Shown piece after piece: positions 1-64,000 of a DNA stretch of 64,000 bases (position 1 is its first letter; every line of letters starts with the position of its first letter). A program made the position numbers and the translations under genes. The DNA comes from Armatimonadota bacterium (GTDB taxonomy: Bacteria > Armatimonadota > Armatimonadia > Armatimonadales > Capsulimonadaceae): positions 1 to 64,000 of the forward strand of contig JAFAZD010000289.1 in the NCBI GenBank assembly GCA_019239955.1, written 5' to 3'. The notes under the pieces were generated by a model that ran no database searches, was not told where the DNA came from, and saw only the letters and a list, made by a program, of their open reading frames with translations.

Positions 1-249
1 GGGCGTGACGTTGGCGTGAATCAGCAGCAGGATGATGGCGGCGATGATCGCGAGCAGCCCGGCGTAGGCGACGGCCCCGCCGATCGCCAGGGACACGGCC
101 TGCCGGCCGGCCTGAGACGCCTTCTGGGTCATCTCATTCTTGGCGAGCGTGATCTCCTGTCGCACCAGCGTGGTCGTCTCGTGCATCAGATCGCCCAGCA
201 GCTCGCCCACCGACCGCTCCGTCTTCGCTTGAGGTTGTTCAGATGGCAT
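1..249 (-). CDS. Phage-holin-superfamily (Holin III / DUF1469-like) membrane protein, 3' end cut by window
   Basis: The first 83 codons read from ATG at 249 to the left edge of the window with no stop. The protein begins MPSEQPQAKTERSVGELL and continues with an amphipathic helix (about residues 15-45, with TTLVRQEITLAKNEM) and then a hydrophobic segment (about 52-78, AVAYAGLLAIIAAIILLLI). That layout is typical of the holin superfamily III 'phage holin family protein', a small membrane protein of unknown role that is common on bacterial chromosomes and is not necessarily phage-derived. Its start overlaps the stop of the upstream gene by 11 nt, so the two are probably translationally coupled. 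The second membrane helix expected in the family lies outside the window. Confidence 0.75.
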   Translation of the reverse strand, partial: MPSEQPQAKTERSVGELLGDLMHETTTLVRQEITLAKNEMTQKASQAGRQAVSLAIGGAVAYAGLLAIIAAIILLLIHANVTP

Positions 250-814
250 CACTCGTCCTCAGCGCCACATCCGGGTCTCTGCTCTCCGGCTGCACGCCCC
301 CCGCGTCATAGGGCTTACCCACGGGAACCGGGAGCAAGGCATCGGAACTACTCGTGGTGGCCGAAGCGCCGCCCACGCCTGTGCTTTTCAGGAAGCGGGC
401 CGCGACCAGCCCCAGGAGGACGGCGCTGCCGAGGAACAGGGCGGGCTGCTGCCGGGCGAAATTCTGCACTTCGTCCACGACATCGTCCACGTCCCGCTCG
501 CGCAGATAGCCGGAGAGTCGCGTGATCTGCTCGGCGGCTTTGTCGCCCAACTGCGCCACGGCCCCCTGGCCCTGCCCCTGAAGGTGGTTGCTGCTCAGGA
601 GCAGCGCCTGCGCGACGTCGCTGAGGCCCGCAGCGGCGTTGTCTTTCTGAGTCCCTAACTGACTCTTCACCTGTTCACGCGCTCGGTCCAGCAAGCCCCC
701 GGCCATCTCCTTGCCCTGCTGGACGGCCTGCTTGCCCTGCTCGACCGCCTGGTGTGCCTGTTCTTTGGCCTGCTCCGCAAGCGGCGGTGCAGGGCTAGTT
801 GAATTGTCTGACAT
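239..814 (-). CDS. Alpha-helical protein with one C-terminal TM segment, YqjD/DUF3618-like
   Basis: This is a 191-aa protein of unknown function. Residues 12-60 are rich in Ala, Gln, Lys and Glu and predict amphipathic helix (HQAVEQGKQAVQQGKEM). A hydrophobic segment at about 124-142 (PALFLGSAVLLGLVAARFL) follows a charged helix, and the tail is Ser/Gly rich. Helical stalk plus the QQPALFLG...G..AARFLK block resembles YqjD/DUF883 and DUF3618 inner-membrane proteins, which often neighbour holin-family proteins. I chose ATG 814, preceded by AAAGGAAA, over the in-frame ATG at 886, whose added residues look like non-coding sequence. It is the first gene of a two-gene operon with the holin-like gene. 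Family assignment is by architecture only. Confidence 0.65.
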   Translation of the reverse strand: MSDNSTSPAPPLAEQAKEQAHQAVEQGKQAVQQGKEMAGGLLDRAREQVKSQLGTQKDNAAAGLSDVAQALLLSSNHLQGQGQGAVAQLGDKAAEQITRLSGYLRERDVDDVVDEVQNFARQQPALFLGSAVLLGLVAARFLKSTGVGGASATTSSSDALLPVPVGKPYDAGGVQPESRDPDVALRTSDAI

Positions 815-1038
815 TCGTGGTTTCCTTTGCGATTCACACATCACGTCCTCTGGAGAGGGTGATGCGTTCATTTTTGCGGGCAACAATATCTACCCGCTAT
901 TGCTGTGTATTTAAACGAACATTGTGTAAAACGTCATCTTTTCGTTCAGAAGTCCCGACAAATTTTTCGAAAATTGACCACTCATGGTTTCATCCCTCGC
1001 CCCATCGGAACATATCTGGTGATATTTTTGTTATATGA

Positions 1039-1068
1039 CTTGACAGTATCACGCTCAAATGCTATACT
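1039..1068 (+). promoter_or_regulatory. Sigma70-type promoter overlapping a HAIR-like HspR operator, dnaJ-hspR-clpC
   Basis: TTGACA (1040-1045) and TATACT (1063-1068) are separated by 17 nt, a near-consensus housekeeping promoter 38 nt upstream of dnaJ. The same stretch contains CTTGACA (1039-1045), 7 nt, GCTCAAA (1053-1059). The known HAIR operator of HspR is CTTGAGT-N7-ACTCAAG, so ten of fourteen half-site bases and the exact 7-nt spacing agree. A repressor bound here would cover the -35 element and spacer. hspR is the second gene downstream, giving a simple autoregulatory heat-shock circuit. Confidence 0.75.
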
Positions 1069-1106
1069 GATGGCAATGCAAGTTCGACAGCGGGGGGAGC
1101 GCGTCC

Positions 1107-2228
1107 ATGGCGGTTGATTATAAAGATTATTATCAGATTTTGGGAGTGCCCAAGGCGGCGACCGAGAAGGAGGTCAAGGCGGCATACCGTAAGCTCGCGC
1201 GCCAGTACCACCCGGACGTCAACCCCGGTGACAAGACGGCGGAGGAAAAATTCAAGGACGTGGGCGAGGCCTACGAAGTGCTCTCCGACGCCGACAAGCG
1301 CGCCAAGTACGACCAGTACGGCGACCAGTGGAAGGCCTTCAGTCAGGGCGGCACAGGGTCCCATCCGGGGGCGGCGCAGGGCGGCGTCTACACCGGCAAC
1401 TTCGACTTCGGCGGCGGGGGCATTGACGACTTCCTATCATCCCTGTTCAGCGGCGGGACGGGCGGCGGGGGCTTCGGCGGCTTCAGCCGCGCCGAGCGGC
1501 GGGCCGGGATGCGCGCGGGCGGCCAGGAGGTCGAATACCCCATTGAGATCGGGCTGGAGGAGGCGTTCAAGGGCACCAGCAAGACGTTCACCCTGAGCCT
1601 GCCGCAGACGTGCGACAAGTGCGGCGGCTCCGGCGCGATCTCCGCCGGGAAAAGCAAGCCCTGCCCCATGTGCGCCGGGACCGGCAAGGTCAAGGGCAAC
1701 CGGGGCTTTTTCGGCAACAACACCTGCCCGCAGTGCGCCGGGACGGGGCAGGCCGTCGAGGTCTGCCCGCAGTGTCACGGCGACGGCACGATCAGCAAGA
1801 GAAAGCCGATTGATGTCAAAATCCCGGCGGGCATTGGTGACGGGCAGCGCCTTCGGCTCGCCGGACAGGGCGCGGGCGGCGGCGACCTGTACCTGAAGGT
1901 CACGATTCGCCCGCACCCGCAGTTCGAGCGCGATGGCGATGATCTGCGGACGGAGTTCAGCGTCCCCTACACCGTCGCCGCCCTCGGGGGGGAGGCCGCC
2001 GTAGAGACGCTGGGCGGGCGCAAGGTCGTCGCCGTCCCGGCCGGCACGCAGAGCGGGCGGTCTTTCCGCCTGGGCGGCCTGGGGATGCCCCACCTCAAAG
2101 GCGGGGGCGCGGGCGATCTCTACGCGAAGGCGAAAGTGACTGTGCCCAAGGACCTCTCCCCGCGCGAGCGCGACCTGCTGACGGAGTTGGCGAAGCTGCG
2201 GCAGGACAGCGTGAAGGTGAGCAAATAG
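1107..2228 (+). CDS. dnaJ: Chaperone protein DnaJ (type I, full length)
   Basis: Cytoplasmic co-chaperone that delivers unfolded clients to DnaK and stimulates its ATPase. The 373-aa protein has the J domain with HPD at residues 35-37, a Gly/Phe-rich linker (about 75-130), four CxxCxGxG-type zinc-binding repeats ([32 protein letters not shown]; about 168-230), and the C-terminal beta-sandwich domains with [16 protein letters not shown] and [12 protein letters not shown]. Length and order are standard for type I DnaJ. It is first in the dnaJ-hspR-clpC operon; no dnaK or grpE lies in the window. The ATG follows a GGGGGGAGCG ribosome-binding region. Confidence 0.95.
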
Positions 2229-2247
2229 GACCTAACCCTGGCTGCAG

Positions 2248-2275
2248 GTGGGGGCATGGTGTGGCATGCCCCCAC
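2248..2275. repeat. Palindromic hairpin between dnaJ and hspR (REP-like)
   Basis: An 11-bp perfect inverted repeat (GTGGGGGCATG at 2248-2258, CATGCCCCCAC at 2265-2275) with a 6-nt loop lies just after dnaJ. There is no T-run, so it is a poor intrinsic terminator. The GGGGCATG..CATGCCCC core also occurs at 34923-34950 and in part at 42871-42885, which suggests a dispersed short palindromic repeat. It could moderate read-through or protect the dnaJ mRNA 3' end. Confidence 0.6.
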
Positions 2276-2293
2276 AGGTGAAGGAACACGACA

Positions 2294-2692
2294 ATGGCAT
2301 ATGTGAAAGACAGGGACGAACCCATCTACACGATCAGCATTGCGGCCAAATTAGTGCGTCCCATCGGCAGGCCCAGGCCGGGTGATGGCGAGGCCGCCAA
2401 GCCGATCCACGCGCAGACCCTGCGCATGTACGACCGGCTGGGACTCGTCAAGCCCCGCAAGGTCGGCAAGAACCGGTTCTATTCCGACCGCGACATTGAG
2501 CGGCTGCAATTGATTCAACATTTTACACAGGACAACGGTATCAACTTGCCCGGCGTCGCCTACATCTTCTCCCTGATGGAGCAGATGGAGCAGATGGAGG
2601 CCGCCACCGACCGTCTGGAGGCGATGCTTCGGGAGGCGGAACAGGCGTGCGAGGCGCTCCGCAAGCGCGTCGGCAAGCATAATGAGGAGTAA
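2294..2692 (+). CDS. hspR: Heat-shock repressor HspR (MerR family)
   Basis: 132-aa MerR-family DNA-binding protein. The winged-helix part holds the diagnostic TLRMYDRLGLVKPRKVGKNRFYSDRD segment (about residues 42-68) followed by IERLQLIQHFTQDNGINLPGVAYI, which is typical of HspR. Unlike metal-sensing MerR proteins it lacks a C-terminal cysteine sensor; instead it ends in a charged coiled coil (about 90-130). In actinobacteria HspR binds HAIR sites and represses heat-shock genes with DnaK as co-repressor. Here it sits between dnaJ and clpC, downstream of a HAIR-like operator at 1039-1059. The N-terminus carries a slightly long insertion (about residues 20-35, GRPRPGDGEAAK) before the recognition helix. 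Confidence 0.9.
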   Translation: MAYVKDRDEPIYTISIAAKLVRPIGRPRPGDGEAAKPIHAQTLRMYDRLGLVKPRKVGKNRFYSDRDIERLQLIQHFTQDNGINLPGVAYIFSLMEQMEQMEAATDRLEAMLREAEQACEALRKRVGKHNEE

Positions 2693-2697
2693 GACCA

Positions 2698-5154
<2,457 letters not shown>

Positions 5155-5226
5155 AGAACTGCCAAGTGGCGGGCCCCCTGTCCGCCCCTTCTCTGATGAT
5201 GGCGCAACAAACGAAGTGAGTGCCGA

Positions 5227-6021
5227 ATGAAGCCGAAAGACAGGCCTCTCGTGCTCGTGCTACTCCTTGTCTGGTTGGGAGCACATGGTCAAGATGCATA
5301 CGCACGCTCAAAACAGGTGCGGACGCCGCCTAGACACATCCAACACAAGACACGCGGCGACACAAACTTGTTACAGTCGGTGTACTCGCTCGGCGAGAGG
5401 ATGGGGAAGCGGGACGCACAGGTGCATCAGAACCTGCTTGTCCAGGTCAAGGGTATCCCCACCATAAAGAACGACTGGCCCTCTGCCCTGATGATAATCG
5501 AGACCGCGTCCGCCCAGGACAAAGGCCATAAGACGGAGGACGAGCGCCTCGCCGCCTTGGTCTGGAAGGCTCCGCCCACGGCGCAAAGGGCCTACGCCCA
5601 CTGGTTCGTCACCGGGTACGTCCATGGCCGCCGCCATTACCTCAGCGGCCCACAGACACCACCGACCGATGCCGGGAACCTGCGGGTACTCTGGCCGGCG
5701 GTGGCGCTGTACGCCCAGGACCATGACGGGCTATTGCCTCCCCTCCGCGATGCCCATGCCTTCCAGGCGGCGCTCCTGCCCTACGTCAGCAACTACGCTG
5801 GCTACTTTCGAGACGTGACCACCAGGGAGCCGTACCGGATCAACCGGAGGCTAGCCGGGAAGACGCTCGCGTCCGTCGCTGACCCGTCCCACACCGTCCT
5901 CCTGTATCAAGCGTCCCCATTCCTCCGAGGTGGCCCGTACGTCCTCTACCTGAACGGCGATGTACGGAGAGTCAACGTGGTGCAGTGGCGGCAGATATGG
6001 CTAACGCTCGGCAGCCATTGA
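5227..6021 (+). CDS. Secreted protein with pseudopilin-type (H-X9-DG-like) C-terminal domain
   Basis: 264 aa, function unknown. Residues 1-26 form a Sec signal peptide (PLVLVLLLVWLGAHGQDAYA). The C-terminal half has NLRVLWPAVALYAQDHDGLLPPL (about 152-174) and ends with VLLYQ...YVLYLNGDVRRV, matching the block found in DUF1559/H-X9-DG pseudopilin-like proteins of Planctomycetota and Armatimonadota. It lacks their N-terminal prepilin helix, so it is probably a soluble or surface protein. Base composition is visibly less GC-rich than clpC. It lies within the segment bounded by the two copies of the clpC 3' end. Confidence 0.6.
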   Translation: MKPKDRPLVLVLLLVWLGAHGQDAYARSKQVRTPPRHIQHKTRGDTNLLQSVYSLGERMGKRDAQVHQNLLVQVKGIPTIKNDWPSALMIIETASAQDKGHKTEDERLAALVWKAPPTAQRAYAHWFVTGYVHGRRHYLSGPQTPPTDAGNLRVLWPAVALYAQDHDGLLPPLRDAHAFQAALLPYVSNYAGYFRDVTTREPYRINRRLAGKTLASVADPSHTVLLYQASPFLRGGPYVLYLNGDVRRVNVVQWRQIWLTLGSH

Positions 6022-6166
6022 AGCACATATCCCCTCAGTAATATCACGCGGCGTTGACACCGCCTCGGAAGAGGTAACACTCGCGGTCTGACATAGCGCC
6101 GCCCCCGCCAAGCCCGCAAGTTGTGCGCCCTTTTCTTTTGATACGCCCCTTCCTTATTCCTTCGGG

Positions 6167-6172
6167 TACAAT
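6167..6172 (+). promoter_or_regulatory. -10 element 6 nt before a GTG start: probable leaderless promoter
   Basis: GGGTACAATTCTCCCGTG: a TACAAT hexamer ends at 6172 and the GTG start of the MNT gene is at 6179. There is no Shine-Dalgarno sequence between them. The transcript would start at or next to the GTG, i.e. it would be leaderless. The chemoreceptor at 7052 shows the same geometry. Confidence 0.55.
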
Positions 6173-6178
6173 TCTCCC

Positions 6179-6508
6179 GTGGTATCTCCTCAGCGCATCC
6201 AGCAAGTCACCGAAGAGATCGCCCGCCGCTTCCACCCGGATCGGATCATCCTGTTCGGCTCCTATGCCTACGGCACGCCGACCGAGGACTCCGATGTGGA
6301 CCTGCTGGTCGTGATGCCGTCTGAGGGGCGCGACATCAAGAAGGCCATCGAGATCCGGCAGGCCATCGGCGTGAATTTCGCAATGGATCTGCTGGTCTAC
6401 GACCCGGACTATCTGCGACAGCGTATCGAATGGGAAGATTGGTTCTTGCGCGAAATTACGCAAAAGGGCAAAGTGCTGTATGAAGCCGATCACGCAGGAG
6501 TGGGTTGA
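6179..6508 (+). CDS. MNT-type minimal nucleotidyltransferase (antitoxin of HEPN/MNT module)
   Basis: 109-aa minimal nucleotidyltransferase with the pol-beta-fold signature GSYAYGTPTEDSDVDLLV (about 29-46), comprising GS..G plus the D-x-D metal ligands. In characterised HEPN/MNT systems the MNT protein neutralises the HEPN RNase, by binding or by AMPylating it. It uses a GTG start and probably a leaderless mRNA. It overlaps the HEPN gene by 29 nt, as usual for these modules. The pair is accessory DNA located between the two clpC 3' ends. Confidence 0.85.
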   Translation: MVSPQRIQQVTEEIARRFHPDRIILFGSYAYGTPTEDSDVDLLVVMPSEGRDIKKAIEIRQAIGVNFAMDLLVYDPDYLRQRIEWEDWFLREITQKGKVLYEADHAGVG

Positions 6509-6869
6509 CAAAGCCGAGGGAGATTGGGCAGCGCTTGGCCGCGAACTGCGGGCGCGCAAGGCTCCCAACTATGATGACGCCTGCTTCCATGCTCAACAAT
6601 GTGCGGAGAGGTACCTCAAAGCAAGGCTTCAAGAAGCATCTATTGCCTTCCCGCGAACGCATGACCTGATTGATCTGCTTAACCTGGCGCTCCCTGTCGA
6701 ACCCCTCTGGAGCGCCCTTTTCCCAGCCGCGAATGCCATTAGCGGCTACGCCGTCGCCTTCCGCTATCCCGGCAGGAGCGCCACAAGAACAGAGGCACGA
6801 GAGGCGCAACGTTTCTGCCGCACCATCCGCGAGGCGGTGCGGCTCAGCCTGGGTCTGCCCGTAGGATGA
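6480..6869 (+). CDS. HEPN domain protein (putative toxin/partner of MNT)
   Basis: 129-aa HEPN protein of the class paired with MNT nucleotidyltransferases: helical, with CFHAQQCAERYLKARL (about 35-50), HDLIDLLNLA (about 61-70) and YAVAFRYPG (about 89-97), the conserved blocks of that family. I do not see a clean Rx4-6H RNase motif, so nuclease activity is uncertain and a binding role is possible. It ends at 6869, four bases before the decayed clpC 3' fragment begins. Confidence 0.8.
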   Translation: MKPITQEWVDKAEGDWAALGRELRARKAPNYDDACFHAQQCAERYLKARLQEASIAFPRTHDLIDLLNLALPVEPLWSALFPAANAISGYAVAFRYPGRSATRTEAREAQRFCRTIREAVRLSLGLPVG

Positions 6870-6873
6870 ACAG

Positions 6874-6992
6874 CAGCGGCATCCTGCGCCGCGAGTTCGG
6901 CGAGGGCGACACGGTGGTGGCGGACCGCGACGGCGGGCGCATCGTCCCGCCTCAAGGTCCCAAGCGCCCAGAGAGAAGGCGTCGCGGCCTGA
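6874..6992 (+). pseudogene. Decayed duplicate of the clpC 3' end
   Basis: 119 nt that align with the last 121 nt of clpC (5034-5154), from CAGCGGCATCCT to the GGCGTCGCGGCCTGA stop region. About a dozen substitutions and small indels around 6945-6975 shift the frame, so SSGILRREF.EGDTVV.DRDG.RIV is readable and then lost. A strong palindromic terminator follows directly, whereas the intact clpC has none as good. One reading is that this is the original clpC tail and terminator, displaced when the intervening segment with a replacement 3' end arrived. A simple segmental duplication is the alternative. Confidence 0.85.
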
Positions 6993-6999
6993 AAATCGA

Positions 7000-7034
7000 G
7001 GGAGGGGCGCGACATGTCGCGCCCCTCCCGCTTT
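7000..7034 (+). terminator. Palindromic transcription terminator behind the clpC remnant
   Basis: Positions 7000-7029 form a perfect 30-nt palindrome (GGGAGGGGCGCGACA and its complement), followed by GCTTTT. This fits a rho-independent terminator with a short T-tract. It separates the HEPN/MNT region from the chemoreceptor promoter at 7040. Confidence 0.7.
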
Positions 7035-7039
7035 TGCGG

Positions 7040-7045
7040 TACAAT
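7040..7045 (+). promoter_or_regulatory. -10 element immediately upstream of the chemoreceptor (leaderless type)
   Basis: CGGTACAATTACTCTATG: TACAAT ends at 7045 and the ATG is at 7052, with no ribosome-binding site between. The context is nearly identical to that at 6164-6181. Confidence 0.5.
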
Positions 7046-7051
7046 TACTCT

Positions 7052-8767
7052 ATGAAACGGCCTATGAGATTGATGACGTGGTCCATCGGTGTCAAGATCG
7101 GGACAGGGTTCGGACTGGCGCTGGCGATCCTGCTCGTAATCGGCGGGGTCTCCTACCGCAGCATCAATAACCTGAGCGGCACAGCGCGGTGGGTGGAGCA
7201 TACAAACCAGGTGCTGACGCAGCTCGAAGGGATGCTGTCCACCTTGAGCGCAGCGGAGGCGTCGCAACGGGCTTACCTGCTCACCGGGGACGGACGTTAC
7301 TTGCAACCCTATTACGATTCGGACGCGGCGGTCACGGATCCCCGAGGGCCTTTCAAGCAGGCCAGGGCACTGACCGCCGACGATCCGACCCAGCAGCACA
7401 GCCTGGATGTCCTGGACCCCCTCGTGAGGGCAAAGATGGCCGATATCCAGCACACGATTGAGATTCGGCAGAGGAATGGGCTGCCGGCGGCGGTCGCGGC
7501 CGTCCAGGCGGAGGCGGGAAACCAGTCGATGGGCCGGATTGAGGCTATCGTGGACGGGATGAAGGACCGGGAGCAGAGCCTGTTGAAGAGTTTCTCCCAG
7601 GAGCAGGACGATACGGGGCGCTGGGCCATTAATACGATCCGCTGGGGGACCGCCATCGCCTTCCTGGTGGTGTTGGTCACGGGCTACTACATCACCCGCA
7701 TCATCGCTAAGCCGCTCCGGCAGATTACGGGGGTGGCGACGCGCATCGCCGCCGGCGACATCTCGATGGACGTGGCCTCCGATGGACGAGCCGACGAAGT
7801 CGGCGAGCTGGCGCGCACGTTTGCCCGGATGACGACCGGACTGCGGGAGTTGACGTCGGAGATCACGGCGGGCATCAACGTGCTGGGCTCATCGGCGGGC
7901 GAGATCCTGGCCTCCACCACCGAACTGGCCGCCAGCGCGGCAGAGACGGCCACCGCCGTCACCCAGACCACCACCACCGTCGAAGAGATCCGCCGGACAT
8001 CGGAGGACGCCAGTCGCAAGGCGCGGCACGTGGCCGAGAGCGCCCAGAACGCCGACCGCGTCTCCCAGGAGGGGCGCCGCGCCACCGGCGAGGCCATCGC
8101 CGGCACCGAGCGCATCCGCGAGCAGATGGGCTCCATCGCCGAGAGCATGGGGCGCCTCTCCGAGCAGGGGCAGGCCATCGGCGAGATCATCGCCACTGTG
8201 GACGACCTGGCCCAGCAGTCCAACCTGCTGGCGGTCAACGCCGCCATCGAGGCCGCCAAGGCGGGCGAGCAGGGCAAGGGCTTCGCGGTGGTGGCCCAGG
8301 AGGTCAAGAGCCTGGCCGAGCAGTCCCGGCAGGCGACCACGCAGGTGCGGGCGATCCTCAGCGACATCCAGCGGGCGACGGGGGCGGCGGTGATGGCCAC
8401 GGAGCAGGGGGGCAAGGCGGTGGAGGCGGGGCTGGCGCAGTCGGTGCAGGCGGGCGAGTCCATCCAGGCCCTGGCGGACCATGTGTCGGCGGCGGCGCAG
8501 GCGGCGGCGCAGATCGCGGCGTCGAGCCAGCAGCAGCTGGCGGGGATGGACCAGGTGGTGCTGGCGATGGAGAGCGTCAAGCAGGAGAGCATTCGGAACG
8601 TGGACGGGGCGCGCCAGTTGGAGGCGGCGGTGCGAAGCCTCACAGAGTTGGGCCAGAGGCTGAAACAGCAGGCGGACCGCTACCGGGTGGAAAAAGAGCA
8701 GGAAACCCCGATTTCCGCAGAGCAGGGCAAGCCGATCTCCAGGATGATGGTCCCCGTGAGGAGATGA
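7052..8767 (+). CDS. Methyl-accepting chemotaxis protein with CHASE3 sensor domain
   Basis: 571-aa transmembrane chemoreceptor. TM1 is at about 13-34, followed by a periplasmic CHASE3-like helical sensor (SINNLSGTARWVEH, AASQRAYLLTGDGRYL). TM2 is at about 196-214, then a HAMP domain (TRIIAKPLRQITGVATRIAAGDIS). The cytoplasmic signalling hairpin has the conserved tip DLAQQSNLLAVNAAIEAAKAGEQGKGFAVVAQEVK that contacts CheA/CheW. I start it at ATG 7052; the longer in-frame reading from 6866 runs through the clpC remnant and a terminator and is not a real N-terminus. No che genes are nearby, so it is an orphan receptor. The ligand is unknown. Confidence 0.92.
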   Translation: MKRPMRLMTWSIGVKIGTGFGLALAILLVIGGVSYRSINNLSGTARWVEHTNQVLTQLEGMLSTLSAAEASQRAYLLTGDGRYLQPYYDSDAAVTDPRGPFKQARALTADDPTQQHSLDVLDPLVRAKMADIQHTIEIRQRNGLPAAVAAVQAEAGNQSMGRIEAIVDGMKDREQSLLKSFSQEQDDTGRWAINTIRWGTAIAFLVVLVTGYYITRIIAKPLRQITGVATRIAAGDISMDVASDGRADEVGELARTFARMTTGLRELTSEITAGINVLGSSAGEILASTTELAASAAETATAVTQTTTTVEEIRRTSEDASRKARHVAESAQNADRVSQEGRRATGEAIAGTERIREQMGSIAESMGRLSEQGQAIGEIIATVDDLAQQSNLLAVNAAIEAAKAGEQGKGFAVVAQEVKSLAEQSRQATTQVRAILSDIQRATGAAVMATEQGGKAVEAGLAQSVQAGESIQALADHVSAAAQAAAQIAASSQQQLAGMDQVVLAMESVKQESIRNVDGARQLEAAVRSLTELGQRLKQQADRYRVEKEQETPISAEQGKPISRMMVPVRR

Positions 8768-9187
8768 CAGACCGGTCCCTGTCTGCGGCGCCCAATCCAG
8801 CCCGCCTCCGCCGATCCCGGGTCAGGCTCACCAGGCCTGGTACGTCGGCTGTCGTCTTCCCGCATCTCTTGGCCGACGCGCCGGGAGTCCTCACCAGCGC
8901 CTGCCGCCCCCTTCCTCCTTAGTCCATCAAAGACAGGCCGCTCCTACGCCACCCAGACCGGGGAAACCGTGAGTGCTGCTCCCCCTGCGAACGGCTCTCC
9001 CTACCGCCCCTGGATATACCCAGCCCTTACCCCCTGCCCCTCGGACGAATGCGTGTCCGAGGGGCGTCATAAATTCTTCACAATCGGACGGTAAAGTCTC
9101 ATTCATGGGGGCACACTCGATGCCTGAGTCACCCGGCAGTGGCGCTGACCGTCACCCCCGCTATGACCAAGCAAGAAAGAACCATTT
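8768..9187. other. 420-bp gene-free interval with one hairpin
   Basis: I see no convincing gene here; reading frames on both strands lack family features and ribosome-binding sites. An 11-bp inverted repeat (9036-9046 with 9055-9065, GCCCCTCGGAC/GTCCGAGGGGC, 8-nt loop) is the only clear structure. It lacks a T-run and may be a weak terminator or a regulatory hairpin upstream of the sulfotransferase gene. Confidence 0.5.
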
Positions 9188-10147
9188 ATGTCCGGTACGA
9201 CTACGGATGCCTTTTCCGGCACGAAGCCTTCCAGTGTGCTTTTCGTGCATATCCCCAAGACGGCTGGGACGACGTTGAATCGAATTTTGGAGCGCGAGTA
9301 TTCAACGCCCGCCTCCTACCAGGAGCCATCCGGCGTCGGCTCCAGGGACGGGTGCGCCGGAGTGGAGGCCATGACCGAGAGCGAGCGCCGCCGCTTCCGC
9401 GTGTTCAGCGGCCACTTCCCCTTCGGCGTCCAGCGCCTCCTGCCGCCGCCCGTGTTCACCGTCACCCTTCTGCGTGATCCGCTCGAGCGGGTCCTGTCAC
9501 AATACTACCATGTGGCGCGCACGTCGGACCATTGCCTGCATCGGCGGCATCGGGCCGAGGAAAGCCCGCACCCGAGCCTGACCGAGTTCCTGAGCGCCGG
9601 GGCCGTCACTTTAGACAACTGGCAGGCGCGGGTGCTGGCGGGCCCGGAGGCGATGGCCCTCCCGTTCGGCGCGTGCGTGCGGGACGTGCTGGAGCAGGCC
9701 AAGAAGAACCTCGCCTGCGACATCGCCCTGGCGGGCCTGACGGAGCGCTTTGACGAGACGGTGGTTCTGCTCTGGCGTCGCCTCGGCTGGATCATGCCCT
9801 GCTATCTGCGCGAGAACGTGGGCTGGAACCGCCGCGGCCGGGATGAGGTGCCGCGCGAGGCCCTGCGGCTGATCTGGCAGCAGACGCAGTGGGACCGGGA
9901 GCTCTACGCCTTCGCCGCCGCGCGCCTGGAGGAACAGATCGCCCGACAAGGCGCCGCCTTCGCCGACGACCTGCGCCGCTTCCGCATCGCCAATGTCCGA
10001 TACCGGCGGCTGAAGGTCCTGATCCATTCGCGGCCGCTGCGGCCGCTCAGGAGCCTCCTGTCCACCGGCCACAAGATCGGCCTGGATGCGACGCTGCGGA
10101 CGGTCTTCGGCCATAGGGGCCCATCACCAGCGAACATCTCCCCATAA
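9188..10147 (+). CDS. Sulfotransferase family 2-like protein
   Basis: 319 aa. The PAPS-binding 5'-phosphosulfate loop is VLFVHIPKTAGTTLNRIL (about 17-34) and the 3'-phosphate motif is TLLRDPLERVLSQYYH (about 92-107), including the R-D-P..R..S.Y pattern. These identify a membrane- or carbohydrate-type sulfotransferase that moves sulfate from PAPS to a glycan or similar acceptor. No signal peptide or TM is evident. It is an isolated gene with long upstream spacing and no PAPS synthesis genes nearby. Acceptor unknown. Confidence 0.8.
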   Translation: MSGTTTDAFSGTKPSSVLFVHIPKTAGTTLNRILEREYSTPASYQEPSGVGSRDGCAGVEAMTESERRRFRVFSGHFPFGVQRLLPPPVFTVTLLRDPLERVLSQYYHVARTSDHCLHRRHRAEESPHPSLTEFLSAGAVTLDNWQARVLAGPEAMALPFGACVRDVLEQAKKNLACDIALAGLTERFDETVVLLWRRLGWIMPCYLRENVGWNRRGRDEVPREALRLIWQQTQWDRELYAFAAARLEEQIARQGAAFADDLRRFRIANVRYRRLKVLIHSRPLRPLRSLLSTGHKIGLDATLRTVFGHRGPSPANISP

Positions 10148-10273
10148 TACCGTCTGGTTTGAGCAGCAGGAAAAGCGGCCGGTGGGGGCGAACAGGAGGA
10201 CAGAGAGAACGATAACCGCTCCCATCAAAATGCCCAGGAACATCCCCAAAGACGCCTGGCAGCACGGCCACTC

Positions 10274-12244
10274 ATGAACAACGACTTGAATCAGTCCCCG
10301 GACATCTACGCGGTGCAGACGCGGGCGGTGGGGCCGCCAGGCGAGCTGCCGCTCACGCCGGAGATGCTGCTGACGCGGCCCAGTGGGGACATCTTTGCCC
10401 TCAGCCAGAACGCCGGCATGGGCTGGGACCCCCGCAAGCTGAATCGGCGCGAGTTCCTCCTGCTCAGCACACAGGGCGGACTTCGCGCTCCCGACGGAAC
10501 GCCCATCGCCCTCGGCTACCACACCGGGCACTGGGAGGTCGGCCTGCTGGTGCGGGCGGCGGCGGAGGAGATCACCGCCCTCGGCGGCCTCCCCTTCGCC
10601 GGCTACTGCTCCGACCCCTGCGACGGGCGCAGCCAGGGGACGACGGGCATGATGGACAGCCTGCCCTACCGCAACGACGCCGCCGTCGTCTTCCGCCGCC
10701 TGATTCGCTCGCTCCCCAACCGGCGCGGCGTCCTGGGCGTGGCGACCTGCGACAAGGGCCTGCCGGCCATGATGATGGCCCTGGCCGCCATGCGCGACCT
10801 GCCCTGCGTGCTGGTCCCCGGCGGCGTGACGCTGCCGGCGGCCCATGGCGAGGACGCGGGCAAGATTCAGACCGTGGGCGCGCGCTTCGCGCACGGGCAA
10901 ATTAGTCTCAGGGACGCCGCGCAGCTGGGCTGCCGCGCCTGCGCCACGCCGGGCGGCGGCTGCCAGTTCTTCGGGACGGCGGCCACGGCGCAGGTCGTGG
11001 GGGAGGCGCTCGGCCTGGCGCTGCCGCACGCCGCCCTCGCGCCGTCGGGCCAGCCGATCTGGCTGGACATGGCCCGCCGCTCGGCCCAGGCCCTGGTGCA
11101 GTTGGACGATCAGGGGCTGCGGACCGGCGATATCCTCACGCCGCAGGCGGTCCGCAATGCCATGACGGTCCACGCGGCCTGCGGCGGCTCGACCAACCTG
11201 CTGCTGCACGTCCCCGCCATCGCCCACGCCGCCCGACTCCCGCGCCCGACCGTGGAGGACTGGCACGCGGTCAACGTCGCCACGCCGCGCCTGGTGGACG
11301 TGCTGCCCAACGGCCCCACGGACCACCCCACCGTCCGATTCTTCCTGGCAGGCGGCGTCCCGGAGGTGATGCTCCACCTGCGCGCGCTGGGGCTGCTCCA
11401 CCTGGACTGCCTGACGGTGACGGGGCGGACGCTGGGGGAGAACCTGGACGATTGGGAGCGGTCGGAGCGCCGCGTCCGGCTCCGACAGCGACTGCGCGAA
11501 CAGGACGGGGTGGACCCAGACGATGTGATCCTCTCTCCCGACCGGGCGCGGGCGCGCGGGCTGACCAGCACCGTCACCTTCCCGCGCGGCAACCTGGCCC
11601 CCGAAGGCGCGGTCATCAAGAGCACCGCCATTGACCCCAGCGTGGTGGACGCCGACGGCGTGTACCGCAAGGTCGGGCCGGCGCGCGTCTTCACCACCGA
11701 GCGCGCCGCGGTCGCCGCCCTCAAGGGGCAGGGTGACAAGCCCGTGCGGCCCGACGACGTGCTGGTGCTGATCTGTCGCGGGCCGATGGGCGCGGGGATG
11801 GAGGAGACGTATCAAGTCACCTCCGCCCTCAAGTTTTTGCCCTGGGGCAAGCATGTCGCCGTGCTCACGGACGCCCGGTTCTCCGGCGTCTCCACCGGGG
11901 CCTGCGTCGGCCACATCGGCCCGGAGGCGCTGGCCGGCGGCCCCATCGGCCGGGTGCTGGATGATGACCTGATTGAGATCGAGATTGACCGCAATCGCCT
12001 GGAAGGCCGTGTGGACCTGGTCGGCCACGGCGACGTGCGTTTCAGCGCCGAGGAGGGGGCGGCGGTGCTCGCCGCTCGCCCGCCCCGGTCCGACCTCGCC
12101 CCGGACCCGAATTTGCCGGACGACACGCGCCTCTGGGCTGCCTTGCAGGCCGTGAGCGGCGGGACGTGGGGCGGGTGCGTCTACGACGCGGAGGCCGTCA
12201 TCGCGCGGCTGGGAGGGGACATCGGTGCGCCTGTCCCTGGCTGA
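10274..12244 (+). CDS. yjhG: D-xylonate dehydratase (YjhG/YagF family, IlvD/Edd superfamily)
   Basis: 656 aa, the size of E. coli YjhG/YagF, with long stretches that I recognise from it: [93 protein letters not shown] and ALAGGPIGR. Cysteines in SDPCDGR, ATCDKG and GGGCQF are the expected Fe-S ligands. The reaction is D-xylonate to 2-keto-3-deoxy-D-xylonate (non-phosphorylative xylose route); related aldonic acids may also be used. The TPR-like gene overlaps its 3' end by 20 nt and a uronate-dehydrogenase-like SDR follows, so this is a sugar-acid operon. Confidence 0.9.
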
Positions 12245-13310
12245 GATTCTGGACGAACACAGACGACAGTTTGAGGCGGACCCCTCGACCGCTGACAGGT
12301 CGCTGCTGGAGTCCGCCAAGCGGACCCTCCGCACCCAACTACGGAGGAGCCCCTGGACCTCACAACTCGTTCATGGGGGATACGATCTCTATTTCCGCCT
12401 GGGCGACAAGCAGGCCATCGTGGATATGCTGTCACGATACCTGATGCAGCCGCTTCAGGTCGAGGAGGAGGCCTGGGCGCGGTGGGAGGTTGTTGACAAT
12501 CTAGCCATGCTCAACCGTTCAGAGGGAACGGAGTCGTGCCGGATGGTTGTGGGCAAGCACAAGGAATTCTTGGCGTGGTCCCGGAGGCACTTGCCGCATG
12601 ATCGCCTGCTCTGGGTAATGGGGGACGGCACACAGGCCATCTGCTGGATAGTCGCCGGACAGGGGGAAGAGTGGCTTCAAGTCTTTGAGGAGGTCGTGGC
12701 CGACATCACTCCCACCGAGGTGAACCGCTATGACCGCTTTCTTTATCTGCGAACCGCCGGTGGGGTACTCAGTGAAATGGGACGGCGGAACGAGGCGCTG
12801 CGGGTTGCACAAAGAATTCGGGACCTCTGCCGCGAGGACACCCGCTGGGAGCGCGCCCCGGCCATGGAAGTCGAGTCCTTTGCCCTGGAGATGAAGATTC
12901 ACCGGAAGCGCCAGGACGTCGCTGAGGTCCGTCGCATCGGTCTGGAGGCGACCGCCCTTTTGGAAGACATGGAGCGCGACGCCCCTGCCACCAGCCAGAC
13001 CCAGAGGCAGCGGATGAGAACACTCTACCATAATGCCGCAGCGCCTTTGTACTTCGCCCAGCAATACGATTTGGCCGTGCCTCTGTTTCGCCGCGCCATC
13101 GAACTGGGAATCCGCGAAGAGTGGACCTTCCTGTGGCTGGCCGCGTCACTTTGGGCGATGACCGGAGACCGCGTCCAGGTGCTGGCTCTTCTGGAGAGGG
13201 CTGCTCCGCTCAACTGCGGCGGCAATTTGCGTCGCTGGGTGTTGCCGGAGTTCGCGGATGTCGCCACCGACCCGGATTTCCTGAAGGCTGCCGGCAAGCC
13301 GCAACAGTAG
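12225..13310 (+). CDS. TPR-like helical repeat protein of unknown function
   Basis: 361-aa soluble protein rich in alternating amphipathic helices ([47 protein letters not shown]-type), consistent with degenerate tetratricopeptide repeats over residues 120-340. It has no catalytic motif, signal peptide or membrane segment. The start is GTG 12225, 7 nt after GGGAGGGG; it lies inside the xylonate dehydratase gene (20-nt overlap), implying translational coupling. A scaffold or regulatory role in the sugar-acid operon is possible but not shown. Confidence 0.65.
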
Positions 13311-13313
13311 GGG

Positions 13314-14045
13314 ATGATGAGGAAACTGAACGTACTGATGACCGGCGTTCACGGACGGCTGGGGCCGCATCTGGTGCCACCATTCCGCGAGAGGTATGCG
13401 TTGCGGACCCTGGACCGGCAAGAGTCGCCGGACGACCCGCACTGCGTCCTGAGCGACTTGCAGGACCGGGACGTGCTGCGGCGGGCGATGGCGGGCGTCG
13501 ACGTGGTGGTGCATCTGGCGGCCACGTCGGACGAGGCCCCCTTCGTGGAGAACCTGGTCCCCAACAACGTCGTGGGCGTCTACAACGTTTTCGAGGCCGC
13601 CCATGAGGCGGGCGTGCGCCGCATCGTCTTCGCCAGCTCCGTCCATGCCGTCACGGCCTCGGGCCCCGACCCCCCGGTCCGCGTCAGCGATCCGCCCCGC
13701 CCGATAACGACCTACGGCGTCACCAAGGTCTTCGGCGAGACGCTGGGCCGCTACTACCACGACCGGCGCGGGATGGAGTTCGTCGGGATTCGGATCGGGG
13801 CTTTCCAGCCCTACGACAGCGCGCTGCTGCGGCAGAAGCCGCTCATGCGGGACCTGTGGCTCAGCCCCCGCGACGCGGCCCGGCTGTTCGTCCGGGCCGT
13901 TGAGACGCCGCAAGTCGGCTACGCCCTCGTCTTCGGCACCTCCCGCACGTCGCTGGAACGCCTGAGCCTGCAGGAAGCGCGGGAAGTGTTGGGGTATGAG
14001 CCGGAGGATGACGTTGCCGCGCTCAACCTCCCCGAGCCCGAGTGA
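13314..14045 (+). CDS. NAD-dependent epimerase/dehydratase, uronate-dehydrogenase-like
   Basis: 243-aa extended SDR. The NAD-binding Rossmann motif is VLMTGVHGRLGPHL (about 7-20), the acidic adenine-contacting block is SDLQDRDVL, the catalytic Ser block is FASSVHAV, and the YxxxK is in TTYGVTKVFGE (about 140-150). The short length and the G-x-H-G-R-L-G form resemble uronate dehydrogenases, which oxidise D-galacturonate or D-glucuronate to the lactone. That fits a sugar-acid operon with D-xylonate dehydratase, but other SDR epimerases are possible. Its stop overlaps the convergent TIM-barrel gene by 23 nt. Confidence 0.65.
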   Translation: MMRKLNVLMTGVHGRLGPHLVPPFRERYALRTLDRQESPDDPHCVLSDLQDRDVLRRAMAGVDVVVHLAATSDEAPFVENLVPNNVVGVYNVFEAAHEAGVRRIVFASSVHAVTASGPDPPVRVSDPPRPITTYGVTKVFGETLGRYYHDRRGMEFVGIRIGAFQPYDSALLRQKPLMRDLWLSPRDAARLFVRAVETPQVGYALVFGTSRTSLERLSLQEAREVLGYEPEDDVAALNLPEPE

Positions 14046-15039
14046 GGCCCTGAAAATAGGCCACGCTGCGGCGGAGCACGTCCCACTCCTCGGCGGCGAC
14101 CGTGGCCGAGTCCGCGCCCCGCTCCCACGCGCTGGAGTAGGGTTCGTCCTGCGGACGGCCCTTCTCCCAGAGGAGGCACAGGGCCGGTAGGAACTGGGTC
14201 GTCGTGGTTGGGGGATAGCACGCCCACCAGTCCGGCTCCAGCAGCGGGATGGTGCGGGTCGCCTGCGCCCCGATCTCGATTCCCGGCAGGACATCATGGC
14301 CGTTCCGCCTGATGATGCCCAGAATGGCCGGGAAGTCAATCACACCGTCGCCCGCGGCGCAGCGGACCAGCCGGTAGCCCTCCGGCGCGAAGTGGAGCGT
14401 GTAGTCCTTCAGGTGGACGTGCCGGATCAGGGGCGCGATACGGCGCGCGTACTCGACCGGGTCCTCGGCGACCGCCAGCGGATTCCCCGTGTCCAGCGTC
14501 ACGCCGTAGGCCGGACTGTGCCCGGTCATCTCGGCCAGGCGCAGCAGGTCGTCACTGGTGGCGTCCTGGTGGTTCTCCATCGCCAGGCACAACCCGTGGT
14601 CCTCCGCGAACGGGAGGACTTCCCGCAGGCGCTCCGCACTGCGCTGCAGGTGCGCCTCCCAGCCGTCGGCCAGCGCGCGCCGGTCGCCGCAGAGGACGCG
14701 GCTGAGCATCACGCGGACGACCCGCGCCCCCAGCGCCGCGGCGGCTTGCAGGTACGCGCGTATCTCGCCCGCCTCGGCCGCCGCCAGCACCCCGAAATCC
14801 AGGACGACGCGCAGGCCGCGCGCCGCCAGCGCCTCGCCGAAAGCCTCCGGGGGCAGCGTCTCCGGCGACGGCAGCCCTAGTTCGACCCCGGCCAAGCCCA
14901 TCCCCATCGCCGCATCCAGCAGGCCTGGTATGCCCAGCGGCTCGCCCACTCTCTCGCCGGCCTTCGTGGGGAGAGACCCCATGACGTGTGGGATTCCGTG
15001 TACGGTCAGGGCCATATTGAGTCGTGCGCTGTTGCTCAT
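14023..15039 (-). CDS. Sugar phosphate isomerase/epimerase-like TIM barrel (AP endonuclease 2 fold)
   Basis: 338 aa. It has the xylose-isomerase-like TIM-barrel signatures: GLAGVELGLP near the N-terminus, LCLAMENHQDATSDDLL (metal-ligand Glu/His strand, about 155-171), GVTLDTGNPLAV, IRHVHLKDYTL (metal His/Asp) and GIEIGAQ (metal Glu). Substrate unknown; such proteins act on inositols, tagatose/fructose epimers, hydroxypyruvate and similar. It overlaps the converging SDR gene by 23 nt. No signal peptide, so cytoplasmic. Confidence 0.75.
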   Translation of the reverse strand: MSNSARLNMALTVHGIPHVMGSLPTKAGERVGEPLGIPGLLDAAMGMGLAGVELGLPSPETLPPEAFGEALAARGLRVVLDFGVLAAAEAGEIRAYLQAAAALGARVVRVMLSRVLCGDRRALADGWEAHLQRSAERLREVLPFAEDHGLCLAMENHQDATSDDLLRLAEMTGHSPAYGVTLDTGNPLAVAEDPVEYARRIAPLIRHVHLKDYTLHFAPEGYRLVRCAAGDGVIDFPAILGIIRRNGHDVLPGIEIGAQATRTIPLLEPDWWACYPPTTTTQFLPALCLLWEKGRPQDEPYSSAWERGADSATVAAEEWDVLRRSVAYFQGLTRARGG

Positions 15040-15085
15040 CTCCTTTGACCTTCTGGGACCGGCGAAATTTCGATGTGGTCAGCGC

Positions 15086-15619
15086 TCACGAGCATGAGAA
15101 AAAACTAACCTGGCAAGAAAAGTGAGGGAACATACAAGGGGTGATGCTCCCGCGGAGCCATTCCACAAGAAACTCCGTCATACTCAAGGAAAAACGTTCA
15201 TATTCAATGAACTTGCTGTCATAGACGATTGTTGTCCATCTGTCCGGCTCGTTCTCGGTTAACCAGCACAATGTGTCCCCATTATCAGTTCTCCCCCACG
15301 ATAGGAGTCCTCCAGCAACCGGCCAGGTAGCAAAGGGGCACTCATGAGGTGTGCTCAGTCGGCACTCCTCATAAGCCTCCAGAAGAAGCCGCTGAAACCG
15401 AAAAAAGCTCAGTGTCGCGGAAAATGGGTTCAGTGGCCAGAGGAAGCTGAAATCCTCCGGGCCAAAATACCCGGTTCCATAGGTGTCGATGTAAGACTTG
15501 TAATCGTTCGGTAACTGAGTATCAAGCCTATGTTCAGTGCGTTGCCAAGACGCTTCCTCTCCTACTTCTAGCGGAGCAACTGGCGGCGGTATCAATTGTT
15601 TCAGTGCTTCTATGGACAT
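15086..15619 (-). CDS. SMI1/KNR4 (SUKH) family protein
   Basis: 177 aa with the SUKH fold pattern: LDTQLPNDYKSYIDTYGTGYFGPEDFSFLWPLNPF (about 32-66), LLSWGRTDNGDTLCWLTENEPDRWTTIVYDSKF (about 103-135) and a closing SMTEFLVEWLRG. SUKH proteins commonly serve as immunity proteins against contact-dependent or polymorphic toxins; no toxin is adjacent, so it may be an orphan. It is strikingly less GC-rich than flanking genes, suggesting acquisition. The start region has a 10-bp tandem repeat (GAGTATGTCC twice on the coding strand), giving two out-of-frame ATGs; the second, at 15619, opens this frame. Confidence 0.8.
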   Translation of the reverse strand: MSIEALKQLIPPPVAPLEVGEEASWQRTEHRLDTQLPNDYKSYIDTYGTGYFGPEDFSFLWPLNPFSATLSFFRFQRLLLEAYEECRLSTPHECPFATWPVAGGLLSWGRTDNGDTLCWLTENEPDRWTTIVYDSKFIEYERFSLSMTEFLVEWLRGSITPCMFPHFSCQVSFFSCS

Positions 15620-15729
15620 ACTCGGACATACTCAATGGAGACACCGACTCGTTCGTGGGTAAAGGCGGCTCGAAGTTAACGTCAACCCTGGCCCCCGGAA
15701 CAAGGCTCTGCCCCGCGATGCCGCCCGCT

Positions 15730-16056
15730 TTATCCCTCGTCGGAGGGATTGAAAATGCGCTCAATGTCCCTCGCGCCATGCAACACGCGCACGATCTCCA
15801 GCCGCGTCTCGGTCGCCATGTAGAAGATCAGGTACTTGGCGAACTTGGGAACCGGCCACATCCGCAAACCCGGCAACTCCGGGTTGCCGTAGTTGCGCAC
15901 AACTCCCATGCCCGGCATGAGCGCCAGTTTCCTGAAGGTGGCCTCGGTCGCGGCCAGAAAACGGTCTGAAGCGTCAAAGCCGCCGTGTTCGGCGATGTGA
16001 TCGGCGGCGTCCATCAGGTCGCGTTTGGCCTCGGGCCTTCGGATGATCTCACGCAT
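15730..16056 (-). CDS. parE: ParE/RelE-superfamily toxin
   Basis: 108 aa. The N-terminal helix pair IIRRPEAKRDLMDAADHIAEHGG and the C-terminal FAKYLIFYMATETRLEIVRVLHGARDIERIF are the hallmarks of ParE-type toxins, which poison gyrase; RelE-type mRNA interferases share the fold. It overlaps the upstream antitoxin gene by 8 nt on the same strand, the usual antitoxin-first layout. Full length and apparently intact. Confidence 0.85.
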   Translation of the reverse strand: MREIIRRPEAKRDLMDAADHIAEHGGFDASDRFLAATEATFRKLALMPGMGVVRNYGNPELPGLRMWPVPKFAKYLIFYMATETRLEIVRVLHGARDIERIFNPSDEG

Positions 16057-16360
16057 CGCTCGCGGGGATTCCTTTGCGGCGGGCGGCGCGATCCCGCACC
16101 TCCTGGCGGATGTCCTGCCAGTCCTGAGCGGTCATGGGGGTGGCCGGGCCGCTGCGGATGCCTTCCAGCAAGAGCTGCTCCAGGTGGGCGGCGTCGCGGA
16201 TCGTGTTGGGGGGGGCGGGCAGATCGGCGGTGAAGTCTTCTTCCTCGGTCTCCGGCTCAACGATGACGCGAAGTCTCTGACCGGCGAACGCGCCCTCTTG
16301 AAGCAGGGCCGTGATTTCCTCGCTCGTCCCTTCAATGATCTGGGCTTGTGCGACTTGCAT
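16049..16360 (-). CDS. Antitoxin partner of ParE-like toxin
   Basis: 103 aa, acidic. The C-terminal half carries PMTAQDWQDIRQEVRDRAARRKG, a toxin-binding-type helix seen in ParD-like antitoxins; the N-terminal half (MQVAQAQIIEGTSEEITALLQ, LRVIVEP) may be a small beta/helix dimerisation part. I place the start at ATG 16360, which has GGAG six bases upstream, rather than the in-frame ATG at 16372. First gene of the toxin-antitoxin pair; it likely autoregulates its promoter together with the toxin. The DNA-binding fold was not identified with confidence. Confidence 0.7.
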   Translation of the reverse strand: MQVAQAQIIEGTSEEITALLQEGAFAGQRLRVIVEPETEEEDFTADLPAPPNTIRDAAHLEQLLLEGIRSGPATPMTAQDWQDIRQEVRDRAARRKGIPASDA

Positions 16361-16419
16361 ACTGTTCTCCATCTATCTGTTGCCTTTAGTGTAGCACAGA
16401 TCGGCCCCGAAAGCGCGCG

Positions 16420-17226
16420 TCAGGCCCGGCGGCGCACGCGGCCGCCGTTGGAGGGGTGCGGGTGAGTCACCATGGCGATCGCAAAACGGGTGGCGTAGCC
16501 TACCCCACTGGCGGCGGGTTGCGGGTCCAGCGTCATGATCCGGCCCACCCGCGTGCCGTCGGGCAAAGTCCCCCGATAGACTTGGTCCCCTTGATTATGC
16601 ATCTCGTCTGCGGGGCGGGGCCGGTATGGCTCGTTCTTGTATAGGCGGTCGGCCAGATCATCCGGGACGAAGAACTGCGAGGTGAAGGTCGCCGGGGTCG
16701 TCCCGTCGCGCAGGTAGCGCACCTTGAAGTGAATGTGGGTCGTGCGGCCGTGATACCAGCCGGGGAAGATGGTGTGGAACGTGACCCGCCCATGCCCATC
16801 GGTCGTCTGATAGCCGCGCAGCCAGTTCTCGCCCTTGGTGTCCTCCGGGTTGAGGCCGCGCGGTTCATCCGAGTACACGCCCAATGCGTCCACATGCCAG
16901 ACGTCCACCTGTGCGCCCGGCAGGGGGACGAAATGCTCTCTGGTTGCGCTGGCGTAGAGGGTCAGGTCCAGGCGCAGGGGGATCGCGTCCGTGATGGAAG
17001 GCCGACGACTGCCGGCGCGCAGGTCGGAGCGCTGGAGCCGCTCATTGACGTAGAACGGCCCCTGGGTGAGCGAGGGGGAGGCGACGAGATGCACCTCCGG
17101 CCCCCTCCCCTCGGCGGCGGTAAGCCAGCCGCCGCTCGTGGCGATCACCAGCCCCGCCCGTCCCGCGACGGCGAGCGCCTGCCGGCGGGTGAACAGGCGG
17201 CCGATGAATTGGTCATCTTGGTCCAT
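16420..17226 (-). CDS. Intradiol ring-cleavage dioxygenase-like protein, Tat-exported
   Basis: 268 aa. A twin-arginine signal (FTRRQALAVAGRAGLVIA) opens the protein. The domain follows the intradiol dioxygenase beta-sandwich: GPFYV, ALGVYSDE, WLRGYQTTDGHGRVTFHTIFPGWYHGRTTHIHFKV (about 135-170), which contains the Fe-ligand Tyr and the two His of HIHFKV. Classical members cleave catechols between the hydroxyls; exported members are poorly known and may act on lignin-type aromatics. I prefer ATG 17226 to 17262 because it gives a normal Tat n-region. It is divergently transcribed from a paralogue at 17366. Confidence 0.75.
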   Translation of the reverse strand: MDQDDQFIGRLFTRRQALAVAGRAGLVIATSGGWLTAAEGRGPEVHLVASPSLTQGPFYVNERLQRSDLRAGSRRPSITDAIPLRLDLTLYASATREHFVPLPGAQVDVWHVDALGVYSDEPRGLNPEDTKGENWLRGYQTTDGHGRVTFHTIFPGWYHGRTTHIHFKVRYLRDGTTPATFTSQFFVPDDLADRLYKNEPYRPRPADEMHNQGDQVYRGTLPDGTRVGRIMTLDPQPAASGVGYATRFAIAMVTHPHPSNGGRVRRRA

Positions 17227-17365
17227 GGGAGACAGTCTATCGGCCGCGCGTGAAAAAGGCATGAAGAATTAACCCACGCACGGCGTTTTCATCGAATTTT
17301 CATGATTGCCCGATATGATAGGAGCATATCGGAAGCGCGCTGCGCTGCGTGCAGGGGAGACTGCG

Positions 17366-18274
17366 ATGGCTGACAACGAGACTTTGGAGCGGCGAACGAC
17401 CCGCCGCGACGTCCTCCTTCTGGGGGCCAGCGGACTGGTGACGCTGGTGGGCTTCGGGTGCCGACGGGCGGGGGCGGTCGTCGCGGCCCATCCGTCCGTG
17501 CCCCTGTCCACGCCCGCGTTGGAGGAAGGCCCGTTCTGGGTGGGCGAGACCGGGGCGGCATTCCACCGCTCCGATCTGCGGGCGAACCTGGACGGCACCA
17601 ACGTCCAGAGCGGCCTGCCGCTGCACCTGGAGATGACCGTCTCACACGTGCGCCACGGCGTCGTCACCCCGCTGCCCAACGCCTTCGTCTACCTCTGGAG
17701 CGTCAACGCCCTGGGGGTGTATTCAGATGAGGCGCAGGAGCGGACGGCGCGCGAGACCTACCTGCGCGGCTACCAGGTGACGGACGCGCGCGGGCGCGTC
17801 CGGTTCCTGACGCTCTACCCCGGCTGGTACGGCGGCCGGACCGTCCACATCCACGCGCGGGTCCGCACCTACCCCCAAAACGACCCCGCCCGCCAGCCCT
17901 CGTCCGACTTCGAGACCCAGCTGTTCTTTGACGACGCCGTCACGGACCATGTGCTGCGGACGGTCAGCCCGTACAACCAGCGGCGCGGCCGCGACACCAC
18001 CAATCGCACAGATCACGTGTACATAGGCGCGGCGCTTGACGGTACACGCGCGCGGGACAGCGGCGCGCTCACGACGCTGCACGTGGCCGAGGACGGCGGG
18101 CACGCCCGTGCATCCTTCCACATGGTCCTGGACCTGTCCAAGCACGCCCGTCCGGGGATGCCCCCCGGCGGCTTCGGTGGCCCCCCACCCGGCCCTCCGC
18201 CGGGGGGCTTTGGCGGTCCGCCGCCCGGCCCACCACCCGATGGCTTCGGCGGTCCGCCGCCCCCCGGTGACTAG
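17366..18274 (+). CDS. Intradiol ring-cleavage dioxygenase-like protein with Gly/Pro-rich tail
   Basis: 302 aa. Tat-like N-terminus (TTRRDVLLLGASGLVTLVGFGC; the Cys could make it a lipoprotein). The core has EEGPFWVGE, YLRGYQVTDARGRVRFLTLYPGWYGGRTVHIHARV with the Tyr and His..His iron ligands, and a longer C-terminal part than its neighbour. The end (about 265-302) is a low-complexity GGFGGPPPGPPP repeat, three units, probably disordered or surface-interacting. ATG 17366 follows GGGGAGA. Its stop overlaps the converging SDR by 4 nt. The two paralogues share a 139-bp divergent intergenic region and could be co-regulated. Confidence 0.75.
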   Translation: MADNETLERRTTRRDVLLLGASGLVTLVGFGCRRAGAVVAAHPSVPLSTPALEEGPFWVGETGAAFHRSDLRANLDGTNVQSGLPLHLEMTVSHVRHGVVTPLPNAFVYLWSVNALGVYSDEAQERTARETYLRGYQVTDARGRVRFLTLYPGWYGGRTVHIHARVRTYPQNDPARQPSSDFETQLFFDDAVTDHVLRTVSPYNQRRGRDTTNRTDHVYIGAALDGTRARDSGALTTLHVAEDGGHARASFHMVLDLSKHARPGMPPGGFGGPPPGPPPGGFGGPPPGPPPDGFGGPPPPGD

Positions 18275-19092
18275 GTGGGATAAAGGCTCATCCCGCCGTC
18301 CACGCACAACACTTGTCCGCTGACGAACCGCGCCCCGTCCCCGGCTAGGAAGGCCACGGCATCGGCGACCTCGGCTGGGGTGCCGTAGCGCTCCAGCGGC
18401 ACCGACTCGTCCCGCATCTCCGGCCGGGTGGGGCGCGTCGCCAGAAAGCGGGCGGTCATGGTGGGGCCGGGGCTGAGGGCGTTGACACGAACGCCGTGGG
18501 GCCGCAGGTCCTTGGCCAGACAGCGCGTGAACTCCACGATGCCGGCCTTTGCTACCGCGTAGGCGACCCCGTCGGCGACGCCTATGTGGGCGGCGACGGA
18601 GGCGATGTTGATGACGGACCCCGCGCGCCGGGCGATCATGCCGGGGCAGACGGCGCGGCAGACCAGCATCGTGCCGATCAGGTTGCGGTCCAGGATGGCG
18701 CGGACATCCTCCAGGGGAATGCCGAGCGCAGTGTTGGGCCGGGGCTTGCCGCCGCGCGCCGCGATGTCGCCGCCCGCGCAGTTGACCAGGATGCCGATCG
18801 GCCCCAGCGCCGCCTCCGCCTGCCCGATCAGCGTCCGCACCGCCGCCTCATTGGCGATGTCTCCGGTGACGGCGACGGTCCGGCCCCCGTGCCGGGCGAT
18901 CTCCTCGGCGACCGCCTGAAGAGTGGTCGCCTCGCCGAACTCGGCGGGAGCGTCCTCGGAGATGTCGTGGACGGCGACCGCCGCGCCCAGCGCCGCCAGC
19001 CGGTCGGCGATGGTCCGCCCCAGCCCGCGCCCCGATCCCGTCACCAGGGCGGTTCGCCCCGTCAATGGCCCGTCCATGTCTGTTATACTCAT
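18271..19092 (-). CDS. SDR-family oxidoreductase (likely L-fucose or keto-deoxy-fuconate pathway)
   Basis: 273-aa classical [12 protein letters not shown] (TGxxxGxG cofactor motif, about 15-23), NCAGG, catalytic Ser in IASVAAH and Y-x3-K in YAVAKAG (about 160-167), followed by SPGP and the C-terminal [11 protein letters not shown]. It overlaps the preceding SDR by ATGA and lies downstream of L-fuconate dehydratase, so a role in L-fucose oxidation (fucose dehydrogenase or 2-keto-3-deoxy-L-fuconate dehydrogenase) is likely. Sequence alone does not fix the substrate. Confidence 0.75.
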
Positions 19093-19868
19093 TGCGCCGT
19101 CCACCCGCCGTCAATAAAGAGGGGGCTGCCTGTGATGAAAGAGGCGGCGTCCGAGGCCAAAAAAACCGCCGCGCCCGCGATCTCGTGCAGCTCGCCCCAG
19201 CGCCCCATCGGAATCTTGGAGACGAACGCCTGGTATTTGGCCGGGTCATTGAGCAGCGGCAGGTTCATGGCGGTGGCAAACGGCCCCGGACAGATCGCGT
19301 TCACCGTCACCCCCTGCGCCGCCCACTCCAGGGCCAGCACCCGCGTCAGGTTCAGCAGCCCGGCCTTGGCCGAGGCGTAGGGCGCCCGGCCCGGCAGCGC
19401 GATCACGGACAGCATGGACCCCATGTTGATGACGCGCCCCCAGCCGCGCGCGCACATGCCCGGCCCGAACGCGCGGGCGCAAAGAAACGGGGCCTTGAGG
19501 TTGACGGCAATTACCGTGTCCCAGTCCGCCTCGGCCAATTCCGCCGCCGCGCCCCGCACGTTGACGCCCGCGTTGTTGATCAGGATATCTATGGGACCCA
19601 GCGCCGCCTCCGCCTCCGCCGCCAGCCGCGTCACCTCGTCGCTGTGAGATACGTCCGCCGCAAGCGCGACGACGCGCCGCCCGGTCTCCCGCCCGATCTC
19701 GTCCGCGGCCCGCTCGCAGTCCGACAGCGTCCGCCCGGCGATGGCGAGGTCCGCGCCGGCCTGGGCCAGCGCCGTCGCCATGACCCGCCCCAGCCCCTTA
19801 GCGCCGCCCGTCACCAGCGCCCGCCGCCCATCCAGCCGGAAGAACTCCAGCACACTCTTTTCGGCCAT
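19089..19868 (-). CDS. SDR-family oxidoreductase, second of pair beside L-fuconate dehydratase
   Basis: 259-aa classical SDR with TGGAKGLGR (about 19-27), NNAGVN, catalytic Ser in NMGSML, Y-x3-K in YASAKAG and [10 protein letters not shown] at the C-terminus. I start at ATG 19868; the longer frame upstream runs into the FucD coding region and has no ribosome-binding site. Located between fucD and the other SDR in an apparent operon; candidate reactions are as for its neighbour. Gluconate 5-dehydrogenase-type SDRs look similar. Confidence 0.75.
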
Positions 19869-19933
19869 TTTCTCCGTTCCCACGTTGCTGTCACCCCAGT
19901 TCGCCGGCCAGCCGCGAATTCCCTCCTCGACAA

Positions 19934-21235
19934 TCAGGATCGCCAGGCGGGGCCGTTGGGGAACTCGTATTCCGCCAGTGACTCTGGCCGCATGGTGATG
20001 CTGTATCCCGGCGCGACCGACGGCATGTACCGGCCCCCCCGCATCACCACCGGGTCTACGAAGTGCTCGTGCAGGTGGTCCACGTATTCTAACAGCCGGT
20101 CCTCCAGCGACGCCCCCACGCACAGGTAATCAAAGAGGGACAGGTGCTGGACGTACTCGCACAGGCCCACGCCCCCGGCGTGCGGGCACACTGGGACGCC
20201 GAACTTGGCCGCCATCAGCAGCACCGCCAGCACCTCGTTGACGCCGCCCAGTCGGCAGCTGTCCACTTGGCAGAAGCGGATCGCGCCCGCCTGCAGGAGC
20301 TGCTTGAAGATCACCCGGTTCTGGCAGTGCTCCCCGGTCGCCACGCCGACCGGAGCGACCGCCCGCGCGATGGCCGCGTGCCCCAGCACGTCGTCGGGGC
20401 TGGTCGGCTCCTCGATCCACCAGGGGTCGAACCGCGCCAGTTCCTTCATGGCGGCGATGGCCTCGCCGACATCCCAGATCTGGTTGGCGTCCAGCATCAG
20501 CTTCCGGTCCGGCCCGATCTCCGCGCGGATGAGGGCGGCGCGGCGCATGTCGTCTTCCAGGTCGCGTCCGACCTTGATCTTGAAGTGCGACCAGCCCGCC
20601 GCCAGCGCCTCCCGGCAGAGCCGTCGCAGCTTCTCGTCCGAGTAGCCCAGCCACCCGGCCGACGTGGTGTAGGCGGGGAAGCCCTCCGCGCGCATCTGCG
20701 CCTCCCGCGCCGCCCGTCCGGGGCGGCTGCGCCGCAGGATGTCAAGCGCCTCGGATGGGGTGAGCGCATCCGTGATGTAGCGGAAGTCCAGGCAGCGGAC
20801 CAACTCCTCCGGGGTCATGTCCGCCAGGAGCTGCCAGAGCGGCTTGCCCTCTCGCTTGGCCCACAGGTCCCAGACGGCGTTGACCATGGCCGCCGTGGCG
20901 AGGTGGATGACGCCCTTTTCGGGGCCGATCCAGCGCAACTGGCTGTCGCCGGTGATCCGCCGCCAGAACGCGCCCATGTCCGCCGTGAAGTCCTCCAGGG
21001 CGGCGCCAAGCACCAGCGGCGCGAGGGCGCGAATGGCGGCGACGCAGACTTCAGTTCCGCGCCCGGTGGTGAAGGTCAGGCCGTGCCCCTCCAGGCCGTC
21101 AGGGCCGTCCGTGCGGAGGACGACGTAGGCGGCGGAGTAGTCCGGGTCGGGGTTCATCGCGTCCGAGCCGTCAAGCGCGCGCGAGGTGGGGAAGCGGATG
21201 TCGCGGGCGATGACCTCGGTGAAACGAGTCGGCAT
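19934..21235 (-). CDS. fucD: L-fuconate dehydratase (mandelate racemase/enolase superfamily)
   Basis: 433 aa, the length of FucD and of the ENOSF1 family. Diagnostic segments are [22 protein letters not shown] (N-terminus), [39 protein letters not shown] (general-base Lys pair), [10 protein letters not shown] / IEEPTSPDD / GEHCQNR (Mg ligands Asp, Glu, Glu) and CPHAGGVGL (His). It dehydrates L-fuconate to 2-keto-3-deoxy-L-fuconate in the non-phosphorylative fucose pathway. The minus-strand operon SGNH hydrolase - fucD - SDR - SDR suggests release and oxidation of fucose from acetylated polysaccharide. Confidence 0.9.
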
Positions 21236-21250
21236 GATCTGCTCCTTATG

Positions 21251-21898
21251 TCACCACTCAAACTCAACCGCCCGCAGGAAGGCGCGGGCGAGGACCATGT
21301 GGCCCGTCAGGCCGGGGTGGACGCGGTCCCAGGCGAGGGTGGCGGGGTAGAGGTGGGCCAGGACGGCATTAAAAGCGGCCTGGGTGTCCACGAAGAGGGC
21401 GTTGTGCTTCTGGGCGAGACGCTTGACGGCGGCTCCGTAGCGGTCCATCTGGGCGCGCATGAGGTCCTGCGTGTTCGGCTCGATGTAGAAGGGGGTCATC
21501 AGGACGAGGCCGGTCACGGCGGGGAGGGTACGTGTCACCAGGTCGTCCAGCGTCCGCTCGTATTCATCCAGGGGGACATGGCGCTCCGGGCGGGTGGGGC
21601 TGTCGAACTGCCGCCACACGTCGTTGATGCCGATCATGACCGAGAGCCAGTCGGGTTTCAGGCCCAGCACGTCGCGCTGCCAGCGGGCGGCGAGGTCGCG
21701 GACGGTGTTGCCGCTGGTTCCCATGTTGATGACCCGGATGCCGAGATCGGGGCGGGTCGCGCCGAGCAGGGCGTCCACGAGCGAGACGTAGCCGGAGCCG
21801 AGCGCGCCGCCCATGCCCTCGCCGACCGGCTGGGCGCGGCCCGCGTCGGTGATGGAGTCGCCGATCATGACGAGCTTGGTGTTCTTGGTGAGTTTCAT
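21251..21898 (-). CDS. SGNH/GDSL hydrolase (carbohydrate esterase-like)
   Basis: 215 aa, no signal peptide. The four SGNH blocks are visible: GDSITD (block I, catalytic Ser), GTSGNTVRDL (Gly/Asn oxyanion), IGINDVWR (block III Asn) and WDRVHPGLTGH (block V Asp-x-x-His). Such cytoplasmic members often deacetylate oligosaccharides. It lies 15 nt upstream of fucD, so it probably acts in the same sugar pathway. Confidence 0.85.
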   Translation of the reverse strand: MKLTKNTKLVMIGDSITDAGRAQPVGEGMGGALGSGYVSLVDALLGATRPDLGIRVINMGTSGNTVRDLAARWQRDVLGLKPDWLSVMIGINDVWRQFDSPTRPERHVPLDEYERTLDDLVTRTLPAVTGLVLMTPFYIEPNTQDLMRAQMDRYGAAVKRLAQKHNALFVDTQAAFNAVLAHLYPATLAWDRVHPGLTGHMVLARAFLRAVEFEW

Positions 21899-21920
21899 GC
21901 GTACCTCAGTACCTCAAAGA

Positions 21921-22056
21921 ACCTACCCCTGGCCGCAAGCGGCCTGTCCCCTCCCTGCCAGGGAGGGGAGAGAGCAGGGCCATCGTCATGGAAAGGTCCC
22001 CTCCTCGCCCCTTCCCTGGCAGGGAAGGGGCAGGTCGCTTGCGACCGGGGTTAGGT
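21921..22056. repeat. Palindromic intergenic element, copy A of CCTACCCCTGG family
   Basis: A 136-bp element with imperfect terminal inverted repeats: ACCTACCCCTGGCCGCAAGC at the left and its near-complement ending GGGGTTAGGT at the right, with inner CCCTGCCAGGGAGGGG hairpins. The left 45 bp recurs almost exactly at 60972. No coding capacity. It behaves like a small non-autonomous MITE/REP-type element. Confidence 0.75.
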
Positions 22057-22067
22057 CTGACGCAGGG

Positions 22068-22496
22068 TCAGGTGATCTCTGGCCGATAGATCATCATTTG
22101 GTCCGGGTCTGGCAGGGGCGTGAAGCCGAGGGACCGGTAGACCCCGTGGGCGTCGTGGGTGGCGAGCATCCAGCGGCGCAGGCCCTGGTGCTCCGGGTGA
22201 TGGAAGGCGAAGCGGACCATCGCGCGGGCGAGGCCGCGCCCCCGGTGCGCCTCGGTGACAAAGACATCGGCGATCCAGGCGAAGGTCGCGCGGTCGGAGA
22301 CGACGCGCAGGCAGCCGACCTGCTCCCGGCCCCGGTACGCGCCGACGACCAGAGAGGAGCCGTTGACGGCGCGCCGCAGCACCCCCGGTGTCAGATTCAG
22401 GCTCCAGTAGGTCGTCGCCAGCCAGTCGTAGACCCGCTCCACGTCGAAGCGGTCGCGCGCGTCGTCCAGTTCGTACTCGCCGTGGCGGACGATCAT
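22068..22496 (-). CDS. GNAT-family N-acetyltransferase
   Basis: 142 aa. Acetyl-CoA pyrophosphate-binding motif A is VFVTEAHRGRGLARAMVRFA (about 78-97, R/QxxGxG/A as HRGRGLA), with motif B in HDAHGVYRSLGF. The overall form resembles single-domain GNATs that acetylate small amines or peptides; substrate unknown. Its ATG overlaps the stop of the upstream TIM-barrel gene (ATGA), so it is translated with it. Confidence 0.85.
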   Translation of the reverse strand: MIVRHGEYELDDARDRFDVERVYDWLATTYWSLNLTPGVLRRAVNGSSLVVGAYRGREQVGCLRVVSDRATFAWIADVFVTEAHRGRGLARAMVRFAFHHPEHQGLRRWMLATHDAHGVYRSLGFTPLPDPDQMMIYRPEIT

Positions 22497-23341
22497 GCGC
22501 GCAGGCCCGCCTCCGTCAGCAGGCGCTGCGTGTTGGCGACGGAGCGGGCGACGCCGGTGAAGGGGTCCTCCTCGGCCTCGTACTCGATGTTGAGCCAGCC
22601 GTCGAAGCCCGCCGCCTTGAGCGAAAGCAGGCAGTCAGGCAGGTCCACCTCACCCTCGCCGATGGCCTGGCCCGTGAACTTGACGCCGTCAATGCTGGTG
22701 TAGGCGAAGCCGGCGTAGTCGTCCGGGACGGCCCGGAAGTCCTTGAAGTGGACCATGCCAGCGCGGGGGGCGAGGCGGGCGACGGCCTCGTGCGGGGCCT
22801 GATGGACCAGCAGGAAGTTTCCGGTGTCGGGGTTGGCGCGCAGTGCGGGGCTGCCGACGGCGTCCAGGATGTCTGCCACCTGGTTGCTGCGGCCCGCCAG
22901 CGTGCCGTGGTTTTCTAATGCGAGGGTGACGCCCTTGCCGTGGGCGTAGTCGGCGGCCTCGCGCAGCCCGGCGACGATCCAGTCGAAGACCTGCTGAAAT
23001 GTCAGGCCGGGGCGCACGTCCCCGGCGAAGACGCGCACGGTTCGCGCGCCGAAATGGACGGCGCTGTCCACGCCGTCCCGGATCACCTGCACCTGGGCCG
23101 CGCGCTGGGCGGGGTCGTCCTGGGCGAAATTGTTGGACACGGAGTAGACGCCCATCGCCAGACCCGTCTCGCCCAGGGCCGCCTCCACGGCGGGCAGTTC
23201 CGCCTCCCGATCCTTCCAGAAGAAGTCGAGCAGTTCCACGCCCTCCACACCGAGGCGATGGGCCTCACGGATGAAGCCGGGGATGTCCAGCCCGCGCCGC
23301 GCCGCCGCGACGTAGCTCCACATGCTGATGCCGAGTTTCAA
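22493..23341 (-). CDS. Sugar phosphate isomerase/epimerase-like TIM barrel
   Basis: 282 aa beginning KLGISMWSYVAAARRGLDI, the normal N-terminus of this family. The start codon is TTG at 23341, preceded by AAGGAGACG; the longer upstream frame passes through a palindromic repeat and is not credible. Metal-site strands are VELLDFFWKD, VTLALENHG (Glu/His), ANPDTGN, MVHFKDFRA and WLNIEYEAEEDP (Glu). Function in hexose/inositol/hydroxypyruvate-type isomerisation is typical; substrate unknown. Confidence 0.8.
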   Translation of the reverse strand: MKLGISMWSYVAAARRGLDIPGFIREAHRLGVEGVELLDFFWKDREAELPAVEAALGETGLAMGVYSVSNNFAQDDPAQRAAQVQVIRDGVDSAVHFGARTVRVFAGDVRPGLTFQQVFDWIVAGLREAADYAHGKGVTLALENHGTLAGRSNQVADILDAVGSPALRANPDTGNFLLVHQAPHEAVARLAPRAGMVHFKDFRAVPDDYAGFAYTSIDGVKFTGQAIGEGEVDLPDCLLSLKAAGFDGWLNIEYEAEEDPFTGVARSVANTQRLLTEAGLRA

Positions 23342-23402
23342 AATCGTCTCCTTGTGCGACGGCAGGCCCCCACCCCGGAGGCCCCCACCCCGGCTTGTCC
23401 CT

Positions 23403-23522
23403 CGCCACCCCTCCCCCATCGGAATGGGAGAGGGGCCAGTGACTTCAAGCCCAGCGCCTACCGACAAAAGGCACAGCCTGATAAGAGTGGCCCCTCTCCC
23501 GGCCCTGGGGGGAGGGGTGCGC
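23403..23522. repeat. Inverted-repeat intergenic element (CCACCCCTCCCCC family)
   Basis: Imperfect 37-bp arms at 23403-23440 and 23484-23522 are complementary (CGCCACCCCTCCCCC..GGGAGAGGGGCCA against TGGCCCCTCTCCC..GGGGGGAGGGGTGCGC). Just upstream, GGCCCCCACCCCGG occurs twice in tandem (23364-23391 region). It sits between the TIM-barrel start and the holB stop and contains no gene. MITE-like in form. Confidence 0.65.
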
Positions 23523-23542
23523 GAATGCGCCGGGGCGGGGGG

Positions 23543-24640
23543 CTACTCCGTCAAAGTCGTCAGCCTTGTAAACAAAACTTCGATAGCAAGTTGGGCGTTG
23601 GCGTTGCGCTCGACGGCGCGGCGGAGGGCGAGGAGCAGGGCCAGCGCCTCCTCCAACTGGGCGGGCACGTAGCGCTCGGCGGCCCCGGCAAGTTCCATAA
23701 AGCGGTCGGCGTTGACCGGGTGGGCGCGCTTCTCGCCCAGCAGGCGGATCGCCAGCAGATCGCGGTAGTAGGTCGCCAGCAGGTCCAGGGCGCGCAGCAG
23801 GGAGGCGCGGGCGGGCTTGTCGTCTCCGTCGCCTCCCCCACCCTCCCCCACGTCCTCGTCCATCACCCTAAGTTTCGGCGCGAGCTTGCGGAATTCCTCG
23901 CCGAGTTTGAAGCTCTTGATCGGCGGTGCCGTGACCAGATCGCGGGCGAAGTCCAGCAGCAGGTCGCGGCCCGCCAGCAGCGATGGCGAGCGGGCGAGGG
24001 CGACGGCGCGGCCCAATCTTCCTTCGGAGTAGACGGACAGAAAGCGGGCCTGGGCGGGGGCGACGTTGAAACGCTCGACGAGCGCCCCCTCGATGTCGGC
24101 GGTGGGCAGGACGCCGAAGCGGACGATCTGGCACCGGCTGGCGATGGTGGGCAGGACGGCCGCCGTGGAGGTCGCCGTGAGGATAAAGTGGGCGTAAGGC
24201 GGCGGCTCCTCCAGGGTCTTGAGGAGGCTGTTGCCGGAGCTCTCGTTGAGCCCCTCGGCGTCCTTGAGGATGAAGACGCGCTTTCGGCCCATGATCGGCT
24301 CGAACGCAAGGTCCCGCAGCATGGCATTGTCGGGCGGATTGTCCTTGTCGCCGTCGCGGGGCCAGAGCTGGCCGATGCGGATCATGCGGCCCGCCCCCTG
24401 CGGCTCGACCCGGCGCACATCGGGCGACGTGCCGGCGTCAATGGCGCGGGCGAGCGGGTCCTCCTCCGAGGCTGCACCGCAGAGGGCATTGGCGAACTGA
24501 CGGGCCGTCGTCGCCTTGCCGACGCCGTCAGGTCCGACAAAGAGATAGGAGCCGGCGAGCCGCCCGTCGTCCAGCGCAGTCTGTAGGACGCTGACGGCGT
24601 AGGGCTGGCCGAGGATGGATTGGAAGAGCGGGTTGGGCAT
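23543..24640 (-). CDS. holB: DNA polymerase III delta' subunit
   Basis: 365 aa. Clamp-loader AAA protein: ILGQPYAVSVLQTALDDGRLAGSYLFVGPDGVGKATTARQFA (Walker A-like GPDGVGKAT, about 32-40), RVFILKDAEGLNESSGNSLLKTLEEPP (delta' SRC-adjacent block) and ASRCQIVRF (sensor, SRC motif). The usual zinc-binding cysteine cluster after Walker A is reduced to one Cys, as in many delta' proteins. Residues 275-290 hold a Gly/Asp-rich insertion. I use ATG 24640. In Firmicutes holB follows tmk and darA; here those genes lie 4 kb away, separated by a GH35 gene on the other strand. Confidence 0.88.
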   Translation of the reverse strand: MPNPLFQSILGQPYAVSVLQTALDDGRLAGSYLFVGPDGVGKATTARQFANALCGAASEEDPLARAIDAGTSPDVRRVEPQGAGRMIRIGQLWPRDGDKDNPPDNAMLRDLAFEPIMGRKRVFILKDAEGLNESSGNSLLKTLEEPPPYAHFILTATSTAAVLPTIASRCQIVRFGVLPTADIEGALVERFNVAPAQARFLSVYSEGRLGRAVALARSPSLLAGRDLLLDFARDLVTAPPIKSFKLGEEFRKLAPKLRVMDEDVGEGGGGDGDDKPARASLLRALDLLATYYRDLLAIRLLGEKRAHPVNADRFMELAGAAERYVPAQLEEALALLLALRRAVERNANAQLAIEVLFTRLTTLTE

Positions 24641-24755
24641 GAGCGGATCCTGGTGATTATACTTTCGCCGGCAGGGCTTTGTCAAAAAGCTCGCGGTGCG
24701 GGGATGGCATGGTCTATGCTATACCCCACGACAGCACCCCCTGAGGAAAGACACG

Positions 24756-27728
24756 ATGCTCCACCCACACGGCTGGCTCCCGCTGGCGGCGGCAAGCCTG
24801 CTGCTTGCCGCCGCACACGGCCCGGCTCAGGCCAACGACAGTATGTTCCCCCCGGCCCCCGCCGCCAAAGCCAGTATTGACTTTGACGGACACGGGTTCC
24901 TGATCCACGGGCGGCGCACGTTTCTCGTCTCCGGCAGCCTGCACTTCGCCCGCCTGCCCCGCGCGCAGTGGCGGGACATGCTGCTCAAGTTCAAGCGTGC
25001 CGGCTACAACACCGTGCAGACCTACGTGTTCTGGAACTGGCAGGAGCCGAAGGAGGGCGAGTGGGATTTCTCCGGCGACCATGACCTCGACGGGTTCCTG
25101 AAGCTGGTCGGGCAGATGGGAATGTACGCCACCGTGCGCGTCGGCCCCTACTGCTGTGCCGAGTGGGACAGTGGCGGCTACCCGGTGTGGCTGCGCTTCA
25201 AGCCGGACATGGCCGTGCGCCGGGACAACCCGCAGTTCATGGCGGAGGCCGGCGAGTGGTACGCCAAAATCCTGCCCATCGTCGCCGCCAACCAGATCAA
25301 CCGGGGCGGCCCGGTCATTCTGCTGCAGATGGAGAACGAGCACGGAGAGGCGTGGGGCACGGACATGCCCAACAGCTATTTCCGCAAACTGCACGACATT
25401 GTGATGGGCGCGGGCATCCAGATTCCCTGGTTCTTCAGCGGTCTGCATCACGGCTCCGACCCGGCGGGCGACCATCCCTGGGACAACGCGGGCCGCACCA
25501 GCCCCTGGTACTCGACCGAGTTCTGGGCCGGCTGGATCGGGCGGCACGGGCCGCCGGACGCGGGACAATTGCGAGCCATCGAGCGAGGCGACTGGAAGAT
25601 TCAGGCCTACGGCGGCAACGGCTACAACCACTACATGCTGTACGGCGGGACGAACTTCGGGACATACAATAACGACGAAGATGCCGCCTCGTATGATTAC
25701 GGCGCGGCCATCAGCCAGGGCGGCGGCCTGCGGACGCTGTACTACCGGGACAAGCGCGCAGCGCTATTCGCCACCTCCTTCCCGGAGATTCTGGAAGACA
25801 GCCGCGACGCGACGGCGCAGTATGCCAAAGCCGCCACCGGGGCCGGCGTCCGCGTCACCGCGCGGCAGGGCCTAGCGGGGACGATCCTGTACCTGGACAA
25901 TCCCGGCGACCAGCCTGTGACGACGCGGGTGAGGGATGCGTCGGGCGGCGTTTTTCCGGCCGCAGGGCCGCTGACGCTCGCGCCGGGCGAGATCATGCCG
26001 GTGGTGATGGACTACGCCCTGACGCCGGATGTCCAGCTCACGCTGGGCGCGGCGTGCATCCTGGGCATCGCCCGCCAGGGGGATACGATCACGCTGGTGA
26101 CCTATGGGGAACCGGGCAGCCATGGGCAGATGATCTTTCATCTGCTGCGGGCGGGACGGGAAATCAGCCAGGCGCTGACATTCCCGAAGGACAGTCCGGT
26201 GACATCCGAGATCTCCGATGGGGACACGAAGTTTCGGACACTGCAAGTGAGCACCACGCTCGCCGACCGGACCTGGTTTGTGGACGCGGGCGGCACGACC
26301 TCCATTGTGGTCGGGCCGGAGTACGTCGGCGACGCGGCCATGCAGGGCGGACGACTGACCATGAGCGTGGAGTCGGCGGATCGTCCCGTGCTGGCGGATC
26401 CGCTCGGCGGTCAGGTCTGGGTCTACAGCCCCGGCCCCGACCCGCAACATACAGCAATTGAGACCACCCGCACAGGGACAACGTACACGCCGCTGAACAA
26501 TTGGCAAATGCGGCCCGGCGACGCCGAAGCCACGCCGCGCTATGACGACTCCTCTTGGAAGGCCAGCCCGGATCCGCTCCAGATGGGCGCGGACGGAGAC
26601 TACGGGGCCTACGCCTGGTATCGTGCAGCCCTGAACGCGCCGGCCGCCGGCGATTACACGCTGCGCTTTGCGGATGCGGGCGACTGGCTGCGCGTCTTCG
26701 TGGATGGCCGGCCCATCGGCCCCGGTGATGTCCGGGTGCGCGGGGGCAGTCCGGTCGTGCGCCGCATCCCCATTGCCCTGATGCCTGGGGAGCACTCCCT
26801 GGCCGTACTGACGGCCCACTACGGGCGAGACAAGCTGTTCAACTACTACGGGCCGATTGACGATGTGTATGCGAAAGGCCTGAACGGTCCCGTCACCTTG
26901 GAATCGGGCGCGGACACGGCGGCGGGCCGCCCCATCGCCCACTGGCGCATCCGCATGGTCAGCCGGGATGAGGCCGACGCCGCGCGGATGGCCGCACCGA
27001 CGCTGGACACGGGCGGCGGGGGCTGGCAGGACGCGGCGGTCGGGCAGGACGTGTTCGTAAACAAGCCCGGCTTCGCCTGGTTCCGCGCGGACCTCGGCTC
27101 GGACAGCGCCCCGCACCACACGCTGCACTTCGAGAGTGTGGACGACAACGGCACGGTGTACCTGAACGGCAGGCGGCTGATGCGTCACGAGGGCTACGGC
27201 GACCCGTTCGATGTCTCGCTGGACTCGGCCTGGAACCCGAACGGGGCGAACGCGCTGGCCGTGCTGGTGGAGAACACGGACGGCCCCGGCGGCATCACCG
27301 GCCCGGTGACGCTGAACACGGGTACGACCGCCAGTGGCACGACGATCCAGAACTGGCGGATGCGCGGGGGCGTGACGGGATGGGAGGGCGCGGATTGGCG
27401 GCCTCTGTCCTCCTCGGCACCGGGCCGCCCGACCTGGTATCGGGCGACGTTCACCTACCATGTCGCTTCGACCGGGTCGCACCCCGTCCTGCGCGCGACC
27501 TTCGGCGGCCTGTCGCGCGGCTTCTTCTACCTGAACGGCCGCAATCTGGGCCGCTACCCGGAGAAGTCTCCCGCGACCAGCCTCTACCTGCCCGACTCGT
27601 ACCTGAAGGACGGCACGAACACGCTGGCGATTTTTGATGAGGAGGGCCAGCTGCCCACCCGGGTCGCCCTCGTGCCCGACGAAGAGGCGTCCTACACGAC
27701 AACGACGCTGACGCTGGACGCAAGGTAG
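24756..27728 (+). CDS. Beta-galactosidase, glycoside hydrolase family 35, secreted
   Basis: 990 aa with a Sec signal peptide (about 1-27, LAAASLLLAAAHGPAQA). GH35 catalytic domain: GSLHFARLPRAQWRDMLLKFKRAGYNTVQTYVFWNWQEP, the family signature VGPYCCAEWDSGGYPVWL, acid/base Glu in LLQMENEHG and nucleophile Glu in WYSTEFWAGW. Several beta-sandwich (jelly-roll) domains follow, including two galactose-binding-like modules (YRAALNAPAAGDYTLRF; FRADLGSDSAPHHTLHF). It releases terminal beta-galactose from polysaccharide. Longer than most bacterial GH35 enzymes. It lies head-to-head with holB, with GAGGAAAG before the ATG. Confidence 0.92.
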   Translation: MLHPHGWLPLAAASLLLAAAHGPAQANDSMFPPAPAAKASIDFDGHGFLIHGRRTFLVSGSLHFARLPRAQWRDMLLKFKRAGYNTVQTYVFWNWQEPKEGEWDFSGDHDLDGFLKLVGQMGMYATVRVGPYCCAEWDSGGYPVWLRFKPDMAVRRDNPQFMAEAGEWYAKILPIVAANQINRGGPVILLQMENEHGEAWGTDMPNSYFRKLHDIVMGAGIQIPWFFSGLHHGSDPAGDHPWDNAGRTSPWYSTEFWAGWIGRHGPPDAGQLRAIERGDWKIQAYGGNGYNHYMLYGGTNFGTYNNDEDAASYDYGAAISQGGGLRTLYYRDKRAALFATSFPEILEDSRDATAQYAKAATGAGVRVTARQGLAGTILYLDNPGDQPVTTRVRDASGGVFPAAGPLTLAPGEIMPVVMDYALTPDVQLTLGAACILGIARQGDTITLVTYGEPGSHGQMIFHLLRAGREISQALTFPKDSPVTSEISDGDTKFRTLQVSTTLADRTWFVDAGGTTSIVVGPEYVGDAAMQGGRLTMSVESADRPVLADPLGGQVWVYSPGPDPQHTAIETTRTGTTYTPLNNWQMRPGDAEATPRYDDSSWKASPDPLQMGADGDYGAYAWYRAALNAPAAGDYTLRFADAGDWLRVFVDGRPIGPGDVRVRGGSPVVRRIPIALMPGEHSLAVLTAHYGRDKLFNYYGPIDDVYAKGLNGPVTLESGADTAAGRPIAHWRIRMVSRDEADAARMAAPTLDTGGGGWQDAAVGQDVFVNKPGFAWFRADLGSDSAPHHTLHFESVDDNGTVYLNGRRLMRHEGYGDPFDVSLDSAWNPNGANALAVLVENTDGPGGITGPVTLNTGTTASGTTIQNWRMRGGVTGWEGADWRPLSSSAPGRPTWYRATFTYHVASTGSHPVLRATFGGLSRGFFYLNGRNLGRYPEKSPATSLYLPDSYLKDGTNTLAIFDEEGQLPTRVALVPDEEASYTTTTLTLDAR

Positions 27729-27760
27729 CCTCCGACACCAACGCCGGGGAAGCAGGAGGG

Positions 27761-28213
27761 CTACTGCTCGAAGATGAGACCACGCCGTGCGGCAAGGTAG
27801 TCCCACAGGAGATTGTTGAAGGGCAAGGGCGCGAGACAGAGCAGCAGACCCACCAGGCCACAGGCGGCCCCGACCCATCCGGCGGCCCTCCATCCGCGCC
27901 GCATGTCCCCGAATGAGAGCGGGACGCCGACCACGAATGCCGCGAGGGTGATGATGGCGGCCCCCACCGCCTCCATCATGGGCCGGATGGGAGTGCCCGG
28001 CGGGATGTGGAGCAGAAACAGGGAATGCCGGTAGATCAGCGCGTTCGCAATCAGGCCAACAATGATACCGGTGAACGGAAAGCTGTTCAGCAGGGCGGCA
28101 CGGAGCGTCAGTCTCGGCGGCGGTTCCGGCATCGGCGGGGCGGAGGATGGCTGAGGAGGCCAGACTTCGGGAACCGCGCCTTTCCAATCGGGTCTCTCAG
28201 GCGAGTCAGGCAT
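27761..28213 (-). CDS. Small integral membrane protein of unknown function
   Basis: 150 aa. A proline-rich cytoplasmic N-terminus (about 1-36) precedes three predicted membrane segments: about 44-65 (FPFTGIIVGLIANALIY), 83-98 (AVGAAIITLAAFVVGVPL) and 112-130 (AGWVGAACGLVGLLLCLAPL). I do not recognise the family. It lies 9 nt downstream of darA on the same strand and is probably the last gene of the tmk-darA transcript. Confidence 0.6.
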   Translation of the reverse strand: MPDSPERPDWKGAVPEVWPPQPSSAPPMPEPPPRLTLRAALLNSFPFTGIIVGLIANALIYRHSLFLLHIPPGTPIRPMMEAVGAAIITLAAFVVGVPLSFGDMRRGWRAAGWVGAACGLVGLLLCLAPLPFNNLLWDYLAARRGLIFEQ

Positions 28214-28222
28214 GACATCCTC

Positions 28223-28564
28223 TCAGAAGCGCTGAAAGCTCTCGACGTTCAACACGAAGGCGACCGCGCCGCCGGTCTCCACCTTGATGGGGTGCGGCGG
28301 GAACGCGCCGGGCAGGACAGTGGGACTGGTCAGGGTCTCGCCGGGGACGTTGACGAATTCCTCGGCCTTGCCGCAGGCGGACCGGATGACCTCCAGGACG
28401 CGCGGGGCCTCGGCGTCGTCCACGCCGATCAGGACGGTGACGTTGCCCTGGCGCAGAAAGCCCCCGGTGCTGCCCAGTTTGGTGAAGGTGAGGCCGTTCT
28501 CCAGGAGGGCGTCGGCCAGCCTGTGCTTGTCGCGCTCGTGGGCGATCGCGATGATGAGTTTCAT
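28223..28564 (-). CDS. darA: PII-like cyclic-di-AMP receptor DarA
   Basis: 113 aa beginning MKLIIAIAHERDKHRLADALLENGLTFTKLGSTGGFLRQGNVTVLIGVDD, which is the DarA/PstA (DUF970) signature with the T-loop GSTGGFL and the c-di-AMP-contacting region. Its trimer binds cyclic di-AMP and relays it to unknown partners. The gene overlaps tmk by ATGA, and tmk-darA adjacency is a known arrangement in Firmicutes. No cyclic-di-AMP cyclase is in the window. Confidence 0.9.
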   Translation of the reverse strand: MKLIIAIAHERDKHRLADALLENGLTFTKLGSTGGFLRQGNVTVLIGVDDAEAPRVLEVIRSACGKAEEFVNVPGETLTSPTVLPGAFPPHPIKVETGGAVAFVLNVESFQRF

Positions 28565-29175
28565 GGTGCCCCCAGCACAAAGGAGACGCGGGGCCAGAGG
28601 GCGTCGGCGACGGCGTCGGCGCTCTGGGCGGCGTCGAGGATGAGGAAGCGGGACGGCGCGCGGGCGGCGATGTCCAAAAACCCGTCGCGGACGCGCTGGT
28701 GGAAGGCCAAGGCTTCTTTCTCCATGCGGGTGCGGGCACGCTGGCGGGCGAGTCCGACGGCGGGATCGAGGTCCAGCAGGACGGTCAGGTCCGGCGTCAG
28801 ACCCCGGGTCGCATAGGCGTTAAGGCGCTCGATCTCGGCCAGATCGAGGCCACGTCCGTAGCCCTGGTAGGCGAGGCTGGAGTCGGCGTAGCGGTCGCAG
28901 AGCACCGACCCGTTCCCATCCAGGTGCGGGCGGATGGTCCGGGCGACGTGCTGGGCGCGGTCGGCGAGCAGGATGAGCAGCTCGGCGAGCGGGTCCACGT
29001 CTACGCCCATCGGCGGATCCAGGACCAGGCGGCGCAGCTCCTGGCCGAGCGGCCCGTCGCCCGGCTCGCGGGTGGTCAGCACGTCCTGCCGACCCTCGGC
29101 GCGCAGGCGGGCGGCGAGGCGGGCGATCTGGGTTGTCTTGCCGGAGCCTTCGACGCCCTCAAAGGTAATGAACAT
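28561..29175 (-). CDS. tmk: Thymidylate kinase
   Basis: 204 aa. P-loop FEGVEGSGKTTQ (about 4-15), DR(Y/H) motif in LCDRYADSSLAYQGYGRGL, TREPGDGPLGQELRRLVLDP, and a C-terminal LID. It phosphorylates dTMP to dTDP. The ATG is at 29175; the upstream in-frame start at 29193 would begin inside the palindromic element at 29181. First gene of tmk-darA. Confidence 0.92.
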   Translation of the reverse strand: MFITFEGVEGSGKTTQIARLAARLRAEGRQDVLTTREPGDGPLGQELRRLVLDPPMGVDVDPLAELLILLADRAQHVARTIRPHLDGNGSVLCDRYADSSLAYQGYGRGLDLAEIERLNAYATRGLTPDLTVLLDLDPAVGLARQRARTRMEKEALAFHQRVRDGFLDIAARAPSRFLILDAAQSADAVADALWPRVSFVLGAP

Positions 29176-29180
29176 GGGAT

Positions 29181-29326
29181 TCCACCTCGGCACGAGCGGC
29201 TGAAGCCACTCGCCAGGCGGCTCCGCCGCGACCGTCCTGCCGGACGGGATGGGTTCTTGGCGTCCCCGAGGACGTTCGGCGCGCGACGTCCCCGCGAGCG
29301 GCTTCAGCCGCTCGTGCCGAGGTGGA
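29181..29326. repeat. MITE-like element with 33-bp terminal inverted repeats
   Basis: 146 bp. The left arm 29181-29213 and right arm 29294-29326 are inverted copies that match at 32 of 33 positions (TCCACCTCGGCACGAGCGGC outward). The internal part contains GGCGGCTCCGCCGCGACCGTCC, also present in the element at 55581. It sits six bases upstream of the tmk start and four bases from the stop of the next gene, so it fills the intergenic space completely. No coding capacity. Confidence 0.85.
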
Positions 29327-29329
29327 CGG

Positions 29330-31066
29330 CTATGGCCTGCTGATTCTGACCCGGCGGTTCGGCTCGTTGCCGATGCTCTCGGAGACCAGGTTGCGGCTCT
29401 CGGCGATCTGGTGCTGGAGGCGGCGCAGGAACGAGTTCTGCGGAGGCAACTCCAGGGAGTTGAGGCCCCGGTTCTCCTCCGAGAGCAGCTCCTCGATGGC
29501 CTCCTCGGCCTGCTGGACGGCCTGATCCTCCTCGGTCAGCTCCTGCGGCATCCGGAAGATCTCGCGCAGGACGGTCTCGATCTGGACGTACGTGTTGCTC
29601 TTGATCACGTAGGTGGGGATGTTGCGGCTGATGCCCTCCTGCAGCTTGGCCGGCTCCTTGCGGTAGTTGGCCTTCAGGGCGATGATCGCGTCGGCGTCCT
29701 TGACGTTGCCGACGATCAGGGCGGACGCGCGCAGGGCGCGGATGGCGCGCTCCAGGCGGCTGCGGCTGACCCCGTAGGGGAACAGGCGCACAGTCGCCGG
29801 CAGCGTCCGGCCGCCCGCCGGGGTCTCCGGGGCGGCGGTAGCGAAACCGTTGGTGCGGGCGGATTCGTCCGCCCGCTCAGGTCGATAGCCGCCGCGTGCG
29901 TCGCCATCCTCGCGTTCCTCAAAAAGCGAGGCGGTACGGTCGCGGGCGGACGGGCGGACGGCCTCCAGGTCCGACTTCTGGACGACCTCGACCTGGCCGC
30001 TGGCGTTGCGAACCCGGATCTCGGGGCGGGGCTGGCCGCCGCGCAGCATCCGGTCCACGGTCTTGGTGACGTCGTGGTGGATGGCGAGCTTGTCCACCTC
30101 CATGATCTCGATGATGACGTCGAAGGTCGGCGGGGCCTTGCGCTCCAGCACGGTCTTCTGCGTGCCGCGCCGCTTGGCCTCGTCGTCGGAGAGGGTGACG
30201 GCCTGGATGCCGCCGACCAGGTCCGAGAGCGTCGGGTTCATCAACAGGTTTTCCAGCGAGTTGCCGTGCGCCGTGCCGACCAATTGGACTCCGCGCTCGG
30301 CGATGGTGCGGGCGGCGAAGGCCTCCTGCTCGACGCCGATCTCGTCAATGACCACGACCTCCGGCATGTGGTTCTCCACGGCCTCGATCATGACGGCGTG
30401 CTGGTCCTCCGGGGTCGTCACCTGCATCCGGCGGGCGTGGCCGATGGCCGGGTGCGGGATGTCGCCGTCGCCGGCGATCTCGTTGGAGGTGTCCACGATG
30501 ACGACGCGCTTCTTGAACTCGTCGGAGAGCACGCGGGCGACCTCGCGCAGCTTGGTGGTCTTGCCACGGCCCGGGCGGCCCAGCATCAGGATGCTCTTGC
30601 CGGACTCGACGATGTCGCGGATGATGTCAATGGTGCCGTAGACGGCGCGTCCCACGCGGCAGGTCAGGCCGATGACCCGGCCCTGGCGGTTGCGGATGGC
30701 CGAGATGCGGTGCAGCGTCCGCTCAATGCCCGCCCGGTTGTCCTTGCCGAACGCCCCGACGCGGGCGGTGACGTAGTCAATGTCCTCGACGGTGACGGAC
30801 GTGCCTTCGCGCAGCCAGACGACGCGGCCATCGGAGAAGCGCGCCTCGGCGTCACGCCCCAGGTCCAGGACGATCTCGATCAGGCCGTGAGTCATGTCGT
30901 CGCCGTCGAACGCGGTGTGCAGCGGAGGCGGCAGGATTTCCAGCAGCTGGGCCAGGTTGTCGGTGACGCGCAACTGATTTGCGGACAGGGGCGGGAGGGC
31001 GGCGGGCAGGTCGGCGGCGTCGATCCGGGTCTGGTCCATCGCCTGGGTGTAGTCTCGGTCGGTCAT
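29330..31066 (-). CDS. AAA/R3H ATPase, Ycf45/SpoIIIAA-like
   Basis: 578 aa. N-terminal region resembling the SpoIIIAA-related fold, then a secretion-type ATPase core: [25 protein letters not shown] (Walker [10 protein letters not shown]), [47 protein letters not shown] (Walker B) and [13 protein letters not shown] charged, poorly conserved linker (about 365-420) leads to an R3H-like nucleic-acid-binding end ([30 protein letters not shown]). These proteins are widespread in cyanobacteria, chloroplasts (Ycf45) and Gram-positives; the role is unclear, with single-stranded DNA/RNA binding proposed. I start at ATG 31066 because the frame upstream of it looks non-coding. Confidence 0.8.
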
Positions 31067-31195
31067 GGATAGGGTGGACTGGTCCTTCCTGATTGGCGGG
31101 AACCTGGCGGCCCGAAATGGCGTAGAAACAGGCGTTCCCAATCATATGATACCCGAAAAAGCCCCGTTTGCGGCGGGGCGGCGAACGGAGGACGG

Positions 31196-32029
31196 ATGCA
31201 CATTCTGGTCATCGGGGCGCACCCGGATGACGCCGAGTACCGGGTCGGCGGCACGGCGGCGCTCTGGCGGGGGCGCGGGGACGAAGTGCGCTACCTGTCG
31301 GTCACGGACGGGAGGCGGGGGCACTACGCGGAGGAGTACGCGCGCGAGCCGGAAAAGCTGGCCGCGCGGCGGCGGGCGGAGGCCCGGGCGGCGGCGGCGC
31401 TGATTGGCGTCTCCTGCGCCGACCTCGGCGTCCCCGACGGTGAGGTCTACGTCACGCCCCAGACGACCATGGCCTTGGTCCGCGAGATTCGGCGGTTCGG
31501 CCCGGAGCCGGGCGCGGGACCTGACCTGGTCATCACCAGCCGGCCCGTGGATTACCACCGGGACCACCGGTACGCGGCGCAGATGGTGCTGGACGCCTCC
31601 TACATGCTGACGGTCCCCCTGTTGTGCCCGGACACGCCGGCCCTCGCCCGAATGCCGGTCATCGCCTACTGGTTCGACGACTTCACGGAAGCGGGGCCGT
31701 TTCGGGGGGACGTGATCGTGGGGATTGACGCCGTGCTGGATTCCAAGAACTCTCAGCTGGCCGCCCACGAGTCGCAGTTCTTCGAATGGCTGCCCTTCAA
31801 TCGCGGGGAACTGGACCGGGTGCCCGCCGCCGAGCGGCTGGCGTGGCTGCGGCGAACGACGACCGAGCCGGTGGCCGCGCACGTCCGATCCGTCTGCGCC
31901 GAGAAGTCGCACGCGCCCCTGCCGCCGGGCCGCCACGCGGAGGCCTTTCAGATCAGCGAGTACGGCCGGCGGCCCTTGCCGACAGAGTTGGCAGCCCTGT
32001 TTCCGCCGTCGAACGGCGGCCCGGTTTGA
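31196..32029 (+). CDS. PIG-L family (LmbE-like) N-deacetylase
   Basis: 277 aa. Zinc-site motifs AHPDDAE (about 8-14) and DYHRDHRYAA (about 119-128) define the PIG-L/LmbE fold; GTAALWRGRGDEVRYLSVTDG completes the N-terminal Rossmann-like part. It removes acetyl groups from GlcNAc-type substrates (as in mycothiol, bacillithiol or GPI routes). No signal peptide. GGAGGAC precedes the ATG. The promoter of the next operon overlaps its stop codon. Confidence 0.88.
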   Translation: MHILVIGAHPDDAEYRVGGTAALWRGRGDEVRYLSVTDGRRGHYAEEYAREPEKLAARRRAEARAAAALIGVSCADLGVPDGEVYVTPQTTMALVREIRRFGPEPGAGPDLVITSRPVDYHRDHRYAAQMVLDASYMLTVPLLCPDTPALARMPVIAYWFDDFTEAGPFRGDVIVGIDAVLDSKNSQLAAHESQFFEWLPFNRGELDRVPAAERLAWLRRTTTEPVAAHVRSVCAEKSHAPLPPGRHAEAFQISEYGRRPLPTELAALFPPSNGGPV

Positions 32030-32055
32030 CTCCGTCCACGCGCGAATGGTATAAT
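32026..32055 (+). promoter_or_regulatory. Sigma70-type promoter of the S41 gene pair, with 5'-UTR hairpin
   Basis: TTGACT (32026-32031) and TATAAT (32050-32055) with an 18-nt spacer. The -35 overlaps the stop codon of the PIG-L gene. Downstream, 32065-32096 contains nested inverted repeats (CTGCC...GGGCAG enclosing GCCG...CGGC) directly before AAAGG and the TTG start at 32111, so the mRNA leader probably folds next to the ribosome-binding site. Confidence 0.7.
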
Positions 32056-32110
32056 AGGACACTCTCTGCCGCCGTATCGGGCGGCGGCCGGGCAGAAAGG
32101 TAATCGCAGT

Positions 32111-33538
32111 TTGAAACCGAAGGCACGTACTCTGGGCGGCGGACTGGCCGTGGCCGCACTGACGGCCGGCGTGTTCGCGTGGGGGATGCATCTGGGGCCG
32201 GGCCGCCCGCCCGGGCACAACCTGCTCAAAGCGACCATTGCGGCGGGGCCGAGGCCGGTCACGGGCATCATGCTGGCCTCCCTCAAGCAGCGCATGGCGC
32301 AGGCGGGCGGCCCAGACGCGCGGGATCAGGGCGACGCCTCCGACTCGGACAGCCCCGGCGCGATCTTCCAGGACGTTTACTCGCTGCTCCGGCGCAACTA
32401 TGTGGACCCGCTGCCGGATGACACCCACCTGGCGCACGGCGCGGCGGCGGCCATGCTGGCGTCGCTGGGGGACCCCGAGTCACGCTTCCTGGAGCCGGCG
32501 GACATGGCGGAACTGACCGGCGAGGCGAAGGGACAGTACCACGGCCTGGGGGCCGTCACGGCGGTGCGCAAGTTCGTCCACCCCAAGCAGGGCGACGCCC
32601 CCTCCTACACCGAATTCCGATTGACGGTCGTGGCCCCGCTGCCGGGCAGCCCGGCGGAAAAGGCGGGCCTGCGGCCCGGCGATTACGTCACCGACATCAA
32701 CGGACAGTGGATCGCCGCCTACGATCCGGCGCTGGCCGCCTACAAATCCCTGGACGCCGCCAAAAACGACCCCGTGGCCTTCAACAAACTGGCGGCGCAG
32801 ATCGAGAAGAAGGAGGCCGACGCGCTGGCGCTGACGCAGGCCGAGTCCAAGCTGACCGACGGGTCGCAGAAGTCGCTGACGCTGACCGTCGTTCGGCCCG
32901 GCGCCCCGCAGCCGCTGAAGGTGACGGCGGACGACAGTGCGCCGACGACGGTGACGCCCGTGACCGGAAAGATGCTGCCGGCCGGCGTCGGCTACATCAA
33001 GATCGCGCAGTTCACCGACGGCGCGGACAAACAGTTCGACTCCGTGCTGTCCTCGCTGGACACGGGCCTCAAGGGTCTCGTGCTGGACCTGCGCGACTGT
33101 CCGGGCGGGCTGCGCGACGTGGGGGCGGCCATCGCCTCGCGGCTGACCACGGCGGCGACGCTGGGAATCCTGGAGACGAAGGGCAAGAAGCAGACGCCGC
33201 TGACGCTCTCACCGCATAAGCAGGTCGCCTGCCCCATCGTCGTGCTGGTGAACGCGGGCACGGCGAACACCGCCGAGCTGGTGGCGGCGACCTTGCAGGC
33301 GAGCGGCAGCAAACTGGTCGGCGTCAGCACGTTCGGCGACGCGGGTGACGTCAAGCCCATCGCCCTGCGCGACGGGTCGGGCTTCACGATGACGGTCGGC
33401 AAGCTGCTGACGTCGCAGGGCAGGGAGTTCGCGGATGTCGGCATCAAGCCGGATTTGGTCGTCCTAGACGCCCCCGGCGGCGACGCGCCGCTGACGCGGG
33501 CGATTGGGGCGCTATCGGGGCAGGTGGCGCGGCGTTAA
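32111..33538 (+). CDS. S41 (CtpA-like) family protein lacking catalytic Ser and Lys: probable pseudoprotease
   Basis: 475 aa with an N-terminal membrane anchor (about 8-28), an N-terminal helical part with SLLRRNYVDPL and GDPESRFLEP, a PDZ domain (VVAPLPGSPAEKAGLRPGDYVTDING, with an insertion) and an S41 core (GYIKIAQFTDG, LVLDLRDCPGGL). At the position of the catalytic serine (SASAsE block) it reads NAGTANTAE, with Asn386, and the lysine block KTFGKG reads STFGDAG, with Asp410. Both dyad residues are therefore absent. It is likely a non-catalytic partner or regulator of the intact S41 protease encoded 16 nt downstream. Start TTG 32111. Confidence 0.82.
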   Translation: MKPKARTLGGGLAVAALTAGVFAWGMHLGPGRPPGHNLLKATIAAGPRPVTGIMLASLKQRMAQAGGPDARDQGDASDSDSPGAIFQDVYSLLRRNYVDPLPDDTHLAHGAAAAMLASLGDPESRFLEPADMAELTGEAKGQYHGLGAVTAVRKFVHPKQGDAPSYTEFRLTVVAPLPGSPAEKAGLRPGDYVTDINGQWIAAYDPALAAYKSLDAAKNDPVAFNKLAAQIEKKEADALALTQAESKLTDGSQKSLTLTVVRPGAPQPLKVTADDSAPTTVTPVTGKMLPAGVGYIKIAQFTDGADKQFDSVLSSLDTGLKGLVLDLRDCPGGLRDVGAAIASRLTTAATLGILETKGKKQTPLTLSPHKQVACPIVVLVNAGTANTAELVAATLQASGSKLVGVSTFGDAGDVKPIALRDGSGFTMTVGKLLTSQGREFADVGIKPDLVVLDAPGGDAPLTRAIGALSGQVARR

Positions 33539-33554
33539 GGGACAGGAATCATTC

Positions 33555-34898
33555 ATGATGCGTGTGGGACAGGTATTCGGAAGAATCGTCGGGACGGCGG
33601 CTCTGCTCGGCGTGGCGTTCGCGGGCGGGGTCAGCTACAAGGACCTGCGCGCGATGCCGCCGGGGCAGCCGCTGAAGGTGATGCTGAGGCGGATACGGAC
33701 GGATGTGGCGTCGGCGTTGGTGACGGCGGCGCACGGACAGGCGGAGGCTTATACGCCCTATGAAATGTACGCCGACGTGCTGGCGACTCTGCGGGCGAAC
33801 TACTTCGGCAAGGCCATTGATCCGACCCAGATGACCTACAACGGCATCCGTGGGATGATGGGGGCCGTCCACGACCGCTACACGCGCTTCCTGGACCCGA
33901 AGGCGTACAAGGACATGATGGAGGAGAACCACGGCGACTTCGTCGGCATCGGCGCGCTGCTGGGGACCAACAAGCAGCAGCAGGTCTACGTAGTGCGGGT
34001 GCTGCCCAAGACCCCGGCGCTGCGGGCGGGCGTCATGGCCGGGGACATCATCATGAAGGTGGACAGTCATCCCACGCTCAAGATGAAGGACACCGACGTC
34101 GTCAAGCTGATCCGGGGCGAGCCGAACACGAAAGTGACGCTGACCATGCTGCGTAAGAGCGCAGCCAAGCCCGTAATAATCACCATCACGCGCGACGTCG
34201 TGCAAACGGAAGTGGTGCAGCACACGATGATCGACCCGGCGAACAAGATCGGGTATGTCCAACTCAGCGTCTTCAACGAGGAGAGCGATGTGCAGTTGGG
34301 CAAGGCCCTGGCCGACTTGCAGAGTCAGGGGATGCGCGGGCTGATCTTCGACCTGCGCGAGAATCCCGGCGGCCTGCTGGACGTGGCGCGGGAGGTGGCA
34401 AGCCGCTTCATCCCGAACGGCCCCATCGTCTGGATCAAGGATCGCTCGGAGACGGCGGCGACGATGGAGCACCTGGACGTGGACACGGGCCAGCACCGCA
34501 ACCACCTCAAGTATCCGCTGGTCGTGCTGGTCAACGGCAACAGTGCAAGCGCGGCGGAGATCGTCTCCGGGGCGATCAAGGATACCGGGGCGGGCGTGCT
34601 GGTCGGCGAGAAGACGTTCGGCAAGGGCCTGGTGCAGACGATCATGAGCCTGCCGGACGGGAGCGCCGTGGCGATCACGACGCAGCACTACTTCACGGCC
34701 AGCAAGAACGACATCAACCACAAGGGGATCGAGCCGAACATCGTGGTGCATTACTCGGACGCGGACCAGCGCAAGATGTTCGCCTTCCAGCGCGACCACC
34801 CGGATGCATTCTACGACATCAAGTACGATACGCAACTTCAGCGGGCGATGTCGGCGGTGCGCGACCAGATGCGTGTCGCCAGCGCCCGCCCCTGGTGA
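33555..34898 (+). CDS. ctpA: S41 family C-terminal processing peptidase (CtpA-like), intact
   Basis: 447 aa. N-terminal signal anchor (about 10-28), PDZ domain (VVRVLPKTPALRAGVMAGDIIMKVD), S41 core with GYVQLSVFNEES, FDLRENPGGLLDVA, the catalytic serine in NSASAAE (Ser332) and the catalytic lysine in EKTFGKGLVQT (Lys357), 25 residues apart as usual. It cleaves C-terminal tails of periplasmic or surface proteins. Co-transcribed with the upstream S41 paralogue, whose dyad is lost. The strongest start is ATG 33555 after ACAGGAAT. Confidence 0.9.
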   Translation: MMRVGQVFGRIVGTAALLGVAFAGGVSYKDLRAMPPGQPLKVMLRRIRTDVASALVTAAHGQAEAYTPYEMYADVLATLRANYFGKAIDPTQMTYNGIRGMMGAVHDRYTRFLDPKAYKDMMEENHGDFVGIGALLGTNKQQQVYVVRVLPKTPALRAGVMAGDIIMKVDSHPTLKMKDTDVVKLIRGEPNTKVTLTMLRKSAAKPVIITITRDVVQTEVVQHTMIDPANKIGYVQLSVFNEESDVQLGKALADLQSQGMRGLIFDLRENPGGLLDVAREVASRFIPNGPIVWIKDRSETAATMEHLDVDTGQHRNHLKYPLVVLVNGNSASAAEIVSGAIKDTGAGVLVGEKTFGKGLVQTIMSLPDGSAVAITTQHYFTASKNDINHKGIEPNIVVHYSDADQRKMFAFQRDHPDAFYDIKYDTQLQRAMSAVRDQMRVASARPW

Positions 34899-34922
34899 CG
34901 GCCTGAAAACCGCCTGAAAGAT

Positions 34923-34950
34923 GTAGGGGCATGGCATGCCATGCCCCTAC
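34923..34950. repeat. Perfect 28-bp palindrome (GTAGGGGCATGG family)
   Basis: Positions 34923-34950 are a perfect palindrome, left half GTAGGGGCATGGCA. It has no T-run, so it is more likely a REP-type repeat than a terminator, although it could attenuate read-through from ctpA into the LysM gene. Related cores occur at 2248-2275 and 42871-42885. Confidence 0.75.
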
Positions 34951-34959
34951 GATGTTACC

Positions 34960-35916
34960 ATGTCCACGCAAACGCCCCCGACTGCCGCCCCCACGCCCCC
35001 CGCAGATTCCCTGGCCCGCCAGCTCCGTGTCCTGAAGGCGCTCGTCGGCCTGCTCGCGCTCGCGCTGACGGGCGGCGTGGGCTATTATCTGTATCAGCGG
35101 CACCTGGGCCAGCCGGTGACGATCCTGGTCGGCGGCAAGCGAGTGGCGACGGTGCTTAACGCGGCGACCGCCGACCGGGTTCTCGCGGAGGCGGAGCGGG
35201 CCAAGGTCGGTGCGGCATTCGCGGCCCAGACTCCGCTCCGCCTGCAAAAGATTCAGTTCCTGCGCGCCCCAGCGGGCGTACCGGCCGACGCCGATGCCGT
35301 GGCGCGGCAGAAACTCATGGGGGCGCTCAAGCTACGCGTCCATGCGTCCGTGATCGTCGTCAACGGCCGGTCGAGCATCGGCCTCCCCGATGCGGCCAGG
35401 GCGCAGCAGACCTTAGAGGCAGTCAAGGACCACTTCGCGCAGATGCCGCCGCAGGCGCAGGTCGTGGGCGAACCGCAGATCGTGGAGAAGGTCGCCATCG
35501 TGCCGAAGGTGATTGACACGGCACGGGCGCGGTCCACACCGGAGGCGGCCGCGCCGTACTTCTGGACACCGCCGTCGGTGAAGACCTACATGGTGCAGCG
35601 CGGGGACACGGGCTTTCGGATCGCGGCACGCAACCACATCTCGTTCACCGACTTCCTGACGGCCAATCCGGGGAAGGACCTGAACAAGCTAAGACCCGGG
35701 GACACGGTGAACGTGCAGAAGATGCCGCTGCTGCTGACGGTGCGAGTCAAGAAGACGTTCACGCGGGACGAGCCGATCGTGGCCCACGCGCCGCCGGGCG
35801 AGGCGGGCCTGCAGCGGGTGACGTATGTGGTGACATACCTGAACGGCCAGGAGACCAAGCGGGACGTGACCAACATGGACATGCTGGACAAGCCGCGTAC
35901 ACAACTCTCGCTTTAA
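34960..35916 (+). CDS. Membrane-anchored LysM plus G5-like domain protein
   Basis: 318 aa. An N-terminal signal anchor (about 25-45, LVGLLALALTGGVGYYLY) is followed by an unassigned region with PVTILVGGKRVATVL. A LysM domain lies at about 208-252 (TYMVQRGDTGFRIAARN..FTDFLTANP..DLNKLRPGDTVNV). A C-terminal G5-like repeat (LLTVRVKKTFTRDEPI...VTYLNGQETKRDV) ends the protein. It resembles the non-peptidase half of LysM-G5-M23 cell-wall proteins. Peptidoglycan binding is likely; no hydrolase domain is present. It lies downstream of the S41 pair. Confidence 0.78.
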   Translation: MSTQTPPTAAPTPPADSLARQLRVLKALVGLLALALTGGVGYYLYQRHLGQPVTILVGGKRVATVLNAATADRVLAEAERAKVGAAFAAQTPLRLQKIQFLRAPAGVPADADAVARQKLMGALKLRVHASVIVVNGRSSIGLPDAARAQQTLEAVKDHFAQMPPQAQVVGEPQIVEKVAIVPKVIDTARARSTPEAAAPYFWTPPSVKTYMVQRGDTGFRIAARNHISFTDFLTANPGKDLNKLRPGDTVNVQKMPLLLTVRVKKTFTRDEPIVAHAPPGEAGLQRVTYVVTYLNGQETKRDVTNMDMLDKPRTQLSL

Positions 35917-35928
35917 GGTGAGTACCGG

Positions 35929-35966
35929 AACGCCCCTCGTCCTTCAAACGGCGAGGGGCGTTTCTT
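35929..35966 (+). terminator. Rho-independent terminator after the LysM gene
   Basis: An 11-bp stem AACGCCCCTCG (35929-35939) / CGAGGGGCGTT (35952-35962) with a 12-nt loop, followed by TCTT. It ends the S41/LysM transcription unit; the reverse strand could also stop transcripts of the tRNA genes. Confidence 0.75.
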
Positions 35967-35984
35967 CGCGGGAGGTGAGAGGAC

Positions 35985-36072
35985 CGGAGAGGGTGGGATT
36001 CGAACCCACGGTGACGTCACCGCCACTCTCGTTTTCGAGACGAGCGCACTAGACCAACTATGCGACCTCTCC
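35985..36072 (-). tRNA. tRNA-Ser (CGA)
   Basis: 88 nt on the minus strand. Acceptor GGAGAGG pairs with CCTCTCC. The anticodon loop is CTCGAAA in stem CTCGT/ACGAG, giving anticodon CGA (reads UCG). A long variable arm typical of tRNA-Ser and the T-arm GGGTTCGAATCCC are present. CCA is not encoded. Confidence 0.93.
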
Positions 36073-36086
36073 GTGATGAGGTAAAA

Positions 36087-36159
36087 AGGGGCCGGGCGGA
36101 ATCGAACCGCCGGCACAGAGTTTAGGAAACTCTTGCTCTATCCCCTGAGCTACGACCCC
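36087..36159 (-). tRNA. tRNA-Arg (CCT)
   Basis: 73 nt on the minus strand. Acceptor GGGGTCG/CGGCCCC (one G-U pair), D-arm GCTCAGGGGATAGAGC, anticodon loop TTCCTAA in stem AGAGT/ACTCT giving CCT (reads AGG), T-arm GGCGGTTCGATTCCGCC. CCA is not encoded. It lies 14 bp upstream of the tRNA-Ser in the same direction. Confidence 0.93.
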
Positions 36160-36253
36160 TTGTGCGACGCCGTTGTATTATACCGGCTCGGGCGGGGGAT
36201 GTCAACGGCGCCCACCCCGCCCGCATCGGGCCACCTTCCCCATAGGAGAAGCG

Positions 36254-38512
36254 TTATCGCTGCAGCTTCGGGATGCGCTCGGAAATCCCTACGTCGATGT
36301 ATTGGCCGCCGAACGTCTGGTGGCAGTGGACGGCGATCTGGTTGTCGGCGTTGGGGATGATGCCCTGCCGGGACGCCTGGCTCAAGGGGCGGTATTCGTA
36401 GGAGGTGATGAAGCCGGGCGCGGAGTAGGCCGGAATCCCGTTGATGTAGACGTCAATGTCCTCGTCGTGGTAGTCATGGACGACGAGGTGGCTGATCTGC
36501 ACAGGCGTCAGGGGGCCTGGGTTGAACGTGCGGCGCAGCCAGATGTCGCCGGGGGTGTCCGTCCAGGGCGTCCCGATGATGCCGTGGCCGGGCGTGTCGG
36601 TCCCGAAGCCGCCGGGGCCGGTTTTCCAGGCCGAGTCGTCGAACGACGGCTGGAACCAGTCCGCCGCCGGGGCCATGGTTGTGTACCTCCAGGTTTGGCT
36701 TGTCTTCTCCGAAGTCGGAAGAATCGCCCGGTAAGTCGGAACCGGGTACTGGAAGTGGTTGGCCTTCGCAATCGCCGCCGGGTCGCATTTGAGTGTGCGG
36801 TCATAGGTCATCAGGCCATTCAGTTCAGTCTCAACGTCCGTGATCTGCGTGTAGACCGCGGCGCTCAGGCCCTTCTGGTCGCGGAAGGTCTTGAGCTGGC
36901 CGGCGAACTCGCCGTACAGGTCTTCGAGGCTGGCCCCGGTCTTGACGTTGGTGTAGCCGCCGCCGCCGGCGGTCCAGGTGTGGCCCGGAACCAGATAGCC
37001 GATGCCGCCGTATTCGCCGCAGGCCAGCGCCTGGGTGGCGCTGGGCGCCGGACAGGCAGGGGGCGGGTAGCTGTGGATGTCCATCAGATCGCCGACGCCG
37101 AAATAGCCGCCGCCGCTGGCCTGGTTGACCAGGCGCGAGGGGTCGAGCGTCTTCACCAGGCTCACCAGGCGCGGGGTGTCGAACTGCCCCTGGCCCTCGT
37201 TGAAGATATCCCACATGATGATGGACGGGCTGTTCCAGAGTGTCTGGACCATCCCCTGCAGCTCCGTCTCGAACTCCGGCTTGTCAATCGGCGGCGGGTT
37301 CCCCGTGTAGGAATTGGGCGAGGGCATGTCCTGCCAGACCAGCAGGCCGAGATGATCGGTCCAGTAGTACCAGCGGGCGGGTTCGACCTTGATGTGCTTG
37401 CGCACCATGTTGAAGCCGTAACGCTTCATGGCCTGGATGTCCGCCTTCAGGGCCGCCTCGTTCGGCTGCGTATAAATGCCGTCGGGCCAGAACCCCTGGT
37501 CCAGCGGGCCGATCTCGAAGAGGAACTTGTTGTTCAGGAACATCTTCTTGACGCCGTGATCCACCCCCAGGGAGATTTTCCGCATTCCGAAGTAACTCCG
37601 CACCTGGTCGGCGACCGTGCCATTCTGGATGAGTTTTACGGTGAGGTCATAAAGGAACGGGTGATCGGGGGACCAGAGCTTTTGATTGGCGATGGGGAGG
37701 CAGAGCGCCGCGCCGGGCCGGCCCGTGACGGTCTTTACGATGGAGCCGGAGGCCAACACCGTGACGACCGCTTTCGTGGCTGGCGTGGGAGCCGTTGCAT
37801 TGACCGTGACGCTCACCCGGTGTGTGTCGATGTTGGGGACGATCTTCAAGCCCCGGACCGATGTGCGAGCCACCGGCTCCAGCCAGACGGTCTGCCAGAT
37901 GCCGGTCGTCGGCGTGTACATGATGCCGCCGGGGTGGGTGGTCTGCTTGCCGCGCGGCTCCCCCGCCAGGTCGGTCGCGTCGAAGACGCGCACGATGAGT
38001 TCCTGCGGGCCTGTCTTCGTGAGGAAGGGAGTGATGTCGTAAGAGAACGGCAGATACCCGCCCCGGTGGACGCCGACGCTTTTACCGTTGATGTAGACTT
38101 CCGACTCGAAATCCACCGCGCCGAAGTTCAGCATGACCCGCCTGCCCCGCCAGGCGGGCGGCACGACGAAGCGGCGTCGGTACCACAGCCGGTCATGGTG
38201 CTCCATGACGCCCGACAGCGCCGACTCCACGGGATACGGCACCAGAATTTCGCCCGACAGCTTGCGGCCCGTCGGCACGAGGTCGCCCTCGGTCCCGGGC
38301 TGGTACTCCCAGACGCCGTTGAGATTGAGCCAGTCGACACGGGTCATCTGGGGGCGGGGGTACTCCGGCCATGGCCTCTTCGGGTCCACCTGCCGTGCCC
38401 ACTTGGTCATCAGCGGCGCCTGCTTCGGCGACCAGGCCCGCGCGGCCCCTGGCCAGAGGAACGGCAACACGGCGGCCATGCAGAGCGCCCATGAGAGTTT
38501 CTTCAAAGACAT
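36254..38512 (-). CDS. Secreted glycoside hydrolase family 2 protein (beta-galactosidase/beta-glucuronidase type)
   Basis: 752 aa. Signal peptide about 1-26. A sugar-binding N-domain (DRLWYRRRFVVPPAWRGRRVMLNFGAVDFESEVYINGKSVGVHRGGY) and an Ig-like domain precede the TIM barrel, with acid/base Glu in IMWDIFNEGQG and nucleophile Glu in ACGEYGGIGY. The extra C-terminal jelly-roll (WRYTTMAPAADWFQPSFDDSAW, VYINGIPAY) is a galactose-binding-like module. First catalytic domain order is standard GH2; exact linkage specificity is not determinable. It lies in a minus-strand locus with SGNH, GH2 and GH4 genes. Confidence 0.88.
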   Translation of the reverse strand: MSLKKLSWALCMAAVLPFLWPGAARAWSPKQAPLMTKWARQVDPKRPWPEYPRPQMTRVDWLNLNGVWEYQPGTEGDLVPTGRKLSGEILVPYPVESALSGVMEHHDRLWYRRRFVVPPAWRGRRVMLNFGAVDFESEVYINGKSVGVHRGGYLPFSYDITPFLTKTGPQELIVRVFDATDLAGEPRGKQTTHPGGIMYTPTTGIWQTVWLEPVARTSVRGLKIVPNIDTHRVSVTVNATAPTPATKAVVTVLASGSIVKTVTGRPGAALCLPIANQKLWSPDHPFLYDLTVKLIQNGTVADQVRSYFGMRKISLGVDHGVKKMFLNNKFLFEIGPLDQGFWPDGIYTQPNEAALKADIQAMKRYGFNMVRKHIKVEPARWYYWTDHLGLLVWQDMPSPNSYTGNPPPIDKPEFETELQGMVQTLWNSPSIIMWDIFNEGQGQFDTPRLVSLVKTLDPSRLVNQASGGGYFGVGDLMDIHSYPPPACPAPSATQALACGEYGGIGYLVPGHTWTAGGGGYTNVKTGASLEDLYGEFAGQLKTFRDQKGLSAAVYTQITDVETELNGLMTYDRTLKCDPAAIAKANHFQYPVPTYRAILPTSEKTSQTWRYTTMAPAADWFQPSFDDSAWKTGPGGFGTDTPGHGIIGTPWTDTPGDIWLRRTFNPGPLTPVQISHLVVHDYHDEDIDVYINGIPAYSAPGFITSYEYRPLSQASRQGIIPNADNQIAVHCHQTFGGQYIDVGISERIPKLQR

Positions 38513-38529
38513 GGTTGCGTGCGTCCCCT

Positions 38530-39345
38530 TTACTGCGGCGTCGGTGCGGCCTTTGGCGCATCCAAACGCTCGACGCCATCAATTGCGGCCAGGGCCATAA
38601 TGCGCGGCTTGACGATGGCCGCCCACACCTTGTAGCCTTCGCTGTTGAAATGCAGACCATCCGCCCTCAGCAATCTGAGCTGCGGCTGATCGTCGGCCGT
38701 CAAGAGCTGTGAGTGCGGATCGATGAAGCTCAACTTCTCGGCCTGTGAGTTAGTCTCAACGCTGAACCTCTCGATGAGAAAATTCACTTCCAGATTCTTG
38801 GGTTCCTGCTTCCAGCGCGCGACGGTGGGATTAATTGCCAGGTAGACGATGCGCGTCTCCGGCAGGGCCGCGTGGATTTTGGCCACAAAGTCCTTGTAAT
38901 CCTGGAAGACCTGTTGGGGGGTTTCGTTGCCGTAGGCGAGATCGTTGGTGCCCGCGCAGAGGACGATGATTTTCGGCTTGTAGGGAATGGCGATGCGGTC
39001 GGCATACCGTGTGCTGTCGTGAATGAAAGAACCGCCAAACCCGCGGTTGATCACCGGGATCTCCGGGAAGTCCTGCGCCAAAGTCGTCCACATCCGAATG
39101 CTCGAGCTGCCCATGAACAGCACCGCGCCGGTGGGCGGCATCCGCTTTTTGTCGGCCTCCTGAAAAGCGTTGATTTCCGAAGCATAGGGCGCATTGGCCG
39201 GCAGGGGCGCATCAACGGGCGAGGCCGCCTGCGCCAGAGCCGGGGGGCTACCGCTGGGGCCGAATGTCAACCCTCCAATCATTAGGACGTTGGCCCCCAG
39301 GGCGAGTGTAAACAGTTGCCTGAGGGTTGCTTTGAGTTTTTTCAT
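38530..39345 (-). CDS. Secreted SGNH/GDSL esterase
   Basis: 271 aa with a signal peptide (about 1-39, ending ALAQA). SGNH blocks: FMGSSSIRMW (Ser), NRGFGGSFIHD (Gly), LCAGTNDLAYG (Asn) and DGLHFNSEGY (Asp-x-x-His). The GSSSIR form is typical of platelet-activating-factor-acetylhydrolase-like carbohydrate esterases. Between two GH2 genes; probably removes acetyl groups from galactose-containing polysaccharide before hydrolysis. Confidence 0.86.
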   Translation of the reverse strand: MKKLKATLRQLFTLALGANVLMIGGLTFGPSGSPPALAQAASPVDAPLPANAPYASEINAFQEADKKRMPPTGAVLFMGSSSIRMWTTLAQDFPEIPVINRGFGGSFIHDSTRYADRIAIPYKPKIIVLCAGTNDLAYGNETPQQVFQDYKDFVAKIHAALPETRIVYLAINPTVARWKQEPKNLEVNFLIERFSVETNSQAEKLSFIDPHSQLLTADDQPQLRLLRADGLHFNSEGYKVWAAIVKPRIMALAAIDGVERLDAPKAAPTPQ

Positions 39346-39357
39346 GGGTTTTGTCTT

Positions 39358-42300
39358 TCACTTCCGCAGAGACGCGGCGGTCAGGCCGGGAGCATTGATA
39401 GCGCGGAGGGTGAAGGAGCCGAAGAGGGACTGTCCCTTGACGGCCCGGATCGCGTGGTCGGCTACCCAGGAACCGCTGAGGCCATGCGGGCCGGCGACTT
39501 CGCGGCTGGCAAACAGCGCCATGCCGGTCACGGTCGCGTCGGCACGGCCCACGAGAGGAACATCGGTCGGCAGCAGCGCGAGGCCCGCGCCGCTGTTGTC
39601 CGAGAGCGTCATCCAGTGCAGGCCGCGCTTGGAGGCCCGGAACAGGGTGTCGCCGGCCCGCGCCGTCCCCGACGGCTCGCCCAGATGCCCGGCGGGGTAG
39701 TCGGTGAAGAACGAGTCGCGCTGCCAGGCCATCCGGGTCATGCCGGCCGGCACCGCGAATTTGACGCCCTCCTCCCACAGACCGATGTCGGGCACGGTCC
39801 AATTCAGGGTCCAGGCGACCGTCATCTCGGCATCAGGCTTGAGGTCATACGTCGAAGCGAGCGTACCGAGCGTAGGCCCGCCCGCCGCCGCGAGGACGGT
39901 GCTCGTCACGGTGACGCGCATCGCGCCGCCCGTCCCCGGTGTCGCCGTGACGTGAGCATCGGTCGGGACCGGCGGCTGCTTGGCGCGGTACATTCCCCGC
40001 TCGCTGCCGCTCTTTGCCTCGCCCAGGTTGAGCGTCGGGCCGCCCAGCAGCACGTCCCGGCCGTTGACGCGCCAGGACTGAATGGTCCCGGCGCGCTTGT
40101 CGAACGTGATCTGCTGGACGGAGTTCTGGATCGTGAGCGTGTCCGGGCCGCCCTGCGCGGTCAATGCCCCGCCCGGCGCCATTGCCTCCGGCGCGGCGGG
40201 GAGGGGCACGCCCTCCACCGCGAGGTTGAACGCGACGACCGGAGTGCCGTCAGGATGGTTGAATTCCAGCCGCAGCGCCGTCATGGCGGTCGGGGCCGGG
40301 AACGTGGCCGTGGTGGACTGCATTGGCGCACAGGCGAGATGCAGGACGCCGCTTTGCAGATTGGCATCGCCGTTCAGCGCGGTCCAGCGGCAGGTCAGCT
40401 CTTTCAAATCCGTGAACGAGTAATGGTTCGTGATCGGGACCGTGCAGGCGCCGCCCGCCGGATTGACCGTGCGTGTTCCGGCCACGACCGGGCTGTAGGC
40501 GCTCTTGACGATCCACCACTCGGGCTTGGGCACCCGGTAGGCGGACACGATGCCCTTGTTGTTCTCCTGGCGCAGATGGTCCGGGCCGTACCAGAAGTCG
40601 GTCGTGGTGTCGGCGTTCCTGTCGGCGACGCCCTGGTTCTGCCACTCCCAGATGAACGAGCCGAGGATGTTCGGGGCCTTCCACAGCTTGTCCCAGGTCT
40701 TGATGAGGGTCTCGGACCATAGGTCGGACGCGCCGGGGTCGTAGTCCTGGACCTCCTTCTCGTAGAACGTGTGCGGATGCTCCGTGATGTTCGCGCCCCA
40801 GCGCGTGTCCCTGGCGTAACGGTCAATCGAATCCGGGCCGGGGTAGTGATCGTCTTTCCAGGACTGGCCCTTGATGCTGGCCGGGTCCTGCCCGGAGACG
40901 AAGGCCGGGCGGGTCGGGTCGGTCTTCTCGACCAGGTCGAAGGCCTCCTGCGAGTCGATCCCGTAGGGGTTCTCGTTGCCGAGGCTCCAGGCCAGCACGC
41001 AGGGCCGGTTCTTGTCCCGCGCGACGGTCTCCTGGGCGCGCTGCAAGAGATAGGGCGCATATTTGGGGTCTTTGACCTGGTCATTGATCCAGCAGTAGGG
41101 GACTTCGTCGAGAATGTACATGCCCTTTTCGTCGCACAGCTCCAAAAATCGCTGGGCATGGTTGTAGTGGCTGGTTCGGACCGCGTTGATGTTGGCGGCC
41201 TTCATGAGCGTCAGGTCTTTGACCCAGTTGGCCTCGGTCAAGGCAAAGCCTTTGTCCGCCCAAAAATCATGCCGGCAGATGCCCGTGCATTTGATGGGCA
41301 TTCCGTTCCAGAGGACGACGTTGTTCTTGATCTCGATCTGCCGGAACCCGAACCGCTGCTCGACTCTTTCGAGTGGTTTTCCATGGCTGGTCATCGAGAA
41401 AACCACATAATACAGGTTCGGCTTCTCCGCCGACCAGAGGGCGGGCGCCTTCACCGGGGCCCTCATGGTGACCCGCGCGGTCCCATCCGCCTGGATGCGG
41501 CCCTGGCCCGTCAGAGTCACGGCGGTCGGCCGCCCGTCGCCGCGCATCAGCCTCCCCGCGACGGCCACGGCCTGGCCCGGTGTTCCCTTGACGCTCAACT
41601 GGGTGAACAGCGTCGCGTCTTTATAGTTGGCGGCCAGCGGCGTGCGTACCGTGATGTCGTCCACGTGCGTCTGCGGGACGGCGATCAGCGACGTGTCCCG
41701 GTAGATGCCGCCCATGCACTGGAAGTCGCCGGTCTCACAGTCGTCGGACGGCGTGGTCTTGGAGACGCGCACGGCGAACAGGTTGCGCCGGCCCGGCGTG
41801 ACGAGGCCCGTCAGGTCGACATCGAACGCCGTATAGCCGCTCTCGTGGTACCCGGCCTTCTGCCCGTTGACGAACACCTCCGCGCCGTCTAAAGCGCCGT
41901 CGAAGTGCCAGTAAACGCGCCGGCCCGCCCAGGAGGCCGGCACCGTGACCCAGCGCCGGTAGAGGCCGACGGTGTTGTCCACGGCGTCGTAGGTCGGCAA
42001 CGAGTAGCCGTACATCTCCCAGTTGGACGGCACCGGCAGGTCGTGCCAGCTGGCGTCGTCAAAGCGGGCCGTGGCGAACGCATCCCGCGTCGCCGCCGAC
42101 AGGTTCCCGTTGACAGGTTTCGGGGCGGGGGGCCGCCAGGCGACTTCCCGACCGTTCTCGGTGACTCGGATCTGGAACTCCCGCAGCGAGGCCCAGTGTT
42201 GGCCGGAGGTACCGGTCACGGTGACGCGGACATAGCGGACATCGGCGGGGGTCAGCGTGACGGGGCCGTTGCCGATCCCCGGCGCGGCGGTCGCGTCTGC

Positions 42301-42783
42301 CAGGGTTTTCCATCCCCCACTCTTGTTACGCCCTTCGATACGGCACTGGTAAGAGTCACCGGCATTCTCCCAGATCAGGGTCGCGCCGGAGACGTGCCGC
42401 GCTCTCCCGAGGTCCGCCTGAAGCCACTGCGGATAGTCGCCGCTGCTGGCGCACCAGCGCGTGTCGACATTGCCGTCGAAAGCGTTCTCGGGCGGGTTTT
42501 CGGTCTGGCTGGTCGAGGCCGTCAGCCCGGTCCTGACGGCCTCACCCGGCTGGAACCGCCCCGCTTTGATCTGTCCATACGTAAGCTGAAACCGCCAGAC
42601 GCCGGTCATCGGCAGGTTCCAGGGGTTATGGGCGCGGAGCTGATCCGGCGGCATCGGCGCGGCCGCCGGTAAGGGCAGCGGGAGCGACGCGGGCGAGACG
42701 CGCCCGACATCCTGCGCGGATGCGGGAAATGCAAGCGCGACGAGGAGCGGCGACAGGAGAAACGCGAGAGACCGGGTTTTCAT
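39358..42783 (-). CDS. Large secreted GH2 beta-galactosidase with F5/8-type C (CBM32-like) insert
   Basis: 1141 aa from ATG 42783. Signal peptide (about 1-23). After a short linker comes a discoidin-like carbohydrate-binding domain (about 90-205: NPPENAFDGNVDTRWCASSG, PQWLQADLG, VRYVRVTVTGTSG). Then the GH2 sugar-binding domain (YRRWVTVPASWAGRRVYWHFDGALDGAEVFVNGQKAGYHE), Ig-like domains and the TIM barrel (GICRHDFWADKGFALTEANWVKDLTLMKAANINAVRTSHY; acid/base in AWSLGNENPYG; nucleophile in NITEHPHTF). The C-terminus holds the large beta-sandwich of LacZ-type enzymes. The binding domain sits before, not after, the catalytic core. Confidence 0.88.
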   Translation of the reverse strand: MKTRSLAFLLSPLLVALAFPASAQDVGRVSPASLPLPLPAAAPMPPDQLRAHNPWNLPMTGVWRFQLTYGQIKAGRFQPGEAVRTGLTASTSQTENPPENAFDGNVDTRWCASSGDYPQWLQADLGRARHVSGATLIWENAGDSYQCRIEGRNKSGGWKTLADATAAPGIGNGPVTLTPADVRYVRVTVTGTSGQHWASLREFQIRVTENGREVAWRPPAPKPVNGNLSAATRDAFATARFDDASWHDLPVPSNWEMYGYSLPTYDAVDNTVGLYRRWVTVPASWAGRRVYWHFDGALDGAEVFVNGQKAGYHESGYTAFDVDLTGLVTPGRRNLFAVRVSKTTPSDDCETGDFQCMGGIYRDTSLIAVPQTHVDDITVRTPLAANYKDATLFTQLSVKGTPGQAVAVAGRLMRGDGRPTAVTLTGQGRIQADGTARVTMRAPVKAPALWSAEKPNLYYVVFSMTSHGKPLERVEQRFGFRQIEIKNNVVLWNGMPIKCTGICRHDFWADKGFALTEANWVKDLTLMKAANINAVRTSHYNHAQRFLELCDEKGMYILDEVPYCWINDQVKDPKYAPYLLQRAQETVARDKNRPCVLAWSLGNENPYGIDSQEAFDLVEKTDPTRPAFVSGQDPASIKGQSWKDDHYPGPDSIDRYARDTRWGANITEHPHTFYEKEVQDYDPGASDLWSETLIKTWDKLWKAPNILGSFIWEWQNQGVADRNADTTTDFWYGPDHLRQENNKGIVSAYRVPKPEWWIVKSAYSPVVAGTRTVNPAGGACTVPITNHYSFTDLKELTCRWTALNGDANLQSGVLHLACAPMQSTTATFPAPTAMTALRLEFNHPDGTPVVAFNLAVEGVPLPAAPEAMAPGGALTAQGGPDTLTIQNSVQQITFDKRAGTIQSWRVNGRDVLLGGPTLNLGEAKSGSERGMYRAKQPPVPTDAHVTATPGTGGAMRVTVTSTVLAAAGGPTLGTLASTYDLKPDAEMTVAWTLNWTVPDIGLWEEGVKFAVPAGMTRMAWQRDSFFTDYPAGHLGEPSGTARAGDTLFRASKRGLHWMTLSDNSGAGLALLPTDVPLVGRADATVTGMALFASREVAGPHGLSGSWVADHAIRAVKGQSLFGSFTLRAINAPGLTAASLRK

Positions 42784-42811
42784 GATCGTCTTTCGGGATG
42801 TTGGAGTCCCA

Positions 42812-42886
42812 CCCGGCGTTGAAACGCCGGGATCATCCTCCGGGAAGAAAAGTCCCTGCGGGACTGAAGAGGGCATGCCATGCCCC
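42812..42886. repeat. Cluster of three short palindromes between GH4 and GH2 genes
   Basis: CCCGGCGTT/AACGCCGGG (42812-42831, 2-nt loop), GTCCC/GGGAC (42852-42864) and GGGCATG/CATGCCC (42871-42885) lie within 75 bp. The last shares its core with the palindromes at 2248 and 34923. No gene is visible in the 177-bp spacer. REP-type mosaic; it may affect expression between the two hydrolase genes. Confidence 0.65.
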
Positions 42887-42960
42887 TCCGTCCTCAGCCC
42901 TGGAGGGGCTTCCTCCTTGCCTCGCCGGCCCGGCAATCCATTGCCGGATTCGCCGGAGGA

Positions 42961-44433
42961 CTATCGGTACTCCGGCAGGTAGTCCTTTTCGGCGTCGAAG
43001 AGTTCCAGCGTCATCTGCTTGATCTCGGCGGGACTGCACACGGCGGCGCAGAGAGGGTCGAGCATCAGGGCGTGGATGGCGGCCTCTTTGGAGCGTTCGA
43101 TGATGGCCTGGGCGGCGAGATCGAAGACGCGCATGTTGGAGTCGCAGAGGGCGGCCATCTGGGGCGGCAGATTGCCGTAGCGGGTGGGATTGACGCCGTT
43201 CTGGTCGATCATGCAGGCGACCTCCACGCAGCCGTCGGCGGGCAGGTTGGTGATCAGCGCGCCCGCGCCGCCGACGTTGTTGAGGACGTTGCCGTGGATG
43301 CGATACGGCTGATCCTTCTCACGCGCCTCGATGATCCAGGAGCCGTACTCCCAGGAGCGGGCGCGATCAGAGATGGGTTCCTCGCCGCGCAGCTGCCTCA
43401 TGCGGCGCTCGTCGGCGCCCTTGCGCCAGTTGGGCCAGTTGTCGGCGTAGAACGAGGAGCCGCCGTCGTAGCCGTCGCGCGAGTATTTCTCGATCAGGTC
43501 CTTGCGCTTGCGGTAGTAGGGCAGGTACTCGGAGAGGTGGCCGCTAGATTCGGTGATGAACGCGCCGAAGTGCAGCATCATGTCCTTGCGAACTAAGTCC
43601 TTGGCGTCGTTGGGGTTGGAGGGGCTGCCGGCGAGGTCCTGGCGGGCCTTCTCCATCAGAAGGGGGTAGAGGTCCTTGCCGTTGTGCTCCAGCTTGGTGA
43701 ACCAGGCCAGGTGATTGATGCCGGCGCACTCCCAGGTCATCTGCTCATAGGGGACGCCGGCGCGGCCCGCGAGCAGGTGGCTGGTGCCCTGGACGGAGTG
43801 GCAGAGGCCGACGACCGGCATGAACGAGGTGCGCCCGGCGGCCAGGCACATGATGTTCATCGGGTTGGTGTAGTTGAGCACGATGGCCTGGGGGCACAGG
43901 CGCTCGGCATCTTTTAACACGTCCAGGAACACGGGGACGGTGCGGAGGGCCTTGAACAGCCCGCCGGGACCGATGGTGTCGCCGATGCACTGATCGACGC
44001 CGTACTTGGCGGGGATGTCGTTGTCGAAGCGGACGCAGGCCGTGCCGCTGACCTCGATGCAGCAGACGATGTAATCGCTGCCGGGCAGCACCTGGGTGCG
44101 GTCAGGCGAGGCCTCCACCTTCCAGTGCGTCTTGCCCATCTGCTGGGTCTGGTTCTGGATGATCTTGTGCATCGTCTCCAGGCGGTCGGTGTCGATGTCC
44201 ACCAGGGCGATGGTGCCGCCCTGCTCGCCGGGGGTACGCAGGATGTCGTTGACCAGGGTGGGCGTGAAGCCGCTGCCCGCGCCGAGCATCGTCACCTTGA
44301 TGGGCCGGCGCATCTGCCCGGGCAGGCCGACGGCCTCCGCGCTCTTGGTGTGGGCGGCGTGGCCCTCCTCTTTCTTCACCTCGGTCTTCTTCTCGGTCTC
44401 TTCGATTACGTCTTCGGTCACGGCAGTCGCCAT
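42961..44433 (-). CDS. Glycoside hydrolase family 4 (alpha-galactosidase/MelA-like)
   Basis: 490 aa, cytoplasmic. GH4 uses NAD and Mn: the dinucleotide motif is VTMLGAGSGFTPTLV (about 48-62), LVDIDTDRLETM follows, the metal-binding block is in NYTNPMNIMCLA and VGLCHSVQGTS (Cys/His ligands), and INHLAWFTKL is the substrate strand. The form with GLCHSVQGT is typical of the alpha-galactosidase/alpha-glucuronidase branch. An unusual charged N-terminal extension of about 45 residues (Glu/Lys-rich) precedes the normal start. It would process galactosides imported after the GH2 enzymes act outside. Confidence 0.87.
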   Translation of the reverse strand: MATAVTEDVIEETEKKTEVKKEEGHAAHTKSAEAVGLPGQMRRPIKVTMLGAGSGFTPTLVNDILRTPGEQGGTIALVDIDTDRLETMHKIIQNQTQQMGKTHWKVEASPDRTQVLPGSDYIVCCIEVSGTACVRFDNDIPAKYGVDQCIGDTIGPGGLFKALRTVPVFLDVLKDAERLCPQAIVLNYTNPMNIMCLAAGRTSFMPVVGLCHSVQGTSHLLAGRAGVPYEQMTWECAGINHLAWFTKLEHNGKDLYPLLMEKARQDLAGSPSNPNDAKDLVRKDMMLHFGAFITESSGHLSEYLPYYRKRKDLIEKYSRDGYDGGSSFYADNWPNWRKGADERRMRQLRGEEPISDRARSWEYGSWIIEAREKDQPYRIHGNVLNNVGGAGALITNLPADGCVEVACMIDQNGVNPTRYGNLPPQMAALCDSNMRVFDLAAQAIIERSKEAAIHALMLDPLCAAVCSPAEIKQMTLELFDAEKDYLPEYR

Positions 44434-44541
44434 GATGAATTCTCCTTGTCATGCTGAGTCAGCACCGGCAATGTACGGCATGCAACAGAGGAAATCCTGC
44501 CCGATGACGAGAACCTTCCCGAAAAAGGGGAGGGAAAGAAC

Positions 44542-45642
44542 GTGACCCACACCGACGCGGCGGGAGCGCAGGACGCGGTGGAGTTCGCCTGGTTCGCGCC
44601 CTGCTGCGAGGATGATTGTGAGCTCCTCGGCGTGCCGGACCCGGCGCTGGCCTCCACACCGGAACACGTCCGCGAGGTCATCCGGGCCGCCGAGCGGACT
44701 GGCTTCCAGAACATCCTGCTGCCCAGCGGCTTCAACACCGGCGTGGACAGTTGGACGACGGCCGCCGCAGTCGCCTATGAGACACACACCCTCTCGCTGT
44801 TGCCCGCAGTGCGGGTCGGCGAGTCCCATGTGCCGATGTTCGCCCGCGCCGCCGCCAATCTGGACCGGATGCTGGGCGGGCGACTGAACGTCAACATCAT
44901 CTCCAGCCCGATCGTCGGTCTGCCCCCGGAACCGTCGGCCGTGCGTTACGGGCGCACACGAGAGTTCATGCACTTGCTGAAGGCCTTCTGGACTCAGGAG
45001 CACGTGACGTTCGCGGGCGAGTATTTCCAGTTTGACCTCAAGGCCGACCTGCCCCGCCCGGTCCAGCCCGGCGGGCCGCCCCTGTACTTCGGCGGCGCCT
45101 CGCCTGAGGCCAAGCGGGCCGCCGCGGCGGAGGCCGACGTCTACCTGTTCTGGGGCGATACGGTCCTCGCCATCCGGGCCGGCATCGTCGAGATGCGCGC
45201 CCTGGCGGCAGAGCAGGGCCGCACGCTGGTCTACGGCCTGCGCGTCCATGTCATCGCCCGCCCTACGGAAGAGGACGCGCGGGCCGCCGCGGACCGTCTA
45301 GTCAGCCGTCTGAGCGCCGACGTCGGAGAGACCATCAAGCAGCGGGCGCTGGACCGTGAATCGGTCGGCAAGGCGCGGCAGAACGAGCTTCTGGCGCAGG
45401 GCGACTGGGCGGATACATCCCTCTGGACGGGGATCGGGCGCGGGCGCGGCGGATGCGGAACGGCGATCGTCGGCAGCTACGACCAGGTGGAGGCCAAATT
45501 GCGGGAGTACATGAACGCCGGCGTGCGCGCCTTCATCCTCTCCGGTTATCCGCATGGCCCCGAGGCCGCCCGTTTCGGCCAGCACCTCCTGCATCGCTTT
45601 GCGCGCACGACCTGCCGAGAGATGCTCGGCCGCGAGGGCTGA
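44542..45642 (+). CDS. LLM-class FMN-dependent monooxygenase (alkanesulfonate monooxygenase-like)
   Basis: 366 aa, bacterial-luciferase-like TIM barrel. Recognisable blocks: FAWFAPCCEDD, FQNILLPSGFNTGVDSWTTAAAVAYETHTLSLLPAVRVGE, PMFARAAANLDRMLGGRLNVNIISSP, REFMHLLKAFWTQEHVTFAGEYFQF and PPLYFGGASPEAKRAAAAEADVYLFWGD, all of which match SsuD-type enzymes. It would use FMNH2 and O2 to oxygenate, for example, alkanesulfonates to aldehydes and sulfite; no ssuE or ABC transporter is nearby, so the substrate is uncertain. GTG start after GGGGAGGGAAAG. Convergent with the peptide/terpenoid cluster. Confidence 0.85.
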   Translation: MTHTDAAGAQDAVEFAWFAPCCEDDCELLGVPDPALASTPEHVREVIRAAERTGFQNILLPSGFNTGVDSWTTAAAVAYETHTLSLLPAVRVGESHVPMFARAAANLDRMLGGRLNVNIISSPIVGLPPEPSAVRYGRTREFMHLLKAFWTQEHVTFAGEYFQFDLKADLPRPVQPGGPPLYFGGASPEAKRAAAAEADVYLFWGDTVLAIRAGIVEMRALAAEQGRTLVYGLRVHVIARPTEEDARAAADRLVSRLSADVGETIKQRALDRESVGKARQNELLAQGDWADTSLWTGIGRGRGGCGTAIVGSYDQVEAKLREYMNAGVRAFILSGYPHGPEAARFGQHLLHRFARTTCREMLGREG

Positions 45643-45688
45643 CGTGTTCCCTCCGCCGTCACCCGATCTATCGAGACCGGCTCACGCC

Positions 45689-45865
45689 TCACCGATCTGC
45701 TATCCCTGAAGCCTTGCCATCTCCGGCGATGGGTCCGGGACCCGCCACGTCGTCACGCGTAACGGCTTCTCCCCACGCGCGTAGGCGATCCCAACCCGTC
45801 AGGCCCACCCCCAGCAGGTCGTCCAGCCGAGGACTGGCTGCCTGTGCGGCCGGTTGATCACTCAT
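45689..45865 (-). CDS. 58-aa peptide, last gene of the peptide/terpenoid cluster
   Basis: ATG 45865 is preceded by a strong AGGAGGAAG ribosome-binding site. The product is MSDQPAAQAASPRLDDLLGV followed by GLTGWDRLRAWGEAV and a Gly/Pro/Ala-rich tail. It has a short amphipathic helix and no signal or membrane segment. It is the final open frame on the minus strand, 107 nt after the S26-type peptidase. It could be a second precursor peptide, a small accessory protein, or an antisense-like small ORF. Not a recognised family. Confidence 0.5.
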   Translation of the reverse strand: MSDQPAAQAASPRLDDLLGVGLTGWDRLRAWGEAVTRDDVAGPGPIAGDGKASGIADR

Positions 45866-45972
45866 CGCTTCTTCCTCCTGCGTTGCTACGGTCGGGAACG
45901 AACCTCCCGACGGAACTCCTCGGTGAGCGCCGCCTTTTCCGCCGCAGACAGGTCCACCGCAGCGCGAGACGT

Positions 45973-46440
45973 TCACTTGGCGAAAGTCGTCCTCGTCCGT
46001 CCGGTCAACACTCTCATGGCATGACGACAGTGACGACGCGGGTGACGTAGGGCGTAGAGGATCTGTCTCCAGGGCACGGCCCTCTCCGCCCCCACGACGA
46101 CACCGGCCACAGCGGCCTCCGAAACCGGCGGATCCGGGAAGACATTGCCGTCTCCCAGGCAGGAGAATTGCCGGGTGCCCGCCGGCCCCGGCGTGACGGC
46201 AATCACCCGATGCACCACCAGCACCCCCCCCAGGCAGTAAGCAATGACGTCTCCCACCGCAATGTCCTGCCGCCCGCATTGCAGGCGCAGGCGGGCACCG
46301 GGTAGGAATGTCGGGGCCATACTCCCGCCTTGCAGGGTGATCCAGATTTCGCGCCGCGCCCCCTGCCAGAGGGCGCAGAGCGCATCCAGCCGGGCCGGGT
46401 CGAGGGCGGCCTCGGCGACACGCGCCGTGTCCTCGCTCAT
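45973..46440 (-). CDS. S24/S26-type (signal-peptidase-fold) protein
   Basis: 155 aa. The core has LQGGSMAPTFLPGARL (Ser40-Met, the nucleophile motif of S24/S26 peptidases), GDVIAY and VLVVHRVIAV with His77 where S26B (SipW/ER-type) enzymes have their base, then FSCLGDGN. It has no obvious membrane segment, unlike leader peptidases. S24/S26-like proteins occur in RiPP and HprK-related clusters, where a peptide-processing role is suspected but unproven. Its ATG overlaps the kinase stop (ATGA). Confidence 0.78.
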   Translation of the reverse strand: MSEDTARVAEAALDPARLDALCALWQGARREIWITLQGGSMAPTFLPGARLRLQCGRQDIAVGDVIAYCLGGVLVVHRVIAVTPGPAGTRQFSCLGDGNVFPDPPVSEAAVAGVVVGAERAVPWRQILYALRHPRRHCRHAMRVLTGRTRTTFAK

Positions 46441-47420
46441 GCCATCTGCTCCGCAAACGACAGCAGAATCCGGGCGGTCACATCGGGCGGCCCCACGATC
46501 AGTCGGCGGCAGGGGTGGCGGGTGACGATCTCGGCGGCGGCCTCCAGCCGGGCCGACGGGGCAGGGTCGCCGTGTCCCATCCCCCGCGCCAGGCGCAGGG
46601 CCGCCTCGCCACCGGGGATCGGCTGCAGGGCCGGCGGGCCGAAGCCATCCAGAAAGAACAGAAGGACGCTCTCCTGAGGGCAGGGCCGCGTGGGCCTGGG
46701 CAGGGAGACGGCGTATTTGGGATCATCGGGCTTGGCCTGGTACCAGTGTCCAGTTGGGGGACTTTCCAGCAGACTCCGGCCGCCGGGCCGCAGGGCCAGC
46801 CCACGCGCCCTCACAAAGAGCCGGCCGTCGCGCCGGTCAATGAACGCTCTTTCGTCGTTAAAGAAATCCGCCCCCTGCGCCGCCAGGGCGCTGGCGAGGG
46901 TGCTTTTGCCGCACTTGCTGGGGCCGAGCAGGACCAGCGCGGTGTCGCCGTGCGCGCAGACGGCAGCGTGCAGGCTGACCAGGGACGACTCGCGCAGCAT
47001 CAGCCAAGTTAGAGTTAATTCTAGGTACAGCGGCCAACGTTCGGGGGCCAGGACACGGAGAACTCCGTCGCGCAGTTCCAGGGATGACGCTCCGGCAAAC
47101 ACGGAGTCGGCATAGAGATGTGATGACGAGGCGGTAAACGGCGTAAACCGGCACCCTTCAGGAGAGTGCAAAAACGCTGAGAGGTCTTTCGGCTCCGACG
47201 CACACGTCCAGCCAATCTCTGGGACGCCGTCTTCCAGTGAGACTCGGATCTCGGAGCCAGGCGCCCACATCTCCTCCGGCAATGCGGTAGGATGAGACGG
47301 CCGCACTCCGAGCGACGAGTCCAGAACCAGCCGACACGACCAGCCGGCCATGTCGACGGACAAGTTGGTCTCAGGCGCCCTCTCCGCTCCCCCCAATAGC
47401 AGGTTATGGTCACTTACCAA
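46437..47420 (-). CDS. HprK-related kinase (HPr-rel-A type)
   Basis: 327 aa from TTG 47420 (alternative ATG at 47351). The C-terminal half is the HPr kinase/phosphorylase fold: ALVLLGPSKCGKSTLASALAAQGADFFNDERAFID with Walker A GPSKCGKST (166-174), then LFVRARGLALRPGG. The N-terminal half is unique to these kinases. HprK-related proteins occur with PqqD-like proteins and nucleotidyltransferases in peptide clusters; in the paeninodin-type lasso clusters a related kinase phosphorylates the peptide C-terminus. Here the substrate may be the 43-aa peptide or another small molecule. The start is uncertain because no good ribosome-binding site precedes it. Confidence 0.78.
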   Translation of the reverse strand: MVSDHNLLLGGAERAPETNLSVDMAGWSCRLVLDSSLGVRPSHPTALPEEMWAPGSEIRVSLEDGVPEIGWTCASEPKDLSAFLHSPEGCRFTPFTASSSHLYADSVFAGASSLELRDGVLRVLAPERWPLYLELTLTWLMLRESSLVSLHAAVCAHGDTALVLLGPSKCGKSTLASALAAQGADFFNDERAFIDRRDGRLFVRARGLALRPGGRSLLESPPTGHWYQAKPDDPKYAVSLPRPTRPCPQESVLLFFLDGFGPPALQPIPGGEAALRLARGMGHGDPAPSARLEAAAEIVTRHPCRRLIVGPPDVTARILLSFAEQMA

Positions 47421-47486
47421 AGTCGGGATTGCTTTCTAATTCTTGAGGATAGCAAAAATCCTGCCAATCCCCTCTGCCATAACCGG

Positions 47487-48665
47487 CTAGAATGCCACCG
47501 GCAGCGCGGCAAGTGATCGGAATCGGAAGAGGCATTCGGGCTTCCACTGCGGCGTCCGCGTGGTCAGGCGCATTCGCGGCAGTGCTTGCAGGAGACATGT
47601 GAAAGCGATCCGCGCCTCAGTTCGCACCAAAGCCGCCCCCAGGCAGTAGTGGATTCCCGCACCGAAGGCCAGATGACGATTTGGGGTGCGCGTAATGTCA
47701 AAGCGATCGGGATCAGGGAACTGACCGGGATCGCGGTTCGCGGCACCGAGGAAGGTCTCGACACGCTGACCAGGAGAGATCGTGATGCCCTGAAGGGTGA
47801 TGGCTTCGCGGGCGCAGCGGAACGTTCCACGTTGCACGGGGCTTTCATAGCGCAGCATCTCCTCTACGGCCGACGGCATCAGTTCCGGACGGCTCTTGAG
47901 CAGTTCGTACTGCTCCGGGTGGCTGAGCAAGGTCAGCATCCCGTTGGCGAGCAGGTCCACTGTGGTCTCGAAGCCCGCAATCAGCAACAGCATACAGGTC
48001 CCGACCAATTCCTCGTCGGTCAGCCGATCATCCGCGTCACGCGCCGTGACCATTGCGCTGATCAGATCCTCACCAGGCAGATCACGCCGGGCGCGCACCA
48101 ACCCGTCAAAATAGGCCTGGAGTTCCGTCAGCCCTTTTCTGGCGACACAGCGTTCCCCGTCGGTGATCCGTTTCGTGTGTGCCTGGACGATCTGGTTGGA
48201 CCATGCCGCAAACTGTTCCCAGTCTTCCACAGGAATCCCCAGCAGTTCTGAGATGACCATAACGGGCAACGGCAGAGCAAAGGCAGGAATAAAATCCATG
48301 CCGCCGTCTGCCCGCACGCCGGCAATAAGTGCATTCGCGATCTGTGTAATGCGAGATTCCAAGTTCGCGACACGCGCGGGCGTGAACGCCCCGCTACTCA
48401 GGCGGCGAAGGCGAGTATGATCGGGGGGATCTGTCCCCTGCATCGTCCTAGCGAGAACGCCGAGTTGCCCGTCCGGGACGAGAAATTGGGGATACTTCGA
48501 TACCCGAGCCTCTTTGAGAATTGCGGCGACATCGTCGTAGGCTACCACCAGCCAAGAACCACCGGTACCACCGGGGAATTGACGCCAGTATGGAGTGCCG
48601 ATCTCGCGCAAGACCTGATACGTGGGGTAGGGATTCGCAAAAAACGCTGAGCTGCTAAGATCCAT
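47487..48665 (-). CDS. Cytochrome P450 (bacterial CYP107-like)
   Basis: 392 aa from ATG 48665. The protein begins MDLSSSAFFANPYPTYQVLREIG, the usual P450 N-terminus. I-helix oxygen-activation motif LIAGFETTVDLLANG, ExxR in EEMLRYESPV, and heme-binding loop HLAFGAGIHYCLGAALVRTEA with the proximal Cys at about 341. It would hydroxylate or oxidise a small molecule; no ferredoxin or reductase is adjacent. A longer start at 48785 directly after the acyltransferase stop is possible but adds 40 atypical residues. Within the cluster it is the natural oxidative tailoring enzyme for a terpenoid or peptide. Confidence 0.88.
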   Translation of the reverse strand: MDLSSSAFFANPYPTYQVLREIGTPYWRQFPGGTGGSWLVVAYDDVAAILKEARVSKYPQFLVPDGQLGVLARTMQGTDPPDHTRLRRLSSGAFTPARVANLESRITQIANALIAGVRADGGMDFIPAFALPLPVMVISELLGIPVEDWEQFAAWSNQIVQAHTKRITDGERCVARKGLTELQAYFDGLVRARRDLPGEDLISAMVTARDADDRLTDEELVGTCMLLLIAGFETTVDLLANGMLTLLSHPEQYELLKSRPELMPSAVEEMLRYESPVQRGTFRCAREAITLQGITISPGQRVETFLGAANRDPGQFPDPDRFDITRTPNRHLAFGAGIHYCLGAALVRTEARIAFTCLLQALPRMRLTTRTPQWKPECLFRFRSLAALPVAF

Positions 48666-48785
48666 TTCAACTTCCGTCCTCACTCCCAAAGCCTCTCCGC
48701 CGGCGGATTGCTGGGGGGTCGTTGAGCGTGTATTCAATTCATGGTGTGTAATTAAAGCATGCCCGCCAGGTGACGGCCGCTCCAT

Positions 48786-49805
48786 TCACGGAGTAGGAGT
48801 TCGCTGTCCGGCGCGAGGAAGAACAGGACATGCTGCTCCCCTCGGCTCAGGCCGGCCGGCCGCCTCCCGAGCCGCCGCGAGGGCATTCGGGAGCGCGACG
48901 GCCCGCCCGCCGATCCTGGAGATCAAGGACTGCATAGTGCCCGCCCGACCGACCTCTAGGAACAGCCGGACACCGTCCTGCTGCATCCGTTGTACGCCGG
49001 GCATCAACTGAGATGGCGACATGGCAAGCTGTGACCAGTGGGTGGCGTCAAAACCTGCCTCCATCCAATCCCCTCGACAAGTGGAAAAAAGGCGCCTTTG
49101 CGTGTCTCGGCGCGGGATGGGCGCCATCGCGGCCTCAAACGTCGCACATCCTTCCCGCAAAAGGCACGAATGAAAGCCCCAGGGCAGAGGAACCGGCTGC
49201 GTCTTGTACCCCGCGTTGCTCAAGTCTCTTAGGAGCGCCGCGACCGCCGAGCGCTCCCCCGACACCACCGTGAGTTCAGGCGCCAGCAGGCAGCCGATCG
49301 ATATCCGGTCGCCGAACGGCGCGATGGCCTGTGCGCACTCCGGCGCGGATAACCAGAGGAAGGCCATCCGACAGCCCTCCGCGTCCGGCTCGAGCAGCCG
49401 GCCGGTCAGGACCGCAACTTGGAGAGCTTCCCGGAGGTCCAGGGCGCCGGCCGCGTATGCGGCGGCAACTTCGCCGATACTGAGGCCGATGACGTTGCCG
49501 GCATCGAAGCCGTAGTGCCTCAGCAGCCGGAACAGGGCGATCTGGAGACTGACCTGGAGCGGGAATAATAATGATGCACGCGTGACAACCGCGTCCTGAG
49601 GAAATGCTGCGAGTCTGCCCTTCAGCGACCATCCCGTCTCCTCGGCGAGCACCGTGTCACATTCCGTGAGCAACTCCTCGAGGTGTGGCTCGCGCACACT
49701 GAGAGACCGTATCCAGGAGACCTCGATGGGCGTACACCCTCCAAAGGCAAACGCCATCTTCTCCCGCGGCAGGAGATCCAGCCAAGCGAACAGGCTGTCA
49801 AGCAT
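48786..49805 (-). CDS. Stand-alone acyltransferase domain (FabD/PKS-AT fold)
   Basis: 339 aa. The AT signature is present: VIGLSIGEVAAAYAAGAL with nucleophile Ser109 in GLSIG (GHSxG in most ATs, here Leu replaces His), VVSGERSAVAALLRDLSNAGYKTQPVPLPWGFHSCLL with the catalytic His212, and the closing LFLEVGRAGTMQSLISRI (equivalent of LEVGP..VL). These proteins load acyl groups from CoA onto an acyl carrier or small molecule. No ketosynthase or ACP is in the cluster, so it probably acts in trans or directly acylates a product. The C-terminus after about 315 is low-complexity and Arg/Pro rich. Confidence 0.82.
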   Translation of the reverse strand: MLDSLFAWLDLLPREKMAFAFGGCTPIEVSWIRSLSVREPHLEELLTECDTVLAEETGWSLKGRLAAFPQDAVVTRASLLFPLQVSLQIALFRLLRHYGFDAGNVIGLSIGEVAAAYAAGALDLREALQVAVLTGRLLEPDAEGCRMAFLWLSAPECAQAIAPFGDRISIGCLLAPELTVVSGERSAVAALLRDLSNAGYKTQPVPLPWGFHSCLLREGCATFEAAMAPIPRRDTQRRLFSTCRGDWMEAGFDATHWSQLAMSPSQLMPGVQRMQQDGVRLFLEVGRAGTMQSLISRIGGRAVALPNALAAAREAAGRPEPRGAACPVLPRAGQRTPTP

Positions 49806-49842
49806 ACGATGTCATCCTCCAGTGAGAGAGCGGGATCACGGC

Positions 49843-50157
49843 CTACGCGCCTGAAAACCCCTCACCCCTCTCCAGCAACCCACGCGCCGACAGATCCGCC
49901 ACCGCTGCGCGGATATCTTCATCCAAATCGGTTTCCGCAGGAATGGGAAAGGCCGAGCGCAGCCGCTGGACACAGGTCGCCAGCGTCGTCTCACCATCAC
50001 AGCACTCCCAGATCAGGGCTGCGCTGGCATTCAAAAAGTGGACCCGGCCATCCTCCGGCTCCCGGACCAGCAGATCACGCCCCGCCGGCCTCACGGGCAG
50101 GTCCCGGCGCCGAGGTAGCAGGCCGCCGGCCGTTCTCTCTTCTTTCGTATCCGACAT
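49843..50157 (-). CDS. PqqD-family peptide chaperone (RiPP recognition element)
   Basis: 104 aa from ATG 50157. The PqqD winged-helix pattern is clear: GRDLLVREPEDGRVHFLNASAALIWECCDGETTLATCVQRLRSAF and DEDIRAAVADLSARGLLE. PqqD-like proteins bind the leader of a precursor peptide and present it to modifying enzymes. It is encoded 88 bp downstream of the 43-aa peptide. In HPr-rel-A systems a PqqD-like protein is a constant companion of the HprK-related kinase. It could also start at TTG 50160. Confidence 0.88.
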   Translation of the reverse strand: MSDTKEERTAGGLLPRRRDLPVRPAGRDLLVREPEDGRVHFLNASAALIWECCDGETTLATCVQRLRSAFPIPAETDLDEDIRAAVADLSARGLLERGEGFSGA

Positions 50158-50245
50158 CAATGATTGCTTCCTTCCAGCATTTTTCTTGGTCTATCAAAGT
50201 GGCCGGGCGTGGGCCGTGAACCGCCCATGCCCGGCCGGAAGCCTC

Positions 50246-50377
50246 TTAATAGTACGGCCCACCGCCAGATGCTCCCCACACTTCCATGGATTCCAGCAGT
50301 TCCGCTTCGGTATAAGAACTGATAGCGGGCTTTTCGTAGGGAAGTTGGGTCTCCTCGACAGTCTCTGTTGTGTTCAT
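50246..50377 (-). CDS. 43-aa candidate RiPP precursor peptide
   Basis: ATG 50377 overlaps the stop of the class I isoprenoid-synthase-like gene (ATGA), with GGAGGTGA six bases upstream. The peptide has an acidic N-terminal part (MNTTETVEETQ), a central LPYEKPAISSYTEAELLESM and a C-terminal EVWGASGGGPYY. The Y-x-K-P...Y-T-x-x-E-L block resembles leader motifs recognised by PqqD-like domains (YxxP-type in lasso leaders). The last ten residues (WGASGGGPYY) have the Trp/Gly/Tyr/Ser composition expected of a core. There is no Cys, so lanthipeptide or sactipeptide chemistry is unlikely; Ser, Tyr and Trp remain as sites for phosphorylation, prenylation or oxidation. Confidence 0.8.
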   Translation of the reverse strand: MNTTETVEETQLPYEKPAISSYTEAELLESMEVWGASGGGPYY

Positions 50378-51354
50378 GCGCTCACCTCCTTCCGTGTGCG
50401 TGATAAGGAATGGCCGAGCACCGCGAACAGGCAGGTCGGGAGCGCCTCCTGCACGGCCAGCGGCAGGCCCGCGGAATGCGGGGTTATCTGCCGCCAGTCG
50501 GCGAGGACTCGCGGGCCTTGTTCTGCAATGCGCGCTGCCACGACGGGAGGCGCCTCCCGGTCGAGCGCCTCTCCGACACGGTTCGGGTGGCCGGCCGTCG
50601 CGTCGTCATCTAGGTCCACTGCGTCGTCCACCCAGCCCCAGAACACGCCGCATCGGCACAGCCAGCGCAGGTGGCGGCAGTAGGCCGACGGACACACCCC
50701 GGTCGCCACCAGCCAGGCTGGGAGCGCCATCACAACGAAAGGCAGGGCTGACTTGCGCTGCCAACCCGCCATCCGCGCGGCGTGGCCGCGCGCATCCAGA
50801 GTGGTGCGCTCCGCCGCGTACATCTTCACGATGGCATGGCGGAGCGTTCGGACAACCTGCGGGCGGGCGTCGACTTCCGGCAACATAGCGAGTTGACGGA
50901 AATACTCGTCCGCCAGCACCACCAGCGGCGGGGCCTCTCCCAAGGACATCTTTTGCCCTAGAAGCAACGCCTGGAGCGTCCGCTGTGATAGAGGGTCCTG
51001 CACCGCTCCCGCATCCACTAAATCATCGTAGATGCCTATAAGTAGGTTTGCCACCGTCCCTAGACGGGCGATGGCCCCCCGTCCGGCATACGCGAGCGGC
51101 ACCGGGGCGACGAAGAACTCCGTCAGCACCGCACCGACGCCCAGTTGTGTCACGGCCTGCGCCTCAGCGTCCGGGAGGCCCCACACGGCCAACAATCGCT
51201 GCCAGTTAGTCTCACCGATTTGGTCGACCAGAAACAGTCGCTCGGCGCGGCCACGCTCCTGCACCGCCGCCTGACACCGGACGTACAGTTCCGGGACGGA
51301 GAACAGGTTGACCTCCCACAGCGCACGCCAGAGAAGATACGAGAAACCGCTCAT
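50374..51354 (-). CDS. Class I isoprenoid-synthase-like protein with two DDxxD motifs
   Basis: 326 aa, all-helical. First Asp-rich motif LLIGIYDDLVDAG (DDLVD, 110-114); second FWGWVDDAVDLDDD (DDAVD at 243-247, followed by DDD 249-251). Two DDxxD motifs about 130 residues apart on helices, with K-P/S and R residues nearby, are the pattern of trans-prenyltransferases and related class I terpene synthases that bind diphosphate through Mg. It does not look like a standard GGPP synthase in its flanks, and I cannot assign a chain length or product. ATGA overlaps link it to the cyclase upstream and to the 43-aa peptide downstream, so all three are translated together. Confidence 0.68.
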   Translation of the reverse strand: MSGFSYLLWRALWEVNLFSVPELYVRCQAAVQERGRAERLFLVDQIGETNWQRLLAVWGLPDAEAQAVTQLGVGAVLTEFFVAPVPLAYAGRGAIARLGTVANLLIGIYDDLVDAGAVQDPLSQRTLQALLLGQKMSLGEAPPLVVLADEYFRQLAMLPEVDARPQVVRTLRHAIVKMYAAERTTLDARGHAARMAGWQRKSALPFVVMALPAWLVATGVCPSAYCRHLRWLCRCGVFWGWVDDAVDLDDDATAGHPNRVGEALDREAPPVVAARIAEQGPRVLADWRQITPHSAGLPLAVQEALPTCLFAVLGHSLSRTRKEVSA

Positions 51355-52427
51355 TGCGCCCCCGCAAATCGGGACAGAGCCTCCAGGCAGTACGCCGTGG
51401 TGACTTCCTCAGAGCCGAAATGTTTGATGTCGGGAGCCGAAGGGCCTCCCTGCAGCCGGATCTCCCGCCGCGTGCCGGAGGAGCAAAGAAACAACTGCAT
51501 CGGGGTCTTCCGCCGGTCCCAGGTGTAAAAGGCCGCAGACGGCCATGAGCCGTCCGCGCCCTGACAGTCGAGAAGGGACCGTACCGCATCCGCCTGAGCC
51601 CGGCCAGTCACCTCGAAATTGGCTAGCACACAAACCGCCATCGCCGTTCGGAGCGCCGTGCCGAAAGAGCCGTCCGGTTGCTGCAGGGACAGCAGCCGCT
51701 CCAGGATGGTGTCTCGGGCCGTACCCAAAGACCGTGCCCCTTCCCGATATGCCCGCGAGTACATGTAATACAACACGGTCTCGTCCGTATAATAGGCACT
51801 GTGCTCCTCCGGGCGAGGCCCACAAAAGGTGCGCTGCAGGTACTCGGAAACCGGCCGCGTGGCCTCGCACTCGCCCAAGCAGAGCAGGGCGTTGGCATTG
51901 ATCCCACAGCAGACGTCGTTGCCCTGAGGGACCATGTAGAGGAACGGGAGCATGTCGTCGAAGGCCGGCGGCTCGGCCAGGAACCACGTCTGGAAGAGCC
52001 CATCGGGCGTCCGGTTCGCCAGGAGGGCAGCCGTACTGAGAGTGCTGATGCCCTCCCGTTCCAGAACGAAGGCGACACAGGAAGTCGTGTCAACATCGGG
52101 CACGAGGGACAGTGGTACCGACACGCCCACCGTGGGAATAGGGAGGGTCTGCTCACGGGCGAAGTAGCGACAGAGGCCCGGCCCGTCTACTTCTACGGCC
52201 AGTGCGTCAATCACCCGCCGCCGGATATCCCGCGCATCCGCGCCCGGTACCCAGCGGAGGCAATCAGCCACGCAGGATGTCAAAAACGTCAACGTCTCAA
52301 AAGTATTGTCCGTCCGCTGGAAGACATCTACGGATGACCTCAGGCGGAACTGACCTGACGGGCGCTGCTGCTTGTGCAGAAACGTGACGCCCGCCTCAAT
52401 ACCATTTTTCAGATGCTGGATTTCCAT
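51351..52427 (-). CDS. Class II terpene cyclase-like protein (DxDTT motif, prenyltransferase/squalene-oxidase repeats)
   Basis: 358 aa from ATG 52427, which lies inside the nucleotidyltransferase gene (19-nt overlap). The alpha-alpha barrel fold is suggested by repeats LLSLQQPDGSFGTALRTAMAVCVLANF and LLDCQGADGSWPSAAFYTW (QxxDGSW, QW-type). The motif LVPDVDTTSCVAF (111-116) stands where class II cyclases carry DxDD; DxDTT variants are known from bacterial drimenyl-diphosphate-type cyclases. It would protonate and cyclise a polyprenyl substrate. It is shorter than typical class II enzymes (about 500 aa), so a non-cyclase role of the repeat fold remains possible. Confidence 0.68.
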   Translation of the reverse strand: MEIQHLKNGIEAGVTFLHKQQRPSGQFRLRSSVDVFQRTDNTFETLTFLTSCVADCLRWVPGADARDIRRRVIDALAVEVDGPGLCRYFAREQTLPIPTVGVSVPLSLVPDVDTTSCVAFVLEREGISTLSTAALLANRTPDGLFQTWFLAEPPAFDDMLPFLYMVPQGNDVCCGINANALLCLGECEATRPVSEYLQRTFCGPRPEEHSAYYTDETVLYYMYSRAYREGARSLGTARDTILERLLSLQQPDGSFGTALRTAMAVCVLANFEVTGRAQADAVRSLLDCQGADGSWPSAAFYTWDRRKTPMQLFLCSSGTRREIRLQGGPSAPDIKHFGSEEVTTAYCLEALSRFAGAQ

Positions 52428-53494
52428 GACTTCCAATCTTGCTGAAGCACCCAAAACTGGCGGCGGATTCTGTGCCGGACGTAGGGCAGCCGGTCCTGCA
52501 TACGGTCCCGCACGCGCAGGTGAAACAGAGAGCGATCCAGCGGGCGTCCCGGCCCTTCGAAGAACTGCCGACGGACCTGCGCCGCCAGTGCCGACACCAC
52601 GGGCGATGTGTCGGATCGCAGAGAGTCCGGGGGGGCGATCCCCAGGAGGTCTTGCGCCAAAGCCAAGCCCAGCCACAACACCCGCTCACACCCGAGGCCC
52701 TTCGCCTGTGCGGCCAGTGCGCGGCCGTCCAAATCCGGGAGGGCGCGCAGCAGCGCGGCCACGTCGCAAATCCAACCCAGTCGTTCCCAGCAGTGCTTGG
52801 CGCCATGGACGCACAGCACGAGCAGCAGGTCCTCCGGCGCCAGCGTGAGCACCGTCACGCTCCCGATCTGGACGGTTCGCGCGCGATCCCAGAGGCCGTC
52901 CATGTCCAGCGGCAACGGGAAGAACCGGGGCCGAAAATGCCAGTGCAGTTCGACCAGCATGGCGTCCGACGCGCGGCGGAAGTTGTACTCGCAGTCGGCC
53001 CGCAGATGTTCCGCCTCCTCGCGCGCATCGCGGAACTGGTGCTCCGGCTGATAGCCGACGGTCCGCAGCAAGTCCCCCGCGCGCAGAATGTCGGTGGGCC
53101 GCAGCAGGATGTCCAGATCGCCGCAGGCCCGGAGCGTCAAGTCGCCGTACACGGTGGCGGCGAGAACGGGTCCTTTGTAGGGAATGGCGGCAATGCCATG
53201 AGACCGGAAAAGAGTCAGCAGTGTGTCCAATTCATCCATCAACTGCTGGTTACGCGCGGCGTTCACGTGAGACAGGAGACGCAGCTTACTCAGAACCGGC
53301 GGCGGCGGTTGCGGGGCGCTCGGCCCACGCAGCCGGTGGTAGAGCAGCGGGGCCACACTCTGCCGTCGCGCCAGCGAGAGCAAAGAGTCCCACTGGGCGG
53401 TCTGCATCGAGCACGTTCGGACAGGCTGGGTGGGTGTAAACACATCTCGCAAACAAGCGAGAAGTAGTTCCCATTCCGGCTGCATCTGTGTCAC
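52409..53494 (-). CDS. Nucleotidyltransferase family protein (NTP_transf_5-like)
   Basis: 361 aa. Typical blocks of this family are SLARRQSVAPLLYHRL, FRSHGIAAIPYKGPVLAATVYGDLTLRACGDLDILLRPTDI (GD-x-D metal residues in CGDLDILL), FRRASDAMLVELHWHF and LLLVLCVHGAKHCWERLGWICDVAALL. Such proteins are frequently encoded with lasso-peptide or HprK-related peptide systems, where their role is unknown. First gene of the cluster; start GTG 53494 (next Met codon at 53485). The promoter candidate lies about 100 bp upstream. Confidence 0.82.
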   Translation of the reverse strand: MTQMQPEWELLLACLRDVFTPTQPVRTCSMQTAQWDSLLSLARRQSVAPLLYHRLRGPSAPQPPPPVLSKLRLLSHVNAARNQQLMDELDTLLTLFRSHGIAAIPYKGPVLAATVYGDLTLRACGDLDILLRPTDILRAGDLLRTVGYQPEHQFRDAREEAEHLRADCEYNFRRASDAMLVELHWHFRPRFFPLPLDMDGLWDRARTVQIGSVTVLTLAPEDLLLVLCVHGAKHCWERLGWICDVAALLRALPDLDGRALAAQAKGLGCERVLWLGLALAQDLLGIAPPDSLRSDTSPVVSALAAQVRRQFFEGPGRPLDRSLFHLRVRDRMQDRLPYVRHRIRRQFWVLQQDWKSWKSSI

Positions 53495-53799
53495 ATGAAT
53501 CTCACGAATTGGTCATTCAAAAACTAAACGAGCATCGCTGCCATTATCTGATTGGGCTTGCTCTGCCTACATCTGAAATGGCTAAAGCCTAGATTAGCAC
53601 TAGAGCATAAAACGTGCCAAAACACCGTCTCCCGATGGTTATGGCCGTCGGGAAGAGATTTTTTTATATGAGACAGAGGGAAGAAGGGGAAGAACGTCCA
53701 GCGACCCCGGAATGGCAGGCGACCTTGACGGTGTGTACGCCTCAAGCGGACGCTCAAGGAAAAGTGTCCGGTCGCACTGCCATCGGGTTTTAGCACAAG
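53495..53799. promoter_or_regulatory. 305-bp spacer with probable promoter of the peptide/terpenoid cluster
   Basis: On the minus strand TTGGCA (53620-53615) and TAATCT (53596-53591) are separated by 18 nt, a reasonable sigma70 promoter about 100 bp upstream of the nucleotidyltransferase start. The region is AT-richer than its surroundings. A weak inverted repeat with a T-run (CCCGA/TCGGG near 53631-53652, then TTTTTTT) lies closer to cimA. I see no gene here. Confidence 0.5.
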
Positions 53800-55380
53800 C
53801 TACTTGGACTGCCGGAGCAGGCCGTATTCGAGACTGTCCACGACGGCGTGCCAGCTCGCGTCAATGATGTTGGTGGAGACGCCGATGGTGGACCAGGTGT
53901 CCTCGGCGTCGGCGCTGTCTACGATGGTGCGGACTTTCGCGGCCGTGCCCTCCCGGCCGCTGATGACGCGGACTTTGAAGTCGGTCAGGCGGATGGACGC
54001 CAGTTCGGGATAGTACTGGGTCAGCGCCCGGCGCAGGGCGCTATCCAGGGCATTGACGGGACCGTCGCCCTCGGCCACGGTCAGAATCTCCTCGTCGCCG
54101 ACGCGCAGCTTCAGGGTCGCCTCGGTGATGGCGTCGGGGTCGTCGCCGCGCTTCTCAACGATGACGCGATAGCCGACCAGATCAAAGAGGCGGCGGTAGC
54201 TGCCGGTGGCCTTCTTGACCAGCAGCTCAAAGGAGGCCTCCGCGCCCTCAAACGAGTAGCCCTCGTGCTCCAGCTGGGCGACCTGCTGCAAGATGGCCTT
54301 GGTCTCCGGGCTGCTCTTTTGCAGATTGAGATTGTCCTTCTGCACCTTTTCCAGAATGGTGGACGCGCCGGACAATTCGCTGACTAAAATCCGGCGCTCG
54401 TTGCCGACCAGTTCCGGGCTCAGGTGCTCGTAGGTCTCCGGGTTCTTCCGCAGGGCGTCCACGTGCAGGCCCGCCTTGTGGGCGAACGCCGACCGCCCGA
54501 CGTAGGCGGCGGAGGATTTCGGCGGGACGTTGGCGATCTCGTCCACGTAGTTGGCCATGTCGGTGAGTTCGGCCATGTGCCCGGCGCAGGAGAGATCATA
54601 GCCCAGTTTCAGTCCCAGGGAGGGGATGATGCTGGTGAGGTTGGCATTGCCGGTGCGCTCCCCCAGCCCATTGACCGTGCCCTGGACCTGGATGCAGCCG
54701 ACCTGGACGGCGGCGAGGGAGTTGGCGACGCCGCACTCGGCGTCGTTGTGCGTGTGGATGGCGAAGCGGCCCTGCGGGAAGCGGGCGATGACCTCCGCGA
54801 CGATGCGGGCGACATCGTGGGGCAGCGTGCCGCCATTGGTGTCGCAGAGGGCGATCACGTCCACGCCGTTGTCCAATGCGGCTTGCAGGCACTGGGCCGA
54901 GTAGTCCGGGCTGCGCTTATAGCCGTCGAAGAAGTGCTCGGCGTCGTAGATGACCTCCCGGCCCTGCGACTTGAGGAATTGCGTCGTGTCAGCGATCATC
55001 GCCAGGTTTTCGTCCAGCGGCAGGCGCAGGGCCTCCGTCACCTGGAAGTCCCACGACTTGCCGACGAAGGTGATTACGGGAGTTTCGGCGTCGAGCAACT
55101 GGCGCAGCATCGGCTCGTCGGCGGCGGCTCGGTTCGCGCGGCGGGTGCTGCCGAAGGCGGCGAGCTTGGCGTGGTTAAGTTTGACGGACTTCATCCGCTC
55201 GAAGAAGTCTATGTCTTTGGGGTTGGAGCCGGGCCAGCCGCCCTCAATGTAGTCCACGCCGAAGGCGTCCAGGCGGCGGGCGATCTTGACCTTGTCCTCA
55301 ACGCTGAAGGAGATGCCCTCGCCCTGCGAGCCGTCGCGCAGGGTGGTGTCATAGATGTCGATGTGGGTTCGTTTTTGCAT
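53800..55380 (-). CDS. cimA: (R)-citramalate synthase
   Basis: 526 aa from ATG 55380 (in-frame ATG 55389 also possible). DRE-TIM metallolyase: IDIYDTTLRDGSQGEG (substrate/metal motif), GVDYIEGGWPGSNPKD, CDTNGGTLPHDV, FAIHTHNDAECGVANSLAAV (metal His-x-His), NGLGERTGNANL, plus the C-terminal LeuA-type regulatory domain. IEGGWPGSNPKD and the overall length mark CimA rather than LeuA or homocitrate synthase. It condenses pyruvate and acetyl-CoA to citramalate, a threonine-independent entry into isoleucine. The regulatory domain suggests end-product inhibition. Confidence 0.92.
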   Translation of the reverse strand: MQKRTHIDIYDTTLRDGSQGEGISFSVEDKVKIARRLDAFGVDYIEGGWPGSNPKDIDFFERMKSVKLNHAKLAAFGSTRRANRAAADEPMLRQLLDAETPVITFVGKSWDFQVTEALRLPLDENLAMIADTTQFLKSQGREVIYDAEHFFDGYKRSPDYSAQCLQAALDNGVDVIALCDTNGGTLPHDVARIVAEVIARFPQGRFAIHTHNDAECGVANSLAAVQVGCIQVQGTVNGLGERTGNANLTSIIPSLGLKLGYDLSCAGHMAELTDMANYVDEIANVPPKSSAAYVGRSAFAHKAGLHVDALRKNPETYEHLSPELVGNERRILVSELSGASTILEKVQKDNLNLQKSSPETKAILQQVAQLEHEGYSFEGAEASFELLVKKATGSYRRLFDLVGYRVIVEKRGDDPDAITEATLKLRVGDEEILTVAEGDGPVNALDSALRRALTQYYPELASIRLTDFKVRVISGREGTAAKVRTIVDSADAEDTWSTIGVSTNIIDASWHAVVDSLEYGLLRQSK

Positions 55381-55750
55381 TTTTTCCATTCCGGGTGATG
55401 CCCCCAGCCCCCAATTCTATGGGAGTCGGGGGAGGAGACAATGCGCGATGCCGTGCGGTCCGGCCCGACCGGGGCGGCACGCGCAGGGTGTCACCCGGTC
55501 GGGCGGATAATCATGATGCGAATGGCGATGTCCAGAGTTCGTTTTGGCATTTTCGTTTGATGGCACAGGGACGAGTGAGTGGCGAGCGGTTGAAACCGCT
55601 CGCTAGGCGGCTTCGCCGCGACCGTCCAGGGGACGGAAGAGACGCCCCCGGCGTCCCGTCCGCGAGGACGGTCAATCCGTAGCGAGTGGTTTTAACCGCT
55701 CGTCTGCGTCACATCAGTTATCATACCATCCGGAAGCCTTGCGGAGCCTG
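55381..55750. repeat. 370-bp spacer with a palindromic element (GAGCGGTTGAAACCGCTC family)
   Basis: No gene. 55582-55603 (CGAGCGGTTGAAACCGCTCG) and 55682-55702 (CGAGTGGTTTTAACCGCTCG) are palindromic arms that flank GGCGGCTTCGCCGCGACCGTCC and GTCCGCGAGGAC hairpins, making a roughly 120-bp element related to the one at 29181-29326. Near cimA a CCCCCA..TGGGAG inverted repeat (about 55403-55426) is present. Confidence 0.7.
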
Positions 55751-56359
55751 TCATGAATCGGAGGATGCATAACGATCCAGCAGGCGTTCCAGATGAGCCT
55801 TCGCCTGGGGCCACTCCTCGACGATGACGCTATAGTATACCGAATCGCGGACGAAACCGTCCGGCAGGATGCGGTGGCGGCGCAAAACGCCCTCACGGAT
55901 GGCCCCGATGCGCTCCATGGCGCGCTGAGAGCGCTCGTTGCGGGCGTCGGTCTTGAGCTGGACTCGGATCAGGCCCAGGGTCTCGAAGGCGTGGCGGAGC
56001 AGCAGATACTTGCATTCCGTATTGATACGGGTTCGCTGGGCGGCGGGCGTCAGCCATGTCCAGCCGATCTCCAGTTGCCGATGTACGGGCACGATGTCCA
56101 GGAAGCGCGTACTGCCGACAATGGCGTTCGTCTCCTGGTCCATGATCGTGAACGGCAGGGAGGTCCCCCGCGCCTGCTCCGCCAGGGCGGCCCGCACGAG
56201 ACCCTGCATATCGGCCAGCGCCTCCGGGCGCGCCACGGGCATATAGCGCCAGATGTCAGGATGGCGTCCGGCCTCCCACAAGCCAGCGGCATGGTCCGGC
56301 TCCATCGGGACGAGTCGGGCGCGCTGGCCCGTGAGTAGGATGGGCCGGAAGTCGATCAC
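55751..56359 (-). CDS. GNAT-family N-acetyltransferase (RimJ/RimL-like)
   Basis: 202 aa. GNAT_3-type blocks: TGQRARLVPMEPDHAAGLWEAG, GSTRFLDIVPVHRQLEIGWTWLTPAAQRTRINTECKYLLLRHAFETLGLIRVQLKTDARNERSQRAMERIGA, ending LRRHRILPDGFVRDSVYYSV. These enzymes acetylate protein N-termini or small amines; substrate unknown. Its ATG overlaps the PII stop by ATGA. Confidence 0.85.
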   Translation of the reverse strand: MIDFRPILLTGQRARLVPMEPDHAAGLWEAGRHPDIWRYMPVARPEALADMQGLVRAALAEQARGTSLPFTIMDQETNAIVGSTRFLDIVPVHRQLEIGWTWLTPAAQRTRINTECKYLLLRHAFETLGLIRVQLKTDARNERSQRAMERIGAIREGVLRRHRILPDGFVRDSVYYSVIVEEWPQAKAHLERLLDRYASSDS

Positions 56360-56694
56360 AGCGCCGCCTCGCCCTCCTCGCCGGTGCGGATGCGGATGGC
56401 GCGCTCAACCTCTGTGACGAAGACCTTGCCGTCGCCGATCTCGCCCGTGCGGGCGGCCTCCTCAATCGCGGCGACGGCCGCATCGGCGAGGTGGTCCGGG
56501 ACGACCGTTTCGATCTTGATCTTGGGCAGCAGGTTGACGACGTAGGTGTTGCCCCGGTACTTCTCGGTGTGGCCGCGCTGGTGGCCGTAGCCGCGCACGT
56601 CGGTAACGGTCAGGCCGACGACGCCGACATCTTCCAGGGCGTCCTTGACATGATCGAGTCTCATGGGACGGATGATGGCCTCGATTTTTTGCAT
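56356..56694 (-). CDS. glnB: Nitrogen regulatory PII protein
   Basis: 112 aa from ATG 56694. KIEAIIRPMRLDHVKDALEDVGVVGLTVTDVRGYGHQRGHTEKYRGNTYVVNLLPKIKIETVVPD, with T-loop residues 37-55 and the Tyr of the RGNTYVVN block in the place of the uridylylation site; the C-terminal GDGKVFVTEVERAIRIRTGEEG is the ATP-binding signature. It senses ATP/ADP and 2-oxoglutarate. No amtB or glnA is adjacent; instead it follows leuB, which suggests a link between nitrogen/carbon status and branched-chain amino-acid synthesis. Confidence 0.92.
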   Translation of the reverse strand: MQKIEAIIRPMRLDHVKDALEDVGVVGLTVTDVRGYGHQRGHTEKYRGNTYVVNLLPKIKIETVVPDHLADAAVAAIEEAARTGEIGDGKVFVTEVERAIRIRTGEEGEAAL

Positions 56695-56739
56695 AAGATC
56701 GCCCCCCGCCCCCAATGCTGGGGGAGCCAGAGCGCAGGA

Positions 56740-57834
56740 TCAGTCGTGCATGACAATCCCCGCGACTAAGTCGCCCATCTGGCGGCAGGTGACGTGGTTC
56801 CTGTGATCGGCTTCCATGATGTCGCGGGTGCGGTAGCCGCCTTGCAGAACGCGGGAGACGGCGTCCTCGACGTCGCGGGCGGCGGCCTCCGCGCCGAGCG
56901 AGTAGCGCAGGAGCAAGGCACCGGAGAGGATGGTGGCGAGCGGGTTGGCCTGGCCCGTCCCCGCGATGTCGGGTGCGCTGCCGTGCGAGGGTTCGTAAAG
57001 GCCGAACGTGCCGCCGTCCACCTTGCGCTCGCCCAGGGAGGCGGAGGGGAGCATCCCCAGGGAGCCGGTGAGCTGGGCGGCCTCGTCGCTGAGGATGTCG
57101 CCGAAGAGGTTCTCGGTGACGATCACATCGAAGGACTGCGGACGGCGGACCAGGTCCATCGCGCAGGCGTCCACCAGTTGGTGCGAAAGGATGACATCGG
57201 CATATTCTTTCGCCACCTCGGTGACGGTCTCGCGCCAGAGGCGGGAGGTCTCCAGGACGTTGGCCTTGTCCACGCTGAGGACGCGCCGGTTTGGGCGCAC
57301 CTGCGCGGCGCGGAAGGCAACGTGGGCGATGCGGGTGATCTCGTCGCGGGTGTAGACGCAGGTGTCCAGCGCGCGGTCGCCGTCCCAGCCTTTGGGCTGG
57401 CCGAAGTAGAGGCCGCCGGTCAACTCGCGGACCACCAGGATGTCGAAGCCGCCCTCGACCAGATCGGCGCGCAGGGGACAGGCGGAGGCGAGGCTGGGGT
57501 AGAGGACGCAGGGGCGCAGGTTGGCGTACAGGCCCAGCTTCTGGCGCAGCGGCAGCAGCGCGCCGCGCTCCGGGCGCAGGTTGGGGTCGGGGATTTTGTC
57601 ATACTTCGGGCCGCCGACCGCGCCCAGATACACGGCGTCGGCGCGCTGGGCGAGATCAAGCGTGTCCAGGGGCAATGGGTGGCCGGTGGCGTCGTAGGCC
57701 GCGCCGCCGACAAGGGCTTCGTGCAGGTCGAGGTGCAGGCCGTGCTTTTTGGCGGCGGCCTGCAAGACCTTGACGCCTTCGTGCATGATCTCCGGGCCGA
57801 TGCCGTCGCCCGGTAATACCGCGATGGTGGGCAT
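56740..57834 (-). CDS. leuB: 3-isopropylmalate dehydrogenase
   Basis: 364 aa. [14 protein letters not shown] at the start, [33 protein letters not shown] (LeuB-specific), [45 protein letters not shown] and [37 protein letters not shown]. It oxidises and decarboxylates 3-isopropylmalate in leucine synthesis with NAD. It lies 9 nt after the PhyH gene. leuC/leuD are not in the window. Confidence 0.95.
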
Positions 57835-57843
57835 GATGGGTTC

Positions 57844-58731
57844 CTATCCGTCTTCCGCCGCCCGATGATACTGCGGCGTCCACTCGACAAAGCTCAGGGG
57901 CAGGCCGCGCCAGTAGTATTGGTACCGGGCGGACTGCCAGCCGGAATAAATCTCCTCCCAGCACAGTTGGCCGTAATGGGGCCGCATCGAATCTTCGACG
58001 AGCGGCTGCGAGACGCCCTGGTAGCGATAGTCTACGGAGATGCGGAGGCGATCCGGGGTGACATTGGGCAGGCCCTTGTGGACGAGGTGGCTGTGGAACA
58101 GCAGCACATCGCCCGCCTCGAAGTCCGATGCAGCCCAGGCGAAGGGAAGTGCCTCCGTGTCAATGCCCAAGCCGCCCGCGCCGAGCGCCCTGTGGACCGG
58201 GTAAAGGCCCTGCCGGTGTGAGCCGGGCAGGACGGCGAGGCTGCCCTGCTCCTGGGGGCAGTCGGCCAGCGGCATCCAGGCAGTCCAGGTCTCCGGCGTG
58301 CCCTGGATGTGAACGTAGTCCTGGTGCGCGGGCGTCGTGAACGCCGTCGCCTGCGGGAAGATGATGCGGGTGATGTTGCGGGCATGCGGCAGGGTCGGCT
58401 CGCCGAACAGCGTGTCCAGGACGGCGATCAGCGACGGGTGGTGCGCCAGGGCGTGGAAGTCTTCCAGCCGCATGACCCGGTCATACACGGCCATGAATGC
58501 CGGCTCCGGCTCGATGTGCCGGACGCCCGGCGCGGCGATGCCCTCCATCGGGTCCGCGCCCGGCGCGAGCCAGCCCGCCTCGGCACACAGGTCCAGTATC
58601 TGACGGCGCACATGCTGTAATGATGCGCGGTCAATCAGGCCGCGCAAGAATAGGTAGCCGTCCTCGCGCGCCCGTTGCCGCAATCCCTCCGGCTGTGTCA
58701 GCAGATCGTTTGAGATGACGAACCCGTTCAT
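57844..58731 (-). CDS. Phytanoyl-CoA dioxygenase (PhyH) family Fe(II)/2-oxoglutarate oxygenase
   Basis: 295 aa from ATG 58731. The double-stranded beta-helix carries HQDYVHIQG (His-x-Asp iron ligands, about 160-168) and LLFHSHLVHKGLPNVTPDRLRISVDYRY (distal His and the 2-oxoglutarate-binding Arg). Members hydroxylate lipids, amino acids or natural products; the substrate here is unknown. It lies in the leu operon between a GNAT and leuB, which raises the possibility of a leucine-derived substrate. Confidence 0.83.
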   Translation of the reverse strand: MNGFVISNDLLTQPEGLRQRAREDGYLFLRGLIDRASLQHVRRQILDLCAEAGWLAPGADPMEGIAAPGVRHIEPEPAFMAVYDRVMRLEDFHALAHHPSLIAVLDTLFGEPTLPHARNITRIIFPQATAFTTPAHQDYVHIQGTPETWTAWMPLADCPQEQGSLAVLPGSHRQGLYPVHRALGAGGLGIDTEALPFAWAASDFEAGDVLLFHSHLVHKGLPNVTPDRLRISVDYRYQGVSQPLVEDSMRPHYGQLCWEEIYSGWQSARYQYYWRGLPLSFVEWTPQYHRAAEDG

Positions 58732-58735
58732 GGCG

Positions 58736-59206
58736 TCACAAGTCGTTTCTGAGAGTCCGCAAAAAATCGTTGAAGCCCATCTTGCGCCAGAAGGTCTGGG
58801 CGGCGGGGTTGGCGCGTACGACCTGGACCTCGATGCTCTCGATGCCGCGCGAGAGGAACCAGGCGCGCAGGCGCTCGTACAGGCGGCGGCCCAGACCCCG
58901 GCCCCGGAAATCGGCACGGACGCACAGGTCGGCGATGTAGCCGCACTCGCGCGTCAGCAGAGTCGGGCGCTGCATGATCTGGCCGAAGGTATAGCCGACG
59001 ACCACCCCTTTCGTCTCGGCGACGTACACGGCGACGGTGTCACAGTCCAGCTGGCCCCGCAGGTAGGACAGGAACCAGTCGGCGGCCTGGGCGTTGGGCC
59101 GCAGGCGCGGCTCGGCGGCGGCGCTGGCCTGCTGCAATTCGCGCCACAGCCCCCCGATCTCCGGCAGGTCGCGCGCCGTCGCCTCGCGGATGAGGATGTC
59201 GGTCAT
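58736..59206 (-). CDS. GNAT-family N-acetyltransferase
   Basis: 156 aa. MTDILIREATARDLPEIGGLWREL, then acetyl-CoA-binding motif A in YIADLCVRADFRGRGLGRRLYERLRAWF (RGRGLG), and VQVVRANPAAQTFWRKMGF. Single-domain GNAT, substrate unknown. It lies 4 nt upstream of the PhyH gene in the branched-chain operon. Confidence 0.87.
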   Translation of the reverse strand: MTDILIREATARDLPEIGGLWRELQQASAAAEPRLRPNAQAADWFLSYLRGQLDCDTVAVYVAETKGVVVGYTFGQIMQRPTLLTRECGYIADLCVRADFRGRGLGRRLYERLRAWFLSRGIESIEVQVVRANPAAQTFWRKMGFNDFLRTLRNDL

Positions 59207-59229
59207 GTCAGCATCAACGGTCGTATCAG

Positions 59230-59340
59230 CACATCAACGGTTGAAACCGTCGCTGATGGCGCTACGCGCCGAGTGTCCGCCTTCGCGGACACAAGAGGGG
59301 CCGGGCCTGTCTCCGCGAAGGCGGAGACTCGGCCGCAGGC
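59230..59340. repeat. Cluster of short palindromes upstream of the GNAT gene
   Basis: Between leuA and the GNAT: a GGTTGAAACC core at 59238-59247, GTGTCCGCC/GGACAC (59272-59291), GTCTCCGC/GCGGAGAC (59308-59327), CGGCCGCAGGCCG (about 59329-59341). No gene. Similar palindromic mosaics occur at 55582 and 29181. Confidence 0.65.
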
Positions 59341-59385
59341 CGGGAGCGGCGAATTCATTCGCTGGTCCGGTCAGTGGGACGGGTA

Positions 59386-60948
<1,563 letters not shown>

Positions 60949-60971
60949 GGCGTTGACCTTTCTCCGGCCGG

Positions 60972-61109
60972 ACCTACCCCTGGCCGCAAGCGGCCTGTCC
61001 CCTCCCTGCCAGGGAAGGGGAAGACAGGAAGAGCCACAGCAAGTGCGACGGCCTTCCTCCGTCCCTTCCCTGACAGGGAAGAGACCGCCGCGAAGCGGCA
61101 GGGTGAGGT
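60972..61109. repeat. Palindromic intergenic element, copy B of CCTACCCCTGG family
   Basis: 138 bp between ilvC and leuA. Its first 45 bp (ACCTACCCCTGGCCGCAAGC onward) match 21921-21965 with only one or two differences; the right end (CCGCCGCGAAGCGGCAGGGTGAGGT) is an imperfect inverted copy. Inner CCCTGCCAGGGAAGGGG and TTCCCTGACAGGGAA hairpins are present. A MITE/REP-type repeat; it may also act on ilvC-leuA read-through. Confidence 0.75.
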
Positions 61110-61117
61110 GCTTCGAT

Positions 61118-62194
<1,077 letters not shown>

Positions 62195-62374
62195 CTATTT
62201 GTGCTATATTGCAGAAAGTTGTCCAAATTTCGTGGTACGCGACGCGCGTACACGCCTGATGTCACGAGGACAAGGTCAGACTTGTTGCCGTAAAATTGGT
62301 AGCAACGGCTTGTGTAGTCCTGTCCCCGCACTCGGTCAGGGAAGCCTAACGGTTGGAACTCAGTCAGCAGGCAC

Positions 62375-62875
62375 TCAACCTCGTCGCAGCCTTGCGACTG
62401 CCGGAGCCGGCGCCCATTCCATGTAGTCCCACAAGACCATTTGAAAAATGAACTCGGACACCTTAGCATTCTGCCAGACAAGTTGGCTAGGCTTGCCAAG
62501 CTCGGAGTCACATCCATTCAGATCAACGTAGACGGGCGGGTCCTCTTCCTTTAGATCTTTGGTATGTACTCCCCAGGTCTCTACATACTGATTTTCTGCC
62601 CAGAACACCAACAGGTTCTGGACGATAAAGACTCGATGAGGCTCAACGAGCGGATGATTGTATTTCGCTAAACGCCGACCAGCGAACCGGTACGCTTCTC
62701 GTAGCGATACAGGCAACTTATTGCCTAATTCTTGCTCGACCTTGTCAAGTTCAAATTCGAAGTAGCCAGTTTGCTTGCCAAAGGATTGACACCATGCCTC
62801 CGGCCATCCTTCCAGCAGCGGCCACAATCGCTGCCGATGGGCAAGGCGGGCGGCGAATTGTTGGGCATCGGACAT
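62375..62875 (-). CDS. SMI1/KNR4 (SUKH) family protein, apparently frameshifted near its 3' end
   Basis: 166 aa as read. LGNKLPVSLREAYRFAGRRLAKYNHPLVEPHRVFIVQNLLVFWAENQYVETWGV and PPVYVDLNG are SUKH-type. The frame ends in MEWAPAPAVARLRRG, but a second minus-strand frame continues over the same bases (stop at 62188) with CDEVECLLTEFQPLGF, CYQFYGNKSDLVLVTSG and NLDNFLQY, which looks like the true C-terminus of a SUKH protein. A one- or two-base slip around 62390-62420 would join them to give about 225 residues. AT-richer than ilvC. Possibly a decaying immunity gene. Confidence 0.72.
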   Translation of the reverse strand: MSDAQQFAARLAHRQRLWPLLEGWPEAWCQSFGKQTGYFEFELDKVEQELGNKLPVSLREAYRFAGRRLAKYNHPLVEPHRVFIVQNLLVFWAENQYVETWGVHTKDLKEEDPPVYVDLNGCDSELGKPSQLVWQNAKVSEFIFQMVLWDYMEWAPAPAVARLRRG

Positions 62876-62880
62876 GGCGA

Positions 62881-63135
62881 TCAGCCGGGCAGAACGGGGA
62901 CGAGCAGGATTTTCAGATGTTCGTGGTCCTCGATGTCGTTTTCGGCCTCCGCCAGACGCCCATAATAGTCATAGGAGCGGATGTCATCACGGTCGGGCTG
63001 AACGACGACCTCCCACCAGTCATCTCCCGTGTGACGGATGCCGGTCTCAATCACGTTGAGGCGGTAATCCGCCGGCTGGTACGGTTCCAGATAACGCCGG
63101 ACCGTCTCAATCACCTGCTGCTTTTCGTCAACCAT
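62881..63135 (-). CDS. Small YQPAD-motif protein, paralogue of the 63.5-kb gene
   Basis: 84 aa from ATG 63135. VIETVRRYLEPYQPADYRLNVIETGIRHTGDDWWEVVVQPDRDD followed by YYGRLAEAENDIEDHEHLKILLVPVLPG. It aligns along most of its length with the 99-aa protein at 63533-63832 (YQPAD, WW.V.V, LAEAENDIE / VEKVERDLK). No known family recognised; a small alpha/beta dimerising protein is plausible. Its ATG overlaps the HEPN stop by 8 nt, so the two are translated together. Confidence 0.65.
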   Translation of the reverse strand: MVDEKQQVIETVRRYLEPYQPADYRLNVIETGIRHTGDDWWEVVVQPDRDDIRSYDYYGRLAEAENDIEDHEHLKILLVPVLPG

Positions 63136-63505
63136 AATCCACCCCAAGCAATCGAAACAATGCAGCGGCATCACGCATCGCGTCGCGGGCAATCGCCGCA
63201 TCCAGAGTGCGTCGCTGATAGTCGGCGACGATTCGCGCCGCGTAGAGGCGCCGGATAATGGCGATACAGTCGGCTTTCGCTTTGGCCTCAAGCGGCAGGT
63301 GCAGTTTGATCAGTTTCGGCATCCCTTTGTGATTGGGCGTCTCCTGCTGGTCGCCGAATGCCACCCCATTCGCGGCTAACTCATGCGCCAAGACGCTGAA
63401 CGCCGCATAATAGAAGCGGCTCACGCAGCTACGATAGCGCCCCGTCTGATACAGTTCACGCGCCGCCTGGAAGCTGTCAACGCCGATCTCCTGCCATGTC
63501 GCCAA
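63128..63505 (-). CDS. HEPN-domain protein (UPF0332-like)
   Basis: 125 aa. FQAARELYQTGRYRSCVSRFYYAAFSVLAHELAANGV is the UPF0332/HEPN signature (S..YYA.F), followed by NHKGMPKLIKLHL (HxxL..L) and RRLYAARIVADYQRRTLDAAIARDAM. Many such proteins are toxins or RNA-binding partners; usually they pair with an MNT nucleotidyltransferase, which is absent here. Start TTG 63505 (an ATG at 63497 is out of frame). Flanked by two paralogous YQPAD proteins. Confidence 0.78.
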   Translation of the reverse strand: MATWQEIGVDSFQAARELYQTGRYRSCVSRFYYAAFSVLAHELAANGVAFGDQQETPNHKGMPKLIKLHLPLEAKAKADCIAIIRRLYAARIVADYQRRTLDAAIARDAMRDAAALFRLLGVDYG

Positions 63506-63532
63506 GATTCTCGCCCTCCCTGGTGCGCCGTC

Positions 63533-63832
63533 TCAGGACGCGCGGTTCATCCAGTCCGGGACGTCGGGCAGGAGAACGACATGGGCGTTGTCCAGCTTTT
63601 TCAGGTCGCGCTCCACCTTCTCCACGCGGGCGTTATACTCGGCGGGGTTGAGGCTGCTGCGCTGGGAACTGACGATCACGTACCACCAGCGCCCCTCCTT
63701 GTGCGTGACGTCGGGGAGTACGTCCAGCGTGTGGTCGGCGGGCTGATACGGCGCGAGGCGCTCCTCGACGAGGCGGACGATCTCCTGCGCCGTCCGTTCC
63801 GGCGTCGTTGTCTTGTTCATGGCTGCACCCAT
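63533..63832 (-). CDS. Small YQPAD-motif protein, second copy
   Basis: 99 aa. AQEIVRLVEERLAPYQPADHTLDVLPDVTHKEGRWWYVIVSSQRS and YNARVEKVERDLKKLDNAHVVLLPDVPDWM. Related to the 84-aa protein at 62881-63135 on the far side of the HEPN gene. ATG 63832 is preceded by AGG; the second ATG at 63820 is an alternative. Function unknown. Confidence 0.65.
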   Translation of the reverse strand: MGAAMNKTTTPERTAQEIVRLVEERLAPYQPADHTLDVLPDVTHKEGRWWYVIVSSQRSSLNPAEYNARVEKVERDLKKLDNAHVVLLPDVPDWMNRAS

Positions 63833-63847
63833 AATTGCCTGTGAGCC

Positions 63848-64000
63848 TCAGACTTTTCCTTCTTTTTCCTTGCGTCCCCGCGCGCCGTACCAGGCCGTCC
63901 CGAGTCCGGCGGCAATCCCCACCACGACGAACAGGGCCAGGTTGACGAGCAGGTTCTTGACCGTATCCAAGCCCAGGCGGTCGGTGATAGCATTGTAGAC
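63848..64000 (-). CDS. C-terminal fragment of a membrane protein at right window edge
   Basis: 50 codons and a TGA stop (63850-63848) remain; the start lies beyond the window. The visible part is VYNAITDRLGLDTVKNLLVN, a hydrophobic segment (NLALFVVVGIAAGLGTAWYG) and a charged cytoplasmic tail (ARGRKEKEGKV). Single C-terminal TM anchor; family not identifiable. Confidence 0.55.
   Translation of the reverse strand, partial: VYNAITDRLGLDTVKNLLVNLALFVVVGIAAGLGTAWYGARGRKEKEGKV

Follow-up and report, generated by a model that had tools for sequence, protein, structure and literature searches.

An AT-fold acyltransferase without the malonyl-binding Gln/Arg pair accompanies a terpene cyclase and a P450 in a probable terpenoid-RiPP operon

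ChrPC and NctPC make RiPPs that carry polycyclic isoprenoid groups (reviewed in PMC13290415). The P domain of ChrPC is itself trans-IDS-like, and a Gln before the second Asp motif in prenyltransferases of this type has been linked to Trp recognition (PMC13290415, PMC10853753). Other class II cyclases, the drimenol synthases, are fused to HAD domains (PMC9128629). Acyltransferases of the AT fold, in the literature cited here, serve carrier proteins, which they either load with polyketide and fatty-acid intermediates or clear of them. Arg117 (FabD numbering) forms a salt bridge to the malonyl carboxylate, and among trans-AT PKS enzymes a missing Arg is diagnostic of acyl hydrolases (PMC11775670). 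PfaB, the terminal acyltransferase of PUFA synthases, also lacks the Gln/Arg pair and transfers C16-C20 acyl groups, not malonyl (PMC12895367). Replacing the His of GHSxG with Ala increased hydrolysis about seven-fold, with transacylation kept (PMC4186864).

We examined an AT encoded in a 64,000-nucleotide stretch of an Armatimonadota contig (hereafter, the window), part of a 409-contig assembly. The coordinates given for this gene in an earlier note were exact, as was its position between PqqD (upstream) and P450 (downstream) genes; it lies on the minus strand, which the note did not give. The genes between 53494 and 45973 on that strand are closely packed into a single run (Table 1), with successive gaps of -19, -4, -4, 85, 37, 0, 66 and -4 bases. 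The start of the 43-aa ORF overlaps the preceding gene (ATGA), and the P450 ORF opens at the base right after the AT stop codon, with Met41 as its likelier start. Just upstream of the operon (53800-60948), genes for Iso_dh, P-II, GNAT and PhyH are flanked by two genes of the LeuA/homocitrate-synthase type.

Table 1. Minus-strand genes of the run that contains the AT, in operon order
Feature	Coordinates	Strand	Basis
NTP_transf_5 nucleotidyltransferase	52409..53494	(-)	profile match
Monodomain class II terpene-cyclase homologue, 358 aa	51351..52427	(-)	DVDTTS motif, QW-like repeats
Candidate class I isoprenoid / trans-IDS-like prenyltransferase (DDxxD protein), 326 aa	50374..51354	(-)	DDLVD and VDDAVDLDDD motifs only
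Putative precursor peptide, 43 aa, MNTTETVEETQLPYEKPAISSYTEAELLESMEVWGASGGGPYY	50246..50377	(-)	strong ribosome site; precursor role presumed
PqqD-type RiPP recognition element (RRE)	49843..50160	(-)	weak match to HPr-rel-A system PqqD
Stand-alone AT-fold acyltransferase, 339 aa	48786..49805	(-)	Pfam, PDB sequence matches, AlphaFold/Foldseek, residue table, tree
Cytochrome P450	47487..48785	(-)	profile matches; AGFETT and FGAGIHYCLG motifs
HPr-kinase-related protein with P-loop	46437..47420	(-)	weak match to TIGR04352
S26 signal peptidase-like protein, 155 aa	45973..46440	(-)	by-eye likeness only (GGSMAP...VVHRV)

The gene content resembles that of the ChrPC/NctPC systems, in which a prenyltransferase unit (a candidate here) and an MstE-like monodomain class II cyclase act on a ribosomal peptide. 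Two traits of ChrPC-type systems appear to be present: a class II cyclase with an acid motif, here read as DVDTTS (homologues carry DxDD/DxDTT), and a precursor with a potentially modifiable Trp, which in the 43-aa ORF lies in EVWGASGGG. The ORF also has a Ser and two Tyr toward its C-terminal end. Unlike ChrPC and NctPC, the window has the two functions on separate proteins and adds AT, P450, HPr-kinase-like and nucleotidyltransferase genes. The window cyclase shares the DxDTT acid motif and a beta-domain-like cyclase with drimenol synthases, but lacks the HAD domain and matches them weakly in sequence (E 0.06).

The 326-aa DDxxD protein has two Asp-rich motifs and gave neither a family nor a PDB match; like the S26-like protein, it had no Pfam match. 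A single-sequence structure model reached only pLDDT 38, and no relatives were found in 291 Armatimonadota genomes, 27 cyclase-bearing genomes or plasmids. It is thus a candidate prenyltransferase, and the prenylation step is putative. Read against the published enzymes (PMC13290415, PMC10853753), it lacks the Gln just before the second Asp-rich motif (FWGWVDD), which leaves Trp as a candidate attachment residue. A search of plasmids for precursors found nothing. The motif VWGxS is shared by the window precursor and by a Gly-rich protein from Cupriavidus; as it was not general among the loci, we left it as chance. A lasso peptide was rejected, as the genome had no match to a B2 protease (Transglut_core3) and the operon genes included no Asn-synthetase-like lasso cyclase. 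From the precursor and RRE genes, together with the known ChrPC/NctPC RiPPs, we infer that the product may be a RiPP; the operon is probably a terpenoid-RiPP cluster.

Several comparisons identified the protein as an AT. Pfam Acyl_transf_1 matched residues 39-292 (91.5 bits, E 9e-26), and PKS AT domains were the top matches in a PDB sequence search (E 6e-24). An AlphaFold model built from a 9-row alignment (mean pLDDT 86.8, pTM 0.86) was closest to PKS ATs among the solved structures searched with Foldseek (E 3e-26, TM-score about 0.8). Ser109 (GLSIG) and His212 (WGFHS), both named in the earlier note, align with FabD Ser92 and His201.

Comparison at FabD positions Q11, Q63, H91, S92, R117 and H201 showed that these are C, F, L, S, T and H in the window AT; C, F, M, S, G and H in three related Cupriavidus-type ATs; and P, M/L, V, S, V/G and H in two related Verrucomicrobiia ATs. 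Thus, Gln63 and Arg117 are absent, while Ser and His are retained, in 6/6 members of this group. The FabD, PKS-AT and trans-AT comparators covering both positions kept the pair (at each position, rows too short to reach it were left out, such as the truncated FabD of this genome at His201), with the sole exception of the acyl hydrolase BaeD (Q63 = H, H91 = A, R117 = Q). The earlier note had taken the His-to-Leu change in GHSxG as the telling feature. This did not hold up, as GLS is shared by the FabD-like proteins from two Verrucomicrobiia and by a pair that reads as MdcH-like (L099, L106, L104 and L107). The oxyanion-loop Gln (position 11) is variable among PKS ATs, with Met or Asn in several Verrucomicrobial ones, and was dropped as a stand-alone diagnostic. 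Because His91 and position 11 vary in comparators too, the weight rests on Gln63 and Arg117. The distinctive trait of the window AT, missed by the earlier note, is loss of this malonyl-gripping pair (to Phe/Thr). Since Arg117 binds malonate, and PfaB without the pair moves long-chain acyl groups, malonate should not be a substrate of the window AT; the enzyme could be either a transferase or a hydrolase.

The resemblance to described ATs is partial in each case. With FabD and the trans-acting malonyltransferases, the window AT shares the fold, the dyad and its free-standing form, but not Gln63 and Arg117. It resembles PksD, BaeD and PedC in having the AT fold and Ser-His dyad without the malonyl-binding Arg or the His before the nucleophile, but differs from them in its place in the tree and in having no PKS or ACP partner; the oxyanion-loop Gln of PksD (Gln12) is Cys. 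It resembles PfaB in having the fold without the Gln/Arg pair, and we propose that it likewise uses non-malonyl acyl groups. However, PfaB works with ACPs in a PKS-like megasynthase and has no terpene context.

In a tree of 52 rows, the window AT, the three Cupriavidus-type ATs and the two Verrucomicrobiia ATs formed one group (support 100/97), within which the window and Cupriavidus ATs were joined at 97/90. Forcing the window AT to join the FabD, trans-AT and MdcH-like rows was 87.7 log-likelihood units worse (AU p 1.85e-11). The AT thus stands apart from the FabD/trans-AT side, and BaeD also fell outside the group, though on a long branch. A long branch (3.8 changes per column) leads to the two Verrucomicrobiia ATs, whose grouping could therefore be partly artefactual and whose placement is less sure.

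Does the AT have a PKS to serve? As the earlier note had claimed, it does not appear to. The query that recovered KS in control loci detected none in the window or the remaining contig searched (contig 60001-78417), and no PP-binding domain occurs on the AT's contig. The carrier proteins lie elsewhere in the genome: contig C93 has one 93-aa carrier-protein ORF, and a 1992-aa frame on contig C96 contains two PP-binding domains. The two KS genes of the genome (frames of 394 and 481 aa) are on other, separate contigs. A second AT, on contig C45, is in plsX-fabH-fabD order and is cut by the contig end. A role in fatty-acid synthesis as a malonyltransferase, whether housekeeping or spare, is scarcely credible for the window AT. 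A fabD model does match it, but weakly (53.8 bits vs a cut-off of 260.9), while the genome has this separate fabD, the malonyl-binding Arg is missing, and placement on the FabD/trans-AT side was rejected. The outcome that the earlier note had named as refuting its reading, placement among housekeeping FabD enzymes in a genome with no other fabD, was thus not observed.

We searched for relatives of the AT and their neighbors. A contig scan across genomes with the window AT alone as the query found none, and the other AT matches examined in 291 Armatimonadota genomes (29 loci) were FabD-like or PKS ATs. A scan with an alignment of the neighboring cyclase fetched 33 loci from many phyla, of which four, obtained through the cyclase alone, contained an AT of the window group. 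Two were from Cupriavidus numazuensis and C. laharis, whose ATs matched that of the window at 229 and 222 bits and are directly followed by a P450. The others were from two Verrucomicrobiia MAGs (L072:8270-14627; L083:456-6859), where a glycosyltransferase-cyclase-P450 fusion ORF is followed by a UbiA-AT fusion ORF. When 250 Cupriavidus-family genomes were searched with the C. numazuensis AT, 3/3 AT-group matches were beside a cyclase and a P450. The third copy again lies between a cyclase and a P450 ORF, the latter identified by its position and sequence start. No further members were among the best-scoring matches in the 291 Armatimonadota and 388 Verrucomicrobiota-side genomes; in the latter, the 19 next-best matches examined were multidomain ATs that keep Gln63 and Arg117. 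Thus, a terpene cyclase and a P450 accompany the AT clade in three phyla.

The relatives' loci contained no KS, and the Cupriavidus and Verrucomicrobiia loci had no precursor or RRE homologous to that of the window; the acceptor may therefore differ between systems. By a quick method, the AT-linked cyclases did not form a single clade, which argues that AT and cyclase were united more than once, or exchanged, rather than inherited as one block.

Other features of the fetched loci were as follows. In the three Cupriavidus-type genomes (L074:138-12977, L081 and L121), a 2779-aa RHS-repeat ORF and a 351-aa protein (P0016), which had no Pfam, NCBIfam or PDB match, precede cyclase-AT-P450; start and stop codons overlap, and a Gly-rich 236-aa ORF lies upstream. 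In a Methanothrix MAG (L084:6480-10885), a monodomain cyclase homologue is about 2.3 kb from a gene for a nucleotidyltransferase like that of the window (NTP_transf_5, E 6e-55). In another Armatimonadota locus (L048:8309-16276), a cyclase homologue has as neighbors a glycosyltransferase, an Asn synthase and two ORFs that each match both sulfotransferase and P450.

Our preferred model, to which we assign a probability of roughly 0.5, is that the operon makes a ribosomal peptide bearing a cyclised terpenoid, and that the AT is a tailoring enzyme that puts a non-malonyl acyl group on the P450-oxidised terpenoid. We infer the order of steps, the donor and the acceptor. A prenyl chain would be attached by the DDxxD protein, folded into rings by the class II cyclase and oxidised by the P450. 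The AT would then act by the usual ping-pong Ser-His chemistry: Ser109 would first accept an acyl group, anything from acetyl to fatty acyl in size, from either CoA or a carrier protein, and the group would next move to a terpenoid oxygen, most likely a hydroxyl made by the P450. A terpenoid oxygen is the likeliest acceptor because cyclase and P450 are the fixed company of the AT, which is probably a dedicated decorating enzyme and not part of polyketide or fatty-acid synthesis. More tentatively, the ATs may constitute an unnamed malonyl-blind clade that acylates P450-oxidised cyclic terpenoids without a carrier; in the window, the terpenoid would be mounted on a peptide, giving an acylated, oxidised terpenoid-RiPP hybrid.

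Other functions can account for some of these observations. An acyl hydrolase like PksD, BaeD or PedC, clearing misacylated carriers or deacylating an intermediate, would fit a nucleophile motif that, as in BaeD, has no His and is paired with a missing Arg, the feature considered diagnostic of these enzymes (PMC11775670); the increased hydrolysis of the His-to-Ala mutant (PMC4186864) is also consistent with this role. We nonetheless consider a hydrolase unlikely, since there is no adjacent PKS or carrier protein to proofread, the constant partners of the AT are a cyclase and a P450, and BaeD, albeit on a long branch, is outside the group. Moreover, the oxyanion-loop residue, which is reported to be strictly Gln or His in acyl hydrolases (PMC11775670), is Cys or Pro in the AT group.

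It is also possible, though quite unlikely in our estimation, that the AT acylates the peptide itself (at a Ser, Tyr or Lys residue or at the N-terminus), with no involvement of the terpenoid. Such a role would fit the location of the precursor and RRE genes immediately before the AT, and also the Ser and two Tyr at the precursor's C-terminal end. However, the relatives of the AT are always found with a cyclase and a P450, but not with a recognisable homologous precursor or RRE, and the terpenoid is therefore favored over the peptide. Loss of four active-site positions that FabD and PKS ATs mostly keep could instead mean that the protein is catalytically silent or has a non-acyl, structural role, such as holding cyclase, P450 and peptide together. 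We regard this as very improbable, since none of the six members departs from the Ser, the His or the GxSxGE frame (SxGE), even at identities down to about 18%. Because members of the clade from three phyla have a terpene cyclase and a P450 beside them, acyl transfer to a terpenoid or peptide, which the earlier note had suggested, is the best reading, with the terpenoid favored as the acceptor.

A literature search for systems combining an AT with a terpene cyclase found nothing matching. If our model is correct, the AT fold would have taken on a new job in this lineage, alongside a terpene cyclase and a P450. The combination of an AT lacking the Gln/Arg pair with an adjacent small class II cyclase is a searchable signature, and would provide a new handle for locating terpenoid and terpenoid-peptide clusters. 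The recently described RiPPs that carry polycyclic isoprenoids would likewise gain a further stage, in which the product is oxidised and acylated.
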